From a virus, in the IMG/VR virus record IMGVR_UViG_3300050821_016084, positions 1 to 53,980 of that record: a stretch of 53,980 nucleotides of DNA. One strand, given 5' to 3'. The position numbers and the translations under genes were made by a program. The stretch's first letter is position 1; each line of letters begins with the position of its first letter. The notes under the pieces were generated by a model. That model made no database searches. It saw only the letters and a list, made by a program, of their open reading frames with translations, and was not told the origin of the DNA. This document shows positions 1 through 53,980 of this stretch, one piece after another.

Positions 1-91
1 TGTGCCAGTTGCGGTAAAAAGCGTAAGCAGTATAAAAGGTTATGCGACTATTGCCAGGGCAAAGCCACCATCTACATGAAGCGCTACCGGG
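1..91. repeat. Terminal direct repeat, left copy
   Basis: These 91 bases are identical to the last 91 bases of the window (53890-53980). The repeat lies inside an open reading frame that continues from one end into the other, so the contig is circular, or the linear genome is terminally redundant. A k-mer sized assembly overlap is the simplest explanation for the length. Confidence 0.97.
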
Positions 92-144
92 TAGCAGAAC
101 GCAAGGCCAAGGAAGCCAAACTGAAAGCGCTGGGCAAGCTATGA
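1..144 (+). CDS. Small CxxC zinc-finger protein, 3' part (gene crosses the contig join)
   Basis: This is the end of a 69-aa protein that starts with GTG at 53824 and runs through the end of the window into base 1. Read across the join it carries two cysteine pairs (C23/C26 and C37/C40) followed by a very basic Lys/Arg-rich tail, the look of a small zinc-ribbon nucleic-acid-binding protein. The stop TGA (142-144) overlaps the ATG of the RusA-like gene (ATGA), so it is the first gene of the recombination operon. Exact function is unknown. Confidence 0.85.
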   Translation, partial: CASCGKKRKQYKRLCDYCQGKATIYMKRYRVAERKAKEAKLKALGKL

Positions 145-659
145 AGCTAGTTTTCACGGTACCGGGCCCAGTGCAAGCTAAGGAAAGACACAGAACGTCT
201 GCCTTGAAACGCTGCATGGCCTGTCAACGCACCGTGATTGGCTGGCCCTGTCGATATTGCGGGGGGACCAAGTTGGAGTTTGTGGCCAATGTGTCTACCC
301 CGGGAAAGAAGAGTGAAACCTATGAGTCGTTCGTCGCGTTATGTGCAAGAGAAGCAGGAGCAGTTGCAGGCGGAACTGAAGCGGTGCGCCTTAGAGCTAG
401 ATTCTATTTTTCAGTCCCTAAGAGTCGCGCAAGAAAGCTTGCTGAAGGCGACCCTCATACACAACGACCTGATCTCGACAACTGCCTCAAGTCGATCAAA
501 GACGGGCTCAACCAAGTCGCGTGGCATGACGACTGTTGCGTAGTAGAAATACATGCCCAGAAGTTGTGGACTCATGGGGAGCCCCGAGCAGAGATTGAAG
601 TGGAGAGCTTGCATGATCAAACTGAAATCCAAAGCAAACTGGAAGGAGTTTCGGCGTGA
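141..659 (+). CDS. RusA-like Holliday junction resolvase
   Basis: A 172-aa protein, somewhat longer than typical RusA (about 120 aa). The RusA signature is clear: RPDLDN at residues 109-114, then a KDGLN helix and a WHDD motif at 128-131. In the RusA family the conserved aspartates bind metal and cut four-way junctions. An insertion near the N-terminus carries two CxxC pairs (C25/C28 and C37/C40), probably a zinc knuckle. I take ATG 141 because it overlaps the upstream stop as ATGA and the match to RusA (KLVFTVPG) begins there; a frame extension back to 42 is the other gene in disguise. It fits with the nearby nuclease and annealing protein in recombination or replication-intermediate processing. 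Confidence 0.92.
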   Translation: MKLVFTVPGPVQAKERHRTSALKRCMACQRTVIGWPCRYCGGTKLEFVANVSTPGKKSETYESFVALCAREAGAVAGGTEAVRLRARFYFSVPKSRARKLAEGDPHTQRPDLDNCLKSIKDGLNQVAWHDDCCVVEIHAQKLWTHGEPRAEIEVESLHDQTEIQSKLEGVSA

Positions 660-930
660 CAGTGTGGGACGCTGGTATCAGTGGCGTGATCTGCGGGTGT
701 GTGTGGGAGACGTGGAGCAAGAAGGTCACTGGCATATCTCCATCTCTCATCCCTATCGCTATCCCACATGGGACGAGATCTACACCGCTCGATATGATTT
801 CTGTCTCCATGATATAGACATGGCGATCATATTGCCTAAGACCAGCGAGTATGTGAATATTCATCCTAACTGTTTCCATGTGCATCAGTTGCAATCACAA
901 GAGCTACCTACAGGATTGATCACACTCTAG
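613..930 (+). CDS. Small phage protein of unknown function
   Basis: A 105-aa protein beginning at ATG 613, overlapping the end of the RusA-like gene by 47 bases. The N-terminus is basic and aromatic (KANWKEFRRDSVGRWYQW), followed by predicted beta strands and an invariant-looking HPYRYPTWDE segment. Short proteins of this kind are common in phage replication and recombination regions (the DUF7694-type group is a possible match, from memory), but no activity can be assigned. The overlap and orientation place it in the recombination operon. Confidence 0.75.
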   Translation: MIKLKSKANWKEFRRDSVGRWYQWRDLRVCVGDVEQEGHWHISISHPYRYPTWDEIYTARYDFCLHDIDMAIILPKTSEYVNIHPNCFHVHQLQSQELPTGLITL

Positions 931-935
931 GTTCT

Positions 936-1100
936 ATGGAACTAGAAGATATCATCACTATCGTGGCCGCTATCATTCTGGTATCACAAAATAATCCAGA
1001 AGGCGCAGTAGAGTCGGTTAAAGAAAGTCGACGCGAGAGTGCGGTTCGGGAAGCTAAGAAGTTGTGGGATACGGTGCTGCGTTTAAGGCAAGAAGACTAG
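936..1100 (+). CDS. Small hypothetical protein, possibly membrane-associated
   Basis: A 54-aa frame from ATG 936 to TAG 1100. It fills exactly the space between the preceding stop (930) and the next start (1103). The first 16 residues are hydrophobic (IITIVAAIILV), followed by a charged helical region rich in Glu, Arg and Lys. It could be a small anchored protein with a cytoplasmic helix. There is no recognisable family; the tight packing is the main support. Confidence 0.6.
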   Translation: MELEDIITIVAAIILVSQNNPEGAVESVKESRRESAVREAKKLWDTVLRLRQED

Positions 1101-1102
1101 CA

Positions 1103-1942
1103 ATGCCACTCATGCTGGATGCCAGCGCGATCAAATGCTTTCTGGACTGCCGGGAGCAATATCGCTTGCGCTATGTGGAGAATCGGGTATCAGCTGAACC
1201 CTCATTTCATCAAGCTTGGGGGCATGCTGTTCATCTGGCAGCCGAGACTCATAACCGGGGTGGCTCGTTTGAACAAGGCCTGCTACTCGCTGCTGAGGAT
1301 CTGGCCAAGTTTCCCGAGCATCTGCTCAATCCCTACAAGCAGCAACGCTTTCGGGAGCTGGCCCAAGAGTTGCCCAGTGTGGTGGCCGCGTATTTTGACG
1401 GGGTGGAGGTGGGCACCACGGTGGCAGCAGAAGAGGAATGGTCGTACCTATACCTACCGGGAGTGGTGCTGTGCGGTCGCAAGGATAAAGTGGAGCGTGA
1501 TCCGGCCATCATCTACGATCTCAAGACTGCTTCAGAGATTGGCAAGACTTGGCATGCTGACTTCAAGAATCAGATGCTGAGAGACTTCGGGCTGGCTCTC
1601 TACGATTGGCATGAATGCCAAATTGGCAGGCAGCCTGAGACTATCAAGGTAGAGTGTCTAGTGAAGCCCTACCGTGGCAAGGAATGCCGCTTGGAGATCT
1701 TCAATCTGCCAGAAATAACCCAATACCGCAAACGCTTTGAGCAGCAACTCAGCTGGGTAGTGCGAGAGATATGGCATTACCACAAGAACTATACCAACCA
1801 GCATCCCTGGCCCATGGCCCAGGGGCAGTGCCAGACCAAGTATGGTCCCTGTGAGTATCTGGATGGCTGCAATCAGGGCTGGGTACCCAAGATATTATCA
1901 GCTTATACCGAACGAGTTGAGCACTTGGAGGTAAGAAAGTGA
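1103..1942 (+). CDS. PD-(D/E)XK nuclease, Cas4/RecB-like with Fe-S cysteines
   Basis: A 279-aa nuclease. Visible motifs: GHAVH at residues 40-44 (the motif-I histidine), D128 in RKDKV, the D139-L-K141 core of IIYDLKTA, and Q157. An N-terminal cysteine (C12 or C16) and three C-terminal cysteines (C243, C250, C256) match the Fe-S cluster pattern of Cas4/AddB-type exonucleases. Start 1103 is chosen because it follows the previous stop by two bases and the family match begins immediately after; the frame is open further upstream to 1064. Lying just upstream of a RecT/Bet-like annealing protein, it is likely the exonuclease partner that makes the 3' overhangs the annealing protein binds. Confidence 0.9.
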   Translation: MPLMLDASAIKCFLDCREQYRLRYVENRVSAEPSFHQAWGHAVHLAAETHNRGGSFEQGLLLAAEDLAKFPEHLLNPYKQQRFRELAQELPSVVAAYFDGVEVGTTVAAEEEWSYLYLPGVVLCGRKDKVERDPAIIYDLKTASEIGKTWHADFKNQMLRDFGLALYDWHECQIGRQPETIKVECLVKPYRGKECRLEIFNLPEITQYRKRFEQQLSWVVREIWHYHKNYTNQHPWPMAQGQCQTKYGPCEYLDGCNQGWVPKILSAYTERVEHLEVRK

Positions 1943-2139
1943 AATCTATTGAAGAAGTTCTCAAAAGTAAGCGCAGTAAGATGGAACAATTAGCCCATGA
2001 CGTTAACACTCTGCAAAGTGCCATGGAGATTCTGGAAGAAGAAGATTCTTCTAATGGTATACCAGCCGGGATCTCTGCTTCCAGCGAGCCCCGTGATATT
2101 CCTCCGGTGGCCCAGCCTGTAGCTAAACGGTGGCCCTGA
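1939..2139 (+). CDS. Small helical hypothetical protein
   Basis: A 66-aa protein starting with GTG 1939, which overlaps the nuclease stop codon (GTGA); a GGAG sits just upstream. The first 40 residues form a charged, probably coiled-coil helix; the tail is Pro- and Ser-rich. Its stop is shared with the next ATG (2139). No family recognised. Position between nuclease and annealing protein suggests an accessory role in recombination, but this is inference from context only. Confidence 0.65.
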   Translation: MKSIEEVLKSKRSKMEQLAHDVNTLQSAMEILEEEDSSNGIPAGISASSEPRDIPPVAQPVAKRWP

Positions 2140-2396
2140 TGAACACCTGCACATTCCAAGTGAACTCCAAGTATGACTCTAACGGCCAAGAACTATCGCA
2201 ACCCAAAATGCGGGATTGTGGCCAGCCGGGTGGCACTTATAGAATCTTTGGTCAACTCTCCACCATTCGCATGACCTTGTGTGACTTTCATCGGAATTAT
2301 GTTACCAATACCTATAAATGGAAATGTGAACACGTGGAGGATGAAAATGGTAAGCCCATTCCAGAAGAAAGAGGTCCCCAAGAAAGACTTCGTTGA
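2139..2396 (+). CDS. Small putative zinc-binding protein
   Basis: An 85-aa protein from ATG 2139 (ATGA overlap with the previous stop; the frame also has a GTG at 2130). Possible metal ligands are C4, C27, C48, H51, C63 and H65, spaced as in small zinc-binding phage proteins. It overlaps the start of the annealing-protein gene by 50 bases. Function unknown. Confidence 0.65.
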   Translation: MNTCTFQVNSKYDSNGQELSQPKMRDCGQPGGTYRIFGQLSTIRMTLCDFHRNYVTNTYKWKCEHVEDENGKPIPEERGPQERLR

Positions 2397-3081
2397 AGAT
2401 ACCAAGAATGCTTTTGATGAAGGTAGCGCCTATCAGAAGGCACTGGTCATCAAGGCTGACTCGCAAGCTAAACTGCAGGAAAAACAGATTGAGCAATTAA
2501 ACCAGATCTCCAGCTTTGACTGGAAAGCAGTACCACCTCCCATGCTGGCCCAGATGCTGGTGCAAATGCCCTTCAAGGGAGGCACAGGGGAGCCCGATTA
2601 CTTTCTGGCACCTTGGCAAGCCATGGTATTTGCCATGCGTTGCTTTGAGCTGGGATTGTCGCCCTTCTCTAATGAGGTGTGGTTTAATCCCAAGAACAAC
2701 AAGGTCAATGTCACGTTCGAGGGCAAGCTTAAACTGGCACGCAAGATGGGCTTGAATCTGAGCCCGCCGGTGCTTACCAGAAATCCGGTTGACAAATCTA
2801 AGCCACTGGTTTCTTATACCTGCGTCATTAACTCCCCCACCGGTCCGTGCGAGTATACGGCCACGCTGAAAGACTGGTTCCAGGCCAAATCCCCGGTATG
2901 GAAAGAGAAGCCCGAGCATATGCTACAGTTGCGGGCGGCTGAAAAATGCTTGTCGTTTGCTTCCGGGATTGGCAGCAGTGAGTTAATGGGAGAGCAGGAC
3001 TTGATAGCAGGGGAAGAGGCTGCCAAGGTACTACCCAGTGTGGAATCAACTACTTTTACCTATAAAGAAATGGAGAAGTAG
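2347..3081 (+). CDS. RecT/Bet-like single-strand annealing protein
   Basis: A 244-aa protein. The middle resembles Bet/RecT recombinases: APWQAMVFAMRCFELGLSPFSNEV (in two blocks, residues 88-111), a strand pair rich in Asn/Lys followed by a helical VTFEGKLKLARKMGL segment, and a late KPEHMLQLRAAEKCLSFA helix that parallels the conserved end of the Bet fold. Such proteins anneal complementary single strands at recessed ends. GGAGG at 2336-2340 is six bases before ATG 2347, which supports this start over ATG 2341 and 2281. It completes a nuclease-annealase pair with the gene at 1103. I am confident in the family, less in whether it is nearer to Bet or RecT. Confidence 0.82.
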   Translation: MVSPFQKKEVPKKDFVEDTKNAFDEGSAYQKALVIKADSQAKLQEKQIEQLNQISSFDWKAVPPPMLAQMLVQMPFKGGTGEPDYFLAPWQAMVFAMRCFELGLSPFSNEVWFNPKNNKVNVTFEGKLKLARKMGLNLSPPVLTRNPVDKSKPLVSYTCVINSPTGPCEYTATLKDWFQAKSPVWKEKPEHMLQLRAAEKCLSFASGIGSSELMGEQDLIAGEEAAKVLPSVESTTFTYKEMEK

Positions 3082-3092
3082 AAAAATACTCC

Positions 3093-3121
3093 TTGACTTG
3101 TGTGTTCACTTCAACTAATGT
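3093..3121 (+). promoter_or_regulatory. Sigma70-type promoter of the HNH gene
   Basis: TTGACT at 3093-3098 and TAATGT at 3116-3121 are separated by exactly 17 bases. Transcription would start near 3128, on or beside the ATG at 3129, which has no ribosome binding site, so the transcript may be leaderless. Confidence 0.6.
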
Positions 3122-3128
3122 GCTCTGC

Positions 3129-3635
3129 ATGATTCTAGTGTTCATCAGAGAACATTTCCTGGATGAGATGCTTGCCAAGACTCGCCGTGAAGGTGAGTGT
3201 ATGATCTGGACTGGCACGAAGAACCGTGACGGCTATGGAATTCATCAGATCATTCGCCATGGTGAGCGAAGGTCTATAGTCCTCAGCCGAATTATTGCAG
3301 CCATTAGATATCGTCTTGACCTGAATGACAATAGCTGGGATGCCTGTCATAAGTGTGATCGGGAATCATGCATTAACCCCGATCATATCTATCCTGGAAA
3401 TGAGTCCACTAATCGCAAAGATGGTTGGAATAGAAATCCAAAGCGAGTTGCTAAAAAGTTTCCCAAAGAGAAATGTTTTCGCGGCCATATCCTTGCCGAT
3501 GTCGGTCTCTCCAAGAGATGGATAAGAGAAAAAGGCAGGTACGAATGGCAATGCAAAGCTTGTAAACGTGAATATATAAGAAAATCTACAAGAAGGAAGG
3601 TTAAAAACAATGAGTCCATTTTTTCAGTCGATTGA
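3129..3635 (+). CDS. HNH homing-type endonuclease
   Basis: A 168-aa protein with an HNH core: CHKCDRESCINPDH at residues 73-86, followed by N91 and N95, typical of the HNH_3 group in which two histidines and a zinc-binding loop form the nuclease. A second CxxC-type element (KCFRGH, then WQCKACKREY) near the C-terminus probably helps DNA binding. The frame is open from a TTG at 3093, but that TTG is the -35 element of a promoter, so ATG 3129 (or 3168) is preferred. It sits between two genes of the recombination operon with its own promoter, as free-standing homing endonucleases do. Its base composition is more A/T-rich than its neighbours, suggesting recent insertion. Confidence 0.88.
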   Translation: MILVFIREHFLDEMLAKTRREGECMIWTGTKNRDGYGIHQIIRHGERRSIVLSRIIAAIRYRLDLNDNSWDACHKCDRESCINPDHIYPGNESTNRKDGWNRNPKRVAKKFPKEKCFRGHILADVGLSKRWIREKGRYEWQCKACKREYIRKSTRRKVKNNESIFSVD

Positions 3636-4341
3636 GTTAAACCAAAGAGAAAGGTTGTCTCTGGCCCCAGGTAGTTATGGATCGTCCTCACAGCCCGGCC
3701 TCAAGATTCTTACCTACATTGATAAGGCTTCTAAGCCTGACAAGAGTGGGGCCATGCGGCACAGCTTTTTGGTGTCAGCTACGCGGCCATCTCGGGAGCA
3801 ACTGCAGGCCTTCACTGCCGGTAACGGCAAGGGTCAGTCATCTACTCCCTTGGATGAGCCCGAGTATGATGGCACCGCGTTTCTTAGTGTCACTATCCAT
3901 GAAGACTGGAAGCATCCCGCTGCGCTGGCGCTAGCCTTCACTGAGGCCACCCGTAATAAAGATGGCAAGCTGGGGAAAGATTACGTGGCTGAAGGGATCG
4001 CTGCCGGAGACTTCACGCAGCAGTTGGCTGATCAGGGCCGGGACTATTTCCGGGCTATCGCCTTGGATAAGGTCACCAAGTCCAACACGCCTGTGGCGCA
4101 ATTAGAGGAAGCCACTGAAACACAATACCGCAAGGAGTTGATGCAGATTTCCATCAAGGTAGGGGAGTATTTTACCCTGCAAGACTGGGCTGGCATACCG
4201 CGTGATCCCGCCCACGATCCCATCACACTGGTGGGAGCCGAGTTCGCTGGCAAGGTAGAGATGTCGAGCTTGGCAGGTAGCACCCAGACTGAGGTAACCC
4301 GGGTGTACTCTAAGTCAGTGAAGAAAGAGAAGGCTGCTTAA
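3610..4341 (+). CDS. Recombination-operon protein of unknown function
   Basis: A 243-aa protein with ATG 3610 behind a good ribosome site (AAGGAAGG at 3593-3600). It overlaps the HNH gene by 26 bases. The sequence has mixed alpha/beta character with many short strands in the first half, an acidic-basic middle and a Lys-rich C-terminal tail (KSVKKEKAA). I do not recognise the family. Its place after the annealing protein is where many phages carry a single-strand DNA-binding protein, so that is the first hypothesis to test, not a call. Confidence 0.8.
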   Translation: MSPFFQSIELNQRERLSLAPGSYGSSSQPGLKILTYIDKASKPDKSGAMRHSFLVSATRPSREQLQAFTAGNGKGQSSTPLDEPEYDGTAFLSVTIHEDWKHPAALALAFTEATRNKDGKLGKDYVAEGIAAGDFTQQLADQGRDYFRAIALDKVTKSNTPVAQLEEATETQYRKELMQISIKVGEYFTLQDWAGIPRDPAHDPITLVGAEFAGKVEMSSLAGSTQTEVTRVYSKSVKKEKAA

Positions 4342-4348
4342 CGGTATT

Positions 4349-4436
4349 GCACAAGTGGCGAAATGGCAGACGCACGGGCCTTAAAAGCCTTAGGCCGCAA
4401 CTGGCCGTGTAGGTTCGACTCCTACCTCGGGTACCA
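4349..4436 (+). tRNA. tRNA-Leu (anticodon UAA)
   Basis: An 88-nt class II tRNA. The anticodon loop reads CTTAAAA, placing TAA at the anticodon. The variable arm is long with a self-pairing GGCC...GGCC stem, the T arm is GTAGG-TTCGACT-CCTAC, and CCA is encoded at 4434-4436. The sequence aligns along its length with bacterial tRNA-Leu. Odd point: the acceptor stem pairs poorly, GCACAAG (4349-4355) against CTCGGGT (4426-4432), with an A-G and an A-C mismatch and a G-T end pair. Confidence 0.9.
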
Positions 4437-4456
4437 ATTATAGAACTCCATCGGGT

Positions 4457-4485
4457 TGGGTGCCGCTCTGGGTTTCGGCATCCCA
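4457..4485 (+). other. Hairpin between tRNA and terminator
   Basis: TGGGTGCCG (4457-4465) pairs with CGGCATCCCA (4476-4485), nine base pairs with one bulged T and a ten-base loop. It lies 20 bases after the tRNA 3' end and just before a terminator, so it may protect or help process the tRNA transcript. Confidence 0.6.
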
Positions 4486-4493
4486 TCTTGGAG

Positions 4494-4524
4494 AAGGGGG
4501 AGAGCACCAGTCTCCCCTTTTATT
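4494..4524 (+). terminator. Rho-independent terminator after the tRNA
   Basis: AAGGGGGAGA, a seven-base loop, then TCTCCCC and TTTTATT. It ends the rightward recombination-tRNA transcript. Confidence 0.85.
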
Positions 4525-4526
4525 GT

Positions 4527-4633
4527 GGCAGGCGTGGTGCGGTATCTGAATCCGGGCTACCGGCTGACAGACTGGACCCGGGCCTCATCATACCAGAAAC
4601 CCGTAATCTCCAGCCGAAAACTGGGAGCCTGCC
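4527..4633 (+). ncRNA. Candidate structured RNA / 5' leader of the next gene
   Basis: This 107-nt stretch can close on itself. The outer stem pairs GGCAGGC (4527-4533) with GCCTGCC (4627-4633). Inside, GGTAT (4541-4545) pairs with ATACC (4590-4594) and encloses CCGGG (4552-4556) with CCCGG (4577-4581); a separate hairpin pairs TCCAG (4609-4613) with CTGGGA (4621-4626). It begins three bases after a terminator and ends 21 bases before ATG 4655. I match it to no known riboswitch or ribozyme. It may be a stand-alone RNA or a leader controlling the downstream gene. Confidence 0.45.
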
Positions 4634-4654
4634 TTTCCGCCAAGGATATAACCT

Positions 4655-5308
4655 ATGAAACGCAACTGGATTCGTGAGCAGTGGTATACCTATCGCATGA
4701 TCTTGCCCAAAAATGCCAGTCAAGTTCAACTAGACGAGACCCGCAAGGCCTTCTATGCCGGAGCCGGGGCGCTGTTCAATATCGTTACCAACCTGAGTGC
4801 TGGGCCCGAACCACAAGAAGTAGATCTAGAAAAGATGTCAGATATCCACCGCGAGCTGAATCCTTACAAGATTGAACGGGAATGGAAATACAAGGGATTA
4901 AGCTGTGCAGTGGTACAGAATAGAGAGGCCCAGTCGAGATGTGGCTATGTACGAGTACCGCCTGGGCATCCCGCCTATGGCAAGGACTACAACGATGTAG
5001 ATGTAAACGTTCATGGGGGCTTGACCTTCGCAGCCTTGGAGCCCTGCACTGAGCATGCAGACGGCCAAGGCTGGTGGCTGGGATTCGATTGTGCTCACTC
5101 AGGTGATGATATGTGTGATCCTGATGCTGACATGGAATCTCTTTCTGCCGATGCCAAACGGCTGATTGAGATCCATAGAAGCTTTGGTCCCAGAGGAGGA
5201 GAACACTTTTGGACTGAGCCAGAAGTGGCTGCTGAATGTGAACGCTTGGCTGAGCAGTTAGCAGAGATGACTAGAAGCAGGGAAACACAATCTTGGGAGC
5301 AAGCTTGA
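4655..5308 (+). CDS. Conserved phage protein of unknown function
   Basis: A 217-aa soluble protein with AAGGA (4642-4646) eight bases before ATG. The core contains a pattern that I recall from many phage and mobile-element proteins: SRCGYVRVPPGHPAYGK, then DVDVNVHGGLTFA, then GWWLGFDCAHSGDD, with conserved Gly, His and Asp residues. The group has no assigned activity that I know. A folded RNA segment immediately upstream may regulate it. Its last 38 bases overlap the end of the leftward gene at 5271, so the two opposing transcripts collide here without an obvious terminator. Confidence 0.85.
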   Translation: MKRNWIREQWYTYRMILPKNASQVQLDETRKAFYAGAGALFNIVTNLSAGPEPQEVDLEKMSDIHRELNPYKIEREWKYKGLSCAVVQNREAQSRCGYVRVPPGHPAYGKDYNDVDVNVHGGLTFAALEPCTEHADGQGWWLGFDCAHSGDDMCDPDADMESLSADAKRLIEIHRSFGPRGGEHFWTEPEVAAECERLAEQLAEMTRSRETQSWEQA

Positions 5309-5975
5309 TCAGATAGCGATTGAGTGTTGACTTCACAATCTTGTAAAGTCCGTTGCTACCCAGCGTCTGCAGTTTCCACGCTGTCCAACCATAGTTCAAC
5401 GAATAGAAGTTTTCCTCACGGGTGGGGACACCGTTGTTCGACCACTCATACTGGTGAATAAGAGTTGGCTGGGAGCCAACATCCCCACCCGCATCAATCA
5501 GAAATGGTCCGCGTAGGCGTTGCACTACCGGTCCTAACGAGACCGCTTCTCCCACTTGGGCACAGTTCTCAAAGGTGGCATAGAGAGTGGATGAATCGGC
5601 AATTGAAATAGCATAATCATTGGTCTGGCTATCAATATAGCGGGGACAGAGAATCAGGCCATCCGCCAGACTGCCATCTGCCTTCAGATGGTTGCGCACA
5701 AACTTCTTAAAGGATTTAGGGCCAATATTAGGGTCTGGTGACCAGCCATTGGGCCCCTCGGTCACCCAGTCATAGATGAATTCATCATCGTAAAGCTTCA
5801 GATCCCAGGGCCAGCCCTCGACATTCTTGACGTGCTTCCATTGGCCATAGCCCGAGGCGGGATCAATGGGTGTGACGAAATCAAAGGTGTTTGACAGGGA
5901 ATTAGTCTGGCGGGAAAATGGCAGTCCTGCGCTCTGATCTGCCAGTGCCAGGAAGAGTAGAACATCCATCTTCAT
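5271..5975 (-). CDS. Hypothetical protein, last gene of the late block
   Basis: A 234-aa protein starting at ATG 5975 behind GGAG. The first 15 residues are hydrophobic (DVLLFLALA) but short for a signal peptide. The body is rich in Trp, Tyr, Gly and Asp, with probable beta structure (GYGQWKHVKN, GWPWDLKLYDDEF). No family recognised. It is the most distal gene of the leftward late region, next to lysis and exported proteins, so a role outside the virion core is possible. Its 3' end overlaps the converging gene by 38 bases. Confidence 0.75.
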   Translation of the reverse strand: MKMDVLLFLALADQSAGLPFSRQTNSLSNTFDFVTPIDPASGYGQWKHVKNVEGWPWDLKLYDDEFIYDWVTEGPNGWSPDPNIGPKSFKKFVRNHLKADGSLADGLILCPRYIDSQTNDYAISIADSSTLYATFENCAQVGEAVSLGPVVQRLRGPFLIDAGGDVGSQPTLIHQYEWSNNGVPTREENFYSLNYGWTAWKLQTLGSNGLYKIVKSTLNRYLIKLAPKIVFPCF

Positions 5976-6182
5976 CTTCGTGCTCCGCGCTCAGCCTTCT
6001 AGGCCGGGGAGTCGGGAATAACAGATACCTTACCTGGCTCCCTTTTTAAAACTTTAGTGCTCGGGATGTACAAAATTGAACAGCGTTGATTGGCATGTCC
6101 AGGTAGGGTTATACCATGGAACCAAACTACCTTGTCACACTAGCTTACCTGATCACCATCCCCGGAGTAGCTATCTACTCTC

Positions 6183-6377
6183 TCACCGAAGCGAGTGAGG
6201 GAAATGCATTCCCGCTCCCGGTAGCAAGTACCCCACCAGATACAGAATCGCAATGATGACAATAATCACCGTCACCACCTTGCGAATCGGTTCGGGCATG
6301 CCCAGATAGCCCATTACCCAAAATATCAGGTAGCAAATCAGCCCAAAGACCAGCACCCATATCAGCAGACCAATCAT
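6183..6377 (-). CDS. Small two-span membrane protein (Thivi_2564-like), possible holin
   Basis: A 64-aa protein with two hydrophobic stretches: residues 2-22 (IGLLIWVLVFGLICYLIFWVM) shown here only as positions for its central part, and residues 34-52 following a basic PIRKV turn. The MPEPIRKVVTVIIVI segment resembles the small Thivi_2564 family of membrane proteins, from memory. A GGAGG-type site precedes the ATG at 6377. Small two-span proteins near an endolysin are frequent holins, but nothing here proves that role. Confidence 0.7.
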   Translation of the reverse strand: MIGLLIWVLVFGLICYLIFWVMGYLGMPEPIRKVVTVIIVIIAILYLVGYLLPGAGMHFPHSLR

Positions 6378-6427
6378 TCAAGGCCTCCTTATGGAAAAAT
6401 GGGGCACCACTGGGATGCCCCGCCAGA

Positions 6428-6916
6428 CTATACAGGAGTAGAAAAGTTAATCTTCACTGAACTCAGCACCGGTGCCGAAGCCACTACAGTAACCACCTCA
6501 GTGTCGGTCAAACTCTTGCCTTCTGCTGAGGTTACCATCACTGACAGATTCGCAGTTCCAGCTGCCACGGCAGTGACATCTTCGTTAGCCGGGTTGGTTG
6601 CATCCGGTACGGCAGTTGCGGTTGCCGGGGTATCAATCGACCACGAGGGCGTGGGAATTGGTCCGGTAAAAGGTGCGCCATTTTGATCAAAGCCATCAAC
6701 GGATGCAATCGTTTTCTGGCCAATGGTTAATTTCACTGGTCCTTCTGCCATGGTATCTCCCTTGAGAAACGCTATTTTGATGTAGGCTAACTTCTTGGGT
6801 CGAACTGAATCCCGGATCTCTTTGAGCAGCTCAATCTCTTGCTGCTCGTCCAAATGCAGATCAATCAGCTTGCGTACTTCTTCTCGCAGCAATCGGAGTT
6901 CTTCTTGCTCGCTCAC
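6428..6916 (-). CDS. Coiled-coil plus bacterial Ig-like (BIG2) protein
   Basis: A 162-aa protein. Residues 1-45 form a heptad-patterned coiled coil (EELRLLREEVRKLIDLH). From about residue 58 on there is a BIG2-like immunoglobulin fold: KLTIGQKTIASV, PSWSIDTPATATAV, then VTAVAAGTANLSVMV with the usual alternation and Gly turn. BIG2 domains decorate phage virions and bind carbohydrate or host surface weakly. Probably an accessory virion or surface-attachment protein. It sits among late genes, four bases after the preceding stop. Confidence 0.75.
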   Translation of the reverse strand: MSEQEELRLLREEVRKLIDLHLDEQQEIELLKEIRDSVRPKKLAYIKIAFLKGDTMAEGPVKLTIGQKTIASVDGFDQNGAPFTGPIPTPSWSIDTPATATAVPDATNPANEDVTAVAAGTANLSVMVTSAEGKSLTDTEVVTVVASAPVLSSVKINFSTPV

Positions 6917-6919
6917 AGG

Positions 6920-7105
6920 TCACCATTTAGGCTGAACGCGCAACGATTCCAGCTGGGCAAAGGTAACATCGGTCCCCCTTACCTTCTGCAATTCGGCAAT
7001 GGCGGCTTCAATGCCAGCCACAATCTCAGCTGCTAAATTGTTGGTATTAGCTGAGTCCAGTACAACCTTGAGCAAAGACAGTACCAGATCTATGACGTTG
7101 ATCAC
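6920..7105 (-). CDS. Small helical hypothetical protein
   Basis: A 61-aa, mostly helical protein whose ATG (7105) overlaps the lipoprotein stop (ATGA). The first 20 residues are hydrophobic (INVIDLVLSLLKVVL), followed by an Ala/Glu-rich helix. Function unknown; its coupling to a lipoprotein gene suggests the two are made together. Confidence 0.65.
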   Translation of the reverse strand: MINVIDLVLSLLKVVLDSANTNNLAAEIVAGIEAAIAELQKVRGTDVTFAQLESLRVQPKW

Positions 7106-7473
7106 TTAATTATCCCCTTGATATCGGTGACTGCTTGGTTGGCGTTATTCAAAGCTGACTGCAAGCCTGCCTGGAAGCTCGAAACCGGCACGCACTTTTG
7201 ATTGGGATCAGGGGGAGGGCCGGAAGTTGCCCAGCCACAGTAGAGCTCGGTGGCAGTGATCAGAGCGTTCTGGGCAGCTACCCCACGATTGATGGTCACA
7301 CAAGTGGGCAGCTGGGGATTATTGGTACAGCTGGTTTGGTACTCGGATTGGGCACTCACCAGCGCACCATTCAGGGCAGCCGCCGTATCCCGGGCATTCT
7401 TTTCCACCCCACTGGGACAGGCCGCTAGAACCAGCAGCAGTGGGAAGGGTAGCAATTTCAGCATAAGTTTCAT
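7102..7473 (-). CDS. Small lipoprotein, possible outer-membrane spanin
   Basis: A 123-aa protein with a signal peptide ending in the lipobox LAAC (cysteine near residue 19), so it should be lipidated and exported. The mature part is helical and contains four further cysteines that could form disulfides. In a lysis region of a Gram-negative phage a small lipoprotein is often the outer spanin subunit, but no matching inner spanin is certain. Its transcript follows a hairpin resembling a terminator at 7502-7531. Confidence 0.75.
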   Translation of the reverse strand: MKLMLKLLPFPLLLVLAACPSGVEKNARDTAAALNGALVSAQSEYQTSCTNNPQLPTCVTINRGVAAQNALITATELYCGWATSGPPPDPNQKCVPVSSFQAGLQSALNNANQAVTDIKGIIK

Positions 7474-7501
7474 ATTATCCAGATTCCCTTTCGTTGCAAG
7501 T

Positions 7502-7531
7502 AAAAATGGTGAGTCGGTTAACCCACCATTT
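7502..7531 (-). terminator. Leftward terminator or attenuator
   Basis: Read leftward, AAATGGTG pairs with CACCATTT around a 12-base loop and is followed by T-rich sequence (TTTTTACTT). It lies in the 123-base gap between the membrane gene and the lipoprotein gene, and may reduce downstream late expression. Confidence 0.55.
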
Positions 7532-7596
7532 CAGTACACTTCACAGCTTGCGATTCGCTGCTGAAAGCATGCTTCATTCAAAAGCTCTCCACAAGA

Positions 7597-7953
7597 TTAC
7601 TTGGGTGCTACTTCTCCCATATCGGACCCGTTGAATCTCAAAATGAAACCCATGGAGTGTGTGAATCTGTCCACACTGAGACCGATCCAGGGAGCCACGG
7701 CATAGCTGACCGGGGGAATCATATGGGCTGCCGCTTCTCCCAGAAACCGTGGTCCGGCTATCCAGACCATCCACAGTACTCCATCAATCAGCAGCCTTAT
7801 TCTCAGTTCCCGGTGATTGAAGTCCCACCATATTCGGAAGCTATGAATAGAGTTTGATTGGGCCCGAATCGTGCCCCGGGCCTGCAACAAGATATGCAGC
7901 ACGACTCCCAGATAATACAAGAAGTAGACGTAGAGCGCCTCAGAGTTTCTCAT
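7597..7953 (-). CDS. Membrane protein of the lysis region
   Basis: A 118-aa protein. The frame is open to 8145, but ATG 7953 overlaps the endolysin stop (ATGA) and is the natural start. Hydrophobic segments occur at residues 6-25 (LYVYFLYYLGVVLHIL) and around 55-70 (LLIDGVLWMVWIAG), giving two probable membrane spans, followed by an amphipathic C-terminus. It is translationally coupled to the endolysin, consistent with a holin or holin-like role. No family match known to me. Confidence 0.65.
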   Translation of the reverse strand: MRNSEALYVYFLYYLGVVLHILLQARGTIRAQSNSIHSFRIWWDFNHRELRIRLLIDGVLWMVWIAGPRFLGEAAAHMIPPVSYAVAPWIGLSVDRFTHSMGFILRFNGSDMGEVAPK

Positions 7954-8438
7954 GTTGAGATTACATACCCGGTCATGTCCCACACTGCCGGGATTCCCTG
8001 GGTCACCAGCACGTTGCGAATCGCAGGCGGTGGCGACAAGGGCAGCTTGCCGGTCAGCTGGAAATGAGGCCAGTCGGGAAAGGTGCGCCACACCGAGCCT
8101 GACTCCAGCCCCAGAGTTGTTCCCACTGCCACAATTCTCTGCCATGCGGGATGCCCCACATTCCAGTCCGGTCCCAGATTGGTCATGGGGGCCACGTCTA
8201 CTGCCAGGCCGTAATTATGCCAGGATGACCCGGCTGGAGCATTGGTCACAATCTCGTTCGGAGGCGTGTGGTCAGTACGGCCTTTGGCATACAAGGCATC
8301 CTGCTCCTCCCATGTTCTCAGTCCTTGCGTGACCCGAATGGTGATGCCCTCCTGCGCCAGCAAAACAGCCATTCGCTTAATCTTCTCAGCCAGTAAGGGA
8401 TGCACATTCATCAGCCGAGCCTCAGAGACCGTGTCCAT
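7950..8438 (-). CDS. Endolysin, M15-type peptidase (L-Ala-D-Glu or D,D-peptidase)
   Basis: A 162-aa peptidase of the VanY/M15 fold. Zinc ligands are visible: H74 and D81 in SSWHNYGLAVDV and H125 in DWPHFQ. The RVTQGLRTWEEQDALYAKGR block (residues 35-54, in two parts) is typical of M15C phage endolysins such as the T5 and Listeria ply500 type. These cut the peptide stems of peptidoglycan during lysis. I use ATG 8438, preceded by GGGGA; ATG 8474 is also in frame. There is no signal peptide, so release should need a holin. Confidence 0.92.
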   Translation of the reverse strand: MDTVSEARLMNVHPLLAEKIKRMAVLLAQEGITIRVTQGLRTWEEQDALYAKGRTDHTPPNEIVTNAPAGSSWHNYGLAVDVAPMTNLGPDWNVGHPAWQRIVAVGTTLGLESGSVWRTFPDWPHFQLTGKLPLSPPPAIRNVLVTQGIPAVWDMTGYVIST

Positions 8439-8670
8439 TCCATTCCCCGTCAGAAGCCGCCGCAAAAATCGCATAGGCCGCTAGCTCTACCATCCTTTTA
8501 CGCCATTCTTCTTTGTTTCCATCCAGTTCCGCAATTCGTAACGAGAGATCCAGCTGCACCTCCTGGCGATCCCGGATAGGGCAAGTATCCCGGCGATAGA
8601 TCATTACCTGGATACCACTGATCACCTTTCGCAACACCGGCTCGTACTTGGACTCCTTTTCTGTAGGCAC
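8422..8670 (-). CDS. Small hypothetical protein of the lysis region
   Basis: An 82-aa, charged helical protein between a tiny membrane peptide and the endolysin. It overlaps the endolysin start by 17 bases. The C-terminal third is Ala-rich (ELAAYAIFAAASDGE). It has no predicted membrane span and no recognised domain. Confidence 0.65.
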   Translation of the reverse strand: MPTEKESKYEPVLRKVISGIQVMIYRRDTCPIRDRQEVQLDLSLRIAELDGNKEEWRKRMVELAAYAIFAAASDGEWNGHGL

Positions 8671-8678
8671 GTTCGTTA

Positions 8679-8756
8679 TCAGGAATAAACGTTGAACAGT
8701 AAGTAAAATATGATGGTTACCAGAATGATGTCGAATACGATCTCAAAAGTAGTCAC
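8679..8756 (-). CDS. 25-aa single-span membrane peptide
   Basis: A 25-residue frame whose GTG start (8756-8754) overlaps the TGA stop of the upstream membrane-protein gene (GTGA). Residues 6-21 are almost entirely hydrophobic (IVFDIILVTIIFYLL), giving one membrane span. The stop is nine bases before the next ATG. It is too short for standard gene callers. The coupled start, composition and position beside the endolysin argue that it is translated, perhaps as a holin, pinholin or antiholin component. Confidence 0.55.
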   Translation of the reverse strand: MTTFEIVFDIILVTIIFYLLFNVYS

Positions 8757-9154
8757 GGCTTGGCTGGCCCTGTAGCCAGCGGCCCGGGCATCTGGGGCAG
8801 AATGCTATTGATGTAGGGCACCTTGGATACCGCAAAGTCCATAATGGAATCCAGAGTATGCCCAAAGGCTCCCGCAAACACGGCAAACTGGGTGACCATG
8901 GAAACTACCCAGGAAAAGTTGGTCCAGCCCAAGGCTGCCAGCGCTTTATCAGCAAAGCCTGGGGTAAACAGCGCCCAGAATACCAGGCTCTCAATGAAGA
9001 ATCGTACCAAAAGGGGAATCCAGCAACGTACCCAGAACTGCTTGTAATTGCTGGCAATCGGGTTAGGCCCAGTGACTAAATAATAGGCCCTTTTTAACCA
9101 ATACATCAGAGCCCCAATGAAGAACCACAACCATAGCCATAACAGGTGGCGCAT
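8753..9154 (-). CDS. Membrane protein of the lysis region
   Basis: A 133-aa protein with a Trp/Leu-rich first span (LLWLWLWFFIGALMYWL) and at least two more hydrophobic stretches (LLVRFFIESLVFWALF; VVSMVTQFAVFAGAFG). The C-terminal tail is Pro-rich. A three-span membrane protein at the head of an endolysin cluster is a plausible class I holin, though longer than most. The stop overlaps the start of the 25-aa membrane peptide. Confidence 0.7.
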   Translation of the reverse strand: MRHLLWLWLWFFIGALMYWLKRAYYLVTGPNPIASNYKQFWVRCWIPLLVRFFIESLVFWALFTPGFADKALAALGWTNFSWVVSMVTQFAVFAGAFGHTLDSIMDFAVSKVPYINSILPQMPGPLATGPAKP

Positions 9155-9224
9155 TGATTTACTCCCTTGCTACTATTGTCAGCCCTAAAGACTGCCACCA
9201 CAATGGCTAAATAGTAATGGCACC

Positions 9225-9620
9225 TTAGCGGGGGTCCGCTGATGCCACAAATTGACAGGAGGCAGTGGTGCCATTGACGGTGTACACTGAGATATTGCAA
9301 CGACATCCCAGTGCAGGCTTATTGGAAACACTTCTAAACTCTCCACTGGTAGAAGTCGACTGGTCAAACTGATTGTAGGTGGTACCACCATCTACCGAAC
9401 ACTCAAAGTTAGTGGTAATGGCTGTAGCCGTGCCTCCCGAGACCACCACTTGCCAGGAATATTTGTTGTAGATCCCGGAGAAAAAGAAAGTGGTCCCGGC
9501 CCCGGTTGTAGCTGTGCCTGCCGGGATTGAGACTGCCACTGAACCCGGAGAATAGGTAGCTCCCCAGAGCAGCACGGTTCCCAGCAACAATAGTGAGAGA
9601 ATTCCTGCAATTCGTTTCAT
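9225..9620 (-). CDS. Exported beta-rich protein with signal peptide
   Basis: A 131-aa protein starting with a textbook signal peptide: basic start (MKRIAG), hydrophobic LSLLLLGTVLL core, cleavage probably after WGA (about residue 21). The mature part is Thr/Ser/Gly-rich beta structure (GTTFFFSGIYNKYSWQVVV; ECSVDGGTTYNQF) with four cysteines that could form disulfides. It is coupled (ATGA) to the basic protein upstream. Its resemblance to a decoration or fibre-tip domain suggests a surface-exposed product, but why a phage late gene exports it is unclear. Confidence 0.75.
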   Translation of the reverse strand: MKRIAGILSLLLLGTVLLWGATYSPGSVAVSIPAGTATTGAGTTFFFSGIYNKYSWQVVVSGGTATAITTNFECSVDGGTTYNQFDQSTSTSGEFRSVSNKPALGCRCNISVYTVNGTTASCQFVASADPR

Positions 9621-9808
9621 GACTTGTGGCTCCGTCTATGCGATTTCTTTTTACTACGAATATACCCACCCGAGGAAGTCAGCCGGTGAGCCCGTTTCAT
9701 GGAGAGTGCTTCTGCCACGGCCTGTTTCTGAGGGATGCCTTCTTTCACTAGATGGGAAATCTTCTTACCCTCAGGAGAGCGTGGCTTGCGACGATGCTTG
9801 GCTCTCAT
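9617..9808 (-). CDS. Small basic phage protein
   Basis: A 63-aa Lys/Arg/His-rich protein. The central HLVKEGIPQKQAVAEALS pattern is common to many tiny phage proteins of unknown role (DUF6496-like, from memory). ATG 9808 overlaps the upstream stop as ATGA, so I prefer it to the in-frame ATG at 9820. The C-terminus is extremely basic (SKKKSHRRSHKS), suggesting nucleic-acid contact. It is one of several highly basic micro-proteins in this late block. Confidence 0.8.
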   Translation of the reverse strand: MRAKHRRKPRSPEGKKISHLVKEGIPQKQAVAEALSMKRAHRLTSSGGYIRSKKKSHRRSHKS

Positions 9809-10587
9809 TTGATCCCCCACCTTTCTTTGAAAGCTGCCAGATCTGCTGCACTGAAATTCGCTCCCCCACCACCTTCTTTGCCAAGCGTCTTGGGAGACTT
9901 CTCATAAGCGGGTCCCCACTGTTTCATCTCAGCTGTCTTCAGGGCATCCATGGCATCCCGCAATTGTGATCCGGTATGAAACATCTCTGGACTGCCACTA
10001 GCCCTTTGCTGGGCATAGCGAGCCTTGAGATTATCGACCAGCGCTCTCTGCTGCTCTAGTGATGGCCCTGCAATGGGTGGTAGCTCTCCGGGCCCTCTCC
10101 GGGTAGCCATGTCCACAGCTGACTCAGTAGTGGCAGGAGTGCGAGGCACCACTTCTCCCTCTATCGTGCGTGCAGCAGAACGCGCACCACCCTCTCCACC
10201 GGCCTGCCCCAAGATGAATGCTGATAGAGCGTCTCCTATCACATTCTCGGGCTTCGAATAAGTAGACTTGAGGGCTTCTCCCATAGCCTTCAATCCGCCT
10301 CCATGGGGATAAGGAGGCTTAGCAACTGCTTCTCCTAATTTACCGATATAGTCCCCCATCTTCAGTGGATCTAGATCATCTTTCAAGCGCAGACCAATCC
10401 GCTCATACAAGCTATTCAGGGGAGGCCTTCTCTCCCCGGTATAGATCAGATTGATAACCTCAGGCCTCCTCTCCAACACCTTGCGTACCAGCTCCTCATC
10501 TGGCACCTTAGACAAACGGGAATCGCGCTGCTTAATAGCTTGCGCCAATTGCTGGATTGTCAGTCTATCGGCCACCACTCGCTCCAA
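9805..10587 (-). CDS. Probable internal virion protein
   Basis: A 260-aa protein in the ejection-protein cluster. It overlaps the end of the 506-aa gene; the start is TTG 10587 or GTG about 10578, no ATG being available. The N-terminus looks helical (TIQQLAQAIKQRDSRLSKV) with a PDEELVRKVLERRPEV segment, followed by a Gly/Ala/Pro-rich low-complexity region. Proteins of this character next to a tail hub in podoviruses are often ejected with the DNA. No enzymatic motif seen. Confidence 0.7.
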   Translation of the reverse strand: MERVVADRLTIQQLAQAIKQRDSRLSKVPDEELVRKVLERRPEVINLIYTGERRPPLNSLYERIGLRLKDDLDPLKMGDYIGKLGEAVAKPPYPHGGGLKAMGEALKSTYSKPENVIGDALSAFILGQAGGEGGARSAARTIEGEVVPRTPATTESAVDMATRRGPGELPPIAGPSLEQQRALVDNLKARYAQQRASGSPEMFHTGSQLRDAMDALKTAEMKQWGPAYEKSPKTLGKEGGGGANFSAADLAAFKERWGIK

Positions 10588-12085
10588 ACATCTGATCTAG
10601 AATCTTGTCGGTATCGTCACCTTGGCTGGCCGCTACTGGCTGAGCTACTTGTCCCAGAAATGGCAGCTTTCGAGGCGGCCCAGCGGGAGCCTGCAAACCC
10701 CGCTGCAGCACATTCTCCGGTCGCGACATTTTCTCAATAAAGGCATCTGCAGCAACTTTCGACAGTAGATAGCCAATCGCCCCACCAGCAATTCCCTCAG
10801 CCCCACCATGCATGAATCCCAGTCCTGCTCCACCGGCTCCAAACAAGGCCTCAATCGCCTTCCGTCGCCAGAACTCTACATTGCCACCCTTGGCCTCTAG
10901 CTTATCCACCCGCGCCTGGGTCTGATCTTGAATCTCTTTCCAAGCCCCATACTGCCGTTTAAGATCACGATAGCCTGTAAGCTTAGCTTCAATCTGATCT
11001 TGCAAAGCCATCTTGAGTGCCTTCTCTCCCAAAATGGGATCACCATTAGCCAAGCGAAAGATCTGATCACGCTCTGGAAGATTGTCAAACTTGACCGATT
11101 TTCTATTCAGGCCCTGAACGATAGTTTCAGCCTTAGCGAGATCTACAGGATTTTTAAACATCTCATCTTGGATTCGCTGAGCATAATCAAGAATTACCTG
11201 AGCCTCTTTAGGAGATGAAGTTTTAATCGTCCAGTCAACCCGATTGCGGATTGCATCGGTAGCAGCGAAACGATCAATCAGAGTAGCTTGCGGATTGATT
11301 CTGGATAGCTCAGTATTCAATTCCTGAGCTGCATTATGCCGCTTCATGGAAGCGTATTCTTCTAGAGCCGGTAGATCCTTCACTGGAGCAGTTCTCAGAT
11401 CATTGCCTACTACCCGATAAGCATCTCTCAGTTTGGGAGTCATTTTGGGAGCCGGTGCCAAGGCTGCTACAAACGCACTCTCTCCTCGGGCAAAGAACTG
11501 AGGAGCAATAGCATTGATCAGTCCCTTGCCTCCCCGATAAGCCTGCGCTGCAGCCGGAGCAGCAGCCGCTACCTGCGACAATCCACTCAGAATCTTCTGC
11601 GAGCCCTCGGGAGTCTTGTAGCCCTCAGAGGCTCCTTCCATGGCTTCTCCTGCTCCCATTGCTCCATAGCCCAATCCCAGACCAGTTAATCCTGCCCGGG
11701 AAACCTTGCCAATCAGTCCGGGAATCTTGGCAGTCTGAGATATACCTGCAGCTGCTATGGCTGCAGGGCTGCTGGCAGCAGATGCTGTCTTGGCCAAATC
11801 AGCCGCGAATCCAGAGTGAAATACTCGACTAAAAGCCTGACCAGGAGTCTCTCCCTTTCTGGGAGTGGTATCCTTCTCCTTCTCCAGATCAGCCACACTC
11901 TTCATCTGCCCACCCGTAGCCCAGCTCAGAAACCGGTCGGGTGACACAGTTCCCTTGTTGACCCGGTCCCACCAAGTTGGGCCAGCAGGGGGCAAGGCCA
12001 CCGGGGTAGACTCGGTGGTGATAGGCGTAGACTGAACAAGATCGTCATCAGTAACCGTAATCGTGCCTTTTTCCTGAGGAGGCAT
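10565..12085 (-). CDS. Probable internal virion (ejection) protein
   Basis: A 506-aa protein, largely alpha-helical, with an Ala/Gly-rich middle that includes amphipathic or membrane-active stretches (GLTGLGLGYGAMGAGEAM; ALFGAGGAGLGFMHGGAEGI). Charged helices lie around residues 215-395. Ejection proteins of podoviruses commonly show this mix of helices and glycine-rich membrane-inserting segments. The assignment rests on composition and on position after the tail-hub genes, not on a family match. Confidence 0.7.
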   Translation of the reverse strand: MPPQEKGTITVTDDDLVQSTPITTESTPVALPPAGPTWWDRVNKGTVSPDRFLSWATGGQMKSVADLEKEKDTTPRKGETPGQAFSRVFHSGFAADLAKTASAASSPAAIAAAGISQTAKIPGLIGKVSRAGLTGLGLGYGAMGAGEAMEGASEGYKTPEGSQKILSGLSQVAAAAPAAAQAYRGGKGLINAIAPQFFARGESAFVAALAPAPKMTPKLRDAYRVVGNDLRTAPVKDLPALEEYASMKRHNAAQELNTELSRINPQATLIDRFAATDAIRNRVDWTIKTSSPKEAQVILDYAQRIQDEMFKNPVDLAKAETIVQGLNRKSVKFDNLPERDQIFRLANGDPILGEKALKMALQDQIEAKLTGYRDLKRQYGAWKEIQDQTQARVDKLEAKGGNVEFWRRKAIEALFGAGGAGLGFMHGGAEGIAGGAIGYLLSKVAADAFIEKMSRPENVLQRGLQAPAGPPRKLPFLGQVAQPVAASQGDDTDKILDQMFGASGGR

Positions 12086-12092
12086 ATTTCAC

Positions 12093-13301
12093 CTAATAAG
12101 GCTTAACCTTGATTGATCCATCGGGATGAACGTCAGTGACTCGCGACCTGCCTTGACCCTTCACGGTCACGTCTTCCCCGATAAAATGAACTCCTGGTAC
12201 CGGCTGTAGCCCAGGCATAGTACGCGGCATCTTATTCGCAATCCGTTCAGCTTTGGCTTGCTCCCAAGCCTCCTGCCAGATAAGAGTGCGATTCTTGATG
12301 GCCAATCCCAGCATATTCTGCCGTTCTTGAGGAGTAAGAAACTGGCCATTGACTACCCGTGTATAGAGTGCCTGCAGATCTTCTGGTAACGACCGGGAAA
12401 TAATCGCCCGATCAATCTCAGCATTAGTAATACGGGCCCCCCGCTGAGCAGATAGCGTCATGCCGATATGGTTGAAAGTAAGTGCCACATCGTTCTGAGG
12501 ATTAGGATGCTTCACTGCATCCAGCATGATCAGATAACGCTTATCTGCCTCGCCCACTGGAGAAATAATCTTGGTAATCTCTGCCCGGGTAGCTGGCTTG
12601 ATTCCAATCACTCGGGTTCCCTTGGGTAATCCCAGCATATTGGTAAGCGTAGACGGACTAGGGGCGGGTCCACCACCTACCTTGGGAGCCGAGCCTTCAG
12701 GAACTTTTCTGGTAATAGTTCGCTTGGGAGTGGTAATAATTGCTGGACCCTGTGGTGTGTCTACCACATTAGTCTGAGTGGTGTCAGTGACAGTAGCTTT
12801 CCCAGGAAGATTGCCTTCAATCACCTTTTGAGAGATGGTTGCCAGTCGGCGTCTCGCTCCCACGTAATCATTCGCAAGAATATCAGGATAGATTTCCCTT
12901 CTTGCCATGTCTTGTATATTAGCGGGAAGTCCTTGGAGTTCTTCCTCCAGCGCTTGAGCGTCCTGAGCAGTATCAACTCCCGTCACCTCGGTATATTTGA
13001 TGGAGCCATCTTTGGGATCTTGCACTCCTGAATAAAGCCTGCCTCCTACCACCCGCGAGCCAATAAACTTGGGCTGCATGGCCAGCCGCTTGCGTTCCTC
13101 AAATTCTGCCTGCTCACGCTTCTCCCGGATACCCGCAATCCCGGCATACTGACGAGCAATCTCCTGCTGGCTCTGCTCAGTGCCCAGACGTGATTGTTCC
13201 AGCGCCAGCTTGATCTTCTCAATGGCCTCCTGACGCTGCAGCTCTTTCGCCTGAGCGAGAGACCCACCTACCGATGCTATGCCTGCGGCTACGCTACCCA
13301 A
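12093..13301 (-). CDS. Probable internal virion protein with coiled coil
   Basis: A 402-aa protein. Residues 15-75 form a long charged coiled coil (KELQRQEAIEKIKLALEQ). A Thr/Pro-rich linker near 170-215 joins a C-terminal part with predicted helices and a short SH3-like or KOW-like beta end (VHFIGEDVTVKG, DVHPDGSIKVK). It overlaps the upstream gene by eight bases. Likely virion-associated; specific role unknown. Confidence 0.7.
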   Translation of the reverse strand: MGSVAAGIASVGGSLAQAKELQRQEAIEKIKLALEQSRLGTEQSQQEIARQYAGIAGIREKREQAEFEERKRLAMQPKFIGSRVVGGRLYSGVQDPKDGSIKYTEVTGVDTAQDAQALEEELQGLPANIQDMARREIYPDILANDYVGARRRLATISQKVIEGNLPGKATVTDTTQTNVVDTPQGPAIITTPKRTITRKVPEGSAPKVGGGPAPSPSTLTNMLGLPKGTRVIGIKPATRAEITKIISPVGEADKRYLIMLDAVKHPNPQNDVALTFNHIGMTLSAQRGARITNAEIDRAIISRSLPEDLQALYTRVVNGQFLTPQERQNMLGLAIKNRTLIWQEAWEQAKAERIANKMPRTMPGLQPVPGVHFIGEDVTVKGQGRSRVTDVHPDGSIKVKPY

Positions 13302-13902
13302 CTTGGCTACCTCCTCCTCCGCTTACATCTGGAGCAGTAATGCCGATATCCGATGGCGGAACTCCCCAACTGCCACCCGAGGGATCAGTGTTAGGAAGTT
13401 GGAATCCCCCTCCTCCTCCTGCGGCCCCTCCTGGCAATATTCCCTTGAGCATCATGGCCAACTGATCCGGTCTCATGGTCGACTGGATGGCGCTCAATGC
13501 CTCAATGGGCAGCCCAATAGCCTTGAAAGCTTCCTGCAAAGCAAATTGCTGCTCCTGTTGCTGGTAGGGAGCCAAGGCCTGGGACAGCACTTGGGTCTGA
13601 ATTCCGGGGGCCTGCGATAAGCCCTGTTCAGCTAGAGAGGCATTCACAATATTCTCCGTACCCTTGACCAGCCCAGTTGAAAGTGGCTTGGTAAGACCAG
13701 TCACCATATTGGCAATAGCCTCAGGATGCTTTGAATAATAAGTAGCCCGGTCCATGGCCGCTTTCTCTTTTTGGGCCAGTGAGAACTGGTTGATTGATCC
13801 CAGAATCCCCGTCAGGCTGCCCAAGGGATTCTTCTCTATCCCTCCCAATACACTGCCACCTATCTTCCCCAGTGCTCCCAAGATTCCGCTAAATGCCTCC
13901 AT
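13294..13902 (-). CDS. Virion-associated hypothetical protein
   Basis: A 202-aa protein with a Gly/Leu/Ile-rich N-terminus (GILGALGKIGGSVLGGI) that looks membrane-active, Gln-rich helices in the middle (APYQQQEQQFALQEAF), and a Gly-rich tail. Composition and place match the small ejection proteins found beside the tail hub in podoviruses. No family recognised. Confidence 0.65.
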   Translation of the reverse strand: MEAFSGILGALGKIGGSVLGGIEKNPLGSLTGILGSINQFSLAQKEKAAMDRATYYSKHPEAIANMVTGLTKPLSTGLVKGTENIVNASLAEQGLSQAPGIQTQVLSQALAPYQQQEQQFALQEAFKAIGLPIEALSAIQSTMRPDQLAMMLKGILPGGAAGGGGGFQLPNTDPSGGSWGVPPSDIGITAPDVSGGGGSQVG

Positions 13903-13911
13903 AAAACCTCC

Positions 13912-14328
13912 CTATCCCTGACTGCCGCTCAGCCCAAACGTGGCTCCTACCATAGTCTCCGGATTGCTGCCAGTATTGGTAGTCGTGCCGCCAGTCCCTG
14001 GCCCGGTTCCCAAAAACGATGACAGGGCCCCCCGGCCTACTCCGGTATTAGCCTCCCCCGGCAAGCCTGCAATCACGGCTGCCAGATCGGTGAGAGATGG
14101 AGCATTGAGCGCTCCCCCACCTTGCTCTTGAGCATTAGGCAATGAGGCCAACAACATCTTCTGCTTGGCAGCCGCATCGGCCTGGGCCTGTTTCAGCTGA
14201 GCTGCCTGCTCCTGCTTCGCGGCATCGCCCGGGGAGGGCAGGCCCACGCCTGCCAGATTCATACCCAGCTCCGTGCCCCCAATCGCTGCAGTGATGCCGC
14301 TAATAATCAATGGAAGCGCTACTGGCAT
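13912..14328 (-). CDS. Small virion-associated hypothetical protein
   Basis: A 138-aa protein. The first 30 residues are hydrophobic and Gly-rich (ALPLIISGITAAIGGTELGM), then an Ala/Gln/Lys helix (AAKQEQAAQLKQAQADAAAK), then a Gly/Thr/Asn-rich unstructured tail. It overlaps the acetyltransferase-like gene stop. Likely a small internal or tail-associated protein. Confidence 0.65.
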   Translation of the reverse strand: MPVALPLIISGITAAIGGTELGMNLAGVGLPSPGDAAKQEQAAQLKQAQADAAAKQKMLLASLPNAQEQGGGALNAPSLTDLAAVIAGLPGEANTGVGRGALSSFLGTGPGTGGTTTNTGSNPETMVGATFGLSGSQG

Positions 14329-14720
14329 CAGATTTCTCCCACATGCTTGGCATTCACGCTGCCTGCAATCAAAGTAGTAGTAGAGCTAAACACCAGTCCT
14401 GCCCGAAACGCAATTCTATGTAGTGCCTGCTCTCGTGGTCTGGAGCATATATCCAAACAAGCTATGTAGCCTAGGCATTTCCGGGCCCTGAGATCCCGGA
14501 TAAACTGGCGTAGAAGCTTGCCCAAGGCCCAGTGCGGTGCGCTTTCAAGCATCTTCAGCCGCCAGATAAACACCAGCCCATGGCAAGGTGCAGCAATCAG
14601 TATGCCCACCACTCCTCTCTCACCATCTCTCGCCAGCCATACCCAGTGATCATCCAAGGTCAGCAGAGGCCAATTCTCGCCTTCTTTCAAGCCCTCCGGG
14701 ATGGCATCCAGATCAATCAC
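14328..14720 (-). CDS. GNAT-like acetyltransferase
   Basis: A 130-aa protein with a GNAT-like layout: strands (WPLLTLDDHWVWLARDG; VVGILIAAPCHGLVFIWRL), a helix rich in Arg (LGKLLRQFIRDLRARKC) at the place of the acetyl-CoA-binding loop, and a final AFRAGLVF segment. GTG 14720 overlaps the upstream TAG (TAGTG) and is preferred to the upstream ATG at 14765. GNAT-fold proteins occur in podovirus tail regions between tail-hub and ejection genes; the substrate is not known. The canonical Q/RxxGxG/A loop is not obvious, so activity is uncertain. Confidence 0.6.
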   Translation of the reverse strand: MIDLDAIPEGLKEGENWPLLTLDDHWVWLARDGERGVVGILIAAPCHGLVFIWRLKMLESAPHWALGKLLRQFIRDLRARKCLGYIACLDICSRPREQALHRIAFRAGLVFSSTTTLIAGSVNAKHVGEI

Positions 14721-17326
14721 TACACGGTCACCCTGCCCCGCACCGCTTTGGCAATCGCCAGCCAATCAAACGAGTCGACTTCAATAATCCCAGCCCCCGC
14801 CACATCCGCATGCGCATCAAATCCGGTGATTCCAATCTCAGCATAGGCCACAAATTCTCCTCCACCCATGGGCAACACTGCCATATTCTGAGTCGCCAGA
14901 TTCGATCCCACCACTCCATTGACAGTGATCTGGGATTTAATAGAATCAGGCGTTCCCCTACCCCGGATCTCCAGCTGCCGGAAATAGACCCTATCGCTGG
15001 CATCCTTGCCAAAGACTTCTGGGGATCTCACCGACCAGCGCACAATCTGGTCTGTAGAACCTGCCGTAATTGCTCCAGAATCCCAATTCACATCTCCTGC
15101 CTGCCATCTTCGCATGGCCATATCCGAGAATCCCCCCATTACGGTAATGGGAATTGATCCCGGAGTCCGCACTGTTTTCATTGCACCAATGGCAAATGGC
15201 AGATCTATAATTATCCAGCCCTTGAGTACCAAGTCATAGCACAACAATCGGTTCAGCATACCGGCACTGGTAAAGGGCACAGTAGCAGGAAAGCCCGGAT
15301 TCAACACTAAGTTACTATTAGACAGATTGATGGAGTTTATCGGTACCAGTAAGTTTTCCCCGCCTGGAGTATTTCCATAAGCGAAGAAGTAATTCACTCC
15401 ATTAGCGGGCTGAGTCAGGTTAATCTGAAAGCAGTCACCAGAACCAATTACAATTGGACCAAACTCTTGGCTCTTGTAATAGAGTCCCTGAGCATCCTGC
15501 ATGTACAAAATGGCATAGTAGGTCCCCAAGGGAATAGTGGTCTGAGATACTCCCACATTGAAATTTATGATTGAAGTTACAGTTAATGGGAGCGTCTTAG
15601 TTGATGGTATAATTGGGACCGCACACGCGTACATGGGAGGACTGGAAACTAGTGCAGCCTTGGAGTTCCAGATGAAGTTCCAGTCGACTGCCTGAATATC
15701 GCTTAGTCCTCCGAAGATGTAAGGTCTGATCTCCTCTGATAGCAACCGGTCCCTTACCCCATCAAACATGGCAATTCCCAGATGGGTCATTCTGACAATG
15801 CCGAATCCCGGGACGAACTGAATAGTACGCGGAGCCACACAGCCCAGATCTGTCTGGGCCCGTTGAATTGAGAAGTTGGAGGCTCCAAACACGCCATTGA
15901 TCTGAAAGGTGGAGAATTCCTTGAAGGCTACCAGCGAACCAGTTGGCGGAATCCCGCTCTCGGCAATCGTATAGGTAGCGAGGCCCATCCCTTGCGAGCC
16001 ATCATCTTTATCCAGAAAGGCCACATTCAGGGGATTCCACGAATTGGGGTTGTTGAGATCGCTCATCTTGAGGCATGAGGGCCCATCAAAGTTATCAGTA
16101 GTATTATTGGGAGAAGTATTGAATACCCACAGTGACCCGGCATAGACAATGGCATGAGCAGCCCCACGAGGAGCTGGCACCGCATTCACCGGGCCTTGGC
16201 TGACCCAGATCACCGTGCCATCAGCAGTCGATTGACCTAAGGCAGTATTGAAAGCAGGGGCCCCAGCAGCCGTGGTGCCACTCTGAGTAGCCTTGTAGAG
16301 CACGCCTCCCAGCGTCATCAGATCACCGGCTACCTGAGCCGTGGAATTCGCCCGGGCCGGGTAACTGGCAGTGAAGCTATTGGTGAGTGGAATTGTGCCA
16401 CCTAGAGTTCCATCTGACTGGTAAGGCGGAAAGCCATTGCCTAACGCCAAAATCATCTTGTTATTAAATTGCAAGATCTGAGGAATGGGACTAATATTAC
16501 CAAGAATCCCACCCGTAGGCTGTGGAGGCTGCTGCCCAGTAGAAGTCCCTCCCCCACTACCACCAATACCTCCTCCACCAAATCCGCCTACTCCGCCTCC
16601 ACCTTGGATAACTGGAAGATCTGCCGGTAAATCAATAATCTTGTTTGCGAAGCTATAAACCGGCAACACCAGATTCCAGAATTGCGTGATCTGGGTAGTA
16701 TTCGATAATGGCGGACCGGTAGGAATTCGTGCTCCATCAGTAATATTATCAAGATAACTGGTGCCAATAATAGGAGTAGCATTCAACTTTTCCAAAGGGA
16801 AAGTATTACCTACTGCAGTACGGTACACATTATAAGAAACTGCTAGTGGCAATGCTGTCCAGCTTACGTTAGCTTTATGTCCAGCTGGAACTACTGCAAT
16901 AACAGTTGGACTAGGATTTGATTCCCCGCCTGCTCCATCGAGTGCTGTAATGGCCCATTCATAGCTTCCATTCAGAACACCTCCAGCTCCCCCATCGGCA
17001 ACTGTAGGTGGACCAATAGGAGAAATACCACCAGATTGCACAGATTTGATAATTCCATAATAAGAAGCTGCAGACCCTGTGGGCTGAAACAGAAACAGTT
17101 CAGTCATAGGTCCCCAGCCCTCTCGGGCAATATGTGGACCTATGGTTCCTATGTCATTGAGAACTGAAAGCAGAGAGGTGCCATCACAAGTGACCAATCC
17201 TCCCCGCTTAGTCAGCACCAGATTCGAACTGCGGGGATGCGAGCCCGGAGGCTGGGCAAAAGTGGTGGAGGCTGCGTTAACACCCTTGAGCCACTTCTTC
17301 TGCGATACTTTTTGAGACTTAGCCAT
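14720..17326 (-). CDS. Large tail-hub / beta-propeller-like virion protein
   Basis: An 868-aa protein. Residues about 115-190 form a fibronectin III-like domain (YEWAITALDGAGGESNPSP; SYNVYRTAVG). The later part has features I associate with P22 gp10-like tail hub proteins of podoviruses: a segment reading SDLNNPNSWNPLN, then LVAFKEFSTFQING, a GCVAPRTIQFVPG block and HLGIAMFDGV. A Gly-rich stretch lies near residues 235-260. It follows the fibres and precedes ejection proteins, a fitting place for the tail nozzle. Family assignment is by pattern memory. Confidence 0.7.
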   Translation of the reverse strand: MAKSQKVSQKKWLKGVNAASTTFAQPPGSHPRSSNLVLTKRGGLVTCDGTSLLSVLNDIGTIGPHIAREGWGPMTELFLFQPTGSAASYYGIIKSVQSGGISPIGPPTVADGGAGGVLNGSYEWAITALDGAGGESNPSPTVIAVVPAGHKANVSWTALPLAVSYNVYRTAVGNTFPLEKLNATPIIGTSYLDNITDGARIPTGPPLSNTTQITQFWNLVLPVYSFANKIIDLPADLPVIQGGGGVGGFGGGGIGGSGGGTSTGQQPPQPTGGILGNISPIPQILQFNNKMILALGNGFPPYQSDGTLGGTIPLTNSFTASYPARANSTAQVAGDLMTLGGVLYKATQSGTTAAGAPAFNTALGQSTADGTVIWVSQGPVNAVPAPRGAAHAIVYAGSLWVFNTSPNNTTDNFDGPSCLKMSDLNNPNSWNPLNVAFLDKDDGSQGMGLATYTIAESGIPPTGSLVAFKEFSTFQINGVFGASNFSIQRAQTDLGCVAPRTIQFVPGFGIVRMTHLGIAMFDGVRDRLLSEEIRPYIFGGLSDIQAVDWNFIWNSKAALVSSPPMYACAVPIIPSTKTLPLTVTSIINFNVGVSQTTIPLGTYYAILYMQDAQGLYYKSQEFGPIVIGSGDCFQINLTQPANGVNYFFAYGNTPGGENLLVPINSINLSNSNLVLNPGFPATVPFTSAGMLNRLLCYDLVLKGWIIIDLPFAIGAMKTVRTPGSIPITVMGGFSDMAMRRWQAGDVNWDSGAITAGSTDQIVRWSVRSPEVFGKDASDRVYFRQLEIRGRGTPDSIKSQITVNGVVGSNLATQNMAVLPMGGGEFVAYAEIGITGFDAHADVAGAGIIEVDSFDWLAIAKAVRGRVTV

Positions 17327-18582
17327 TACGGTATGATAAGCGGTCCAGTCAATCCGCCGGGTACCGTCCCTCTCAATCCATAGTCGCCATACATTCTCAT
17401 CTGGCGGGGACCTGCCACCGGCTTATTGGACTTCACCCAAGCTTCTAGCGCCTTAGCTGCTCCATCTTTGAGGGCTTGGGCTTCCTGGCGTTCCTGCTCG
17501 GCCTCCCGAAAGGTCCCCAGCATGTAGTCTTTCAGGAAGGGCTCCCAGCCCGGAGGCACGCCTAGCGTTACTGCCGACTGGCCCACGGAATAGACATAAG
17601 GCATGCGGTAGCCGTTGAGCTCCACATTGAGCTCTGTGACCGTGGCACCTGTGCCAAACGCAAAGGGCTGCGTGCCTGCCCAGCCCCGAATGCAGTTCTG
17701 TAGCTGACTAGGAGTCTGGGCAGAGTAGCTGACCACCTCGGAATTGGTACCATCAGATAACAGTGCATAGCCATCAGCCAGCAACCAGCCCGAGACTCCC
17801 GTGATGGGAATATTGATATCCCCTACCGCAATCGGGGCCGTAGTAGTCGCTGTACCTGCTGTCCGAGAAGGCGTCCAGTACAACTCTAATCGAGTTGTAT
17901 CCGACTGGGCATCGGTCATCAGAGAGATAGAAATATTGGCAGTCAGATTTCTATTTCTAAAGGTCTCTGCTTTATTGCCAAGATCCAGCTCCCAGCCATC
18001 ATAGAAGCATTGATCGAGCCGCAGCCACTGGCCCTGGAGAGTAGTCACATAACGGCGCTGGCCGGAGACGGAGGCAATTCCCACGGCATCCTGGATACCA
18101 CCCGTAATGCGAGCAGCCGCTCTTAACGCTTCATTCAGCCAGCGATACATGGTAGCAGCAGAAACGAATCCACCATCAGTATCTGGCAGGTAGGCAGAAG
18201 ACTTGACTGGAGGAACAGCAGCTACAATGTTGTTAAAATTAAGAATGGTGACTGTATTGAAAGTGGTGACTGGAACATAAAATGCCTCAGTTCCTGGATT
18301 GAATCCAAAATAGATACGAGCTGAGACGGAACCAACTGTTGCCGCATAGTTAACCTGAATTGCATTATTAGGGCCAGCCAATGTAACGGATAATTCTGAA
18401 CTGGGAAGTGACTCTCCCCACTGATTTATTTCAGTAACTACAATCGAGTATGTAGCTGGAGCAAGAGTTCCACCGGTAGTTGCGACAACACTAGTGAGTA
18501 TAGGGGGCTGCAACACTTGGGGGTTGTCTGGCCCCAGTGCCCTCACATTCATGATCAGATCGCCAACCAGTCCCTTGGGCAT
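17326..18582 (-). CDS. Tail adaptor / structural protein with FN3-like domain
   Basis: A 418-aa protein. Residues 28-110 look like a fibronectin III-type domain (ATYSIVVTEINQWGESLPSSE; ARIYFGFNPG). Helices around 140-160 (AATMYRWLNEALRAAARI) and a long terminal helix (FREAEQERQEAQALKDGAAK) resemble podovirus head-tail adaptor proteins that record the connector ring. Its start and stop abut those of both neighbours. I call it structural with confidence; adaptor is a hypothesis. Confidence 0.7.
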   Translation of the reverse strand: MPKGLVGDLIMNVRALGPDNPQVLQPPILTSVVATTGGTLAPATYSIVVTEINQWGESLPSSELSVTLAGPNNAIQVNYAATVGSVSARIYFGFNPGTEAFYVPVTTFNTVTILNFNNIVAAVPPVKSSAYLPDTDGGFVSAATMYRWLNEALRAAARITGGIQDAVGIASVSGQRRYVTTLQGQWLRLDQCFYDGWELDLGNKAETFRNRNLTANISISLMTDAQSDTTRLELYWTPSRTAGTATTTAPIAVGDINIPITGVSGWLLADGYALLSDGTNSEVVSYSAQTPSQLQNCIRGWAGTQPFAFGTGATVTELNVELNGYRMPYVYSVGQSAVTLGVPPGWEPFLKDYMLGTFREAEQERQEAQALKDGAAKALEAWVKSNKPVAGPRQMRMYGDYGLRGTVPGGLTGPLIIP

Positions 18583-18911
18583 CAGTTCACCACCGCACTC
18601 AGAGTTACCGTGAATGGTCCTACTACCGGGTTAACAGAATTAGACGGAGCGCTCTCGATAGACGAGAATACTGCTGTCACGATATAGCAATAGTTTCCAA
18701 TAGTCACCGTAGAGTCCGTAAAGGTCTTCACTGCCACCGCGCTGGCGATAGTTGAGAATGCAGGCGTGCCGCTACACGTTCCCGTAGCCCGCTTTACATT
18801 GTAGGTAGTTCCAGCAGGATTAGAGGAATCCACCCAGGTGAGCGTGACCGTGTGGCTGGTCTGAGCCAGCAATAATCTGGAGAGCAGCAATAAAATCACT
18901 AGATATCGCAT
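18582..18911 (-). CDS. Signal-peptide FN3 domain protein
   Basis: A 109-aa protein from ATG 18911, behind AGAGG; the frame runs to 18959 but that part overlaps the spike gene. Residues 1-17 are a signal peptide (MRYLVILLLLSRLLLAQ), followed by a single fibronectin III fold (TVTLTWVDSSNPAGTTYNV; YCYIVTAVFSSIESAPSN). It is essentially one exported FN3 domain. Together with the fibres it belongs to the set of late genes with Sec signals. Confidence 0.7.
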   Translation of the reverse strand: MRYLVILLLLSRLLLAQTSHTVTLTWVDSSNPAGTTYNVKRATGTCSGTPAFSTIASAVAVKTFTDSTVTIGNYCYIVTAVFSSIESAPSNSVNPVVGPFTVTLSAVVN

Positions 18912-18919
18912 AAGCACCT

Positions 18920-21514
18920 CTAGTCTGGCGTGGGTCCAGTTCCACAGGGACTTGCACAAACATATTGGGTAGCGGTCTGCGCAGAATCAATGGCAGTAAT
19001 ACTGGCTCCCAAGTCTTTCCCATCTGAACCAGCGTTATGAGCAACCGAGCTCGAATGCAGAGCATAGCCATGCCAGTCATTGAGATCAATGGCCGAATTC
19101 ACTGACGGGCTTACTTGAGTGCCCCCACCACAAAAACTGGTGCCGGTAGTGGACGAATTCAGTGCTCCTGAGAAGCCCACCGATTTCCCATCTCCAGCAC
19201 TGGCCCCAAAGGTATAGGCCGTGGCTGGGAAAGTAAAAGTAACCGGAGGATGAGTTGGCACTCCAATAGTGGCATACTCAGTGTAATCAACCACACCAAC
19301 ACCGGAAGCAGGTCGTGAGCCATTTTCCTGCCAAGTTACCGTGTTATCCGCCACACAGGAAAACAGACTACCTGAAAATGCTGGGGCTGAGCCCCCACTG
19401 GTTCCATTGGTTACTGCCAAGTAATTATGCTGAGGAGAACTTCTGCCAATCACATCTCCTAGTCTATACACTGTTCCAGATGCCCATGCGGGAGCATTGC
19501 GATCCGCCCACATATCATGATGGGCAATCAGAGTAGTGGTATCCAGATTAGTATTCTCAAATACCGTGCCGTCATTACCGCCCAAGGTAGACCAGCCGGT
19601 GGTTCCAGTAAAGATATTGTTTATAATAGTCTGATTACGGGCTCGCGAGCCGCCACCGGGACTGGAGATCCAAGCATCTCCTACTAAGGTATTATGCTGA
19701 ATCAAAGTATAGTTTGGCCAGCCATTACCATTGCCAAATGAAGTGCAGGTAGTCGTAGCATTGGCTGTGCCAGTGTTGGGATAGGTGATAGTCGTACCAG
19801 ACACAGTAGTTGCAATAGTAAACGGGTAGGCTGCTACATTGAAAGTGGTATCCGTACAGCCTGATAAGGTGATGGGATCACCCGCTACCAGCCCGGTCTG
19901 GTTCTCTCCCACTCCTCCTGCCAGTTGGATAGTTGCAACTGTCCCGGCACCATTACGAGTAACAGAAGTAACCGTGAAGCTGTGAGAACTGGTGATCACA
20001 TTAAGCGTGAACGCATTGGTAGGACAACTCCATGCACTCCTAAGACTGATATCGTAGACCAGATTATTCTGGAAAGTGGAATTCCGGCCCGGAGTAGAAG
20101 CCGACACCCCGTTATTGGTATTGTCACTGTTGGCATCGTATCCAATTCCCGCGCATCCATGACGAGCTAAATTATTCTCAAACGTGATGTTGGCCATGGT
20201 CTGAGCGTAGTTATCACACGGGTTAGGCGTACAGGCCCGGTTATTGAGACCTACCAGCCGTCCCGCCTGCCCGCCACTATTATCCGAGTTCTCAAAGATG
20301 TTTCCCGCCAACACGCAACGGTTGCAGCCCTTCAGCTCAAACGAGTTCTTGCGCACGCAACTGATATTCACACCACACACTGAGCTGGCCCCGCTCCCAT
20401 TGCCTAACCACGCCCATGGATAGGTAAAGCGATTGCGCCTTACCTCAAGATCCGACGCTGAAGTTCCCACTGGAGACGAGCCGGTCACGCCTCCATCAAA
20501 GACTGGAATCGAAGTCCCATCAATCCAGTTGTGAACAATCTTTACTTGCTGGGCACCAATCCAGTAGATTCCATGGCCTTCACTACCGGGACGAATAGAC
20601 TTGGAAATCTGAGAATTTACTACCCAACAGTTTTTGCCACAATCCAGCTGAATATCGTTGGATAAAGAGTTCGTCCCTGCTCCCGCATCAGTGGCATCCC
20701 CATGCACCCATACGCGGTCAAAGCCATAGTCATGAGGCATGCCCGCAATCGTAGAAGAATTGTTGCCCATGGAGATCGGAACGCAACAAGCAATAGAACT
20801 GGATAGCCTGACCTCGGCATCCCTAATAACAATGTGATTGGGGCCATTGCCATTCACATCAGCATTGCCACCTTTAATAGCACTGCCATTCACAGTCGTG
20901 GTCTCAAGTGTATACATCGAGGTCACATCATTGTAGGCCGAAGTGTTGGTATTGGTGCCGTTGGCTAACGTGAAAGCGCCTGGTGGAATTGAGGTAATCG
21001 TGGTCCCCAACTGGTAGCTCATCCCGGTCGCGTTGCAATCCGGATTACGAATCCCGGGATCAGTCGACTGTGCCAGGTTATCCTGAATGCCATGGGTACA
21101 CACCGTCTGGCCTACCGTAAGCGGAGTGTCAGACTCAAACACGATACACTTGGTAGGCATGCCTGCTCCCACAGACTTAGCCAATAAAGTCAGGCTGCTA
21201 TTCCCAGTAATCAGCGTCCCATGAGCTATTACCACATGCCACCACTGGTCCGCTGCTGCCACCCAGTCAGTCATGGCATTGTTAATCCCTGCCCAAGTAG
21301 CGGGATAGCTACCCGGTATGGTCTTAGTCACATCATAGGTACCACCCGGAGGATTGCAGGTCTGATCATTGGCCCATGCTTGGGGAAGCAGAGCTATAGT
21401 TTGAATCGGTGCCGTCCCTGGAGTATTGATGGATACCCCGGTAATCTTTACACCTGTCACTGTGACCTGAGACCAGCAGGCCGTGGTGAGAAGAATGATA
21501 AGCATCAGCCGCAC
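18920..21514 (-). CDS. Tailspike-like parallel beta-helix protein with signal peptide
   Basis: An 864-aa protein. It begins with a short signal peptide (MRLMLIILLTTACWSQ) in which LTTAC may serve as a weak lipobox. The central region shows repeated short strands with Asn/Gly turns (HIVIRDAEVRL, KIVHNWIDG, DLEVRRNRFTY, ITFENNLARHG, NSTFQNNLVYDI, NQTIINNIF), the signature of a right-handed parallel beta helix as in phage tailspikes and pectate lyases. It is Cys-rich, unusual for a cytoplasmic virion protein. Likely a host-surface polysaccharide-binding or degrading spike. Confidence 0.82.
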   Translation of the reverse strand: MRLMLIILLTTACWSQVTVTGVKITGVSINTPGTAPIQTIALLPQAWANDQTCNPPGGTYDVTKTIPGSYPATWAGINNAMTDWVAAADQWWHVVIAHGTLITGNSSLTLLAKSVGAGMPTKCIVFESDTPLTVGQTVCTHGIQDNLAQSTDPGIRNPDCNATGMSYQLGTTITSIPPGAFTLANGTNTNTSAYNDVTSMYTLETTTVNGSAIKGGNADVNGNGPNHIVIRDAEVRLSSSIACCVPISMGNNSSTIAGMPHDYGFDRVWVHGDATDAGAGTNSLSNDIQLDCGKNCWVVNSQISKSIRPGSEGHGIYWIGAQQVKIVHNWIDGTSIPVFDGGVTGSSPVGTSASDLEVRRNRFTYPWAWLGNGSGASSVCGVNISCVRKNSFELKGCNRCVLAGNIFENSDNSGGQAGRLVGLNNRACTPNPCDNYAQTMANITFENNLARHGCAGIGYDANSDNTNNGVSASTPGRNSTFQNNLVYDISLRSAWSCPTNAFTLNVITSSHSFTVTSVTRNGAGTVATIQLAGGVGENQTGLVAGDPITLSGCTDTTFNVAAYPFTIATTVSGTTITYPNTGTANATTTCTSFGNGNGWPNYTLIQHNTLVGDAWISSPGGGSRARNQTIINNIFTGTTGWSTLGGNDGTVFENTNLDTTTLIAHHDMWADRNAPAWASGTVYRLGDVIGRSSPQHNYLAVTNGTSGGSAPAFSGSLFSCVADNTVTWQENGSRPASGVGVVDYTEYATIGVPTHPPVTFTFPATAYTFGASAGDGKSVGFSGALNSSTTGTSFCGGGTQVSPSVNSAIDLNDWHGYALHSSSVAHNAGSDGKDLGASITAIDSAQTATQYVCASPCGTGPTPD

Positions 21515-24500
21515 TCAATTTCTCCCGTGACAGATATAGCTGACCGTTCCGGTCTGAGCCGAGTCAGACGAGAATTGCAAGGTGGTCGTATTCAAAGTTG
21601 AGATCCAGATGCGATGTGCCCCGGGGTCGAACTGGATTCCAAAAGTGCATTCCGGGTGGCTAGTATAGGTACCAGCAAAGGTGTAAGTAGCACTGGTGGT
21701 AGAGGCTGAGAAGGCTAGTTCGCCCGTCAGATCGGTATTCGATGCCGTTCCAGTATTGATTCCAGGCGTGCCCGTAAAGGTACCCTGGGCAGCTGTCACC
21801 GTTCCTGAGATATAAATATTGCGGGGTCGATTAGCACCCACAGCTCCAATATCATAGCTAGCATCTAGGCCTGCAAAAAAGTGACCAGCAGCAGAAACCA
21901 ACCAGCGCTTCAGGCCAGAATTGGGAGTTGTGCTAGACCCACTGGGATTCGATGTCCAGAAGTTAACTGCCCCACCGTTACCTGCACCCGTGGACGGCCC
22001 ACCCGTGATGTCGGTGTCAGTGCCGGTTTGGTCTGTCCCCAGAGCAGTAGCCCTGCCCAGCATGCCGCCATATTCCAAGATCGTGCGCGTGGCATCATTA
22101 GCTGCAGTGGGATCGCTACGCCCGCCAATCCAGACCGGACGAGCAGAAAGATTCGATGATGAACCCACAGTGCCATCCATCCAGGTCAGCACGCGAGTTC
22201 CTAGGTCTTCCTGAATCGCTCCACTAAACTGAGTGGCTGCTCCGGTAGTTGGGTAAGACCAGTTGATTGCATTGAGTCCACCCGGTAGCACCACATGAAT
22301 ATCCCACTTGTGATACTTCTGACCTGCAATTTGTGGTGTTCCGCCTGCCGAGCAGCACCACCAATCAGTACGAGAAGTTTGCAGGTTGGAAATACTTACA
22401 CTGCCACGTGGATTCGGCCATATAGCAACCTGCCCACCTGAAACCCCGACATCCTGAATCCGTCCCGAAGTGACCCCGGTTGTTCCGTTTGCGCCATCAA
22501 TTACGTTCTCGTTCATGTACTGCAAGACCATGCCACCGCTTGAAATCGTGCCATGATTCCAGTTGGGTTCAACCATTAGGCTGGTAGTGTTGTCCGGCGC
22601 TGGACAGAGTGTGAGCGGGTACTTGGTCAGCAGGCCACCAGAGAACGTTATACTAGTAGCAGTATTCGAAGTGATCACTCCATAACAGTTCGCGCTGGTG
22701 CCACTCAAAAACCCGACCAGATATCCGGTGAAAGCGTTCACTGTCCATTGCGCCGTATTCGACGGGGCCGCCGTGGGCACAAAGACCGCACTTGACGTGC
22801 CCCCTGTCCAACTATGGGAGTTATCCGGCGATCCAGTGGAAGCCGTCACTAACATATTCGAAGCAGCAAAGGTTGGAGCAGCATTAGGCGTGTAGACTGC
22901 CCCGCTAGTTCCTCCTACCCAAGTATGCGTGGAGTCTGCCGTCCCGCTCAGATTAGTGAGAAACAGAGAACTGCTAGAATTAATTCCCGGCGTCGGCGTG
23001 ACCTGTGTAGCCGTAATTCCGGTCACGCCCTGTGTAAAGGTTTCTCCAGGAGTGATTGGAGTAGCTCCATTCGTACCCGTTACAGTAGCCAAGTTAGAAG
23101 GCTTGATGAGTACGGTTGCAGTCGATCCCGTAACGGCTTGCGTAATCGTCTCACCCACAGTAAATATCTTGATCGTGTTTGATCCGGCAATAGTCTGGTT
23201 AGTGTCGGTCACCGAGGTGGTTGTGCCACTAGAGGCCACGATGGGAGCCGCAACCGTGCCTGCACCAATGAATCCACCTGAATCAGTGGCGACTTGGTAA
23301 TAGGCACCATCGCCGGTAACAAAGTTGCCAGAGTAGATCGTCCCTACGGGAGCACTCGTTCCCGGTGCCCATCCCGCCGCCTGGTTCGCATTTCCTGAAT
23401 CAATCAGATAGAGGTTGCTGGCAGAAGCCATCTTTCGGCTTTCTGAGCGAACATGCTCCATGACCATAGGGCCCTGCGGGGCTGAAGAAAGAACGTCGTA
23501 TCCAGTCTGAGAGGAGAACCCATTCTCAAAAGTCGTACCGTAGATAGTAATGAATCCGCCACCGTAGTTGGCGATGCCGTACTGGGGAGAACCCTGAATG
23601 TCGCCCCCGTACCAGCCAATCGCGAGTGCGTTCTGGGCGAGACTTGTCGAGGTACCGATCTGCCATGCAGCAGTGGTAAAACTTTGCGCGGCGCAGTCAT
23701 AACAGTAGATATTCGAGCCTTGGGCCCCACCCCCAGACTTTGCGATCTGTACGCCAACTGCTGCAGTGCCTGATCCAAAGAAGCCATTATTGTAGAAGTC
23801 GATAAATTGCGGCTTCAGATCGCCCGTTGTATCTACTCCGTTATAGTCCAGGTCAATTAGCGGTAATGTGGAGGATGCAGCACTGGTCCACCCGCAATCG
23901 TAGAAAGCACCATAGGCTACAGATTGGCCATTAAAAATGCGGGCATTAGTAGCAGTCTGCGTGATCCCAGAACTTAGTCGGCCATCACAGACTATCTTGA
24001 AATTGATGACATCGAATAATTGTAATTCGCCATTGATGGAGTAGTTGTTAGCAAGATGCAACGGACGATTGAAGACATTGAGCCCGCTACCATTGCTACG
24101 AGTAGGCGAAGGGCCATTTCCGAAAGCTGCCCAGATCGAAGCTTGCAAGGCTTGCGTATTAGTAGTTGCGGAAGCCATGGCCGAAGCCCCCCACCATTCC
24201 GGCCTAACATCCTGAAGAATTGCGGCGTTGGTAAAATCAACCGCCCCGGTGGTAGCTGTACCTTGAGCATTGAAGAAAATCTGGTGCAGGTCAGGATCAG
24301 TGATGCCTCCCAGAATCGTCGCGGTCGCATTACCGACCTTCAGCGGTTGCATACAATAGACCCAGGAGCCAGTGGGCGAGCTAGTGATGGTCTGATTCGC
24401 AGTGACCGAACCGCCCGCACTGGCTAGCTGATACTGGGAACAGGCAAATCCGTTGGTCGATTGTCCAGCCAATCCTGCAGGCTGCGTAAACCCCGCTCCC

Positions 24501-25948
24501 TGAGTACAGGTTTCCGCAGTAAACGGTTGCCCGCCGTAGCCGAATAACAGTGAACCAGCCGTGGTTGTTACTGGCCCGGAAGTCATAGTGGTTGTATCCG
24601 CGTTGGTGCAGGCTCCCTTGCCATCTGGAGATACCACCGGCCCCATGCCCGAGAACTGATCTACGAGCACCTGGATATGCGTGGTCGCGCCGTTGGCATT
24701 GGCGGTGATGGTGCATGTGCCACCATTCGCGTTAGAGGCTACCCACAGACCAGTGTTGCGCGGCTGGCCAGCCAAAGATTGCTGGACGTGATAGAAAATG
24801 TCTCCGCAGTCATCAGTGACACTGGAGATTTTGAACGTGAATCCGGGGTATGGTGCAGCTGAAACCACCAACGTGTTTCCTACCGTAACACTCAGTGTGG
24901 ACGAGCCATTGGTAGCGTTAGCCGTGTTGCAGAGCAGCCCGCCCCCGCCCCCGTTGCATTCCACACTCGTTCCATTGACGAAACCAGCTCCCCCGACTGG
25001 CGTAGTCGAGGAAATCATCTCAAGCGCTCCTCCGCCCGAGAAGTCATGGCTCACATTTGCAGGGAATACTGTGTTCTCCAAGCGACAGTGCGCAGAGGGC
25101 GTGGTTAAGCCTATCCAACGGATAGTGGCTTCCTGAGGGCCAATGGCGTTAAGCAAACCCTTGATTCCGCCACTCGGGCCAGTCGAAGTTGAATCCGCTA
25201 CACCATCGCAGGTAGCCCAGTCACGAGTATCGTAGATAGCTTTGGTCTGGGTGACCGGTAGCGAGCCAGTGCCGGTAGTATAAAACGCTCGGGCTGGAGT
25301 ATTGGCAACTGCTGCAGTAGTGTTTAGTCCTGTTCGGAAAACCAGACCATTTGATCCGGGATCAGGTAGGCCACCTCCACCACCTCCTCCACCTCCGCCC
25401 CCACCAGTAGATGAAATGGTTACGTTACCATGACCATCATCCAAGATGGTGATGTTAGATCCGGCAATCAGATTCAGTAGAGCTTGGGAGCCGTTGGGCA
25501 CACCGTTGGTTTCTAGAATAACCGTGTAAGGAGGAAGTGTAGCCGCTGCAGCTTGTAGTTGAGCCGTGACATCCTGAGTGGTTCCGGTGATGGTAATTAG
25601 GGTAGTAAAGCAAATAGGTGGCCCGGGAAATATGCCAATCGCGGTGCAGAGTGAGAACATCCACTGCGATGGAGTTGGAGTAATCTGAAGATTGTCCGCT
25701 AGTGATACTATAAATTTTCCCTTGGAGTCGCAACTGATAGGCACTACCGTCTGAAATACCGAGCCACCTAGCAAATATGGCCCTGCTCCCGGAGTAGAGT
25801 TCTGGCCAGTGAAATTAGCCGAGCCACTACAGGTACGATAGATAGCGTTGAGGGGATCTTTTACCGTAGCCGTGACAGTAGTATGCTGAGCAATAGCATG
25901 CAAACTTAACAGTAGAATAAAGCTAGCGAGTATAAATAGTCTTTTCAT
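21515..25948 (-). CDS. Giant tail fibre / tailspike with signal peptide
   Basis: A 1477-aa protein, the largest of the genome. Order: signal peptide (residues 1-21, LFILASFILLLSLHAIA); an Ig-like domain to about residue 140 (TVTATVKDPLNAIY); a run of about 12 glycines near 180-192; a beta-rich region; a tailspike entry motif VRPEWWGA near residue 580 followed by NTQALQASI, which marks pectate-lyase-like beta helices; two approximate duplications near 905-1065 (GGTSGAVYTPNAAP and GGTSSAVFVPTAAP; GETITQAVTG and GETFTQGVTG); and a C-terminal domain (residues about 1400-1477). The stop is one base before the next gene's start. It is probably the main receptor-binding fibre. Confidence 0.85.
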   Translation of the reverse strand: MKRLFILASFILLLSLHAIAQHTTVTATVKDPLNAIYRTCSGSANFTGQNSTPGAGPYLLGGSVFQTVVPISCDSKGKFIVSLADNLQITPTPSQWMFSLCTAIGIFPGPPICFTTLITITGTTQDVTAQLQAAAATLPPYTVILETNGVPNGSQALLNLIAGSNITILDDGHGNVTISSTGGGGGGGGGGGGLPDPGSNGLVFRTGLNTTAAVANTPARAFYTTGTGSLPVTQTKAIYDTRDWATCDGVADSTSTGPSGGIKGLLNAIGPQEATIRWIGLTTPSAHCRLENTVFPANVSHDFSGGGALEMISSTTPVGGAGFVNGTSVECNGGGGGLLCNTANATNGSSTLSVTVGNTLVVSAAPYPGFTFKISSVTDDCGDIFYHVQQSLAGQPRNTGLWVASNANGGTCTITANANGATTHIQVLVDQFSGMGPVVSPDGKGACTNADTTTMTSGPVTTTAGSLLFGYGGQPFTAETCTQGAGFTQPAGLAGQSTNGFACSQYQLASAGGSVTANQTITSSPTGSWVYCMQPLKVGNATATILGGITDPDLHQIFFNAQGTATTGAVDFTNAAILQDVRPEWWGASAMASATTNTQALQASIWAAFGNGPSPTRSNGSGLNVFNRPLHLANNYSINGELQLFDVINFKIVCDGRLSSGITQTATNARIFNGQSVAYGAFYDCGWTSAASSTLPLIDLDYNGVDTTGDLKPQFIDFYNNGFFGSGTAAVGVQIAKSGGGAQGSNIYCYDCAAQSFTTAAWQIGTSTSLAQNALAIGWYGGDIQGSPQYGIANYGGGFITIYGTTFENGFSSQTGYDVLSSAPQGPMVMEHVRSESRKMASASNLYLIDSGNANQAAGWAPGTSAPVGTIYSGNFVTGDGAYYQVATDSGGFIGAGTVAAPIVASSGTTTSVTDTNQTIAGSNTIKIFTVGETITQAVTGSTATVLIKPSNLATVTGTNGATPITPGETFTQGVTGITATQVTPTPGINSSSSLFLTNLSGTADSTHTWVGGTSGAVYTPNAAPTFAASNMLVTASTGSPDNSHSWTGGTSSAVFVPTAAPSNTAQWTVNAFTGYLVGFLSGTSANCYGVITSNTATSITFSGGLLTKYPLTLCPAPDNTTSLMVEPNWNHGTISSGGMVLQYMNENVIDGANGTTGVTSGRIQDVGVSGGQVAIWPNPRGSVSISNLQTSRTDWWCCSAGGTPQIAGQKYHKWDIHVVLPGGLNAINWSYPTTGAATQFSGAIQEDLGTRVLTWMDGTVGSSSNLSARPVWIGGRSDPTAANDATRTILEYGGMLGRATALGTDQTGTDTDITGGPSTGAGNGGAVNFWTSNPSGSSTTPNSGLKRWLVSAAGHFFAGLDASYDIGAVGANRPRNIYISGTVTAAQGTFTGTPGINTGTASNTDLTGELAFSASTTSATYTFAGTYTSHPECTFGIQFDPGAHRIWISTLNTTTLQFSSDSAQTGTVSYICHGRN

Positions 25949-26926
25949 CTAATAGCCAATACAACTAAACTGAATCTTATCTCCTGAGACTACCGTGCCA
26001 GTCACAATGGTTGCTGTTGTAGCATTTGAAGTAGTCTGATGAGGATTGGTAACGTCTGCTAAGGTTGTGATGTCCACTACTGTACAGCTCCAACCGTTTG
26101 GGGCTGTGGCTGAATCTCCCATAGTTACAATTTCAGTGCAACTGGTAGAGCCAACTGTAAACGTACCTGCCGTTGCTCCTCCTGTAGTAGCTGAGTCAGT
26201 ACACCCATTATTAGTGGTGAACTTAGTACCAACCGACATATAACCAGAGGCTTTTACTTTTGCGGTGGTGTCCCCGACTGCGGTGCCGCTCCCAACTGCA
26301 ATTACTCCAGCAGCAGAACGAGAAAGTCCTGTATCCCTAGTTCCCGCTTCTGTTCCGCTCGTCCACGCCTGGATCACCGATACGCCCATGCGTTCCACGC
26401 CAGCAGTGTTGAAGTTGAAGTCGATGCCGGTATTCGCAACAGGATTTAAGTTAAATCCGCCACCCAGATAAAACCCGGTCTCATTTCCTGCTGTTCCATT
26501 ACCTACAGCCATCTGATTTGCAGCAATTCGTGACAGGCCCACATCACTATTGATTGTGAAAGCCCCACCACTTGCTAAGTTAACCTTAGAAGTTCCGTCA
26601 GTCGTGATTCCAGCTACTACCTTGGTATCGTTTCCGCCTGCCCCTAGAACAACTGCATTGGCAGTCAGCGCTCCACCTGTATTTGTAACCGTACCCGCTC
26701 CTGCTCCAGTTGCTAAAGCAGTCCATGTATTAGCCGGAGTACATTGATTCAAGCCAGCCGTAGCAGCAGTTTTGAAATAGATCTGGCCCACCACACAGGT
26801 CGCAGGCAGAGCTGGTCCAGAGTCAGGCAGAACTCCCAGAGTAGGCGTATTCTGCCATGCGGTCAGCGGGGCTAGTGCTGATAGCAATGCCAAAGCAGCC
26901 AGCACAGAGATAATGGCTCGTTTCAA
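25949..26926 (-). CDS. Tail fibre protein with signal peptide
   Basis: A 325-aa protein: signal peptide (AIISVLAALALLSALAPLTA, residues 4-23), then Gly/Thr/Ala-rich repeats typical of phage fibres (VGQIYFKTAATAGLNQC near the N-terminus; AANQMAVGNGTAG; AGVIAVGSGTAVG). The C-terminal 90 residues contain four cysteines and a compact beta domain (SCTEIVTMGDSATAPNGWSC in part). The first fibre module looks like those in short-tailed phage fibres. It abuts the giant fibre and was probably duplicated or exchanged with it. Confidence 0.78.
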   Translation of the reverse strand: MKRAIISVLAALALLSALAPLTAWQNTPTLGVLPDSGPALPATCVVGQIYFKTAATAGLNQCTPANTWTALATGAGAGTVTNTGGALTANAVVLGAGGNDTKVVAGITTDGTSKVNLASGGAFTINSDVGLSRIAANQMAVGNGTAGNETGFYLGGGFNLNPVANTGIDFNFNTAGVERMGVSVIQAWTSGTEAGTRDTGLSRSAAGVIAVGSGTAVGDTTAKVKASGYMSVGTKFTTNNGCTDSATTGGATAGTFTVGSTSCTEIVTMGDSATAPNGWSCTVVDITTLADVTNPHQTTSNATTATIVTGTVVSGDKIQFSCIGY

Positions 26927-26937
26927 TGATGCCTCCT

Positions 26938-26977
26938 AAAACTTGAGGCTGGCAGGCCTTTTGTAGCCCCCAGCCTC
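26938..26977 (-). terminator. Leftward terminator or attenuator after capsid genes
   Basis: Read leftward, GAGGCTGG (reverse of 26970-26977) pairs with CCAGCCTC (reverse of 26945-26952) around a 17-base loop and is followed by AAGTTTT. It sits between the capsid module and the fibre genes and could tune their ratio. Confidence 0.5.
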
Positions 26978-27007
26978 CGATTGCTGCGCTGCGATGAGTC
27001 TTTGTTA

Positions 27008-27406
27008 CTACATAATCCCCGCAACTTCCACATCATAGGTCTGCGAGTTATTGGTGGTGGCAATATTGGTGATATTGATATTGGCCACGCCCCAGTCGTA
27101 GAAGAAGAAGAATGTGGAATCGTAGAACAAGCTGTTAGAGGTGGCTGCCGAATCTCCATTATAGATATTGGCGGTGTTGGTGCCGTCCGTAGCGGTAATG
27201 GCTCCCACCTTGGTATTGACGTTCAGGCGGATACCAGCCCCTCCAATTTTGATACGCACGTAGCCCACCCGGGGGCGCACCGGCTGAAAGTTTCCTGTAG
27301 GGGGACAGAGCACGGAGACATTGTTATTCAGATTGATGTTCGAGAAGTAGACAGCCGGGATACCATCTGCTGCCAGCCAAGTTGCAATTGAGTTCTGAAA
27401 GCTCAT
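27008..27406 (-). CDS. Minor capsid or decoration protein
   Basis: A 132-aa beta-rich protein directly after the capsid gene. Strands alternate with Asn/Thr-rich turns (VRIKIGGAGIRLNVN; ITNIATTNNSQTYDVEVAG). The position next to the major capsid protein and the size suit a head decoration or fibre-anchoring protein. A good GGAGA precedes the ATG at 27406. Function inferred from position. Confidence 0.7.
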   Translation of the reverse strand: MSFQNSIATWLAADGIPAVYFSNINLNNNVSVLCPPTGNFQPVRPRVGYVRIKIGGAGIRLNVNTKVGAITATDGTNTANIYNGDSAATSNSLFYDSTFFFFYDWGVANINITNIATTNNSQTYDVEVAGIM

Positions 27407-27423
27407 AGTTGTCTCCTTCTCTA

Positions 27424-27501
27424 TCCTTTACCTTTTTCTCCCTTACCACCTCGATTGTTGTGGTTAAGGTTACTTGCGCCACCTTCTGGGTTACGCTTCA
27501 T
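27424..27501 (-). CDS. 25-aa Gly/Lys/Asn-rich micro-protein
   Basis: A coupled reading frame starting at ATG 27501, which shares a base with the capsid stop TAA (TAATG). It encodes a short, basic, Gly- and Asn-rich peptide (NHNNRGGKGEKGKG end). A longer frame back to 27606 would lie inside the capsid gene and is not needed. It resembles the other basic micro-genes of this operon. The frame's stop lies at about 27421-27423. Confidence 0.45.
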
Positions 27502-28526
27502 TATGTGCTCAAAACTTTTATGCCCATTCTGGGGGCCAGATCCTCTACCTGCCACGTCAGGAACATCTGCGATGTGATCACATCCTGATTTGTCGGACGC
27601 AGCCATGGGGTCAGTCTAAAGTAACTGCCCGGGTGGAAGACCGGATGCAGATACTTGGTGTTGATAATGTAGTAGACCTGGGCTGCGATAAACGGGTCAT
27701 CCAGCACCACTGCATTGTTGAACAGGAAGTGATAGCGGAAACCAGCCTGCACAGCCTCGCGGTCCTGCATGTTGTCGCCGTAGCGGGCAAAGTAGCTGGT
27801 CCCGGCTCCCATGAACTGAGCCTTGAAATTCACGTAGCGGGTACGGTCGCCCAAGATGAGATCGGGCTCGTCGTAGCCCAGCTTCACAGTGGCGTAGGCC
27901 GTGTCCATGATCACGGCTGTGATAGCTGTGGCTGTGGTCGACTGCGGAGTGGGCGGCTGCCAGAAGGAGTTGGCCGCCACTGACCGGTCGATACCAGCAA
28001 TCACGTTGGTGGCAATAGTGGCTGTGGTGGGCGAGGCAGGCGTGCCCGAGCCGATCCAGCTCTCGATATCGTCAATGTCGTTGGCGGTATTCTGGGGAGT
28101 GGTATGCCATAAAGCTCGTGAGAGCTTTTGGAGGAAGGAGGACGAGGCCGCCTCTACCTTCATTTGGATGATGTCGAGACCCGAGCCCGCATTTCGAATC
28201 ACATCCGTGACTGGAATCGAAATAGCTTCGTAGTAATCGCGCCAGACCTGATTGGCAGGCTGGATCGAATCCGTCACCGTGGTATTCAGCAACTGAGCCC
28301 CTACATAGGCACCACCCGTCAGCTCCTCAGTAAAGAGCAATGGGTAGATCAGCTCGCCACCTTTGAAGACTTTGCCCTTGCGACACAATGCCCAAAAGGT
28401 AGAAGAAGGCAGCATCACGTTGTCGGCCAAGACCGGCTCGATGGCCTTCTGGGTTATAGCCTGCATGGTATTCGCAAGCACTGCCGGAGGTGCGTTAATC
28501 CCAGTTCCGAATACGCCGCCTGCCAT
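27501..28526 (-). CDS. Major capsid protein (HK97 fold)
   Basis: A 341-aa protein, the expected length. It has the features of HK97-fold coat proteins in podoviruses: an N-terminal arm (NAPPAVLANTMQAITQKAI), a long helix before ESWIG, a P-domain region (MDTAYATVKLGYDEPDLILG) and a late GYRYHF-like block (GFRYHFLFNNAVVLDDPF). It follows the scaffold gene in the usual order. A ribosome site (GGAGAG) is 6-7 bases upstream of the ATG. Confidence 0.88.
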   Translation of the reverse strand: MAGGVFGTGINAPPAVLANTMQAITQKAIEPVLADNVMLPSSTFWALCRKGKVFKGGELIYPLLFTEELTGGAYVGAQLLNTTVTDSIQPANQVWRDYYEAISIPVTDVIRNAGSGLDIIQMKVEAASSSFLQKLSRALWHTTPQNTANDIDDIESWIGSGTPASPTTATIATNVIAGIDRSVAANSFWQPPTPQSTTATAITAVIMDTAYATVKLGYDEPDLILGDRTRYVNFKAQFMGAGTSYFARYGDNMQDREAVQAGFRYHFLFNNAVVLDDPFIAAQVYYIINTKYLHPVFHPGSYFRLTPWLRPTNQDVITSQMFLTWQVEDLAPRMGIKVLST

Positions 28527-28538
28527 AAATTACTCTCC

Positions 28539-29333
28539 TTAGTTGGGCTGCCCGGTAAGGCTATAGATCTGGTTCAAAAATTCTGGGTCTTCCTTGAGGC
28601 GCTGGAAGCTTTCCCGAATAGTCTTGGGAGCGTTGGCATCCTTTTGCTCAGGTGCTACTGGCATGCCAGAAGGACGAGAGAGCTGACTCGACATCAGATC
28701 TGCCCGAGCCTTGTCGTAGGCTTCCTTCTGAACGCGCTCAATCTCGGCTTTCTGCTTGCGAGGGGACTCCCAGTTCTCATACACTTTGCGAACGTCGGGA
28801 ACGCCGCCTGAGTCCAAGTACTTCTTCTCGGCAGCGGATGCCACGGCCTTCTCGTAGGGAGTCTCTTTACGGAACTCTTCCGGGAGCATTTGATAGCGCT
28901 GCTCGCTGATTACATCTGTGATGTATTTGACGCCTAGCCCCAAAGCCTTCTGGAATTGCGCAATCTGCTCGGCTTGCTTGGCTACCTGGGATTCCACTTT
29001 CTCTTTCAGATACTGGGCCACAGGAGCAAAGAAGGGATCAGTGGTCCAGTCTTGAGCTGCGCTAGCAGGAGGCTTTGCACCAGCCGCAGCTTCCTCGGCT
29101 GCCTTAAGCTGAGTCCACAATCTCACTACCTCCTCCTGGTTCTGAGCCAGCTGCTTCTGGTCGGCTACCAGTTTGGCCCGCTCCGCCTCAATCGCCTTGG
29201 CCACATCCTGACCGGTGGCATCCTGGAAGGCTCGTAGCTCGCCCAGCGTGGTCTCAAACCCGTTCTGGGCGGTAAACTTGGTATCGTCAGAGTAGTTCTT
29301 GCGATCTTTAATTGCTTCTGCCAGGGTTGCCAT
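28539..29333 (-). CDS. Capsid scaffolding protein
   Basis: A 264-aa, highly charged, almost wholly helical protein with Glu/Lys/Gln-rich coiled-coil segments (KLVADQKQLAQNQEEVVRL; EIERVQKEAYDKARADL). It lies immediately before the capsid gene, the standard place for an assembly scaffold. No protease domain is seen, so it is probably a separate scaffold that leaves the prohead. Family-level similarity not checked. Confidence 0.82.
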   Translation of the reverse strand: MATLAEAIKDRKNYSDDTKFTAQNGFETTLGELRAFQDATGQDVAKAIEAERAKLVADQKQLAQNQEEVVRLWTQLKAAEEAAAGAKPPASAAQDWTTDPFFAPVAQYLKEKVESQVAKQAEQIAQFQKALGLGVKYITDVISEQRYQMLPEEFRKETPYEKAVASAAEKKYLDSGGVPDVRKVYENWESPRKQKAEIERVQKEAYDKARADLMSSQLSRPSGMPVAPEQKDANAPKTIRESFQRLKEDPEFLNQIYSLTGQPN

Positions 29334-29368
29334 AGATTCTCCCTATTTCGCGCTACGCGCCTCACCGC

Positions 29369-29581
29369 TTACGCGCTCAATACTGCAAATGCAGTAGACG
29401 CGCTGGATGGAGTCGATACCACGTACACATTCAGTAGCTTGGTGTAGCCGTCATCAGAAGCTTTGGTCAATGCAGCATTAGCTTCAACCACATTGGGAGG
29501 TAAAACTACGATCAGATAACGAGTCTTGGCTACTGGAGCTTCTGCCGCTGGAGTCGTTTTCGAGGTTGAAGTATCTGACAT
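29369..29581 (-). CDS. Small hypothetical late protein
   Basis: A 70-aa protein from ATG 29581, with GGGAG seven bases upstream (an ATG at 29587 is also in frame). An N-terminal Thr/Ala/Pro-rich tail leads into a compact alpha/beta body (TRYLIVVLPPNVVEANAALTKA). Function unknown; it lies before the scaffold in the capsid operon. Confidence 0.65.
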   Translation of the reverse strand: MSDTSTSKTTPAAEAPVAKTRYLIVVLPPNVVEANAALTKASDDGYTKLLNVYVVSTPSSASTAFAVLSA

Positions 29582-29593
29582 GATCATTCTCCC

Positions 29594-30055
29594 TTACATC
29601 GGTGGCCCAACACTTGCCCCGGACTGTGGACCAAATGGGGTAGCACCCGTACCGGGTTGCTGCTGGGCGGCCTGGAGGCCCAACGGAGGATGCACGTTTT
29701 TGAGGGTCTCTTGAGCTTTCTCAAATGCCTTGATAGCTGCGTTCAGGCCGGTAACAGCCTGCGAGATTCCCTTGGCGGCATCAGCTACCCGGTTGACCGC
29801 TATGGGAAACAGTGCCGAGATGGCCTGTTTATACTTTTGGAGATCCCCAACAATCTTGCCCGGGTCCACGTTCTGCAGCTGAGAGTATTCCTGGGAAACA
29901 GCCGCCCCAATGGCCTCGGGATTGATCCCTCCACCCGGGGAACCGGGGGCTGTTGAGGGAGGGCCCCCACCCGGCCCACCGGATGCTCCACCGCCCTGAC
30001 CAATACGAGCCATCAGAGCAGGAAGAAGCATGGCGGAAATAGGCGAAGAAGACAC
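29594..30055 (-). CDS. Helical protein with Gly/Pro-rich linkers
   Basis: A 153-aa protein from GTG 30055 (or ATG at 30031). A Gly/Ser/Pro linker (about residues 20-42) is followed by a helical core (NPEAIGAAVSQEYSQLQNV; AAKGISQAVTGLNAAIKAF) and a Gln/Gly/Pro tail. Helix and linker composition fit a minor capsid or head-tail protein. No family recognised. Confidence 0.65.
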   Translation of the reverse strand: MSSSPISAMLLPALMARIGQGGGASGGPGGGPPSTAPGSPGGGINPEAIGAAVSQEYSQLQNVDPGKIVGDLQKYKQAISALFPIAVNRVADAAKGISQAVTGLNAAIKAFEKAQETLKNVHPPLGLQAAQQQPGTGATPFGPQSGASVGPPM

Positions 30056-30238
30056 TTACTTAGTTCCCTTTTTAGTACCAGGCTTGGTGACATCATCCAG
30101 ATAACCACCAATCGCGTCCGAGGGCTTAATCAGGGGATTGTTCATGATCCCGGGACCTGGATCAGCCTTGCCAGGATCAGCATTGAGAGGCGAAACTAAA
30201 GCAGTATTCTTGAATGTGTTGCCCATTTTGTCTGGCAT
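30056..30238 (-). CDS. Small hypothetical late protein
   Basis: A 60-aa hydrophilic protein starting at ATG 30238, coupled to the preceding stop (TAATG). Rich in Pro, Asp, Gly and Lys, with a basic end (KPGTKKGTK). Probably unstructured. No function assigned. Confidence 0.65.
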   Translation of the reverse strand: MPDKMGNTFKNTALVSPLNADPGKADPGPGIMNNPLIKPSDAIGGYLDDVTKPGTKKGTK

Positions 30239-30486
30239 TATTTCCTCCGTTGGGAGCGATGATAACCTAATACGCCACCCGTAAGGTCATGGTCATTCGA
30301 TGGAACCATGTCATTGTTAGAAGGCAGCTCACCCTCGGTGGCCCACTCATCTTCATTGTGAACGGTGGGGATTCCGGCAGTCTGCGGACCTACCAGCACG
30401 GAATTACGCCATTGCTCCGCAGGAGTCTTTGGAACTGGGTGGCCAGTATTTTGAGGCAGGGTCTCGGGTTGGTCGCGTCTGGCCAT
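30238..30486 (-). CDS. Small hypothetical late protein
   Basis: An 82-aa hydrophilic protein from ATG 30486 to the TAATG junction. The ends are basic (MARRDQPE; GYHRSQRRK), the middle acidic. It follows the three micro-genes described next. No family recognised. Confidence 0.7.
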   Translation of the reverse strand: MARRDQPETLPQNTGHPVPKTPAEQWRNSVLVGPQTAGIPTVHNEDEWATEGELPSNNDMVPSNDHDLTGGVLGYHRSQRRK

Positions 30487-30488
30487 GG

Positions 30489-30638
30489 CTAGTATTTTGA
30501 GTGGTGCTTGTGGACTCTCTTGCCGGGATGCCCGGCATGGCGAGTAGAACGCCGCTCGGATTTCTTGCTGGCTGACCGCTTCAACGCCTTGAACCCGGGC
30601 TGTGAGGATTCAACACCTTTCATGCGTGGATCTTTCAA
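30489..30638 (-). CDS. 49-aa Lys/Arg/His-rich micro-protein
   Basis: Starts with TTG 30638 (GGGAG six to seven bases upstream) or the inner ATG at 30623, and stops three bases before the next ATG. About 40 percent of the residues are Lys, Arg or His (AGHPGKRVHKHHSKY at the end), as in protamine-like DNA-neutralising peptides. It is missed by standard gene finders because of its length and start. Third of three consecutive basic micro-genes. Confidence 0.6.
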   Translation of the reverse strand: MKDPRMKGVESSQPGFKALKRSASKKSERRSTRHAGHPGKRVHKHHSKY

Positions 30639-30650
30639 GATGGACTCCCT

Positions 30651-30704
30651 TCAATAAGTCTTGTCACCACGACGACGAGATTGCTTTCTTCGTCTACGGG
30701 CCAT
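30651..30704 (-). CDS. 17-aa Arg-rich micro-peptide
   Basis: ATG 30704 with a strong GGAGG five bases upstream, reading M-A-R-R-R-R-K-Q-S-R-R-R-G-D-K-T-Y then TGA. Nine of 17 residues are basic. The ribosome site is exact and the frame ends just before the ribosome site of the next micro-gene, so a real tiny gene is likely. Confidence 0.5.
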   Translation of the reverse strand: MARRRRKQSRRRGDKTY

Positions 30705-30770
30705 ACCGGCCTCCTAGTAAAAGAGGCGACCAGCCCCTGGACCGGTCGCCCTGTGGTGAACCAGCCCTGA

Positions 30771-30836
30771 CTACTTTTTGTGGGAACGCCGACGACCCTT
30801 TTTGCCACGATTACGAACTTCAAAAGATCCCAACAT
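30771..30836 (-). CDS. 21-aa basic micro-peptide
   Basis: ATG 30836 is preceded by AAAGGAGG with five bases spacing, a nearly perfect ribosome site with nothing else to serve. It encodes 21 residues ending RNRGKKGRRRSHKK. First of three consecutive basic micro-genes in the head operon. Confidence 0.5.
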   Translation of the reverse strand: MLGSFEVRNRGKKGRRRSHKK

Positions 30837-30901
30837 GGAGGCCTCCTTTCTGCGTCACTTGTCAGTGGCGCTCAATCACTTTCGTGAGAGCTTACTACCC
30901 A

Positions 30902-31159
30902 TCACCGAGTTGACGCAGGCGGCACACCAGCCTTCGAAGGTCCGTATTGCTGAAGTAGATTCTGAGCGGAGTGATAGAGTAATTCCTCATACTCAGGAGT
31001 TCCATCACCGGTCTCTTGAATCTTGGACTTGTGGAGATCAAACATGGTCGCCACTTGTCCATTGATGGCTAGCTGAATTCCCAGCCGCCAATCTTCCCAA
31101 TCGGTGCCTTGCCTCAGGATTTCTACGGTGTTGCCACGAACGACCATCTCAGGGACCAC
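30902..31159 (-). CDS. Small hypothetical late protein
   Basis: An 85-aa protein with GTG 31159 (or ATG 31147) as start; neither has a clear ribosome site. It has two helices (TDWEDWRLGIQLAINGQV; TPEYEELLYHSAQNLLQQY). It sits between the HTH gene and the micro-genes. No family recognised. Confidence 0.65.
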   Translation of the reverse strand: MVPEMVVRGNTVEILRQGTDWEDWRLGIQLAINGQVATMFDLHKSKIQETGDGTPEYEELLYHSAQNLLQQYGPSKAGVPPASTR

Positions 31160-31206
31160 AATAGCAGGGGGAGAGAAATGTCAAGGTAGGTAATTTCGTA
31201 GTTTCG

Positions 31207-31419
31207 CTACTCGGGCAGACGAATCCACCAGCGCCCATTGGGTTCCTGGTAGACAGCTACTCCAAACACGATGATCTCTCCACTCTGACACATCTGCTGA
31301 GTACGGCGGATGGAGCGGCGATAGAGAATGGAGAATTCCTTTAATGTGACCCAATGAGATTCCGGAGCAAGTACCCAAGGAGGAGTAGTGGATTCCAGTC
31401 GCTGAAGAATGGTATTCAT
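31207..31419 (-). CDS. Excisionase-like helix-turn-helix protein in the late operon
   Basis: A 70-aa protein, ATG 31419 coupled to the portal stop (TAATG). After an N-terminal arm it shows a MerR/Xis-type winged HTH: WVTLKEFSILYRRSIRRTQQMCQSG (in two parts, residues 23-47) followed by a strand pair (GVAVYQEPNGRWWI). Such small wHTH proteins bind DNA as regulators or excisionases, but no integrase exists here, so a late-transcription or packaging role is more likely. An HTH gene locked between portal and capsid genes is unusual. Confidence 0.72.
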   Translation of the reverse strand: MNTILQRLESTTPPWVLAPESHWVTLKEFSILYRRSIRRTQQMCQSGEIIVFGVAVYQEPNGRWWIRLPE

Positions 31420-33134
31420 TACCGGACTGTTCGTCCTTTCTTGATGGTCTGTAATGCACGCATCGCATTTTCCTGTTCCGCTTTCTCAGCAATCTCCTTA
31501 GCACCGGGCCAACCAAGAGTAGTCAGCATAGTCTCGTTATCAATGACACCTGCCTGCTTCAGCATAATGGCTGATTTTCTGAGATTCTTAGCGCTCATAA
31601 CTTCTAAGCTTCCCGGATCAACCATAATGTTCCAGGAAGAGTAATCCTGGATGGGGGACCACTCGGTCATTGAGAACTCGCCCTCTTCCATGGTGGGGAA
31701 CTTCAGGCCACGCCGCTCACCAAAGAATTTGGCCAGCAAGTAGAAAACTAGCTCTGCTGTTTTCTGAGTAGAGCGTGCAGACATCCGCGCACGAAGTTTC
31801 GTAAGCTTAGAAGACTCTTCAATAGCCGATTCGTAGAGCTCGACCGAGAGGTTCCCAGCTCCGGGTTGTCCACCTCGGGCCCCAGAATAGCCCTGTAGTT
31901 CTGCTTGGGTAGCGAGCGCATATTTGATGTACTCCAAGTAGCTGGCTGGGAAAGCATTGGGAGTGATGAACTTGGGCTCCCCGTGGTTCATGTTGACGAC
32001 TTGGATCTCCCCAGGAAGTCCTCCGAATTTATCTGCATCAAGCCCGGAGCCATCGGGAAGTAACCAGATGCCGTTGTTACAACGATATGCGTTTTCAAAG
32101 GCCTGCGTAAGAGAACGCTCAGCAAACTCTTGTAGAGTGCGTGTGTAACGGATAGGAGGAGGAGCCCAAAAACCTTCCAGTTTGGGCAGACCCCAATAGG
32201 GTATGAATGGAAACTTTCTATGCGGTGTGGGATTATCCCCATCGTATAGGACATAGCCATCTCCGTCGATTGTAAGGCGTCCATTGGGGAACCTCAATTT
32301 AAACTTGGATGCAGATAAGAATTTGTCGGTGGACTTAGAGCCCGCTGCCTCTTTCACCTTTTCTGGAGTGGGATCTAAGGTGTAGCAGAAACGCACGTTG
32401 ACCAGGCCCGAGGATGGCACGCCCTTGGAGGCTGGCGCGCCTCCCATGCTGGTCATTGGACCGAATGGCATGGACATGGAAGGGACCGTGCCGCCTACTG
32501 GATTACGGGCAGATGGCCGGGGTGGTACCCGGAAGCCGGTGTCCGGCCAGCGCCGTCTGACTGCATCGAGCGTCATGGGCCGGGTATAGACCACGTATTC
32601 CCAAGTGTCATCTAAAGCTGTCGGATCGGGATCGAAGTCATCAGGATCAATCGCATCCAGCCATACTGAGCCCCTGCCGTTATAGGCAAAGGGATCTATC
32701 CCTGCTGCCAAGATGCCGGTGCCCCCGAAATTAGCCCATAACTGAGCCATCATGATGGAAAGGGAATACCATTCCTGCTTCCAGATGCCGCGATAGATGC
32801 GCTCCCGCTCACTATCCCGCTTGCCATCTTCTCCGGTGAGATAGATTACGGGAGTATTCTCGGAAAGCTCGGCAGTCTCTGACAACATAAACATTTGCAG
32901 CTGGGGAACATCGACATGAGGACGGAAGATTAAGGGACCGGTACCTTGGGCAGCATCGAGAGAATAGAAGTCCTTTACGTTACGGAACCAGTCGGGGCCT
33001 AAGAGATCACACTTAGCATCTTTGGCAATTCTCTGCAGAAGATCAATTTGCTGAATAATAGTGGGGCGCTCGTCAGAACCGGACTGGTTGGCCTTCATCG
33101 ACCAAGAGGGACCGGTCATGACAGCAGTGCTCAT
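31419..33134 (-). CDS. Portal protein
   Basis: A 571-aa protein following the terminase genes. N-terminal helices, then the portal-type block GIWKQEWYSLSIMMAQLWANFGGTGI (in two parts) and acidic WLDAIDPDDFDPDP, the clip-and-stem arrangement of portal proteins, and a C-terminal helical region (VELYESAIEESSKLTKL). It forms the DNA entry ring at one capsid vertex. ATG 33134 overlaps the preceding stop (ATGA). Confidence 0.88.
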   Translation of the reverse strand: MSTAVMTGPSWSMKANQSGSDERPTIIQQIDLLQRIAKDAKCDLLGPDWFRNVKDFYSLDAAQGTGPLIFRPHVDVPQLQMFMLSETAELSENTPVIYLTGEDGKRDSERERIYRGIWKQEWYSLSIMMAQLWANFGGTGILAAGIDPFAYNGRGSVWLDAIDPDDFDPDPTALDDTWEYVVYTRPMTLDAVRRRWPDTGFRVPPRPSARNPVGGTVPSMSMPFGPMTSMGGAPASKGVPSSGLVNVRFCYTLDPTPEKVKEAAGSKSTDKFLSASKFKLRFPNGRLTIDGDGYVLYDGDNPTPHRKFPFIPYWGLPKLEGFWAPPPIRYTRTLQEFAERSLTQAFENAYRCNNGIWLLPDGSGLDADKFGGLPGEIQVVNMNHGEPKFITPNAFPASYLEYIKYALATQAELQGYSGARGGQPGAGNLSVELYESAIEESSKLTKLRARMSARSTQKTAELVFYLLAKFFGERRGLKFPTMEEGEFSMTEWSPIQDYSSWNIMVDPGSLEVMSAKNLRKSAIMLKQAGVIDNETMLTTLGWPGAKEIAEKAEQENAMRALQTIKKGRTVR

Positions 33135-33577
33135 TGGAGCTTAGCTCCTTGGCCTGACAACCACTCTTCCAGATATTCCTGCGGAGATTGACCCGCATCG
33201 CCTTGCTGGCCCTTGAGCATCTCTTCAATGTTGGCTTCGGCTGAAATCAGATCTTTTAGGGAGACGGCAATGGGGCAAAGTATGCCAGCGTTCTCTGCTA
33301 AGGCCTGCTGCAACCACATCCAGGCAGCCACTTTTTCCTTTTTACGCTTGCTGGCAAATTCCGTGAAGATCTGGGAGAGGGCTTGCTGGGGAGTTATTGT
33401 CGTTCGTCCGGAGGGGGCATGTTGCCCACTACTGCCGCTCCCTGTTCGCGCCATTGGCGCAATTGATCGTCCCGCATCCGCTTCTCCATGGCTGCCAGAA
33501 TCTGGTCCTCCGTCATCACGCGGTGCTTCGAGGGCTCGGAGGATTGAGTCTGCGGTTGTGGGCTTGTTTGCGTCCAT
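33131..33577 (-). CDS. Hypothetical late protein with a large overlap
   Basis: A 148-aa protein from ATG 33577, which has AGGGG six bases upstream; a shorter start at ATG 33454 is possible. It would overlap the previous gene by 184 bases in another frame. The N-terminal 50 residues are Gly/Ser/Asp-rich, the rest helical (ALSQIFTEFASKRKKEKVAAW; ISAEANIEEMLKG). The helical part past the overlap is the surely coding portion; the strong ribosome site supports the long form. Confidence 0.62.
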   Translation of the reverse strand: MDANKPTTADSILRALEAPRDDGGPDSGSHGEADAGRSIAPMARTGSGSSGQHAPSGRTTITPQQALSQIFTEFASKRKKEKVAAWMWLQQALAENAGILCPIAVSLKDLISAEANIEEMLKGQQGDAGQSPQEYLEEWLSGQGAKLQ

Positions 33578-33813
33578 CCCGATCCCCTGACTTCGGCTAC
33601 TACCAGTGATGGTGAACCCGAGCGTAGCACTACCTGTTGGGCTGGTACGTCCCAGTCAATGAGCACTTTACCACCGGAATCTAATTTCTCCAAGGACTGT
33701 GCTGAAATCCGTAGTTCACCACCGGCCTGGTCAATGAGGCCCAGTATCAAAAGGGTGAGGTAGCTCTCCCGGGAGAGGGCTCCCTGGGTACGAGGGAAGG
33801 CGTTCATGATCAT
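33394..33813 (-). CDS. Hypothetical late protein
   Basis: A 139-aa protein. Residues 15-80 have an alpha/beta character (SYLTLLILGLIDQAGGELRIS; VLIDWDVPAQQVVLRSG), then a Gln/Pro/Ser linker, and a charged C-terminal helix (TEDQILAAMEKRMRDDQLRQW). The start codon overlaps the upstream stop as ATGA. Function unknown. Confidence 0.7.
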   Translation of the reverse strand: MIMNAFPRTQGALSRESYLTLLILGLIDQAGGELRISAQSLEKLDSGGKVLIDWDVPAQQVVLRSGSPSLVVAEVRGSGWTQTSPQPQTQSSEPSKHRVMTEDQILAAMEKRMRDDQLRQWREQGAAVVGNMPPPDERQ

Positions 33814-33820
33814 AGTCGGC
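33800..33820. repeat. Duplicated start-region motif, copy 1
   Basis: A 21-base segment here matches 34066-34086 with one mismatch. Both copies cover the stop of one late gene and the start (MIMNA) of the next, so the two small genes share a duplicated translation-start junction. Confidence 0.8.
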
Positions 33821-34079
33821 CAGCCTCCATGTTGTAAAAGGCACCGAGCGGCGTAAATCCATTACCACACCACATCTTCCCACCATAAAGTCCCCAAGCT
33901 TGCCAAAAATGTAGATACGGCATTTGCTTCATCAGTTCAGCACGCACCGGGCAAGCAGGCTGATTCGCGGGTTGGCTTAGCTTTATCATGCTGGTATCCA
34001 CACGGTCCCATTGATACTTGGCATATTCCAGCCACCATTTATCAATCAACTCCACTCCCGTCTCAGCGTTCATTATCAT
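33810..34079 (-). CDS. Small hypothetical late protein
   Basis: An 89-aa protein starting at ATG 34079, coupled to the stop of the micro-membrane gene (ATGA). Trp/Tyr-rich start (ELIDKWWLEYAKYQWDRVD), Cys and Gly-rich end (GGKMWCGNGFTPLGAFYN). Begins with MIMNA, exactly as the next gene does. No family recognised. Confidence 0.7.
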   Translation of the reverse strand: MIMNAETGVELIDKWWLEYAKYQWDRVDTSMIKLSQPANQPACPVRAELMKQMPYLHFWQAWGLYGGKMWCGNGFTPLGAFYNMEAGRL

Positions 34080-34086
34080 AGTCGGC
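34066..34086. repeat. Duplicated start-region motif, copy 2
   Basis: One mismatch to 33800-33820 over 21 bases. It carries the ATGA junction between the 36-aa membrane gene and the 89-aa gene. Confidence 0.8.
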
Positions 34087-34186
34087 TTCGCCTCACTGGC
34101 TTGCTATATATTATCCTTAATATTGCTACCCAAATTATTGCTAAAAAAATCACACCACCCAAGACCAACCCAAAATTCTCTATCAT
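34076..34186 (-). CDS. 36-aa single-span membrane protein
   Basis: ATG 34186 overlaps the terminase stop (ATGA) and the TGA stop overlaps the next ATG (ATGA), so it is coupled at both ends. Residues 7-25 are hydrophobic (LVLGGVIFLAIIWVAIL), followed by a basic tail (RIIYSKPVRRSRL). It fills the whole interval between two accepted genes. Membrane topology looks like a type III anchor; function is unknown. Confidence 0.6.
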   Translation of the reverse strand: MIENFGLVLGGVIFLAIIWVAILRIIYSKPVRRSRL

Positions 34187-35988
34187 AGCCAGCCTCGTTT
34201 CTTGGCTTCTTCATCATGGTCGTAGCGGTCACGGTCGCGCAGCAACTGCTTGTAGACCGCTGCTGTCACCGAGCCCAGATGCTCGAAGGTAGATTGCGGG
34301 TGGAGTTTCGATAAGGCCCGAGAATCGTGTTCGGCATCGGTAGATAGCTTGCTGGTGGCTCCCTCTAATCTTCTGGGGTGCCATTCAGATCTCGCAACAT
34401 TAGCGAGCATGGTGGCCATGAGAATATCGTCGTGACCAAAGGCAATTTCCCAGCGTTCCCAGGAATCCTTGCGGGTGGCCACATCCATCTGGCGCACTAC
34501 TTCTTCATCCCGAATGGTGATCATGCGATGGAGAATTGACTCCCGGTAGGTGATCAGCAGTCGCTCTCTTGAGCGGTAGGTGGTTTCCCAGCCATAGGTA
34601 CCACCCCGTTTGCCTGCCGTGAATCCGGGAGCCACTTTGTCGTCACGTGTGCCTCGCCAGCGATATAGGTTAGGGTAATGAAAATAGTCCCTAAGTCGCA
34701 TTTGACACCAGAGTCCAAGATTTCCGGTGAGCTCAATGCACAACATTCCTTTGTTGTAATAGTGACCAATATAGTGACACAGTCGGGCGAGGTATTCAGG
34801 GTCCACACGCTGTGCGTAGCGCAAAACTTGATGGCCAGTTTCCCCGTCGAGCCCGACGATAGCAGCAAAGTCTCCTTCATCTTTTCCCCGAGCGGCATCG
34901 ACGCCGAAGTAGTAACGGTGATCCTTAATAGGTGGCTCCCACTGGAAGACCGGGGAGACATCGTTGGGTTTGCAGTAGATATGGGAAGAAGTGGAAGAAG
35001 CCTCACCTGCAATCTCAACACGCTTGTAGGACTGGATGGTGTTGCGGGCAATAGCCATTTCTTCCCGGGTGAAAGCGGGCTCGCCGGTGGAAATAAAGGC
35101 CACGTCTGGCGTGACTGGAAATTCTTGGTCAAAGATTTCTACGTAGCCCCGGCAGGCTGGGGAATCAATGGTCATGCGTCGCCATGCGATTTGCTGAGAA
35201 GTGGCTTTGATGAGCTTACCGTCAATATTGATGCCCTCATGCATGAGCAGGCGTTCGTCATCGTCTTTAGGAGCATCCGGCACCGGGTGATCGTAGTCCA
35301 CACAAGTGGGATCAATCAGCCAAGAGAGAAAGATGGGAGTGAATTCCGTGTCGCCCCGTACACTGGCATTCCAGAACTCGTAGAAGACTTCACCGATTCC
35401 CGTTCTACCGTTAGCAGTAGTCTCAACTGCAATAATGGTGTCGTGAGATCTGGGGACTGTGGGAAGGAGAGCTGCAAAGGTACCCGAGCCGGGGTAGAAA
35501 GCGGCTTCTGAGCAATGCAGGTCTGTAAGCGACATGCCACGGCCACCTTCTACGTTGCCTGCGGTGGCGATAGAAAGAAAGGAATCACCGGTCGCGTGCG
35601 GGAAGGTGATCTTATGCTGGGTCATACCTTGGAGATTGAGAATGGACTTCAGAGGTTTCTGGCCAGTGAGGGCCTCGCATACTAGCGCCTTGGGAGTCTT
35701 GAACAATTCCTTCGAAGACTTGAAATCGTGAGTCGTGATTAAGGAATTCACTCCCGACTTGCCAGCACAGTGAACTGCCATGAGGGCATCGGTGTAGGTA
35801 GAGATGCCTTGGCGACGGGCCTTGAGAATCACTACCCGCATGGGCCGGTTGGCCAGGTGCTGTTTCTTGAGAGCAGTGTGGACCTTACGTTGCGAAGGAT
35901 TGAGACTGAAAGGGATGAGACGTTGGGTGAGTTTATCCCGGATGGGTAAACGAACCAGAAACTCTTCGGCGCGGTCTAGGTTAAACAT
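34183..35988 (-). CDS. Terminase large subunit
   Basis: A 601-aa protein. The ATPase half carries a Walker A variant (KARRQGIST, residues 56-64), Walker B with the catalytic glutamate (TDLHCSE, E161) and the coupling region VAVETTANG. The nuclease half carries GVDAARGKDEGDFAAIVG near residues 362-378, the RNase H-like first aspartate motif. It cuts and packages DNA into the prohead. It begins four bases after the stop of the probable small subunit gene (35992). Confidence 0.92.
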   Translation of the reverse strand: MFNLDRAEEFLVRLPIRDKLTQRLIPFSLNPSQRKVHTALKKQHLANRPMRVVILKARRQGISTYTDALMAVHCAGKSGVNSLITTHDFKSSKELFKTPKALVCEALTGQKPLKSILNLQGMTQHKITFPHATGDSFLSIATAGNVEGGRGMSLTDLHCSEAAFYPGSGTFAALLPTVPRSHDTIIAVETTANGRTGIGEVFYEFWNASVRGDTEFTPIFLSWLIDPTCVDYDHPVPDAPKDDDERLLMHEGINIDGKLIKATSQQIAWRRMTIDSPACRGYVEIFDQEFPVTPDVAFISTGEPAFTREEMAIARNTIQSYKRVEIAGEASSTSSHIYCKPNDVSPVFQWEPPIKDHRYYFGVDAARGKDEGDFAAIVGLDGETGHQVLRYAQRVDPEYLARLCHYIGHYYNKGMLCIELTGNLGLWCQMRLRDYFHYPNLYRWRGTRDDKVAPGFTAGKRGGTYGWETTYRSRERLLITYRESILHRMITIRDEEVVRQMDVATRKDSWERWEIAFGHDDILMATMLANVARSEWHPRRLEGATSKLSTDAEHDSRALSKLHPQSTFEHLGSVTAAVYKQLLRDRDRYDHDEEAKKRGWL

Positions 35989-35991
35989 AAG

Positions 35992-36537
35992 CTATGCTTG
36001 ATTGACCTGCTTCTGGCGAGGAGTGGAGCGGGCATGGCTGGGCATGTTGCGAGCCAGCAGGCAATTCTGACTGCAGTAATAAGAATTCTGAGGCATGTGA
36101 TGCTCGTCGCGTTCTGTCAATATCTGGAAGCCTCCAGACTTAGAGATATCAATCATGCGACCACAGGTCTTACAGAGGGCTCGGTGGGTGCCTGCTTCCA
36201 TCTGCTCCTGGCGTTGGCGGCGAGCCAGGGCTACGGCTGTTGAAGCAGCTGAAAGGGCATTAAGCAAGATGCCACAATCGGGGTAAGTGATGGTATCGAA
36301 TGGGATCTTTTCCAGTTGGTGGATTAAATCCTGAGGCGTGAAGGACGCACGCTTCACCACCTCTTCCACTGGCTTCATCTTGCGTGCCCGAGGAATCGGA
36401 GCCACCACCACATCATTGGCCACGGGATTAAGTTGAGTCTCAACTTCTGCTTGCGGTGCGGCTCGCTTGGCAGCCCGCAAAGCCCGCATTTTTTCGCCAA
36501 AGGCTTTCTTCTGGTCTTCAGTCCAGCTACGCGGCAT
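35992..36537 (-). CDS. Probable terminase small subunit with zinc finger
   Basis: A 181-aa protein immediately upstream of the large terminase. N-terminus: TEDQKKAFGEKMRALRAAKRA, a basic helix-like DNA-binding start; a helical region near 65-115; then a zinc finger with CKTCG (about 121-125) and YYCSQNC (about 152-158). It could recognise the packaging site. It is unlike the common HTH small terminases, so the name rests on gene order. Confidence 0.7.
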   Translation of the reverse strand: MPRSWTEDQKKAFGEKMRALRAAKRAAPQAEVETQLNPVANDVVVAPIPRARKMKPVEEVVKRASFTPQDLIHQLEKIPFDTITYPDCGILLNALSAASTAVALARRQRQEQMEAGTHRALCKTCGRMIDISKSGGFQILTERDEHHMPQNSYYCSQNCLLARNMPSHARSTPRQKQVNQA

Positions 36538-36691
36538 GGATTTTCTCCTTGGGCTTCTCAGAAGTTAGAAAGCAAACCGTGCCACACTTGCGGCAGTAAA
36601 CTTCGGTGATATCTACAAACTGATCAGTTACCGCCAAAGAAGTTTTCTGCATTTTTACCACGAAATCATGCTGATCGTCAGGACAAGCCAT
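36527..36691 (-). CDS. 54-aa zinc-ribbon protein
   Basis: ATG 36691 shares a base with the upstream TAA (TAATG). It carries a CRKCGTVC motif in the second half and a further cysteine at residue 3. The stop at 36527-36529 overlaps the next gene's start by 11 bases. Small zinc ribbons next to terminase genes are seen in other phages. Not found by length-limited callers. Confidence 0.62.
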   Translation of the reverse strand: MACPDDQHDFVVKMQKTSLAVTDQFVDITEVYCRKCGTVCFLTSEKPKEKIHAA

Positions 36692-36945
36692 TAACGTTCT
36701 CCTTTGGGTAGGGAATACTCTGGCCGGGATGACCAGAAGCGTTGGCGGGCGCGGATCTCTTCAATATCGCGCTCATACTTGGCTTGAATGGATTGCTCGC
36801 GGGTGGAGGGCTTGACGACTGCCCGGGTGGTGCCACAGCCGTGGGCGAATAACCAAGCCTCAGGGGTTTCTCCCAACAGAAACATAGTCTTGTCGCGTTG
36901 CGGGCAGTTGCCCCAGTGACACTTGGGAGCCTTTAGTTGTCTCAT
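36691..36945 (-). CDS. Small basic hypothetical protein
   Basis: An 84-aa protein starting at ATG 36945, whose ATG overlaps the preceding TGA (ATGA). It has a CHWGNC pair, a GETPEAWLFAHGCGTTR segment and an Arg/Glu-rich helical tail. A longer in-frame start at GTG 37089 exists but would overlap the 45-aa gene entirely, so the shorter start is preferred. Confidence 0.65.
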   Translation of the reverse strand: MRQLKAPKCHWGNCPQRDKTMFLLGETPEAWLFAHGCGTTRAVVKPSTREQSIQAKYERDIEEIRARQRFWSSRPEYSLPKGER

Positions 36946-37079
36946 TGAATCTCTCCATGCAGAAAGCGGCCCCGGGTGGTGCGGGGGAATTCCAAGGTGA
37001 ATCCCAGTAAGGTCAATCCCCAGAAATCCGGGGAGTAGAAGATTCCCAACATGGAGACTCCCCAGATACCCGGCGGCAT
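36942..37079 (-). CDS. 45-aa hypothetical protein
   Basis: ATG 37079 has GGAGGAG a few bases upstream. It is rich in aromatic and Gly residues (GIWGVSMLGIFYSPDFWG) and its stop shares bases with the next ATG. It lies between the glycosyltransferase gene and the small basic gene. No family recognised. Confidence 0.5.
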   Translation of the reverse strand: MPPGIWGVSMLGIFYSPDFWGLTLLGFTLEFPRTTRGRFLHGEIQ

Positions 37080-37092
37080 TCTCCTCCACTGG

Positions 37093-37908
37093 CTAATGAG
37101 TCTCACTGAGCGCCTCTTCGGTGGCAGCGTCGAGTACCTGCAATGATCCGGTGTAGTCCATGTAGCCAGAGTGAACAAGTTCCACCCAAGGGGCTGCATA
37201 AAGCTCGAATCCGGCAACCCGGGCCAGTTCCGAGAATCCCCAATCTTCGGAATGGTATTGTCTCGCACCACTGCCCAGAGGATAGCGCACATCCGGGCCA
37301 ATGGGAAAAAAGTCGTAGCCGGTGCGATTCTTAAATAGGGGCTCGTCACCAGAGTAGTCGAAGGTAATGGAGTCTCCTAGTTTGGTGATCATGGTCTCAA
37401 ACACCCGGCGCTGGATGCGAAGAAAGCCGGTTCCCAAGTGACGGACTTCGATAGGATGATCGAGGGAGAACTCACCGGGCTGAGACCAGTTCATCACTGG
37501 GATGAAGCCATAGTAGGGTAGCTGGTCGGGAACCACTCCTGCCTTGGAGGCTTGGATTATCCTCGACCAGTCCAGCTGCTTGCGGGGATAGACTCCCCCA
37601 ATGATAGGCTCAGGTGAAGCCACCAGAGAGAGAGCATCTTCAGTGGAAAATGAAATGTCAGAGTCGACAAATAAGAGGTCCGTGTCTTGGGTATCGAGGA
37701 AGTGGGCTACCAGCCGGTTGCGGGCGCGGGGAACAAGCGAATCGCAGCCCACATATTTCTGGCCCAGATGGATGCCACTCTTCATGCAGGAGAGCGAGAG
37801 ATTGAGTACTGACTGGAAGAATCCAAAGTGCAGCATGTTGCCGTAGAGGGGGGAGGCTAAAAAGATGCGATGCTGGCGGAGGACTTTCCAGTCAATGGCG
37901 GGTTTCAT
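37093..37908 (-). CDS. Glycosyltransferase, GT-A fold
   Basis: A 271-aa protein with the nucleotide-sugar metal motif DSD at residues 82-84 (LLFVDSDISF), a preceding VGCDSLVPRARNRLV block and IIGGVYPRKQLDW, which resemble phage and bacterial GT-A enzymes that read a NNT-style acceptor. It likely adds sugar to a phage or host surface component. It overlaps the next gene and belongs to the three-gene glycan cassette at 37093-40168. Confidence 0.82.
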   Translation of the reverse strand: MKPAIDWKVLRQHRIFLASPLYGNMLHFGFFQSVLNLSLSCMKSGIHLGQKYVGCDSLVPRARNRLVAHFLDTQDTDLLFVDSDISFSTEDALSLVASPEPIIGGVYPRKQLDWSRIIQASKAGVVPDQLPYYGFIPVMNWSQPGEFSLDHPIEVRHLGTGFLRIQRRVFETMITKLGDSITFDYSGDEPLFKNRTGYDFFPIGPDVRYPLGSGARQYHSEDWGFSELARVAGFELYAAPWVELVHSGYMDYTGSLQVLDAATEEALSETH

Positions 37909-38789
37909 GCGGCCTTCCCCAACTCTTGCTGCTGAGTTTCAATCGCGTACTGGGCTAGTCTTTCGGTAGTAGAAAAGCAAACAAACTTGAGATGGATTCT
38001 CCGGTGGAGCGACAACCACCTGGCCTTGCCTTCTTCCGTTTCCCAGAACCGGCCATCCAAGTGCATATAAGAGAGCGCTTCCATGAGCTCTGGCTTAGGC
38101 AGTTGCATGCAGGTAGTTGGGGGGCATTGATCCAAGTCCAAGAATAATGGTATGGCCCCGTTAGCCATGATCTCATAGTGGCGCAGGCAATCCCAACCAC
38201 CCTTTTTTACCGTGAAGGCAAATAACGATTGCGCGTAGTCGGAGTAGTAGTCACGCTCATTATTGTAGATGTAGGTGGAGCGGTCACGGGGGTCGATGAG
38301 AGCTCGCACCCGGATACGGGGCAGGCGTAGAGTGCCGATCTTCTCCTTGGGGATAGCGAAGTGAATGGGGAATATTCCCGGCAGTGATTCCGGTAGCTCG
38401 CGCTTGAAGTAGAGCCCGTGCTTGTGCAGATTGTAGAGTAAAGAGGATTGGTCTTCCCCGTCGATCAGTAAAATCTTTTCTCGCGGGTAGGTGGAGACCA
38501 CCAGGTCGAAATAGGGCTGGTAGCGCTGAATGGAGCCGTAGATGATGAGATCGAACTCCCGGGAGGCAATGCGATCCGGAATATGGTTGCGGTCAATGGG
38601 GATGTCAGGGAGCAGGCCGTAGAGAGTGAAACCCTTTCCATAAAGAGTAGAGATGGGGTAGCCCTGGTAGAGTGGGCCCACCTTCTGATGATCAATCACC
38701 TCATTCCCGTAGAGGGTGCGCAGCCCGTGCAGAAGCATGTCACACTGATAATCTGCCATCAGGCCAGGGGATAGAAATAGAATTCTCAT
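37905..38789 (-). CDS. Glycosyltransferase-like protein
   Basis: A 294-aa protein from ATG 38789, which overlaps the next stop (ATGA). The beginning MRILFLSPGLMADYQCD, an internal DLIIYGSIQRYQPYFDLVV and later HYEIMANGAIPLFLDLDQCP look like a GT-B or exostosin-like transferase that ends in a family-47 style EIMANGAIP helix. The acceptor is not known. Part of the glycan cassette; the whole cassette is transcribed with the terminase operon. Confidence 0.68.
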   Translation of the reverse strand: MRILFLSPGLMADYQCDMLLHGLRTLYGNEVIDHQKVGPLYQGYPISTLYGKGFTLYGLLPDIPIDRNHIPDRIASREFDLIIYGSIQRYQPYFDLVVSTYPREKILLIDGEDQSSLLYNLHKHGLYFKRELPESLPGIFPIHFAIPKEKIGTLRLPRIRVRALIDPRDRSTYIYNNERDYYSDYAQSLFAFTVKKGGWDCLRHYEIMANGAIPLFLDLDQCPPTTCMQLPKPELMEALSYMHLDGRFWETEEGKARWLSLHRRIHLKFVCFSTTERLAQYAIETQQQELGKAA

Positions 38790-40168
38790 TGGGGATCTTT
38801 CACGATGACGCCCAGCCCCCAAGTACCGGGGTAGATGAAGTAGCGTAGTTTTCGCTCGCGCACCGCTTTGAAGAATTGCTCGCCTACGTATTGCGAGGGC
38901 CAGTCCCCACCTTTGACTTCGTTGGTGAAGTTGGGAAGTGGAGTAATGTCGTGGCAGAGAATTAAACCGCCCGGGCGAACCCAGCGTAAGGAGTTTTCAA
39001 GGTCCTGCTGGAAGCCTTGCTCTGAGTGGTCGCCGTCGATGAGGGCCAAATCGAATGAACTGTCTGGGAATACGCAGGCCTTGGAGTCTTGGCAGATGAC
39101 TCGCCACTGGGGGTGGGTCCAGAGACCGGAGCAGTCTTGAATGTCGACGGAGGTGAGGTGGCCACCTTTTTCTTCGAGGCCCAGCAGGAAGGCGCTAGTG
39201 GAGGCACCATCCCGGATACCAATCTCCAAGATCTGGCCCTTGGCTAGACTTCTGAGAGTGGGCAAGAAATCTTTCATGTCGCCCTCGCGGCAGCCCTCTT
39301 GGTACCGTAGGAGGATGGGATGGTTGCCATTGCTAGAAGGCGGAGCCAGCAGATGTTTTACCGATTGAATGAAATCCATTTTCTGGATGGCCTGGAAGGC
39401 TTGTTGCTCGCGTTCCTGGCGGTCTGAATCACTACGCAGATAAACCAAGCAGGCAGCCAGTAGGTCCTCGTAGCGATGCCACTCCAAAGCTCTGTCTAGG
39501 TCTTGGGCATAGACTTCTGTATCAGCCGCCAGCTCTGAGATCACGCATTTGGAGTTGGCTAATAGAAATGACACTCGGACGATATTGAACAGATTTCTGC
39601 CATCATGGTTTACGTTGAGGCAGATCTTGGCTCGGGAGATCAACTGGTCTCTTCCACCTCCATAGCAGGAATCAGTGGCGACCACTTTCAGACCTGCTTG
39701 GGTGAGCTGCTGGATGAGCTTCGATCTTCTGGGAGTCAGCCAGCCCGCAAAGAAGACGTCGATGTCTTGGGTGGCTGCTTTGGGGATGCGGGTTAAATTG
39801 GGAGTGTAGCCGATGGGGAGGTGACGGGCCTCGATGCCACGGGCTTGCCAGTCAGCCACATTAGATGCCAAGTAGTCCCACACTTTTTTGCCCTGGACCA
39901 TGCGTCTCACATTTTCCATGGAGGGATGAGAGGGTTGTTCCAAGTTGAAGATTACTGAGTTGGGAGGGATCTCGGAGTCTTGGGAGAGCAGTTCTGCTCC
40001 GAAGATCACATTGGTAGCGTCTGGGGTAGCAGTGAAGGCATTCTCAGTGGACATGGTTTGGTGGTTGAGTGCTGCCAAGGCCCAACCCAAGGAGTCCTTG
40101 ACTTCTGAGAAGGCAGAGGCGTGGAGAAAGCCTTTGGGTCTAATTGTGACCAGATTGAACTTTGCCAT
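38786..40168 (-). CDS. Fused glycosyltransferase-like and SAM methyltransferase protein
   Basis: A 460-aa two-domain protein. Residues 1-285 form a CgeB/GT4-like glycosyltransferase region (IDVFFAGWLTPRRSKLIQQ; ISRAKICLNVNHDGRNLFNIVR). Residues 300-460 are a class I SAM methyltransferase: motif I ILEIGIRDG near 311-320, an acidic SVDIQD near 337, and ALIDGDHSEQG near 373, with a GGLILCHD block afterwards. The fusion suggests transfer of a sugar followed by O-methylation on the same acceptor. ATG 40168 overlaps the RHH gene by 29 bases. Confidence 0.78.
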   Translation of the reverse strand: MAKFNLVTIRPKGFLHASAFSEVKDSLGWALAALNHQTMSTENAFTATPDATNVIFGAELLSQDSEIPPNSVIFNLEQPSHPSMENVRRMVQGKKVWDYLASNVADWQARGIEARHLPIGYTPNLTRIPKAATQDIDVFFAGWLTPRRSKLIQQLTQAGLKVVATDSCYGGGRDQLISRAKICLNVNHDGRNLFNIVRVSFLLANSKCVISELAADTEVYAQDLDRALEWHRYEDLLAACLVYLRSDSDRQEREQQAFQAIQKMDFIQSVKHLLAPPSSNGNHPILLRYQEGCREGDMKDFLPTLRSLAKGQILEIGIRDGASTSAFLLGLEEKGGHLTSVDIQDCSGLWTHPQWRVICQDSKACVFPDSSFDLALIDGDHSEQGFQQDLENSLRWVRPGGLILCHDITPLPNFTNEVKGGDWPSQYVGEQFFKAVRERKLRYFIYPGTWGLGVIVKDPQ

Positions 40169-40319
40169 TTAATTCCTGCTCGATCTCGTGTTTGCATTTC
40201 TCTAGAAGCAATCTCACCACATCCCCCAACTTTCTGTGATTCTCAGCAGCCAACCGTTTCAGCCATTCCTTCAACTCCGGACCTGCTCGAAAGCAGATGG
40301 TGTAGGGAAGATCTGCCAT
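40140..40319 (-). CDS. Ribbon-helix-helix-like DNA-binding protein
   Basis: A 59-aa protein. ATG 40319 is coupled to the preceding TAA (TAATG). The pattern LPYTICFRAGPELKEWLKRL followed by RKLGDVVRLLLEKC is the beta-strand, helix, helix order of Arc/CopG-type dimeric repressors. It may regulate late genes. The stop overlaps the next gene by 29 bases. Confidence 0.68.
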   Translation of the reverse strand: MADLPYTICFRAGPELKEWLKRLAAENHRKLGDVVRLLLEKCKHEIEQELNGKVQSGHN

Positions 40320-40711
40320 TACAACTCCCGGTCGATCCGAGCCAGCACTGATTGAATCTCATAGAATACTTGGCGATTGGTAAAGCGTAGGACTCGGTAG
40401 CCAGCAGACACTAACCGATCATCTTTTTGGGAATCCTGATCCTTGCGATAGTTGTGGATGGAGCCGTCGACCTCGACCACAATCTTCTTCTGGGGATGTA
40501 CAAAGTCTGGGATGTATCCCCGGATGATCTGCTGGGCCAATAATCCCCTGAGCTTGAGATCCATCCAGAGTCTCTTCTCAGCAGGAGTAAGATTCCTTCT
40601 CAGATGCTCAGCAAACTCTGCTTTGGTGTGGATGACTACCTGCTTACCAGGACGGGTCCTCTTCTTCTCTCGCTTAGCTATAAACCAACCATAGTTAGTA
40701 AGAATTTTCAC
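40319..40711 (-). CDS. DUF559 (Vsr-like) endonuclease
   Basis: A 130-aa protein of the DUF559 group: LTPAEKRLWMDLKLRGL near residues 41-57, YIPDFVHPQKKIVVEVDGSIH near 66-86 (D and E/D catalytic carboxylates), and GYRVLRFTNRQVF near 104-116. These are PD-(D/E)XK nucleases related to Vsr mismatch endonuclease. GTG 40711 is the only good start, with GAAGAG upstream. It may be homing-like or work on host DNA; in a late operon with a glycan cassette its role is unclear. Confidence 0.88.
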   Translation of the reverse strand: MKILTNYGWFIAKREKKRTRPGKQVVIHTKAEFAEHLRRNLTPAEKRLWMDLKLRGLLAQQIIRGYIPDFVHPQKKIVVEVDGSIHNYRKDQDSQKDDRLVSAGYRVLRFTNRQVFYEIQSVLARIDREL

Positions 40712-40740
40712 AGAATTCTCTTCTGGCTATTCTCTGTCAA
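40712..40740 (-). promoter_or_regulatory. Weak leftward promoter candidate
   Basis: Minus strand TTGACA (40740-40735) with AATTCT 17 bases downstream (40717-40712). The -35 is consensus but the -10 is poor, and the start would fall inside the DUF559 frame. Listed as low confidence. Confidence 0.25.
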
Positions 40741-40998
40741 GTGGTTTATTTCTGTCTTGTTATCAGTAACTTATAAATAGTACTTGACTTCTGAAAGCTA
40801 ATGTGATCCCCTTCTTTTGGGAATCATCCCCTACCCCAGTCGGCCCCCCCCTAATTCCCTATACCATAGATCGTGATGCAAAGTATACAGTGGAATGCTC
40901 TGGAATTTCTGTGGGTACACGGTGGGTCCGCACAGGCGCGGGTAAGCAAGACAAGCAATGGGGGCTCGGTGAGGCGCTGGGGAACATCCCTTGGGTTG

Positions 40999-41283
40999 CT
41001 ACTGATCGACTGGGCCATACATGGCGACTACCTGAAAGCGCTTGCGTCGCTTCTTCCATGATCTATAGGCTAATCGCTGGTTATAGTTTGGCGGGTTGCC
41101 GTAGCGTGCTACACGGTTAGCGGCTGCTCGCAAGGCAGCTTTGAGATAGCGCGTTAGACGATTACGGTGTTGCGGTCGATTGCAATATTCAGCGTAGAGC
41201 TCATCAGAGCGCCTGCACTCCTCTTGAGTGTAGGGATGAGAGCGGTGAGAGCGTAATCCGTGTAAGTCTCTTATCCTTTGCAC
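40999..41283 (-). CDS. Small basic protein, first of the leftward block
   Basis: A 94-aa Arg-rich protein (HPYTQEECRRSDELYAEYCN; RLTRYLKAALRAAANRVARYG). GTG 41283 is the only start; it overlaps the end of a 20-aa leader peptide. The helical character and charge suggest a nucleic-acid-binding role. About 290 bases without a clear gene separate it from the DUF559 gene. Confidence 0.6.
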   Translation of the reverse strand: MQRIRDLHGLRSHRSHPYTQEECRRSDELYAEYCNRPQHRNRLTRYLKAALRAAANRVARYGNPPNYNQRLAYRSWKKRRKRFQVVAMYGPVDQ

Positions 41284-41333
41284 GGTACCAGACTAGCAGT
41301 AGACAAGCGCTCATTCAATTCAACCGCTTGCAT
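41271..41333 (-). CDS. 20-aa leader peptide
   Basis: ATG 41333 has TGGAG five bases upstream, an unambiguous ribosome site, and TAA at 41271-41273. It overlaps the following GTG start by 13 bases. Its translation may couple to or regulate the basic gene. Confidence 0.45.
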   Translation of the reverse strand: MQAVELNERLSTASLVPCKG

Positions 41334-41400
41334 ATTTACTCCATTTTATGCAGTAGCCTGTGGAAAACTATAAGTAATAGATAATAATAGACTTATAGTA

Positions 41401-41429
41401 ATTATAAAATCTCTCTTTACATGCTTAAA
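41401..41429 (-). promoter_or_regulatory. Leftward promoter of the late block
   Basis: TTTAAG (41429-41424), 17 bases, then a perfect TATAAT (41406-41401) on the minus strand. Together with the rightward promoter at 41433 it makes a divergent pair in an A/T-rich region. Confidence 0.5.
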
Positions 41430-41432
41430 AGC

Positions 41433-41461
41433 TTGACATAGTGCTTACAGTCTGGCATACT
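41433..41461 (+). promoter_or_regulatory. Rightward early promoter
   Basis: TTGACA (41433-41438), 17 bases, CATACT (41456-41461). Matches another rightward promoter (46367), which also has CATACT followed by GT. Confidence 0.65.
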
Positions 41462-41467
41462 GTGAGT

Positions 41468-41657
41468 GCATCAAAGGACTGGCGGGCGCAAGTAAGTGGG
41501 CCGTGTGCCGTAGCGCTCCCAACGTGGCCAGTACCCACGGGCCTGAGGACTTTCCACGATTGCGGTACCAACCGCACATAAGCTGCGATTAAGCGCAGAC
41601 ATGGCCGACTAGGGCGCGACAAGCCCACAATTCCAATCAATGAAATGAGACACTACA
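41468..41657 (+). promoter_or_regulatory. Hairpin-rich 5' leader
   Basis: The 190 bases between promoter and start codon contain three short hairpins in tandem: TGCGG/CCGCA (41561-41576), CTGCG/CGCAG (41583-41598) and GGGC/GCCC (41612-41626), plus a larger GTGGG/CCCAC stem upstream. They are likely post-transcriptional control elements, not a known riboswitch. Confidence 0.4.
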
Positions 41658-42509
41658 ATGGCACGTAAAGAGAAATCGCAGACTGCTAAGACCATGGCAG
41701 CCCTGAAAGATGCGGAAGTGAAGAAAGCTCCCAAGCCCATATTCACTCCCACGCAAGTCATTGAGCAAATCACTGACAAGATGTCCAAAGAGAATGCCAC
41801 GTTGACCAAGTCTGAGTTAACGGGTGCGCTTATGGACTTCGCAGACGAAGCGAACTCCCGTATCAGTATCGGGATGCACTTCCTTAAGCTGCAGGTTCCA
41901 CTGGGCTCTGATTTCACTACTACTCTGCAGAAGTTCGCAGACGCGGTGAATCGTTCGATGAGCGCTCTTTGGTCATACATTGGACTGGCGCGAGCATTCT
42001 CCTTTGAATTTCAGCGCAACCCAGTTGCACGCCAGCAACTGAGTCTCGTTTGGGATGCGAAAGGGTGCTTTGATCCTGCCAATGGGGAACTAAAGCCCGT
42101 AGTTGCAGAGGTTCTCAAAGACCTACCAATTCCGGAGAGTAAAGACGGTGCCGAGTGTGCAGTTTGGGCACGCCGTTTTGCCAATGAAATCAACGAACGT
42201 GTGAAAGTGGCACGCAAGGCGAACACGGGCAAGACGTGGACCGCTGAGGTAGTTGCTCAGAAACACGGCAGTTTGGTCAAAGCGGCAGTTGCTTTTAACA
42301 AAGTCTGCAGTGGCAGGCTTGTGTCAAAGATGCTGGCGGCCATGTTCGTTGCCATGGCTACTACCGAAGGGAAAAATCCTTCCGTAGTAATCGGAATCAT
42401 TGCCGAAGCACTCAAGGACACTCAAGCTCAGTTGCTTGAACTTGGCCTTGAGAAACGCAAACTGGCTGTAGAGGTTGATTCCGAGCAGTCCGCTCGCAAG
42501 GCTAGCTAG
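41658..42509 (+). CDS. Hypothetical protein, first gene of the early region
   Basis: A 283-aa, largely helical protein starting at ATG 41658. The N-terminus is Lys-rich and flexible; residues 30-120 and 200-283 form helices (FTPTQVIEQITDKM; ALWSYIGLARAFSF; FNKVCSGRLVSKMLAAMF; ALKDTQAQLLELGLEKRKL). I recognise no domain. It is the first rightward early gene behind a promoter and a structured leader, facing the divergent late promoter, so a regulatory or host-takeover role is plausible. Confidence 0.75.
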   Translation: MARKEKSQTAKTMAALKDAEVKKAPKPIFTPTQVIEQITDKMSKENATLTKSELTGALMDFADEANSRISIGMHFLKLQVPLGSDFTTTLQKFADAVNRSMSALWSYIGLARAFSFEFQRNPVARQQLSLVWDAKGCFDPANGELKPVVAEVLKDLPIPESKDGAECAVWARRFANEINERVKVARKANTGKTWTAEVVAQKHGSLVKAAVAFNKVCSGRLVSKMLAAMFVAMATTEGKNPSVVIGIIAEALKDTQAQLLELGLEKRKLAVEVDSEQSARKAS

Positions 42510-42511
42510 CC

Positions 42512-42577
42512 ATGGAGCTAGTAATTCTGCTACTGGCAGAACTACTCTTCCTGCTACTGGCTGCAGGCTACAACTAA
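42512..42577 (+). CDS. Tiny hydrophobic peptide (doubtful)
   Basis: A 21-aa frame from ATG 42512, almost entirely hydrophobic (LVILLLAELLFLLLAAG). There is no ribosome site, but it starts three bases after the previous stop and could be reached by re-initiation. It ends before the terminator. Confidence 0.3.
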   Translation: MELVILLLAELLFLLLAAGYN

Positions 42578-42587
42578 ACTTGACAAT

Positions 42588-42625
42588 GGCCTACTGGGTT
42601 AGATTCCCAGTGGGCCTATTTTTTT
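42588..42625 (+). terminator. Rho-independent terminator
   Basis: GGCCTACTGGG and CCCAGTGGGCC form a strong stem around seven bases, followed by TATTTTTTT. It isolates the first early unit. Confidence 0.92.
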
Positions 42626-42662
42626 GTCTCAAATTGCCAGCAATCCCGCTATTCCCTGCCCG

Positions 42663-42694
42663 TAATCCCTGCCTGTAATCCCCTAATAATCCCC
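42663..42694 (+). repeat. TAATCCC direct repeats
   Basis: Three copies of TAATCCC(C) begin at 42663, 42676 and 42687 within 32 bases, just before the promoter at 42714. They could be protein-binding sites (operators or iterons). Confidence 0.35.
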
Positions 42695-42713
42695 CTTAAA
42701 CTACCCCATAAAC

Positions 42714-42742
42714 TTGATTTAACTACTTTATTATGATATACT
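42714..42742 (+). promoter_or_regulatory. Rightward early promoter
   Basis: TTGATT (42714-42719), 17 bases, TATACT (42737-42742). Confidence 0.65.
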
Positions 42743-42789
42743 TATTATAGAGAGTTGGGGAAGATCAATAAGGCCATTGAAACTACTTC

Positions 42790-42855
42790 AATGGCTGCCA
42801 TTCTCTGAATTGCTACGCAATTCTGTACAAGTAGCTTCGCTACTCACTGTTGTAC
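42790..42855 (+). promoter_or_regulatory. Three tandem hairpins in a 5' leader
   Basis: AATGG/CCATT (42790-42802), GAATTG/CAATTC (42807-42823) and GTACAAGTAGC paired with GCTACT...TTGTAC (42825-42855) lie between promoter and start. No matching riboswitch known to me. Confidence 0.45.
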
Positions 42856-42884
42856 CCAAAACAACTTCAAAACTTGGAGTCAAT

Positions 42885-43076
42885 ATGCTTACTGTTGAAA
42901 CCACAGAAAGCAACTTGCATATTTTTCTGTTGCTTACTGGGCATGCCTTTGAGAATGGCGCACGTAGTGCGACTGTAGATGCTAACCGTTCCCATGGGTT
43001 CTATTGGGCCCAGCGCTGGCTGGCTAGACAGATCCTGGGAGCCAGCTGGATTGACTGGCTGTCGACTGCCGCATAG
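42885..43076 (+). CDS. Small hypothetical early protein
   Basis: A 63-aa protein from ATG 42885, with TTGGAG upstream. A basic Trp-rich second half (HGFYWAQRWLARQILGASW) follows a hydrophobic start. The open frame begins at 42777 but the ribosome site and hairpin region support the short form. Function unknown. Confidence 0.65.
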   Translation: MLTVETTESNLHIFLLLTGHAFENGARSATVDANRSHGFYWAQRWLARQILGASWIDWLSTAA

Positions 43077-43132
43077 GCCCATAGAAACTACTCTCTTGCC
43101 TATTGCTGCTATTACAAAACAAAGGAGTTAGT

Positions 43133-43300
43133 ATGTTTTTCTGTGAAGAATGTAGAGTAAAAAACGACTATCCCACTAGCCTTGGGTACCCCTACATGGG
43201 AACTTCCTACGGCAAGTGTGAGCTATGTGGCAAGATCCGGGTATGCCACGATGTTCCTACTCAAGCCTTATCTACTAAGACAAACAAGCCAAAGGAGTAA
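43133..43300 (+). CDS. Small zinc-finger protein
   Basis: A 55-aa protein from ATG 43133 with AAAGGAG five bases upstream. CEEC near the start and CELCGKIRVC later give two zinc-binding pairs. Probably a nucleic-acid or protein-binding early factor. Confidence 0.7.
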   Translation: MFFCEECRVKNDYPTSLGYPYMGTSYGKCELCGKIRVCHDVPTQALSTKTNKPKE

Positions 43301-43305
43301 TCCCC

Positions 43306-43479
43306 ATGAAAATATGGCTGGTTATACTGTTAGGCAGCAATCTGCTGTGGCTCATCTCCTACCGGGGCCATGGACGGGTAGAATATCAACGGGGTGCCGC
43401 TGCTGGCTACCTGAAAGGCTCCCAAGACAGCCAGGCACTCTACTTGGAAGATCTCAAATTGTGTGAGTCTATCCCGTAA
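43306..43479 (+). CDS. Small membrane-anchored protein
   Basis: A 57-aa protein from ATG 43306; an AAAGGAG lies 13 bases upstream at the previous gene's end. One N-terminal span (IWLVILLGSNLLWLI), then a basic cytoplasmic or periplasmic tail (YRGHGRVEYQRG). Not reported by length-limited callers. Function unknown. Confidence 0.6.
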   Translation: MKIWLVILLGSNLLWLISYRGHGRVEYQRGAAAGYLKGSQDSQALYLEDLKLCESIP

Positions 43480-43568
43480 TACCAGTCAGACCCCTCTCTT
43501 AAAATCAACGCTAGCCCTAATTGCAGCCCCGTGGCAAGGACTTTAGCCCATAAGGCAGGTGAAACTAC

Positions 43569-43883
43569 ATGCAAATCAAGGTAGGGCTTCCGGGTGGCCC
43601 CTTCTGCGATTTCTGTGGATCTTCAGAAATTGTTAAAGACTACGATTGTGAGGATTACCAGATCCCCGTGGCTATTCCGGGTGGAAAGACAGTGGGCTTG
43701 GGATCTACTGGGAAATGGTCTGCCTGCCAGATATGTGCTGATCTCATAGATGCTGGGGATAGTCAAGGCTTGGCTGACAGAGCAGCAGAGAAGTTTACCG
43801 AGAAGTATGGTATCCCCATGGTCAGTGAGCTAAGAGCCTTCTTGCAAGATCTCCATGGCCAATTCTGGAAACTCAGAAAGTAA
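43569..43883 (+). CDS. Zinc-ribbon protein common in phages
   Basis: A 104-aa protein with CDFC near residue 13-16 and CQIC near 53-56, followed by a helical C-terminus. The CDFC...WSACQIC arrangement with a mixed helix tail resembles a small family I recall from actinophages. Role unknown, likely nucleic-acid binding. Confidence 0.75.
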   Translation: MQIKVGLPGGPFCDFCGSSEIVKDYDCEDYQIPVAIPGGKTVGLGSTGKWSACQICADLIDAGDSQGLADRAAEKFTEKYGIPMVSELRAFLQDLHGQFWKLRK

Positions 43884-44005
43884 TCATTCCATAAGCCCGT
43901 AGACACGAAGTAGACACGCGAAGCGTGGCTCAAGGGTTGAGGGCGGTCTCAAGCCTATTATCTTGGCCTATTACTTCGTCTATACCCTAGTCGGAGGAAA
44001 CAACA

Positions 44006-45148
44006 ATGAAATACAACATGCTGTTGCTGTTGTGCTCGGTACTGGGTACTTGTTACTCGGTACTATCCCAAGACTCGTGCTCTGCCTATAGCCACAACTT
44101 GGGACCGTTTCCCACCTATACTCCCAATGGCATTGATCATGTCAGTGGGAACCATACCTTCGTAAACTACATGTCTGGGAGTTGTGCTTACTCGGGAGAT
44201 GCCGGGCCCTGCGATACTGTGGCCAAGGCTAAATCCCAGTCGCTGATGGAAGAGAGTGGCTCTATCACGGGTGCTCCCCTCTATGTCCATGAGACGGCTA
44301 CCGCTGACCAGGGAGGTCTCGCTACAGCCTCAGGTTCGTCAGTGGCTAGTGCTTCGGCAGAAGGCGGAGGAGCGGTAACCCGCTGTGCTTCCTGCTCGTT
44401 TACCATGACACTCTCAGGACCCGGGGGAACTTTCTCCTTCAGCCAGACCCCGCGCTGGTCGACCAAGCAGTCGTACACCAATACCTGCCCCGCGCACTCG
44501 GTACCGGTAAATAGCTGTGGGGCCCCTAAAAGTCTCATTAACCCCTGTGGACCTTCGCCTATTCTGATTGACACAGCTGGCCAGGGCTTCCACTTCACCG
44601 ATCCCGCGAAGCTCGATGGCTATGTGACCTTCCGTTTTGGTGGGGCACTTAAGCGCGTCTCTTGGCCCGACTGGCACTACGAGAATGGCTGGCTGGTATT
44701 GCCAGACGCCAATGGGGTAGTCGATGACGCCGATGATCTTTTTGGCAACTACACCGCCCACTCCAATGCCGATTACACCCCGTTTAAGAACACAACTGAT
44801 CCCAATGGCTGGCTGGCGCTGGCCTTCTACACTCAGCCCTCTCAAGGTGGCTCAGGCTCAGGCGTTATTGACAGAGGGAGCCGCATCTGGAATAAATTGC
44901 GCGTCTGGAAGCCCAAGCATTGCCACTTGAAACCCGATGAAGCTTGTGTGGCTCTGGATAGCGAGTTATTCCGGCTGGAGGAGCTGGGCATCCACTCCAT
45001 CTCGACCGTCTACACCGTGGTTGACCAAGTGGATAAAATCGGCAACCAATGCAGCTTTGTGGCGCTCATTAATCCCGATCCGGGAGAACGCCAGAAATCC
45101 CATGACTCGAAGCTAGCCTGTGATTTCAATCTGGCAGTGAAGAAGTAA
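44006..45148 (+). CDS. Exported host-like protein
   Basis: A 380-aa protein with a signal peptide (MLLLLCSVLGTCYSVLSQ, residues 5-22), a Ser/Thr/Gly-rich middle and a C-terminal domain starting at residue about 185: PSPILIDTAGQGFHFTD, then LVLPDANGVVDDADDLFGN (a DxNxDG-like calcium loop), later GVIDRGSRIWNKLRVW. This domain resembles those at the end of many secreted Acidobacteriota proteins, from memory. It has its own ribosome site (GGAGG) after a 120-base gap. Probably an accessory gene moved from a bacterial genome, with surface or receptor role. Confidence 0.78.
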   Translation: MKYNMLLLLCSVLGTCYSVLSQDSCSAYSHNLGPFPTYTPNGIDHVSGNHTFVNYMSGSCAYSGDAGPCDTVAKAKSQSLMEESGSITGAPLYVHETATADQGGLATASGSSVASASAEGGGAVTRCASCSFTMTLSGPGGTFSFSQTPRWSTKQSYTNTCPAHSVPVNSCGAPKSLINPCGPSPILIDTAGQGFHFTDPAKLDGYVTFRFGGALKRVSWPDWHYENGWLVLPDANGVVDDADDLFGNYTAHSNADYTPFKNTTDPNGWLALAFYTQPSQGGSGSGVIDRGSRIWNKLRVWKPKHCHLKPDEACVALDSELFRLEELGIHSISTVYTVVDQVDKIGNQCSFVALINPDPGERQKSHDSKLACDFNLAVKK

Positions 45149-45159
45149 CTGGAGGAAAC

Positions 45160-45327
45160 TTGTCTGAAGACTTGCTAGACCTGCCCAATTTATCCCAGCT
45201 GTCAGAGTTAGGCCTGCTGGAACTGGTAGCTGGGATACTTATTCTGCCCGGTCCCGTGTCAGACGACGACCGCAAGAAGTTAAACGCTATCAACAACGAG
45301 TTCATCCGAAGAGACTCCCATGAGTGA
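45160..45327 (+). CDS. Small acidic helical protein
   Basis: A 55-aa protein starting with TTG 45160 behind a strong GGAGG four bases upstream. Leu-rich amphipathic helices (LPNLSQLSELGLLELVAG) and a charged end. It overlaps the next gene by eight bases. No family recognised. Confidence 0.6.
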   Translation: MSEDLLDLPNLSQLSELGLLELVAGILILPGPVSDDDRKKLNAINNEFIRRDSHE

Positions 45328-45562
45328 CCCAATTTTGAAGCAAGCTGCCATTGTGCGGGCCATTACCCAGGACAGAGTCGAATGGACTACTGAGCACCGC
45401 CACATACTCAAGCTACTCCACGACCGTCAACCCATACCCACTGATACACCCCAATCCATTCTGAAAGACGTGCATCTCTTGCTGGCTATGTTCCAGTTTG
45501 TAATCCATGGAACCAATGAAATGACGGGAGAATATGAGCCCGAGAAAGAGAGTTACCAGTGA
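45320..45562 (+). CDS. Small hypothetical protein
   Basis: An 80-aa protein from ATG 45320, helical (DPILKQAAIVRAITQDRV), overlapping the preceding and following genes. Function unknown. Confidence 0.7.
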   Translation: MSDPILKQAAIVRAITQDRVEWTTEHRHILKLLHDRQPIPTDTPQSILKDVHLLLAMFQFVIHGTNEMTGEYEPEKESYQ

Positions 45563-45993
45563 TCACACTTGACTCAAACAATCCCCCACTGGGTATCTGG
45601 TTTGTAGCCACGCCCGATGGCCAGTCTGACTTCATGGGCTGTCTCCAGCCCCACCCCGACGAAGGTGGAGTATTCATCTTCGATTGCCGCTTCCGGGTCT
45701 ACCATGATGGTGAAGTATTTGACTCCACCGATGAAAAGCGCTGGTGGCATGTAGAGGACAAGACCTCTAAAACTCCTGACAATGCTATCCACAAGATCCG
45801 CCAGATTGTATTCACCATAGCTTCCATGTATCCCCGGGATGAAGGGAATCCTCCTGAGGTAAAGGAGCTGCTCTACCGGGATTACGGGGACTTCCATAAA
45901 TTCATGGAAGCTTTCCAGTCCCAGCCCTGGAGCTTTGCCAAGATGGTATCCAAAGAAGAAGCAGAGAAATATGTGAAGGAAGGTAAACAATGA
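45559..45993 (+). CDS. Conserved-looking hypothetical protein
   Basis: A 144-aa protein from GTG 45559, which overlaps the preceding TGA (GTGA). Beta-rich start (GIWFVATPDGQSDFMGCLQP) with FIFDCRFRVYHDG and EKRWWHV, then a helical end. Mixed alpha/beta fold, no recognised family. Confidence 0.72.
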   Translation: MITLDSNNPPLGIWFVATPDGQSDFMGCLQPHPDEGGVFIFDCRFRVYHDGEVFDSTDEKRWWHVEDKTSKTPDNAIHKIRQIVFTIASMYPRDEGNPPEVKELLYRDYGDFHKFMEAFQSQPWSFAKMVSKEEAEKYVKEGKQ

Positions 45994-46029
45994 CTGTTGT
46001 AGTTAACTAACACGAAAAGGAGAAGTACC

Positions 46030-46365
46030 ATGCAACTCAACGCAGAAGTCCCACTGGCGTATATTGTTGGTATCGAGATACGCGCTACTATAGCTGGCCG
46101 CAATGCAGTCGAGCTGAAATGCTTTGACTGCAATCTTCCCTTGCCACCTGATTCTCAGGAAGGCAGGTCCATCATCACCATGACCCTTCATACCACCGAG
46201 GGTGATGTGCAGATGCAGGCAGTCACCGCTCCCTGCTCCGCACTACAGCCCTTCAAGCCCAAGGGCTACATTGCTGAGGAAATGCTGCGCAAGGCACTGG
46301 CGGGAGAACGGGAAGCCGTCATTCTCGAAAAGGTCACCACTCCCATCATTCCAGCTGCTGTCTAG
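46030..46365 (+). CDS. Small hypothetical protein
   Basis: A 111-aa protein, mixed strands then helix, with cysteines in ELKCFDCNLP. Good AAAGGAGA upstream of ATG 46030. Function unknown. Confidence 0.7.
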   Translation: MQLNAEVPLAYIVGIEIRATIAGRNAVELKCFDCNLPLPPDSQEGRSIITMTLHTTEGDVQMQAVTAPCSALQPFKPKGYIAEEMLRKALAGEREAVILEKVTTPIIPAAV

Positions 46366-46366
46366 C

Positions 46367-46395
46367 TTGACTTAGCTGACCACTGGTAGCATACT
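46367..46395 (+). promoter_or_regulatory. Rightward promoter
   Basis: TTGACT (46367-46372), 17 bases, CATACT (46390-46395), starting two bases after the upstream stop. Confidence 0.6.
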
Positions 46396-46448
46396 GTTTA
46401 CATCCCTTAGCGAGCCCATTTTGTCCAATGAAATTAGGGGGTGATGGG

Positions 46449-46691
46449 ATGGGTTCGCTAATTTTCTTCCCGAGGTATAGCAAAGTGGAAATCCAACAAC
46501 TCAATCAAGTTGCTGATAAAGCCATTCAAGCTGCAGAACGTCTGCGCGACTACTTGGACCAGTTCCCCGTGAAACAACAACGCAAGATGTTAGAGAGAAT
46601 CAGAGAGTGTGATTCTGATCCCGACTATCAACCCTGGGGTGGGCTGTTTCGTCATCCCAACTTCCCGCAAAGGAGAGATGAAGATCTATGA
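46449..46691 (+). CDS. Small hypothetical protein
   Basis: An 80-aa protein from ATG 46449 (AGGGGG upstream). The first part is helical and charged (VEIQQLNQVADKAIQAAERL), with a basic middle and a Pro/Arg end. No family recognised. Confidence 0.68.
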   Translation: MGSLIFFPRYSKVEIQQLNQVADKAIQAAERLRDYLDQFPVKQQRKMLERIRECDSDPDYQPWGGLFRHPNFPQRRDEDL

Positions 46692-46951
46692 GTCAGCCGG
46701 ATACCGCTGAATTCTTCAGAAAAAACTCTGCCATGAATCAAGAGTATGAAGCTTGGCAGAATATTATGAAAGAGTTCAAGCGCTTAGACATCGACATGAA
46801 CAAGCCCAAGTATAACCGACTGATTAAAGCTATCTGTGTCTGGGGAGAGCGCTTGCATGAATTGCGTTCTGGGCAGACTCCGGAGCAAGTCCAGAAAGCC
46901 CTTGCTATGAACTTGAACGACTATGAATCAGCGAAACGGGAATCCAGATAA
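46688..46951 (+). CDS. Small helical hypothetical protein
   Basis: An 87-aa, charged helical protein starting at ATG 46688 (ATGA overlap). Function unknown. Confidence 0.7.
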   Translation: MSQPDTAEFFRKNSAMNQEYEAWQNIMKEFKRLDIDMNKPKYNRLIKAICVWGERLHELRSGQTPEQVQKALAMNLNDYESAKRESR

Positions 46952-46971
46952 CCTGAGCACGCGGGACCGAG

Positions 46972-46992
46972 GACTGAGCGTTAGCGAAGTCC
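46972..46992 (+). other. Hairpin before a ribosome site
   Basis: GGACT and AGTCC pair around an 11-base loop, a few bases before AAGGAGGAA of the next gene. It may govern translation start. Confidence 0.3.
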
Positions 46993-47010
46993 GAAGGAGG
47001 AAGTGCGGTC

Positions 47011-47286
47011 ATGAAGAAAATGCTGAATATCAATGGAATTCCCATTGAAGTAGTCCCCGATCAGACAGTAATTGATTCCCAGGCTCCCATGATGGTGGTG
47101 CGGCTGGAAGATGCCCATAAGCCCTTGGATGAGTACTACATTCCGGGTACCGTTGCAGGCTACTACTGCTCGGTATGCAGCCAAGAATGCATACTAGCAC
47201 CCTCGGGACAAGCCATTCACTCGGTAGGTAAGAATCCCTTGGTGTGCTATCGCTGTCTGTTTGCCATGAAGGGAGAAAGCCAATGA
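47011..47286 (+). CDS. Small zinc-finger hypothetical protein
   Basis: A 91-aa protein with two cysteine pairs, YYCSVCSQEC and LVCYRCLF, and a strand-rich first half (NINGIPIEVVPDQTVID). AAGGAGG lies 12 bases before ATG 47011. Function unknown. Confidence 0.7.
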   Translation: MKKMLNINGIPIEVVPDQTVIDSQAPMMVVRLEDAHKPLDEYYIPGTVAGYYCSVCSQECILAPSGQAIHSVGKNPLVCYRCLFAMKGESQ

Positions 47287-47501
47287 CAGCCGATGAAGAA
47301 TTAGCTTATATCTTTATAGAGATAATGAATGGCAGAGGCAACCATGGCAGCTTTCTGCGATCCTTTGCGACCGCAGTAGCCTTTGCTGATGCAGATAACT
47401 TTTCTATTCTACGCCCGGTGGCCCATGCCTTAGTGGTGAAATACAATTTACGCCGTTATCTGGAGGATTGCCGTGAGCCATCCCAAAGACCTGTCTCGTG
47501 A
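47283..47501 (+). CDS. Small conserved phage protein
   Basis: A 72-aa protein from ATG 47283 (ATGA overlap). The MNGRGNHGSFLRSFATAVAFADADNF segment (in two parts) followed by ILRPVAHALVVKYNL is a pattern I recall in many phage genomes; function unassigned. Confidence 0.72.
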   Translation: MTADEELAYIFIEIMNGRGNHGSFLRSFATAVAFADADNFSILRPVAHALVVKYNLRRYLEDCREPSQRPVS

Positions 47502-47721
47502 GGAGCTTATGTTGGCAGCCGATGAAGCCCTGAGGCGCTATCCCGGCTCCAAAGTGCATTTCAAGTTTACCTGCCAGCACTGTGGTCACAGATGCATGCT
47601 GGCAGATGAGAATACCTTGTGGGAAAGTGGGGAATGTAATCAGTGTGGCCAGCTGACTACTATTACCCATGGGGGATTCTCGCTGCTGCTGTCAATGGGA
47701 GACACCCATGCCAAGCCCTAA
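47473..47721 (+). CDS. Zinc-ribbon protein
   Basis: An 82-aa protein from GTG 47473 with FTCQHCGHRC and ECNQCGQL, two CxxC pairs typical of zinc ribbons, and a short helix at the N-terminus. It overlaps both neighbours. Probably nucleic-acid binding. Confidence 0.72.
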   Translation: MSHPKDLSREELMLAADEALRRYPGSKVHFKFTCQHCGHRCMLADENTLWESGECNQCGQLTTITHGGFSLLLSMGDTHAKP

Positions 47722-47953
47722 TGAGGCGCGTAGCACCGCTAATGAGACGAGCGTGCGGGCGGAGTTTGAGTGCTTTTGCGAGCGAGTTGGCGAGGAAGAT
47801 CGTTGTGGATGCCGATTAGCTTACGCTGCAGGCATGGCCCGAATGCGGGAGATGGCGAGCAAGAAAGCTGCGAACTGGATGGGCACACAAAGGGGATTGT
47901 CTGAGGCGATTGGCAAGCTCCCAGCCGCTCCGGGCGCGGAGGGAGAGAGCTGA
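47708..47953 (+). CDS. Small hypothetical protein
   Basis: An 81-aa protein from ATG 47708. Two Cys/Glu-rich segments (AEFECFCERVGEEDRCGCRL) then Ala/Lys-rich helix. Overlaps the previous gene by 14 bases. Function unknown. Confidence 0.6.
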   Translation: MPSPNEARSTANETSVRAEFECFCERVGEEDRCGCRLAYAAGMARMREMASKKAANWMGTQRGLSEAIGKLPAAPGAEGES

Positions 47954-48000
47954 ATTGATCTACCTAATCAATTGATGATTTAAGTATGGTTGGAGGGGTT

Positions 48001-48195
48001 ATGAGTTGGACCGCGTTGGCAATCCACATTTTCCTAGCGGGAACGGCATTCGCCGCCCTTGGTGTGATCCTAGCCCATTTTGTGTTGCAGTATCCTCCTG
48101 GGGAAACGCCGTCCCCGCTGTATGCTGCCCCAGTGAGCATAATACTGTTTGGCTTCCTTGTGGCCGATGCAGCCGCCGTGTTCGCAAGAAACTAG
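48001..48195 (+). CDS. Two-span membrane protein
   Basis: A 64-aa protein from ATG 48001, with GGAGGGG upstream. Spans at residues 3-26 (ALAIHIFLAGTAFAALGVIL) and 40-60 (APVSIILFGFLVADAAAV). Small inner-membrane protein, function unknown. Confidence 0.72.
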   Translation: MSWTALAIHIFLAGTAFAALGVILAHFVLQYPPGETPSPLYAAPVSIILFGFLVADAAAVFARN

Positions 48196-48237
48196 TTTAA
48201 TCTGCATACTTTAGACATATGTTGAGTGAGGGGAAAT

Positions 48238-48456
48238 ATGATTAAGCGAGAAGAACTGACTAATCCAAATAGTTGCATGGTTCGCGCCAAAGAGGATGAA
48301 ATGACCTTCGTATTGCTTGCTCGCGACATCGCCGCTCCCTTTGCGATTCGAGCATGGATTCACGAGCGCATTCGCCTAGGCAAAAACCGAGTAGATGACG
48401 CGCAAATTCAAGAGGCACTAAGGTGCGCTAAAGCTATGGAAGATTCTCAAATTTAA
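48238..48456 (+). CDS. Small conserved phage protein
   Basis: A 72-aa protein from ATG 48238 (GAGGGGA upstream). Helical: SCMVRAKEDEMTFVLLARD and APFAIRAWIHERIRLGKN, a pattern recalled from other phages without function. Ribosome site and gap spacing support the start. Confidence 0.72.
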   Translation: MIKREELTNPNSCMVRAKEDEMTFVLLARDIAAPFAIRAWIHERIRLGKNRVDDAQIQEALRCAKAMEDSQI

Positions 48457-48511
48457 TCATCAATTGAGTTGTCTGATTAAACTAGCGGTCTGCGCTGGAG
48501 AGCACGAAAAC

Positions 48512-48540
48512 TTGATTTAAGCATCTATAAGTAGTATAAT
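48512..48540 (+). promoter_or_regulatory. Rightward promoter
   Basis: TTGATT (48512-48517), 17 bases, TATAAT (48535-48540); the -10 is perfect. Drives the gene at 48636. Confidence 0.7.
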
Positions 48541-48635
48541 GGTATTAACAGTTGAGAACAAGTTAGATCACCGCTTGATTAAGTCATTTCAATCACCACC
48601 AATCCCAAAAATCCAATCCACAATTTGGAGTCACT

Positions 48636-49100
48636 ATGACATATTCTGTGCTGCAAGTAGTGCAGAAGCATTTCCCCAAGGTCACCATGGTGCGCGATGC
48701 TACCCGGGCCTTAGAGATTGAAGTCACCGTCCAAGATGGCAAGGAAGCCAAGAAGCGCAACCATGATGAATGTGCCATGGCCAAGGCCTGCAAGCGGGCC
48801 TACAAGGCCGACGGCGTAATACTTTCAAGATCAGTAGCTTACTTAATCAAGGGAACATTAGCGATAAGATTCAGCGTGCCGGAAGCAGTCTCCCGGGAAA
48901 TTGTCTCATTTGATCGCGGTGGCGGATTCGCTCCCGGCATCTACAAGTTAGTTAAGCCTCAAAAACATCATTTAGGAGAAGGGGGTAATCGGGGAGGCGG
49001 CCATAATCCGAAGCCTAATAAGCCCGATAATCCGCCTAAGTTTCGCCATATGACCAGCGGGATACGCACGGTGCTGGGAGGGAAAGATGCAGAAGTCTGA
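48636..49100 (+). CDS. Conserved phage protein of unknown function
   Basis: A 154-aa protein, with TTTGGAGT upstream of ATG 48636. Motifs NHDECAMAKACKRAYKADGVI and VSREIVSFDRGGGFAPGIYKL (each in parts) recall a recurrent phage family of unassigned activity. The C-terminal third is Pro/Asn/Gly-rich and disordered. Overlaps the next gene by 14 bases. Confidence 0.75.
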   Translation: MTYSVLQVVQKHFPKVTMVRDATRALEIEVTVQDGKEAKKRNHDECAMAKACKRAYKADGVILSRSVAYLIKGTLAIRFSVPEAVSREIVSFDRGGGFAPGIYKLVKPQKHHLGEGGNRGGGHNPKPNKPDNPPKFRHMTSGIRTVLGGKDAEV

Positions 49101-49287
49101 AAGTGCTGCTCACCGGAGAGCTGTAGATCGTCGTATGTTAAAGCTCAATATAGCTTGGGATTGGCTTAACGTAAATCGTCCAGATGTAGTCGCAGCCATT
49201 GAAGAGGAAGCTACCAGACAATTTCCTCTCAAGTATCCCCGCATGAAACCAAAACCATTACCTTCATCTCTCCAGAAGTTGAAATAG
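49087..49287 (+). CDS. Small basic helical protein
   Basis: A 66-aa protein (RRAVDRRMLKLNIAWDWL; YPRMKPKPLPSSLQKLK) with strong positive charge. Function unknown, possible nucleic-acid binding. Confidence 0.65.
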   Translation: MQKSESAAHRRAVDRRMLKLNIAWDWLNVNRPDVVAAIEEEATRQFPLKYPRMKPKPLPSSLQKLK

Positions 49288-49318
49288 CCATCCTAATGAA
49301 ATGAAAGGTGGGTGATGA

Positions 49319-49783
49319 ATGGCTAAGAAAATCATTTGGATGAGTCGACATGCTCCACTAACTTCCCAGAAACAAGAACTGGAGAGGCTGTTCCCTGGGC
49401 ATGAACTGATACTGGAGACCAAGGCTTTCTCTTCAGCGGAGCAGATTAAGAAGCGGTTTCTAGAAGCAGGTGGTGATGAAATGGTAATAGTAGCTCCCTG
49501 GGCGGTGATGCGGGAGTTGATCCGTCTGGGGATCAGGCCTATCTATGCAGAGATGCTGCAGATTACGGCTACTCGGGCTAGAGCCATGGACCCGGGAGAG
49601 GTAGCTACTATCACCACCGGAAAAAGTTCTCGCAAGCGCTATTACCGATTCTTGCGATTCTCGTATTGTACAGACGTATCGCTGAAGTTAGAACCCATAG
49701 TAGTCCATGGAGCACCGCTGGTGACTTCTAAGTCTACTGTGTTACTCAACCCTGATGGCAGCACTAAGGCCATCATTAAATGA
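49319..49783 (+). CDS. Hypothetical alpha/beta protein
   Basis: A 154-aa protein. Begins KKIIWMSRHAPLTSQKQELE, then LETKAFSSAEQIKKRFL and VIVAPWAVMRELI, an alternating strand-helix fold, possibly Rossmann-like. The stop overlaps the next start. I recall similar phage proteins but no known activity. Confidence 0.72.
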   Translation: MAKKIIWMSRHAPLTSQKQELERLFPGHELILETKAFSSAEQIKKRFLEAGGDEMVIVAPWAVMRELIRLGIRPIYAEMLQITATRARAMDPGEVATITTGKSSRKRYYRFLRFSYCTDVSLKLEPIVVHGAPLVTSKSTVLLNPDGSTKAIIK

Positions 49784-49797
49784 AAGGAGATAGTCTA

Positions 49798-50223
49798 ATG
49801 GGAAGACCACTAGGATCACTCAACAAGCCTAGAAATGCAGTTAGCCAGTGGTGGGCCAGAATGACACCCGAGGAGCGCTCTCGGGAGATGATCCGCAGAC
49901 AGGCGATTGCCCGGGGACGTGATCCTAACATCATTCCGGGAGAGACTGCTCAGCAAAGGAAAGTTAGAATTAACTATGAGAGAAAACATAGTAGTGATGA
50001 GTCTCTGGAAGACAGAAAACTCCGATTGGACCGGGAAAGGAAGCGAATTAAGAGACAAGCCTCTACTCGCAGTCCCTTTCTGGATAGCAATCCTGAAGAG
50101 TCCGATGCAACCATAATGAGCACAGGAGTTACCGTAAAGGCTTGCTTGTCAGATATCGAGTCAGCCCTTACTGGGCTCAGGACAAGTATAGCGTCACTGA
50201 AAGCTAAGTTGGGTTTCGAGTAA
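49798..50223 (+). CDS. Basic protein with AT-hook-like start
   Basis: A 141-aa protein from ATG 49798 (AAAGGAG nine bases before), with an in-frame ATG at 49780 that would overlap the previous stop. The opening GRPLGSLNKPR resembles an AT-hook, followed by a strongly basic middle (RERKRIKRQA). Likely binds DNA. Confidence 0.65.
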   Translation: MGRPLGSLNKPRNAVSQWWARMTPEERSREMIRRQAIARGRDPNIIPGETAQQRKVRINYERKHSSDESLEDRKLRLDRERKRIKRQASTRSPFLDSNPEESDATIMSTGVTVKACLSDIESALTGLRTSIASLKAKLGFE

Positions 50224-50240
50224 GTCTCTGCTAATGAAAT

Positions 50241-50301
50241 AAGAGGCCTATTTTATAGATTACTATATAGTATATATATAGTAATAGTAAGTAGGCCTCT
50301 T
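50241..50301 (+). other. Long A/T-centred palindromic hairpin
   Basis: AAGAGGCCTA (50241-50250) pairs with TAGGCCTCTT (50292-50301), and nested inside, ATTACTATATA (50259-50269) pairs with TATATAGTAAT (50275-50285). The 61-base symmetrical structure lies between two genes and could be a terminator, protein-binding palindrome or replication element. Confidence 0.6.
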
Positions 50302-50346
50302 CCACTTATACCCGCTTTATCAATCCCATAAATGGAGAATAATGAA

Positions 50347-51792
50347 ATGGCTCAGTCGTTAGATCAGATCAAGACTAAGAAAGTCCACGTGGCAGAAGTG
50401 GTTCGCCATGGAGAGAAAATCACCATACCCAACGATATGTCGATTGATGCAGCCATCAAGACTCTGATGGAGAAAAAGCAATCCGAGGAACAGGAGATTG
50501 CCCTGATCGAAGAGGTAGATGCCTTTGTCTGGGATGGGGCGCATGCCTTTGCCCAGGTACTGGACAAAAAGTATGGCTTCTTCAAGGGCATTACCCAGCA
50601 CACCTTTTTTGGATCGAATCCTCCCGCCATGATTGGCATTGAGACTGCGAATGGAACTACGGTAAACGTACCTTGGGGGCAATTCTCGGTGCCGGGGATC
50701 ACGGGCACTTTTACCACTCAGACTACCGAGAAAAAGGGGATGGGTATTTTCCAGCTGGTAGTTCGGACCAAGAAGAAGTTCGAGGGAGAAGTAAAAGCCC
50801 TGGTGCAATTGATCCGGGAATACGTGAAGGCTAATTCTATCTACAAGGGGCAGGCCTTCAAGATGTCGTTTCTCGATACCGAGGGAGAGATTGATCCCTA
50901 TGCCAAGCCGGTGTTTCTGGATCTATCCAAGGTCGACGAGAAGCAGATGATTTTCTCCTACTCCTTGGATTCAGCTATCCGGACCAATCTGTTCACCCCG
51001 ATTGAGCAGTCCGAGGGGTGCCGCAAGCTGGGTATTCCTTTGAAGCGGGGAGTGCTCTTGGCCGGGGACTATGGGGTGGGCAAGACCTTGGTGGCCTATA
51101 ACACTGCCAAGAAGGCCCGCGACCATGGCTGGACCTACATCTACTGCGAGAATCCCAAAGAGCTGGCTGCGATCACCCGCTTCGCGGTCCGCTATGCCCC
51201 GGCAGTGGTCTTCTGCGAGGATATTGACCGGGTCATGGGTGGAGATCGTACCATCTCGCTTGATGAAAACCTTAATGTTCTGGATGGGATTGAAGCCAAA
51301 GATAAAGAACTACTTGTAGTATTCACTACTAACCAGGTAGATAAGATTCATCAGGCGGCTTTGCGACCCGGACGTCTGGATGCCGTGATTGCCATTTCCC
51401 GGCCGGACCGGGAAGCAGTGGAGCGATTGATCCGGCTCTATGCCGGACGTCTGATCTCTGATGAAGTGGATCTCTCGGCGGTGGGGCGGCTCCTGGCTGA
51501 CAACATTCCGGCCGTTATTCAGGAGTGCGTAAACCGTTCTAAACTAAGCGCTTTGCGTCTAATGAAAGGAAATGTGGATGAGATTCCGGTGGATGCGCTG
51601 GTCGAAGCTGCTGAAACCATGAAAATGCAGCTTGACTTGCTCAACCGCAAACCCAAGCTGCCCGTTCATCCCTTCCGCATGCTGGGCGCAGAGATTGGGG
51701 TGAAGATTGCCCATGCCATGAAAACCTATTCGACTACCACTAGCGATGCCAATGGCCATGCGGAGCTCATAGAGTCCGAGGTGGTGGAATAG
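50347..51792 (+). CDS. AAA+ ATPase, FtsH/p97-like
   Basis: A 481-aa protein. Walker A GDYGVGKT at about 240-247, Walker B VVFCEDID at about 287-294, sensor-1 TTNQ near 327, and the arginine-finger motif RPGRLD near 340. The N-terminal 230 residues are a beta-rich domain of unknown class, the C-terminus is helical. AAA+ proteins of this clade remodel or unfold proteins or nucleoprotein complexes. Start: ATG 50347, with GGAG eight bases before; an ATG at 50332 is also in frame. No protease domain is fused. Likely a host-takeover or replication remodeller. Confidence 0.88.
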   Translation: MAQSLDQIKTKKVHVAEVVRHGEKITIPNDMSIDAAIKTLMEKKQSEEQEIALIEEVDAFVWDGAHAFAQVLDKKYGFFKGITQHTFFGSNPPAMIGIETANGTTVNVPWGQFSVPGITGTFTTQTTEKKGMGIFQLVVRTKKKFEGEVKALVQLIREYVKANSIYKGQAFKMSFLDTEGEIDPYAKPVFLDLSKVDEKQMIFSYSLDSAIRTNLFTPIEQSEGCRKLGIPLKRGVLLAGDYGVGKTLVAYNTAKKARDHGWTYIYCENPKELAAITRFAVRYAPAVVFCEDIDRVMGGDRTISLDENLNVLDGIEAKDKELLVVFTTNQVDKIHQAALRPGRLDAVIAISRPDREAVERLIRLYAGRLISDEVDLSAVGRLLADNIPAVIQECVNRSKLSALRLMKGNVDEIPVDALVEAAETMKMQLDLLNRKPKLPVHPFRMLGAEIGVKIAHAMKTYSTTTSDANGHAELIESEVVE

Positions 51793-51884
51793 TTCGGCTT
51801 CTCACTGGCGGGCTCACCACGGGGCTAAAAACCGCCTTGGCGCATGTATTACGATAGGGGTCCAACCCCAGAAAGGATATTGCT
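51793..51884 (+). promoter_or_regulatory. Leader with two hairpins
   Basis: GGCGG/CCGCC and GGGG/CCCC stems lie between the ATPase stop and the next start, whose AAAGGA sits ten bases before ATG 51885. May adjust expression of the last gene. Confidence 0.35.
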
Positions 51885-52334
51885 ATGGCAAACGCAATTA
51901 CTGCCCGGGAATTGCTGGACGATCTGATGGCGCAAATTGAGGCCACTGATCCGGAGATGATGGCTCCCAAGTTCGAACTTGAAAAGGGAGACAAAGTGGT
52001 GGGCATCATCACGGATGAATTAACTAAGAAAGTCTTCTCACTCAGTGCTTTCTATCGCAGAGAGGGCAAGCGGATACAGGTCGACTTGGAGGCTACTGGT
52101 TCAGAAGATCAGGAAGTCATGCGGGAGCTATCCAAGTACAAACAGAAGCACGATACCCTGCAGGAAATCTTCTGGCTGCTGATTCGGACCCAGTTCGATC
52201 TCTGGAACCAGGACTGCGGCATCCGGGATTTGTGGCAAGTAGTTGAAACCAGTGGCAAAGGCCAAGCTAATGCCACTATCATCAAGGCCCAGCTACCCAG
52301 ATTTCTGCGGGATTTGCTGGAGGGTCAGGAATAA
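51885..52334 (+). CDS. Hypothetical protein following the AAA+ ATPase
   Basis: A 149-aa protein, helical and acidic at the start (ITARELLDDLMAQIEATDPEM), strands in the middle, helices later (HDTLQEIFWLLIRTQFDLWN). It may be an adaptor or partner of the ATPase because they share a unit. No family recognised. Confidence 0.72.
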   Translation: MANAITARELLDDLMAQIEATDPEMMAPKFELEKGDKVVGIITDELTKKVFSLSAFYRREGKRIQVDLEATGSEDQEVMRELSKYKQKHDTLQEIFWLLIRTQFDLWNQDCGIRDLWQVVETSGKGQANATIIKAQLPRFLRDLLEGQE

Positions 52335-52341
52335 TCACTTC

Positions 52342-52370
52342 GGGGCGGGCTTAGCAGCTCGCCCCTTTTT
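52342..52370 (+). terminator. Rightward terminator
   Basis: GGGGCGGGC pairs with GCTCGCCCC (one G-T) around six bases, followed by TTTTT. Ends the rightward early region. Confidence 0.88.
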
Positions 52371-52590
52371 AGTGCGCCCTGAAGCTATTCCGCAAGGCCA
52401 TCCAGGTCCCCACAAAGTCCTCCACGTCGTCAGCCGGGTAGATGATTACCTCGGGATCACAGTTGCAAGGTCCTACCCCATTCAACCGGTCGCACCAGTC
52501 ATCGTGCTGGATGTTCAGATTGGCCATCGAGCCCTGCGGCAAGGCCCCGGATTCGACCAAATGCATAATCTTGCGCTGGAAGTTTTCCAT
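52369..52590 (-). CDS. Small conserved hypothetical protein
   Basis: A 73-aa protein with an acidic aromatic core: a basic start (FQRKIMHLVESG), then HDDWCDRLNGVGPCNCDPE with three cysteines, possibly metal-binding. It converges with the rightward terminator. Similar small phage genes are recalled without function. Confidence 0.7.
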   Translation of the reverse strand: MENFQRKIMHLVESGALPQGSMANLNIQHDDWCDRLNGVGPCNCDPEVIIYPADDVEDFVGTWMALRNSFRAH

Positions 52591-52700
52591 CTCCGTTTCC
52601 TCGCTTTTCGGAACAGTAGGGTTCTATATAACCCTACTTGTTCCATTCCGGAAATATAAGCCACTACAAATTTGGGACATTACAGTTCTGAACTTGTAAG

Positions 52701-53690
52701 TCATTTCTTTTCACCAGAAAAATGCTCAATTCGGAACTTAGAAAATTGGTTCCGATCCGGTTCCGTCGGTATACGACGCGAATAGCTTTTAGTGTTGTTC
52801 CGCAGCTTTCTTATATATCTATCAGTACATCCAAACTGCTCCGCGATTTGCTGGGGGGTCTCATCAGGGTGCTCCAGAATGTAGCTCTCAATGGTCTCGT
52901 GACCATTCATGATTGCCCAGTTGAATTTAAGGCCATCATTACCCTCGGTGGTTGCAATTTTGATCCGGAACTGATTCGACTCGTCGAGCTTTGAATCCAG
53001 TCTCACTTTGATATAGTGGGCGAACTTCTCGTAGTGCATCAGGGTCTGGTAGTTGGCGGCTTGGGTCACGGAACCGGCAGAGCGCTTTTGTTTGGGGTCC
53101 CAGGGAGAGTGGGTGATCACCGTAAGGGGGCAATAGTCGTGAGCTAGGTGAACCAGCAAGGCGTTGACGTCCTGCATCTGGGATTGTTCTTTCCAGTCAC
53201 GTCCACCCAGCAAACCCTGTAGGGTGCTCAGCACGGCTACATCAGGTTTGTAGTGATCAAAGATCCGGCGCATGGAATCCCGGCAGGCCACCAGATCAAA
53301 CGGTCCCATGTTTCCCACCACAAACTTGCAATTCTCACAGTCGGCTGCCTTGATCCCCATGCCGGTAGCTAATCGGTGAACTCGTTGAGTGACCATCAGT
53401 TCCGGGTCTTCTGTCTCCAGAAATAGGGCATTCTTGACGCCCATAGACTCAAAATGCCCCCAGACTGGGAGTGAGAGTGAGGCTTCCATCATGGCTTGCA
53501 GCCAGGTATAGGATTTCATGCCGTGCGGGTGAGAACTGATCTGGGTGCCACAGCCATCGGCCATCATGCTGCGTATTTTCCAAGGGGGCTCAGGAGGAGG
53601 GGGATTTTCCAGGATCTCTTTTAATGTCTTAAACTTCCACGCTGGAGGTAGGGTAATTGTGGTAGGCGTGCGGAACGGATTTTCAGCCAT
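52701..53690 (-). CDS. RepA-like RecA-fold ATPase with HTH
   Basis: A 329-aa protein. The P-loop is unusual: HPHGMKS at residues 54-60 where most relatives have GxxGxGK(S/T). FLETEDP (90-96), AVLSTLQGLLGG (152-163) and VITHSPWDP (191-199) follow the AAA_25/RepA order of ATP-binding and L2-like loops. A helix-turn-helix at about 278-297 (ETPQQIAEQFGCTDRYIRKL) ends the fold. This is likely the replication initiator or helicase-loader of the phage. Start ATG 53690. Confidence 0.75.
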   Translation of the reverse strand: MAENPFRTPTTITLPPAWKFKTLKEILENPPPPEPPWKIRSMMADGCGTQISSHPHGMKSYTWLQAMMEASLSLPVWGHFESMGVKNALFLETEDPELMVTQRVHRLATGMGIKAADCENCKFVVGNMGPFDLVACRDSMRRIFDHYKPDVAVLSTLQGLLGGRDWKEQSQMQDVNALLVHLAHDYCPLTVITHSPWDPKQKRSAGSVTQAANYQTLMHYEKFAHYIKVRLDSKLDESNQFRIKIATTEGNDGLKFNWAIMNGHETIESYILEHPDETPQQIAEQFGCTDRYIRKLRNNTKSYSRRIPTEPDRNQFSKFRIEHFSGEKK

Positions 53691-53744
53691 AGGGGGCTCC
53701 TGGACAGATTGACCGGGGGAAGGTGAAGTGGCGTGCGGTTGCGA

Positions 53745-53773
53745 ACTGTACGCCTTGGATAGAATTCTGTCAA
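53745..53773 (-). promoter_or_regulatory. Leftward promoter of the RepA-like gene
   Basis: TTGACA (53773-53768), 17 bases, TACAGT (53750-53745), on the minus strand. Confidence 0.6.
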
Positions 53774-53788
53774 GGATTAATTATTTAC

Positions 53789-53817
53789 TTGACATAATGT
53801 AAGCACTATCGTAGCCT
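53789..53817 (+). promoter_or_regulatory. Rightward promoter of the recombination operon
   Basis: TTGACA (53789-53794), 17 bases, TAGCCT (53812-53817). The start codon GTG 53824 falls seven bases after the -10 and has no ribosome site, suggesting a leaderless transcript. Confidence 0.55.
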
Positions 53818-53823
53818 TTACGA

Positions 53824-53980
53824 GTGGCTACTAAAGACCCATACCGATGGCAAAAGCGCTGGGCGCAGAAGAATGTGAATAAGGGTCGCTGTGCCAGTTG
53901 CGGTAAAAAGCGTAAGCAGTATAAAAGGTTATGCGACTATTGCCAGGGCAAAGCCACCATCTACATGAAGCGCTACCGGG
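53824..53980 (+). CDS. Small CxxC zinc-finger protein, 5' part (gene crosses the contig join)
   Basis: Start of the 69-aa gene completed at bases 1-144. GTG is the only start in a frame that opens with VATKDPYRWQKRW. Its first half lies beyond the left end, its two CxxC pairs fall inside and after the 91-base repeat. Read in one piece it makes a basic zinc-finger-like protein coupled to the RusA-like resolvase. Confidence 0.85.
   Translation, partial: MATKDPYRWQKRWAQKNVNKGRCASCGKKRKQYKRLCDYCQGKATIYMKRYR
53890..53980. repeat. Terminal direct repeat, right copy
   Basis: Identical to bases 1-91. Confidence 0.97.

Follow-up and report, generated by a model that had tools for sequence, protein, structure and literature searches.

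Genuine-looking secretion signals together with paired cysteines suggest that a group of short-tailed soil phages, Mx8 and Mx9 among them, makes its fibre- and spike-like parts outside the cytoplasm. In textbook tailed phages all virion parts are built within it. The analysis concerns one stretch of viral DNA of 53,980 bases, here called the window (IMG/VR virus record IMGVR_UViG_3300050821_016084, positions 1 to 53,980), and its relatives.

Genome setting and virion operon

The window ends in an exact 91-base direct repeat (1-91 and 53890-53980) and so probably represents a complete genome assembled as a circle. Its minus-strand late genes follow the order known from Mx8, namely capsid, small protein, adaptor, 868-aa structural protein, GNAT-like protein and ejection-type proteins (Table 1). 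Four consecutive genes with signal peptides (SPs) separate the small protein (27406-27008) from the adaptor (18582-17326) as an insertion, and a fifth, 9620-9225, lies beyond the genes for the ejection-type proteins. Neither the N-terminal domain (N-domain) of the big fibre nor the capsid protein had a relative in pattern scans of GTDB genomes. We infer a diderm host from a lipoprotein near the lysis genes. The lipoprotein-like gene (7102-7473, minus strand, LAAC lipobox) is near a VanY-type endolysin gene (8474-7950), and if its product is an outer spanin, as is possible, this would indicate a diderm host. The early region also holds a tRNA-Leu gene (TAA anticodon; 4349-4436, plus strand), and in two relatives small genes with Cys motifs, by eye probably HNH homing endonucleases, are inserted amid the structural genes (L001:937-1416, L002:1674-2213).

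Table 1 Features of the window discussed in the text. SP, signal peptide, with its score on the von Heijne-type scorer; a slash marks the predicted cut
Feature	Position	Strand	Remarks
Major capsid protein, no SP	27501..28526	-	Distant homologue of Mx8 and Mx9 capsid proteins
fibA, 325-aa fibre-like protein, SP residues 1 to about 24	25949..26926	-	Predicted mature start QNTPTLGVLPD; SP score 9.0
Big fibre/spike, 1477 aa	21515..25948	-	SP, beta-sandwich N-domain, beta-helix-like spike region, variable C-terminal part
Big fibre SP, MKRLFILASFILLLSLHAIA/Q	25889..25948	-	Score 10.6
N-terminal ('TTL') domain of mature big fibre, about 110 aa	25538..25888	-	Module in 29 phage proteins
Spike-like protein, 864 aa, 23 Cys, short SP MRLMLIILLTTACWS/Q	18920..21514	-	Score 6.5, weakest of set
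109-aa FN3-like small protein with SP MRYLVILLLLSRLLLA/Q	18582..18911	-	Score 6.2; FN3 likeness by eye
Head-tail adaptor (SU10/P22-type), no SP	17326..18582	-	Marks virion operon; SU10_adaptor, E 0.0078, under curated cut-off
868-aa virion structural protein (tail nozzle/closure position), no SP	14720..17326	-	phrog_3287, 2.3e-7; gene order as Mx8 p51-p53
131-aa protein with SP	9225..9620	-	MKRIAGILSLLLLGTVLLWG/ATYS; score 7.8

Signal peptides of the late genes

The original prediction had placed export signals on five late genes starting at 26926, 25948, 21514, 18911 and 9620, and genes and starts are read in the sequence as it described them. Start codons, ribosome sites and the N-termini of the precursors were taken from the window sequence itself, and SPs were scored with a hand-written von Heijne-type scorer with a pass mark of 6, on which, in one E. 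coli stretch used for calibration, six proteins taken as exported reached 7.2-8.6 and all cytosolic proteins stayed at or below 4.3; single-TM proteins score high on it too. The five genes score 6.2-10.6 and are called secreted, each with a basic n-region, a hydrophobic h-region and small residues at -3 and -1, the call for 21514 being marginal. They appear to begin with genuine Sec/SPI-type signal peptides, with cleavage and export predicted. The cut sites as written are our own reading, and the optimum of the scorer differs for 26926, 21514 and 9620.

fibA has a TTG start behind a strong ribosome site (taggagg) and an N-terminus reading MKRAIISVLAALALLSALAPLTAW/QNTPT. The big fibre (MKRLFILASFILLLSLHAIA/QHTT) starts at an ATG directly after the preceding stop with no clear Shine-Dalgarno sequence, and the spike (MRLMLIILLTTACWS/QVTV) at a GTG in the same position relative to its preceding stop, where the gene caller chose an internal ATG instead, which scores 4.0. 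The N-terminus of the FN3-like gene is MRYLVILLLLSRLLLA/QTSH.

Scores above 6 were obtained for 7 of the 71 called window genes, four of which make up the consecutive block, an arrangement with a chance probability of about 4e-5 (post hoc hypergeometric). Besides the five genes, 44006-45148 and the lipoprotein 7473-7102 pass. The former, on the early (plus) strand, encodes a 380-aa protein with an SP-like N-terminus (MKYNMLLLLCSVLGTCYSVLS/Q), 12 mature cysteines and no Pfam or PHROG match. That export signals on fibre- or spike-type late genes would be exceptional for tailed phages agrees with the scores of P22 and T7 structural proteins, none of which exceeds 4.8; among the P22 and T7 late proteins tested only the spanins score high.

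The lipobox L-[AST]-[AG]-C is absent from the four clear SP genes and is fitted only by 7473-7102 (LAAC), LTTAC in the 21514 spike being a poor match. On reading, no Tat motif ([ST]RRxFLK with weak hydrophobicity) is seen in the SP sequences, whose cores are strongly hydrophobic. Export of the SP proteins by Sec is in our judgement highly likely.

Selection on the signal peptides

Across 24 homologous pairs from IMG/VR relatives mean identity is 40% in the SP compared with 77% in the next 40 residues (Wilcoxon 1.8e-5, the pairs not being independent). For the big fibre of the window and of relative L001 the SPs are 35% identical and similarly hydrophobic, while the next 40 residues are 100% identical. 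The fibA SP is 21% identical to that of L001, against 80% for the mature part, with the upstream RBS DNA conserved, and over L001-L003 the mature N-terminus is 68-80% and the SP 21-25% identical; in the 9620 protein and its L002 homologue the first 40 mature residues are 88% and the SPs 50% identical. Because the letters are rewritten while a hydrophobic core and an A-x-A/Q-type cut site persist in relatives, the SPs of the big fibre, fibA and the 9620 gene appear to be selected as SPs, for the pattern rather than the letters. The spike and the FN3-like gene have one homologue each, about 90% identical throughout, and the short SP of the spike has hardly diverged in its sole homologue.

Nearly all of 34 SP proteins from other phages have an A or G before Gln where a cut can be placed, which is a reading and not a test since the script prefers sites before Q. 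The same slot in contig L009/L004 holds genes that start with SPs, one of them sharing the N-domain and the others not homologous to those of the window. Alternative starts that skip the hydrophobic part and keep a ribosome site would have spoken against secretion; behind the SP, the window and the relatives checked show no conserved start that has a ribosome site. Codon 19 of the window spike is a GTG, absent from its closest homologue, and in several relatives the SP start is the sole one.

N-terminal domain and cysteine pairing

The N-domain was found in 28 other viral contigs of IMG/VR. Conservation of the signal in relatives, a check proposed with the original prediction, is seen in 26 of the 29 N-domain proteins, where the SP stands directly before the domain; the other three (L016 and L028, which form one lineage, and L140) have no SP on it, but there the domain is also free of cysteine. 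In the window the domain has four cysteines, in the pairs C40-C73 and C101-C113 (precursor numbering). Over the 29 proteins the first and second cysteine occur together in 19, singly in none and are both missing in 10 (Fisher 5e-8), and for the third and fourth the counts are 18, 0 and 11 (Fisher 3e-8), values that overstate the evidence as related sequences were treated as independent with no tree. Cross combinations are not significant (p=0.11), and copies with the first pair only and with the second pair only both occur.

The N-domain and the signal are separable, since L016 and L028 make the domain without an SP; in L016 and L140 an SP is found on a gene next to it. In L016 the two modules are split, the domain being a separate small, SP-less and Cys-free protein (L016:777-1457) whose stop is overlapped by the start of a fibre with its own SP (L016:1454-4180). 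The product of L140:3246-4973 is N-domain-like, 575 aa long and without an SP; it has one cysteine, and its C-terminal half matches a PHROG head-decoration family. The downstream N-domain copy of L140 seems to start at ATC.

The proteins had further been described as Cys-rich, in keeping with oxidised, exported proteins; the richness holds and the fit is supported. The big fibre has 24 cysteines, the spike 23 and the 26926 protein 6, compared with zero in the ejection-type proteins (12085-10565, 13301-12093, 10587-9805). The median per 100 aa is 2.03 for SP genes and 0.35 for SP-less late genes (54 vs 157, p=1e-13), a comparison that is approximate, as is the Mx4 scan described below, because the mini gene caller misses genes such as Mx8 p64. 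These data suggest that the mature SP proteins are oxidised, with their cysteines disulfide-paired. At the level of sequence, the comparison of relatives shows both selection on the SPs and the pairing of the cysteines.

Fibre and spike identity

In 158 of 165 pairs the N-domain is common and less than 20% of the remainder is shared, so that the SP genes look mosaic, a conserved N-domain being joined to an unrelated remainder as in the layout of receptor-binding proteins. The model of the N-domain (pLDDT 81) is a beta sandwich whose fold matches in BFVD include podovirus tail fibres but are weak (best 1e-4). Residues 239-905 of the big fibre are modelled poorly by AlphaFold (pLDDT 45), as a low-confidence beta-helix, and the best PDB matches for this middle part are weak, mostly tailspikes at E>0.05; over the fold searches as a whole the best PDB E is about 0.01. 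Pfam and PHROGs gave no match for the window SP proteins; hits to PHROG tail fibre families come from proteins of a few relatives (L030 3.7e-8, L137 3.5e-5) and from Mx8 p64. Enzyme-like SP genes are also present, GH18-like in L137 and GDSL lipase-like in Mx9, the former (L137:7952-9847) encoding a Glycosyl hydrolase family 18 (chitinase-like) protein with an SP in a phage fibre cassette. In 20 kb of LIT1, a phage whose SGNH protein was a fold-search match and lies outside this stretch, no SP was found on the proteins scored. Overall the fibre or spike identity of the SP proteins is supported, and they likely belong to a receptor-binding or receptor-processing class.

Mx8, Mx9 and other known systems

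Mx8 and Mx9, P22-like podoviruses of Myxococcus xanthus, share with the window a homologous major capsid protein, a common gene order (capsid, adaptor, nozzle, GNAT-like, ejection) and an SP-bearing tail fibre (Mx8 p64, Mx9 p14) beside further SP genes. They differ in that their fibre sequences are unrelated to those of the window and their SP genes do not lie between capsid and adaptor. Both p64 and p14, annotated as putative tail fiber, begin MRYLPSAAGLAVGVLLGVIISVSTPASA/TRNSVGTYTLPGGNPVV or nearly so, and in p64 the predicted cut falls after residue 28, with TRNSVGTYTLPGG as the predicted mature start. The same domain starts at Met in Stenotrophomonas phage BUCT555, in Bradyrhizobium phage ppBjS10J-1 and in all 80 of the IMG/VR homologues fetched, a biased sample in that these are the ones most similar to an SP-less query. 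Most simply, the fibre of Mx8 and Mx9 would have gained its SP. Beside the fibre gene a mosaic swap is visible: the GDSL-like protein of Mx9, which bears an SP (L035:6467-7192), corresponds in its second part to Mx8 p67 (L031:38169-39367), whereas the preceding Mx8 p66 is different. Mx4 infects the same Myxococcus host and has a contractile tail; none of its tail-region proteins that were scored bears an SP, which disfavours a host effect as the explanation.

P22 gp9, T7 gp17 and the Sf6 tailspike resemble the window proteins in their modular layout, beta-helix-like middle and place in a structural operon; P22 and T7 virion proteins have no SP, whereas those of the window are SP-bearing and Cys-rich. 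Lys44 of Oenococcus phage fOg44 is a Sec-exported phage endolysin (PMC6116005), and it and the SAR endolysins are likewise phage late proteins that use host Sec, but they are lysis enzymes whereas the window proteins are of fibre or spike type. The variable target proteins of phage DGRs, ligand-binding like those studied here, are said to lack SPs, unlike surface-displayed bacterial DGR proteins (PMC6199706); the window family breaks this expectation, with no DGR seen as far as examined. In the open-licence literature we found neither an earlier description of SP-bearing phage fibres nor a publication on the signal peptides of Mx8 and Mx9.

Proposed mechanism and alternatives

In the mechanism that we propose, the receptor-binding or receptor-degrading fibres and spikes of a Mx8/P22-like podovirus would be made as Sec precursors, exported by host Sec and cut by signal peptidase I at an A-x-A/Q-type site, and folding and disulfide formation of the mature proteins would take place in the periplasm of a diderm host or further out. 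Heads, tail adaptor and ejection proteins would be made without signals and assembled in the cytoplasm. When lysis merges the compartments the exported fibres would dock onto finished particles via the conserved N-terminal beta sandwich, and before docking they could remove or cover receptors on the dying cell and on cells around it. Docking at lysis is preferred because in P22 the tailspikes join last, when the particle is otherwise complete, and because the window phage would otherwise have no visible receptor-binding protein.

The best explanation as a whole, Sec-exported and oxidised receptor-binding or receptor-degrading fibres that dock at lysis, we hold to be an even call, and docking on virions after export, the mechanism preferred, to fall slightly short of that. 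Somewhat more tentative still is a lineage with two-compartment morphogenesis, in which Sec-exported, disulfide-bonded receptor-binding proteins would be added at lysis to cytoplasmic, DNA-filled and adaptor-complete particles. To our knowledge tailed-phage particles assemble in the cytoplasm and no tailed phage builds its particle outside; a precedent for docking after export was not found in the open-licence literature. Counting against the best explanation are the enzyme-like SP genes, the separable domain and signal, the short SP of 21514 and the weak fold matches.

The main rival, which we consider rather unlikely, is that these are secreted proteins that never join the particle, such as late depolymerases, deacetylases, chitinase-like enzymes or lectins, which would digest or mask surface glycans for release, for clearing of the matrix or for blocking re-adsorption or superinfection. 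It would account for SPs that look real, for cassettes that include GH18-like and GDSL-like enzymes and for Mx9 p15, which matches a PHROG filed under moron/host takeover. It also has a counterpart in WceF of Pantoea stewartii, a tailspike-like trimeric beta-helix exopolysaccharide enzyme made with an export signal (PMC7949094), although WceF is a bacterial enzyme with a Tat signal encoded outside any phage operon. However, the window would then be left without a receptor-binding protein, as none of the other window proteins examined looks like a fibre or spike. A conserved N-domain with a variable C-terminal part and a position between capsid and adaptor are the layout and place of virion fibres, relatives match tail fibre PHROGs, and the SP-less N-domain protein of L140 carries a head-decoration PHROG domain, all of which argue against this rival.

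Under a dual fate, export would be inefficient or regulated, so that part of the protein stays in the cytoplasm and enters virion assembly while the rest is exported and acts on the envelope. This would square real SPs with assembly in the cytoplasm and would suit those SPs that are short, but is improbable given that no conserved internal start with a ribosome site lies behind the SP and that the strict pairing of cysteines argues for an oxidised functional form. The suggestion in the original prediction that the hydrophobic ends are membrane-piercing virion parts fares worse and, like retention of these ends in the virion as uncleaved anchors, is very improbable. The N-termini are indeed hydrophobic and the scorer does not fully separate single TM segments, but the signal-peptidase cut-site pattern is conserved where the hydrophobic letters are not, the hydrophobic N-termini are 15-30 residues long, SP-less homologues exist and disulfide-type Cys pairs stand directly behind the N-terminus. 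Just as improbable is recent capture of bacterial secreted genes with vestigial signals, for although beta-helix, FN3-like and GH18 modules are in general common in secreted bacterial proteins, the signals persist between deeply diverged proteins, where they have been rewritten and not eroded, pattern scans of limited sensitivity over 84,980 genomes gave no cellular relative of the N-domain, and Mx8 compared with its SP-less homologues suggests that a phage fibre gained the SP.

Implications

If host-recognition proteins are routinely exported and oxidised before they reach the particle, morphogenesis, the timing of lysis, the control of superinfection and fibre biology would have to be rethought for these soil phages. 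Annotation that takes a signal peptide as the sign of a bacterial gene would then misfile such phage proteins. As Mx8 and Mx9 are cultured and share the feature, the question is directly testable.
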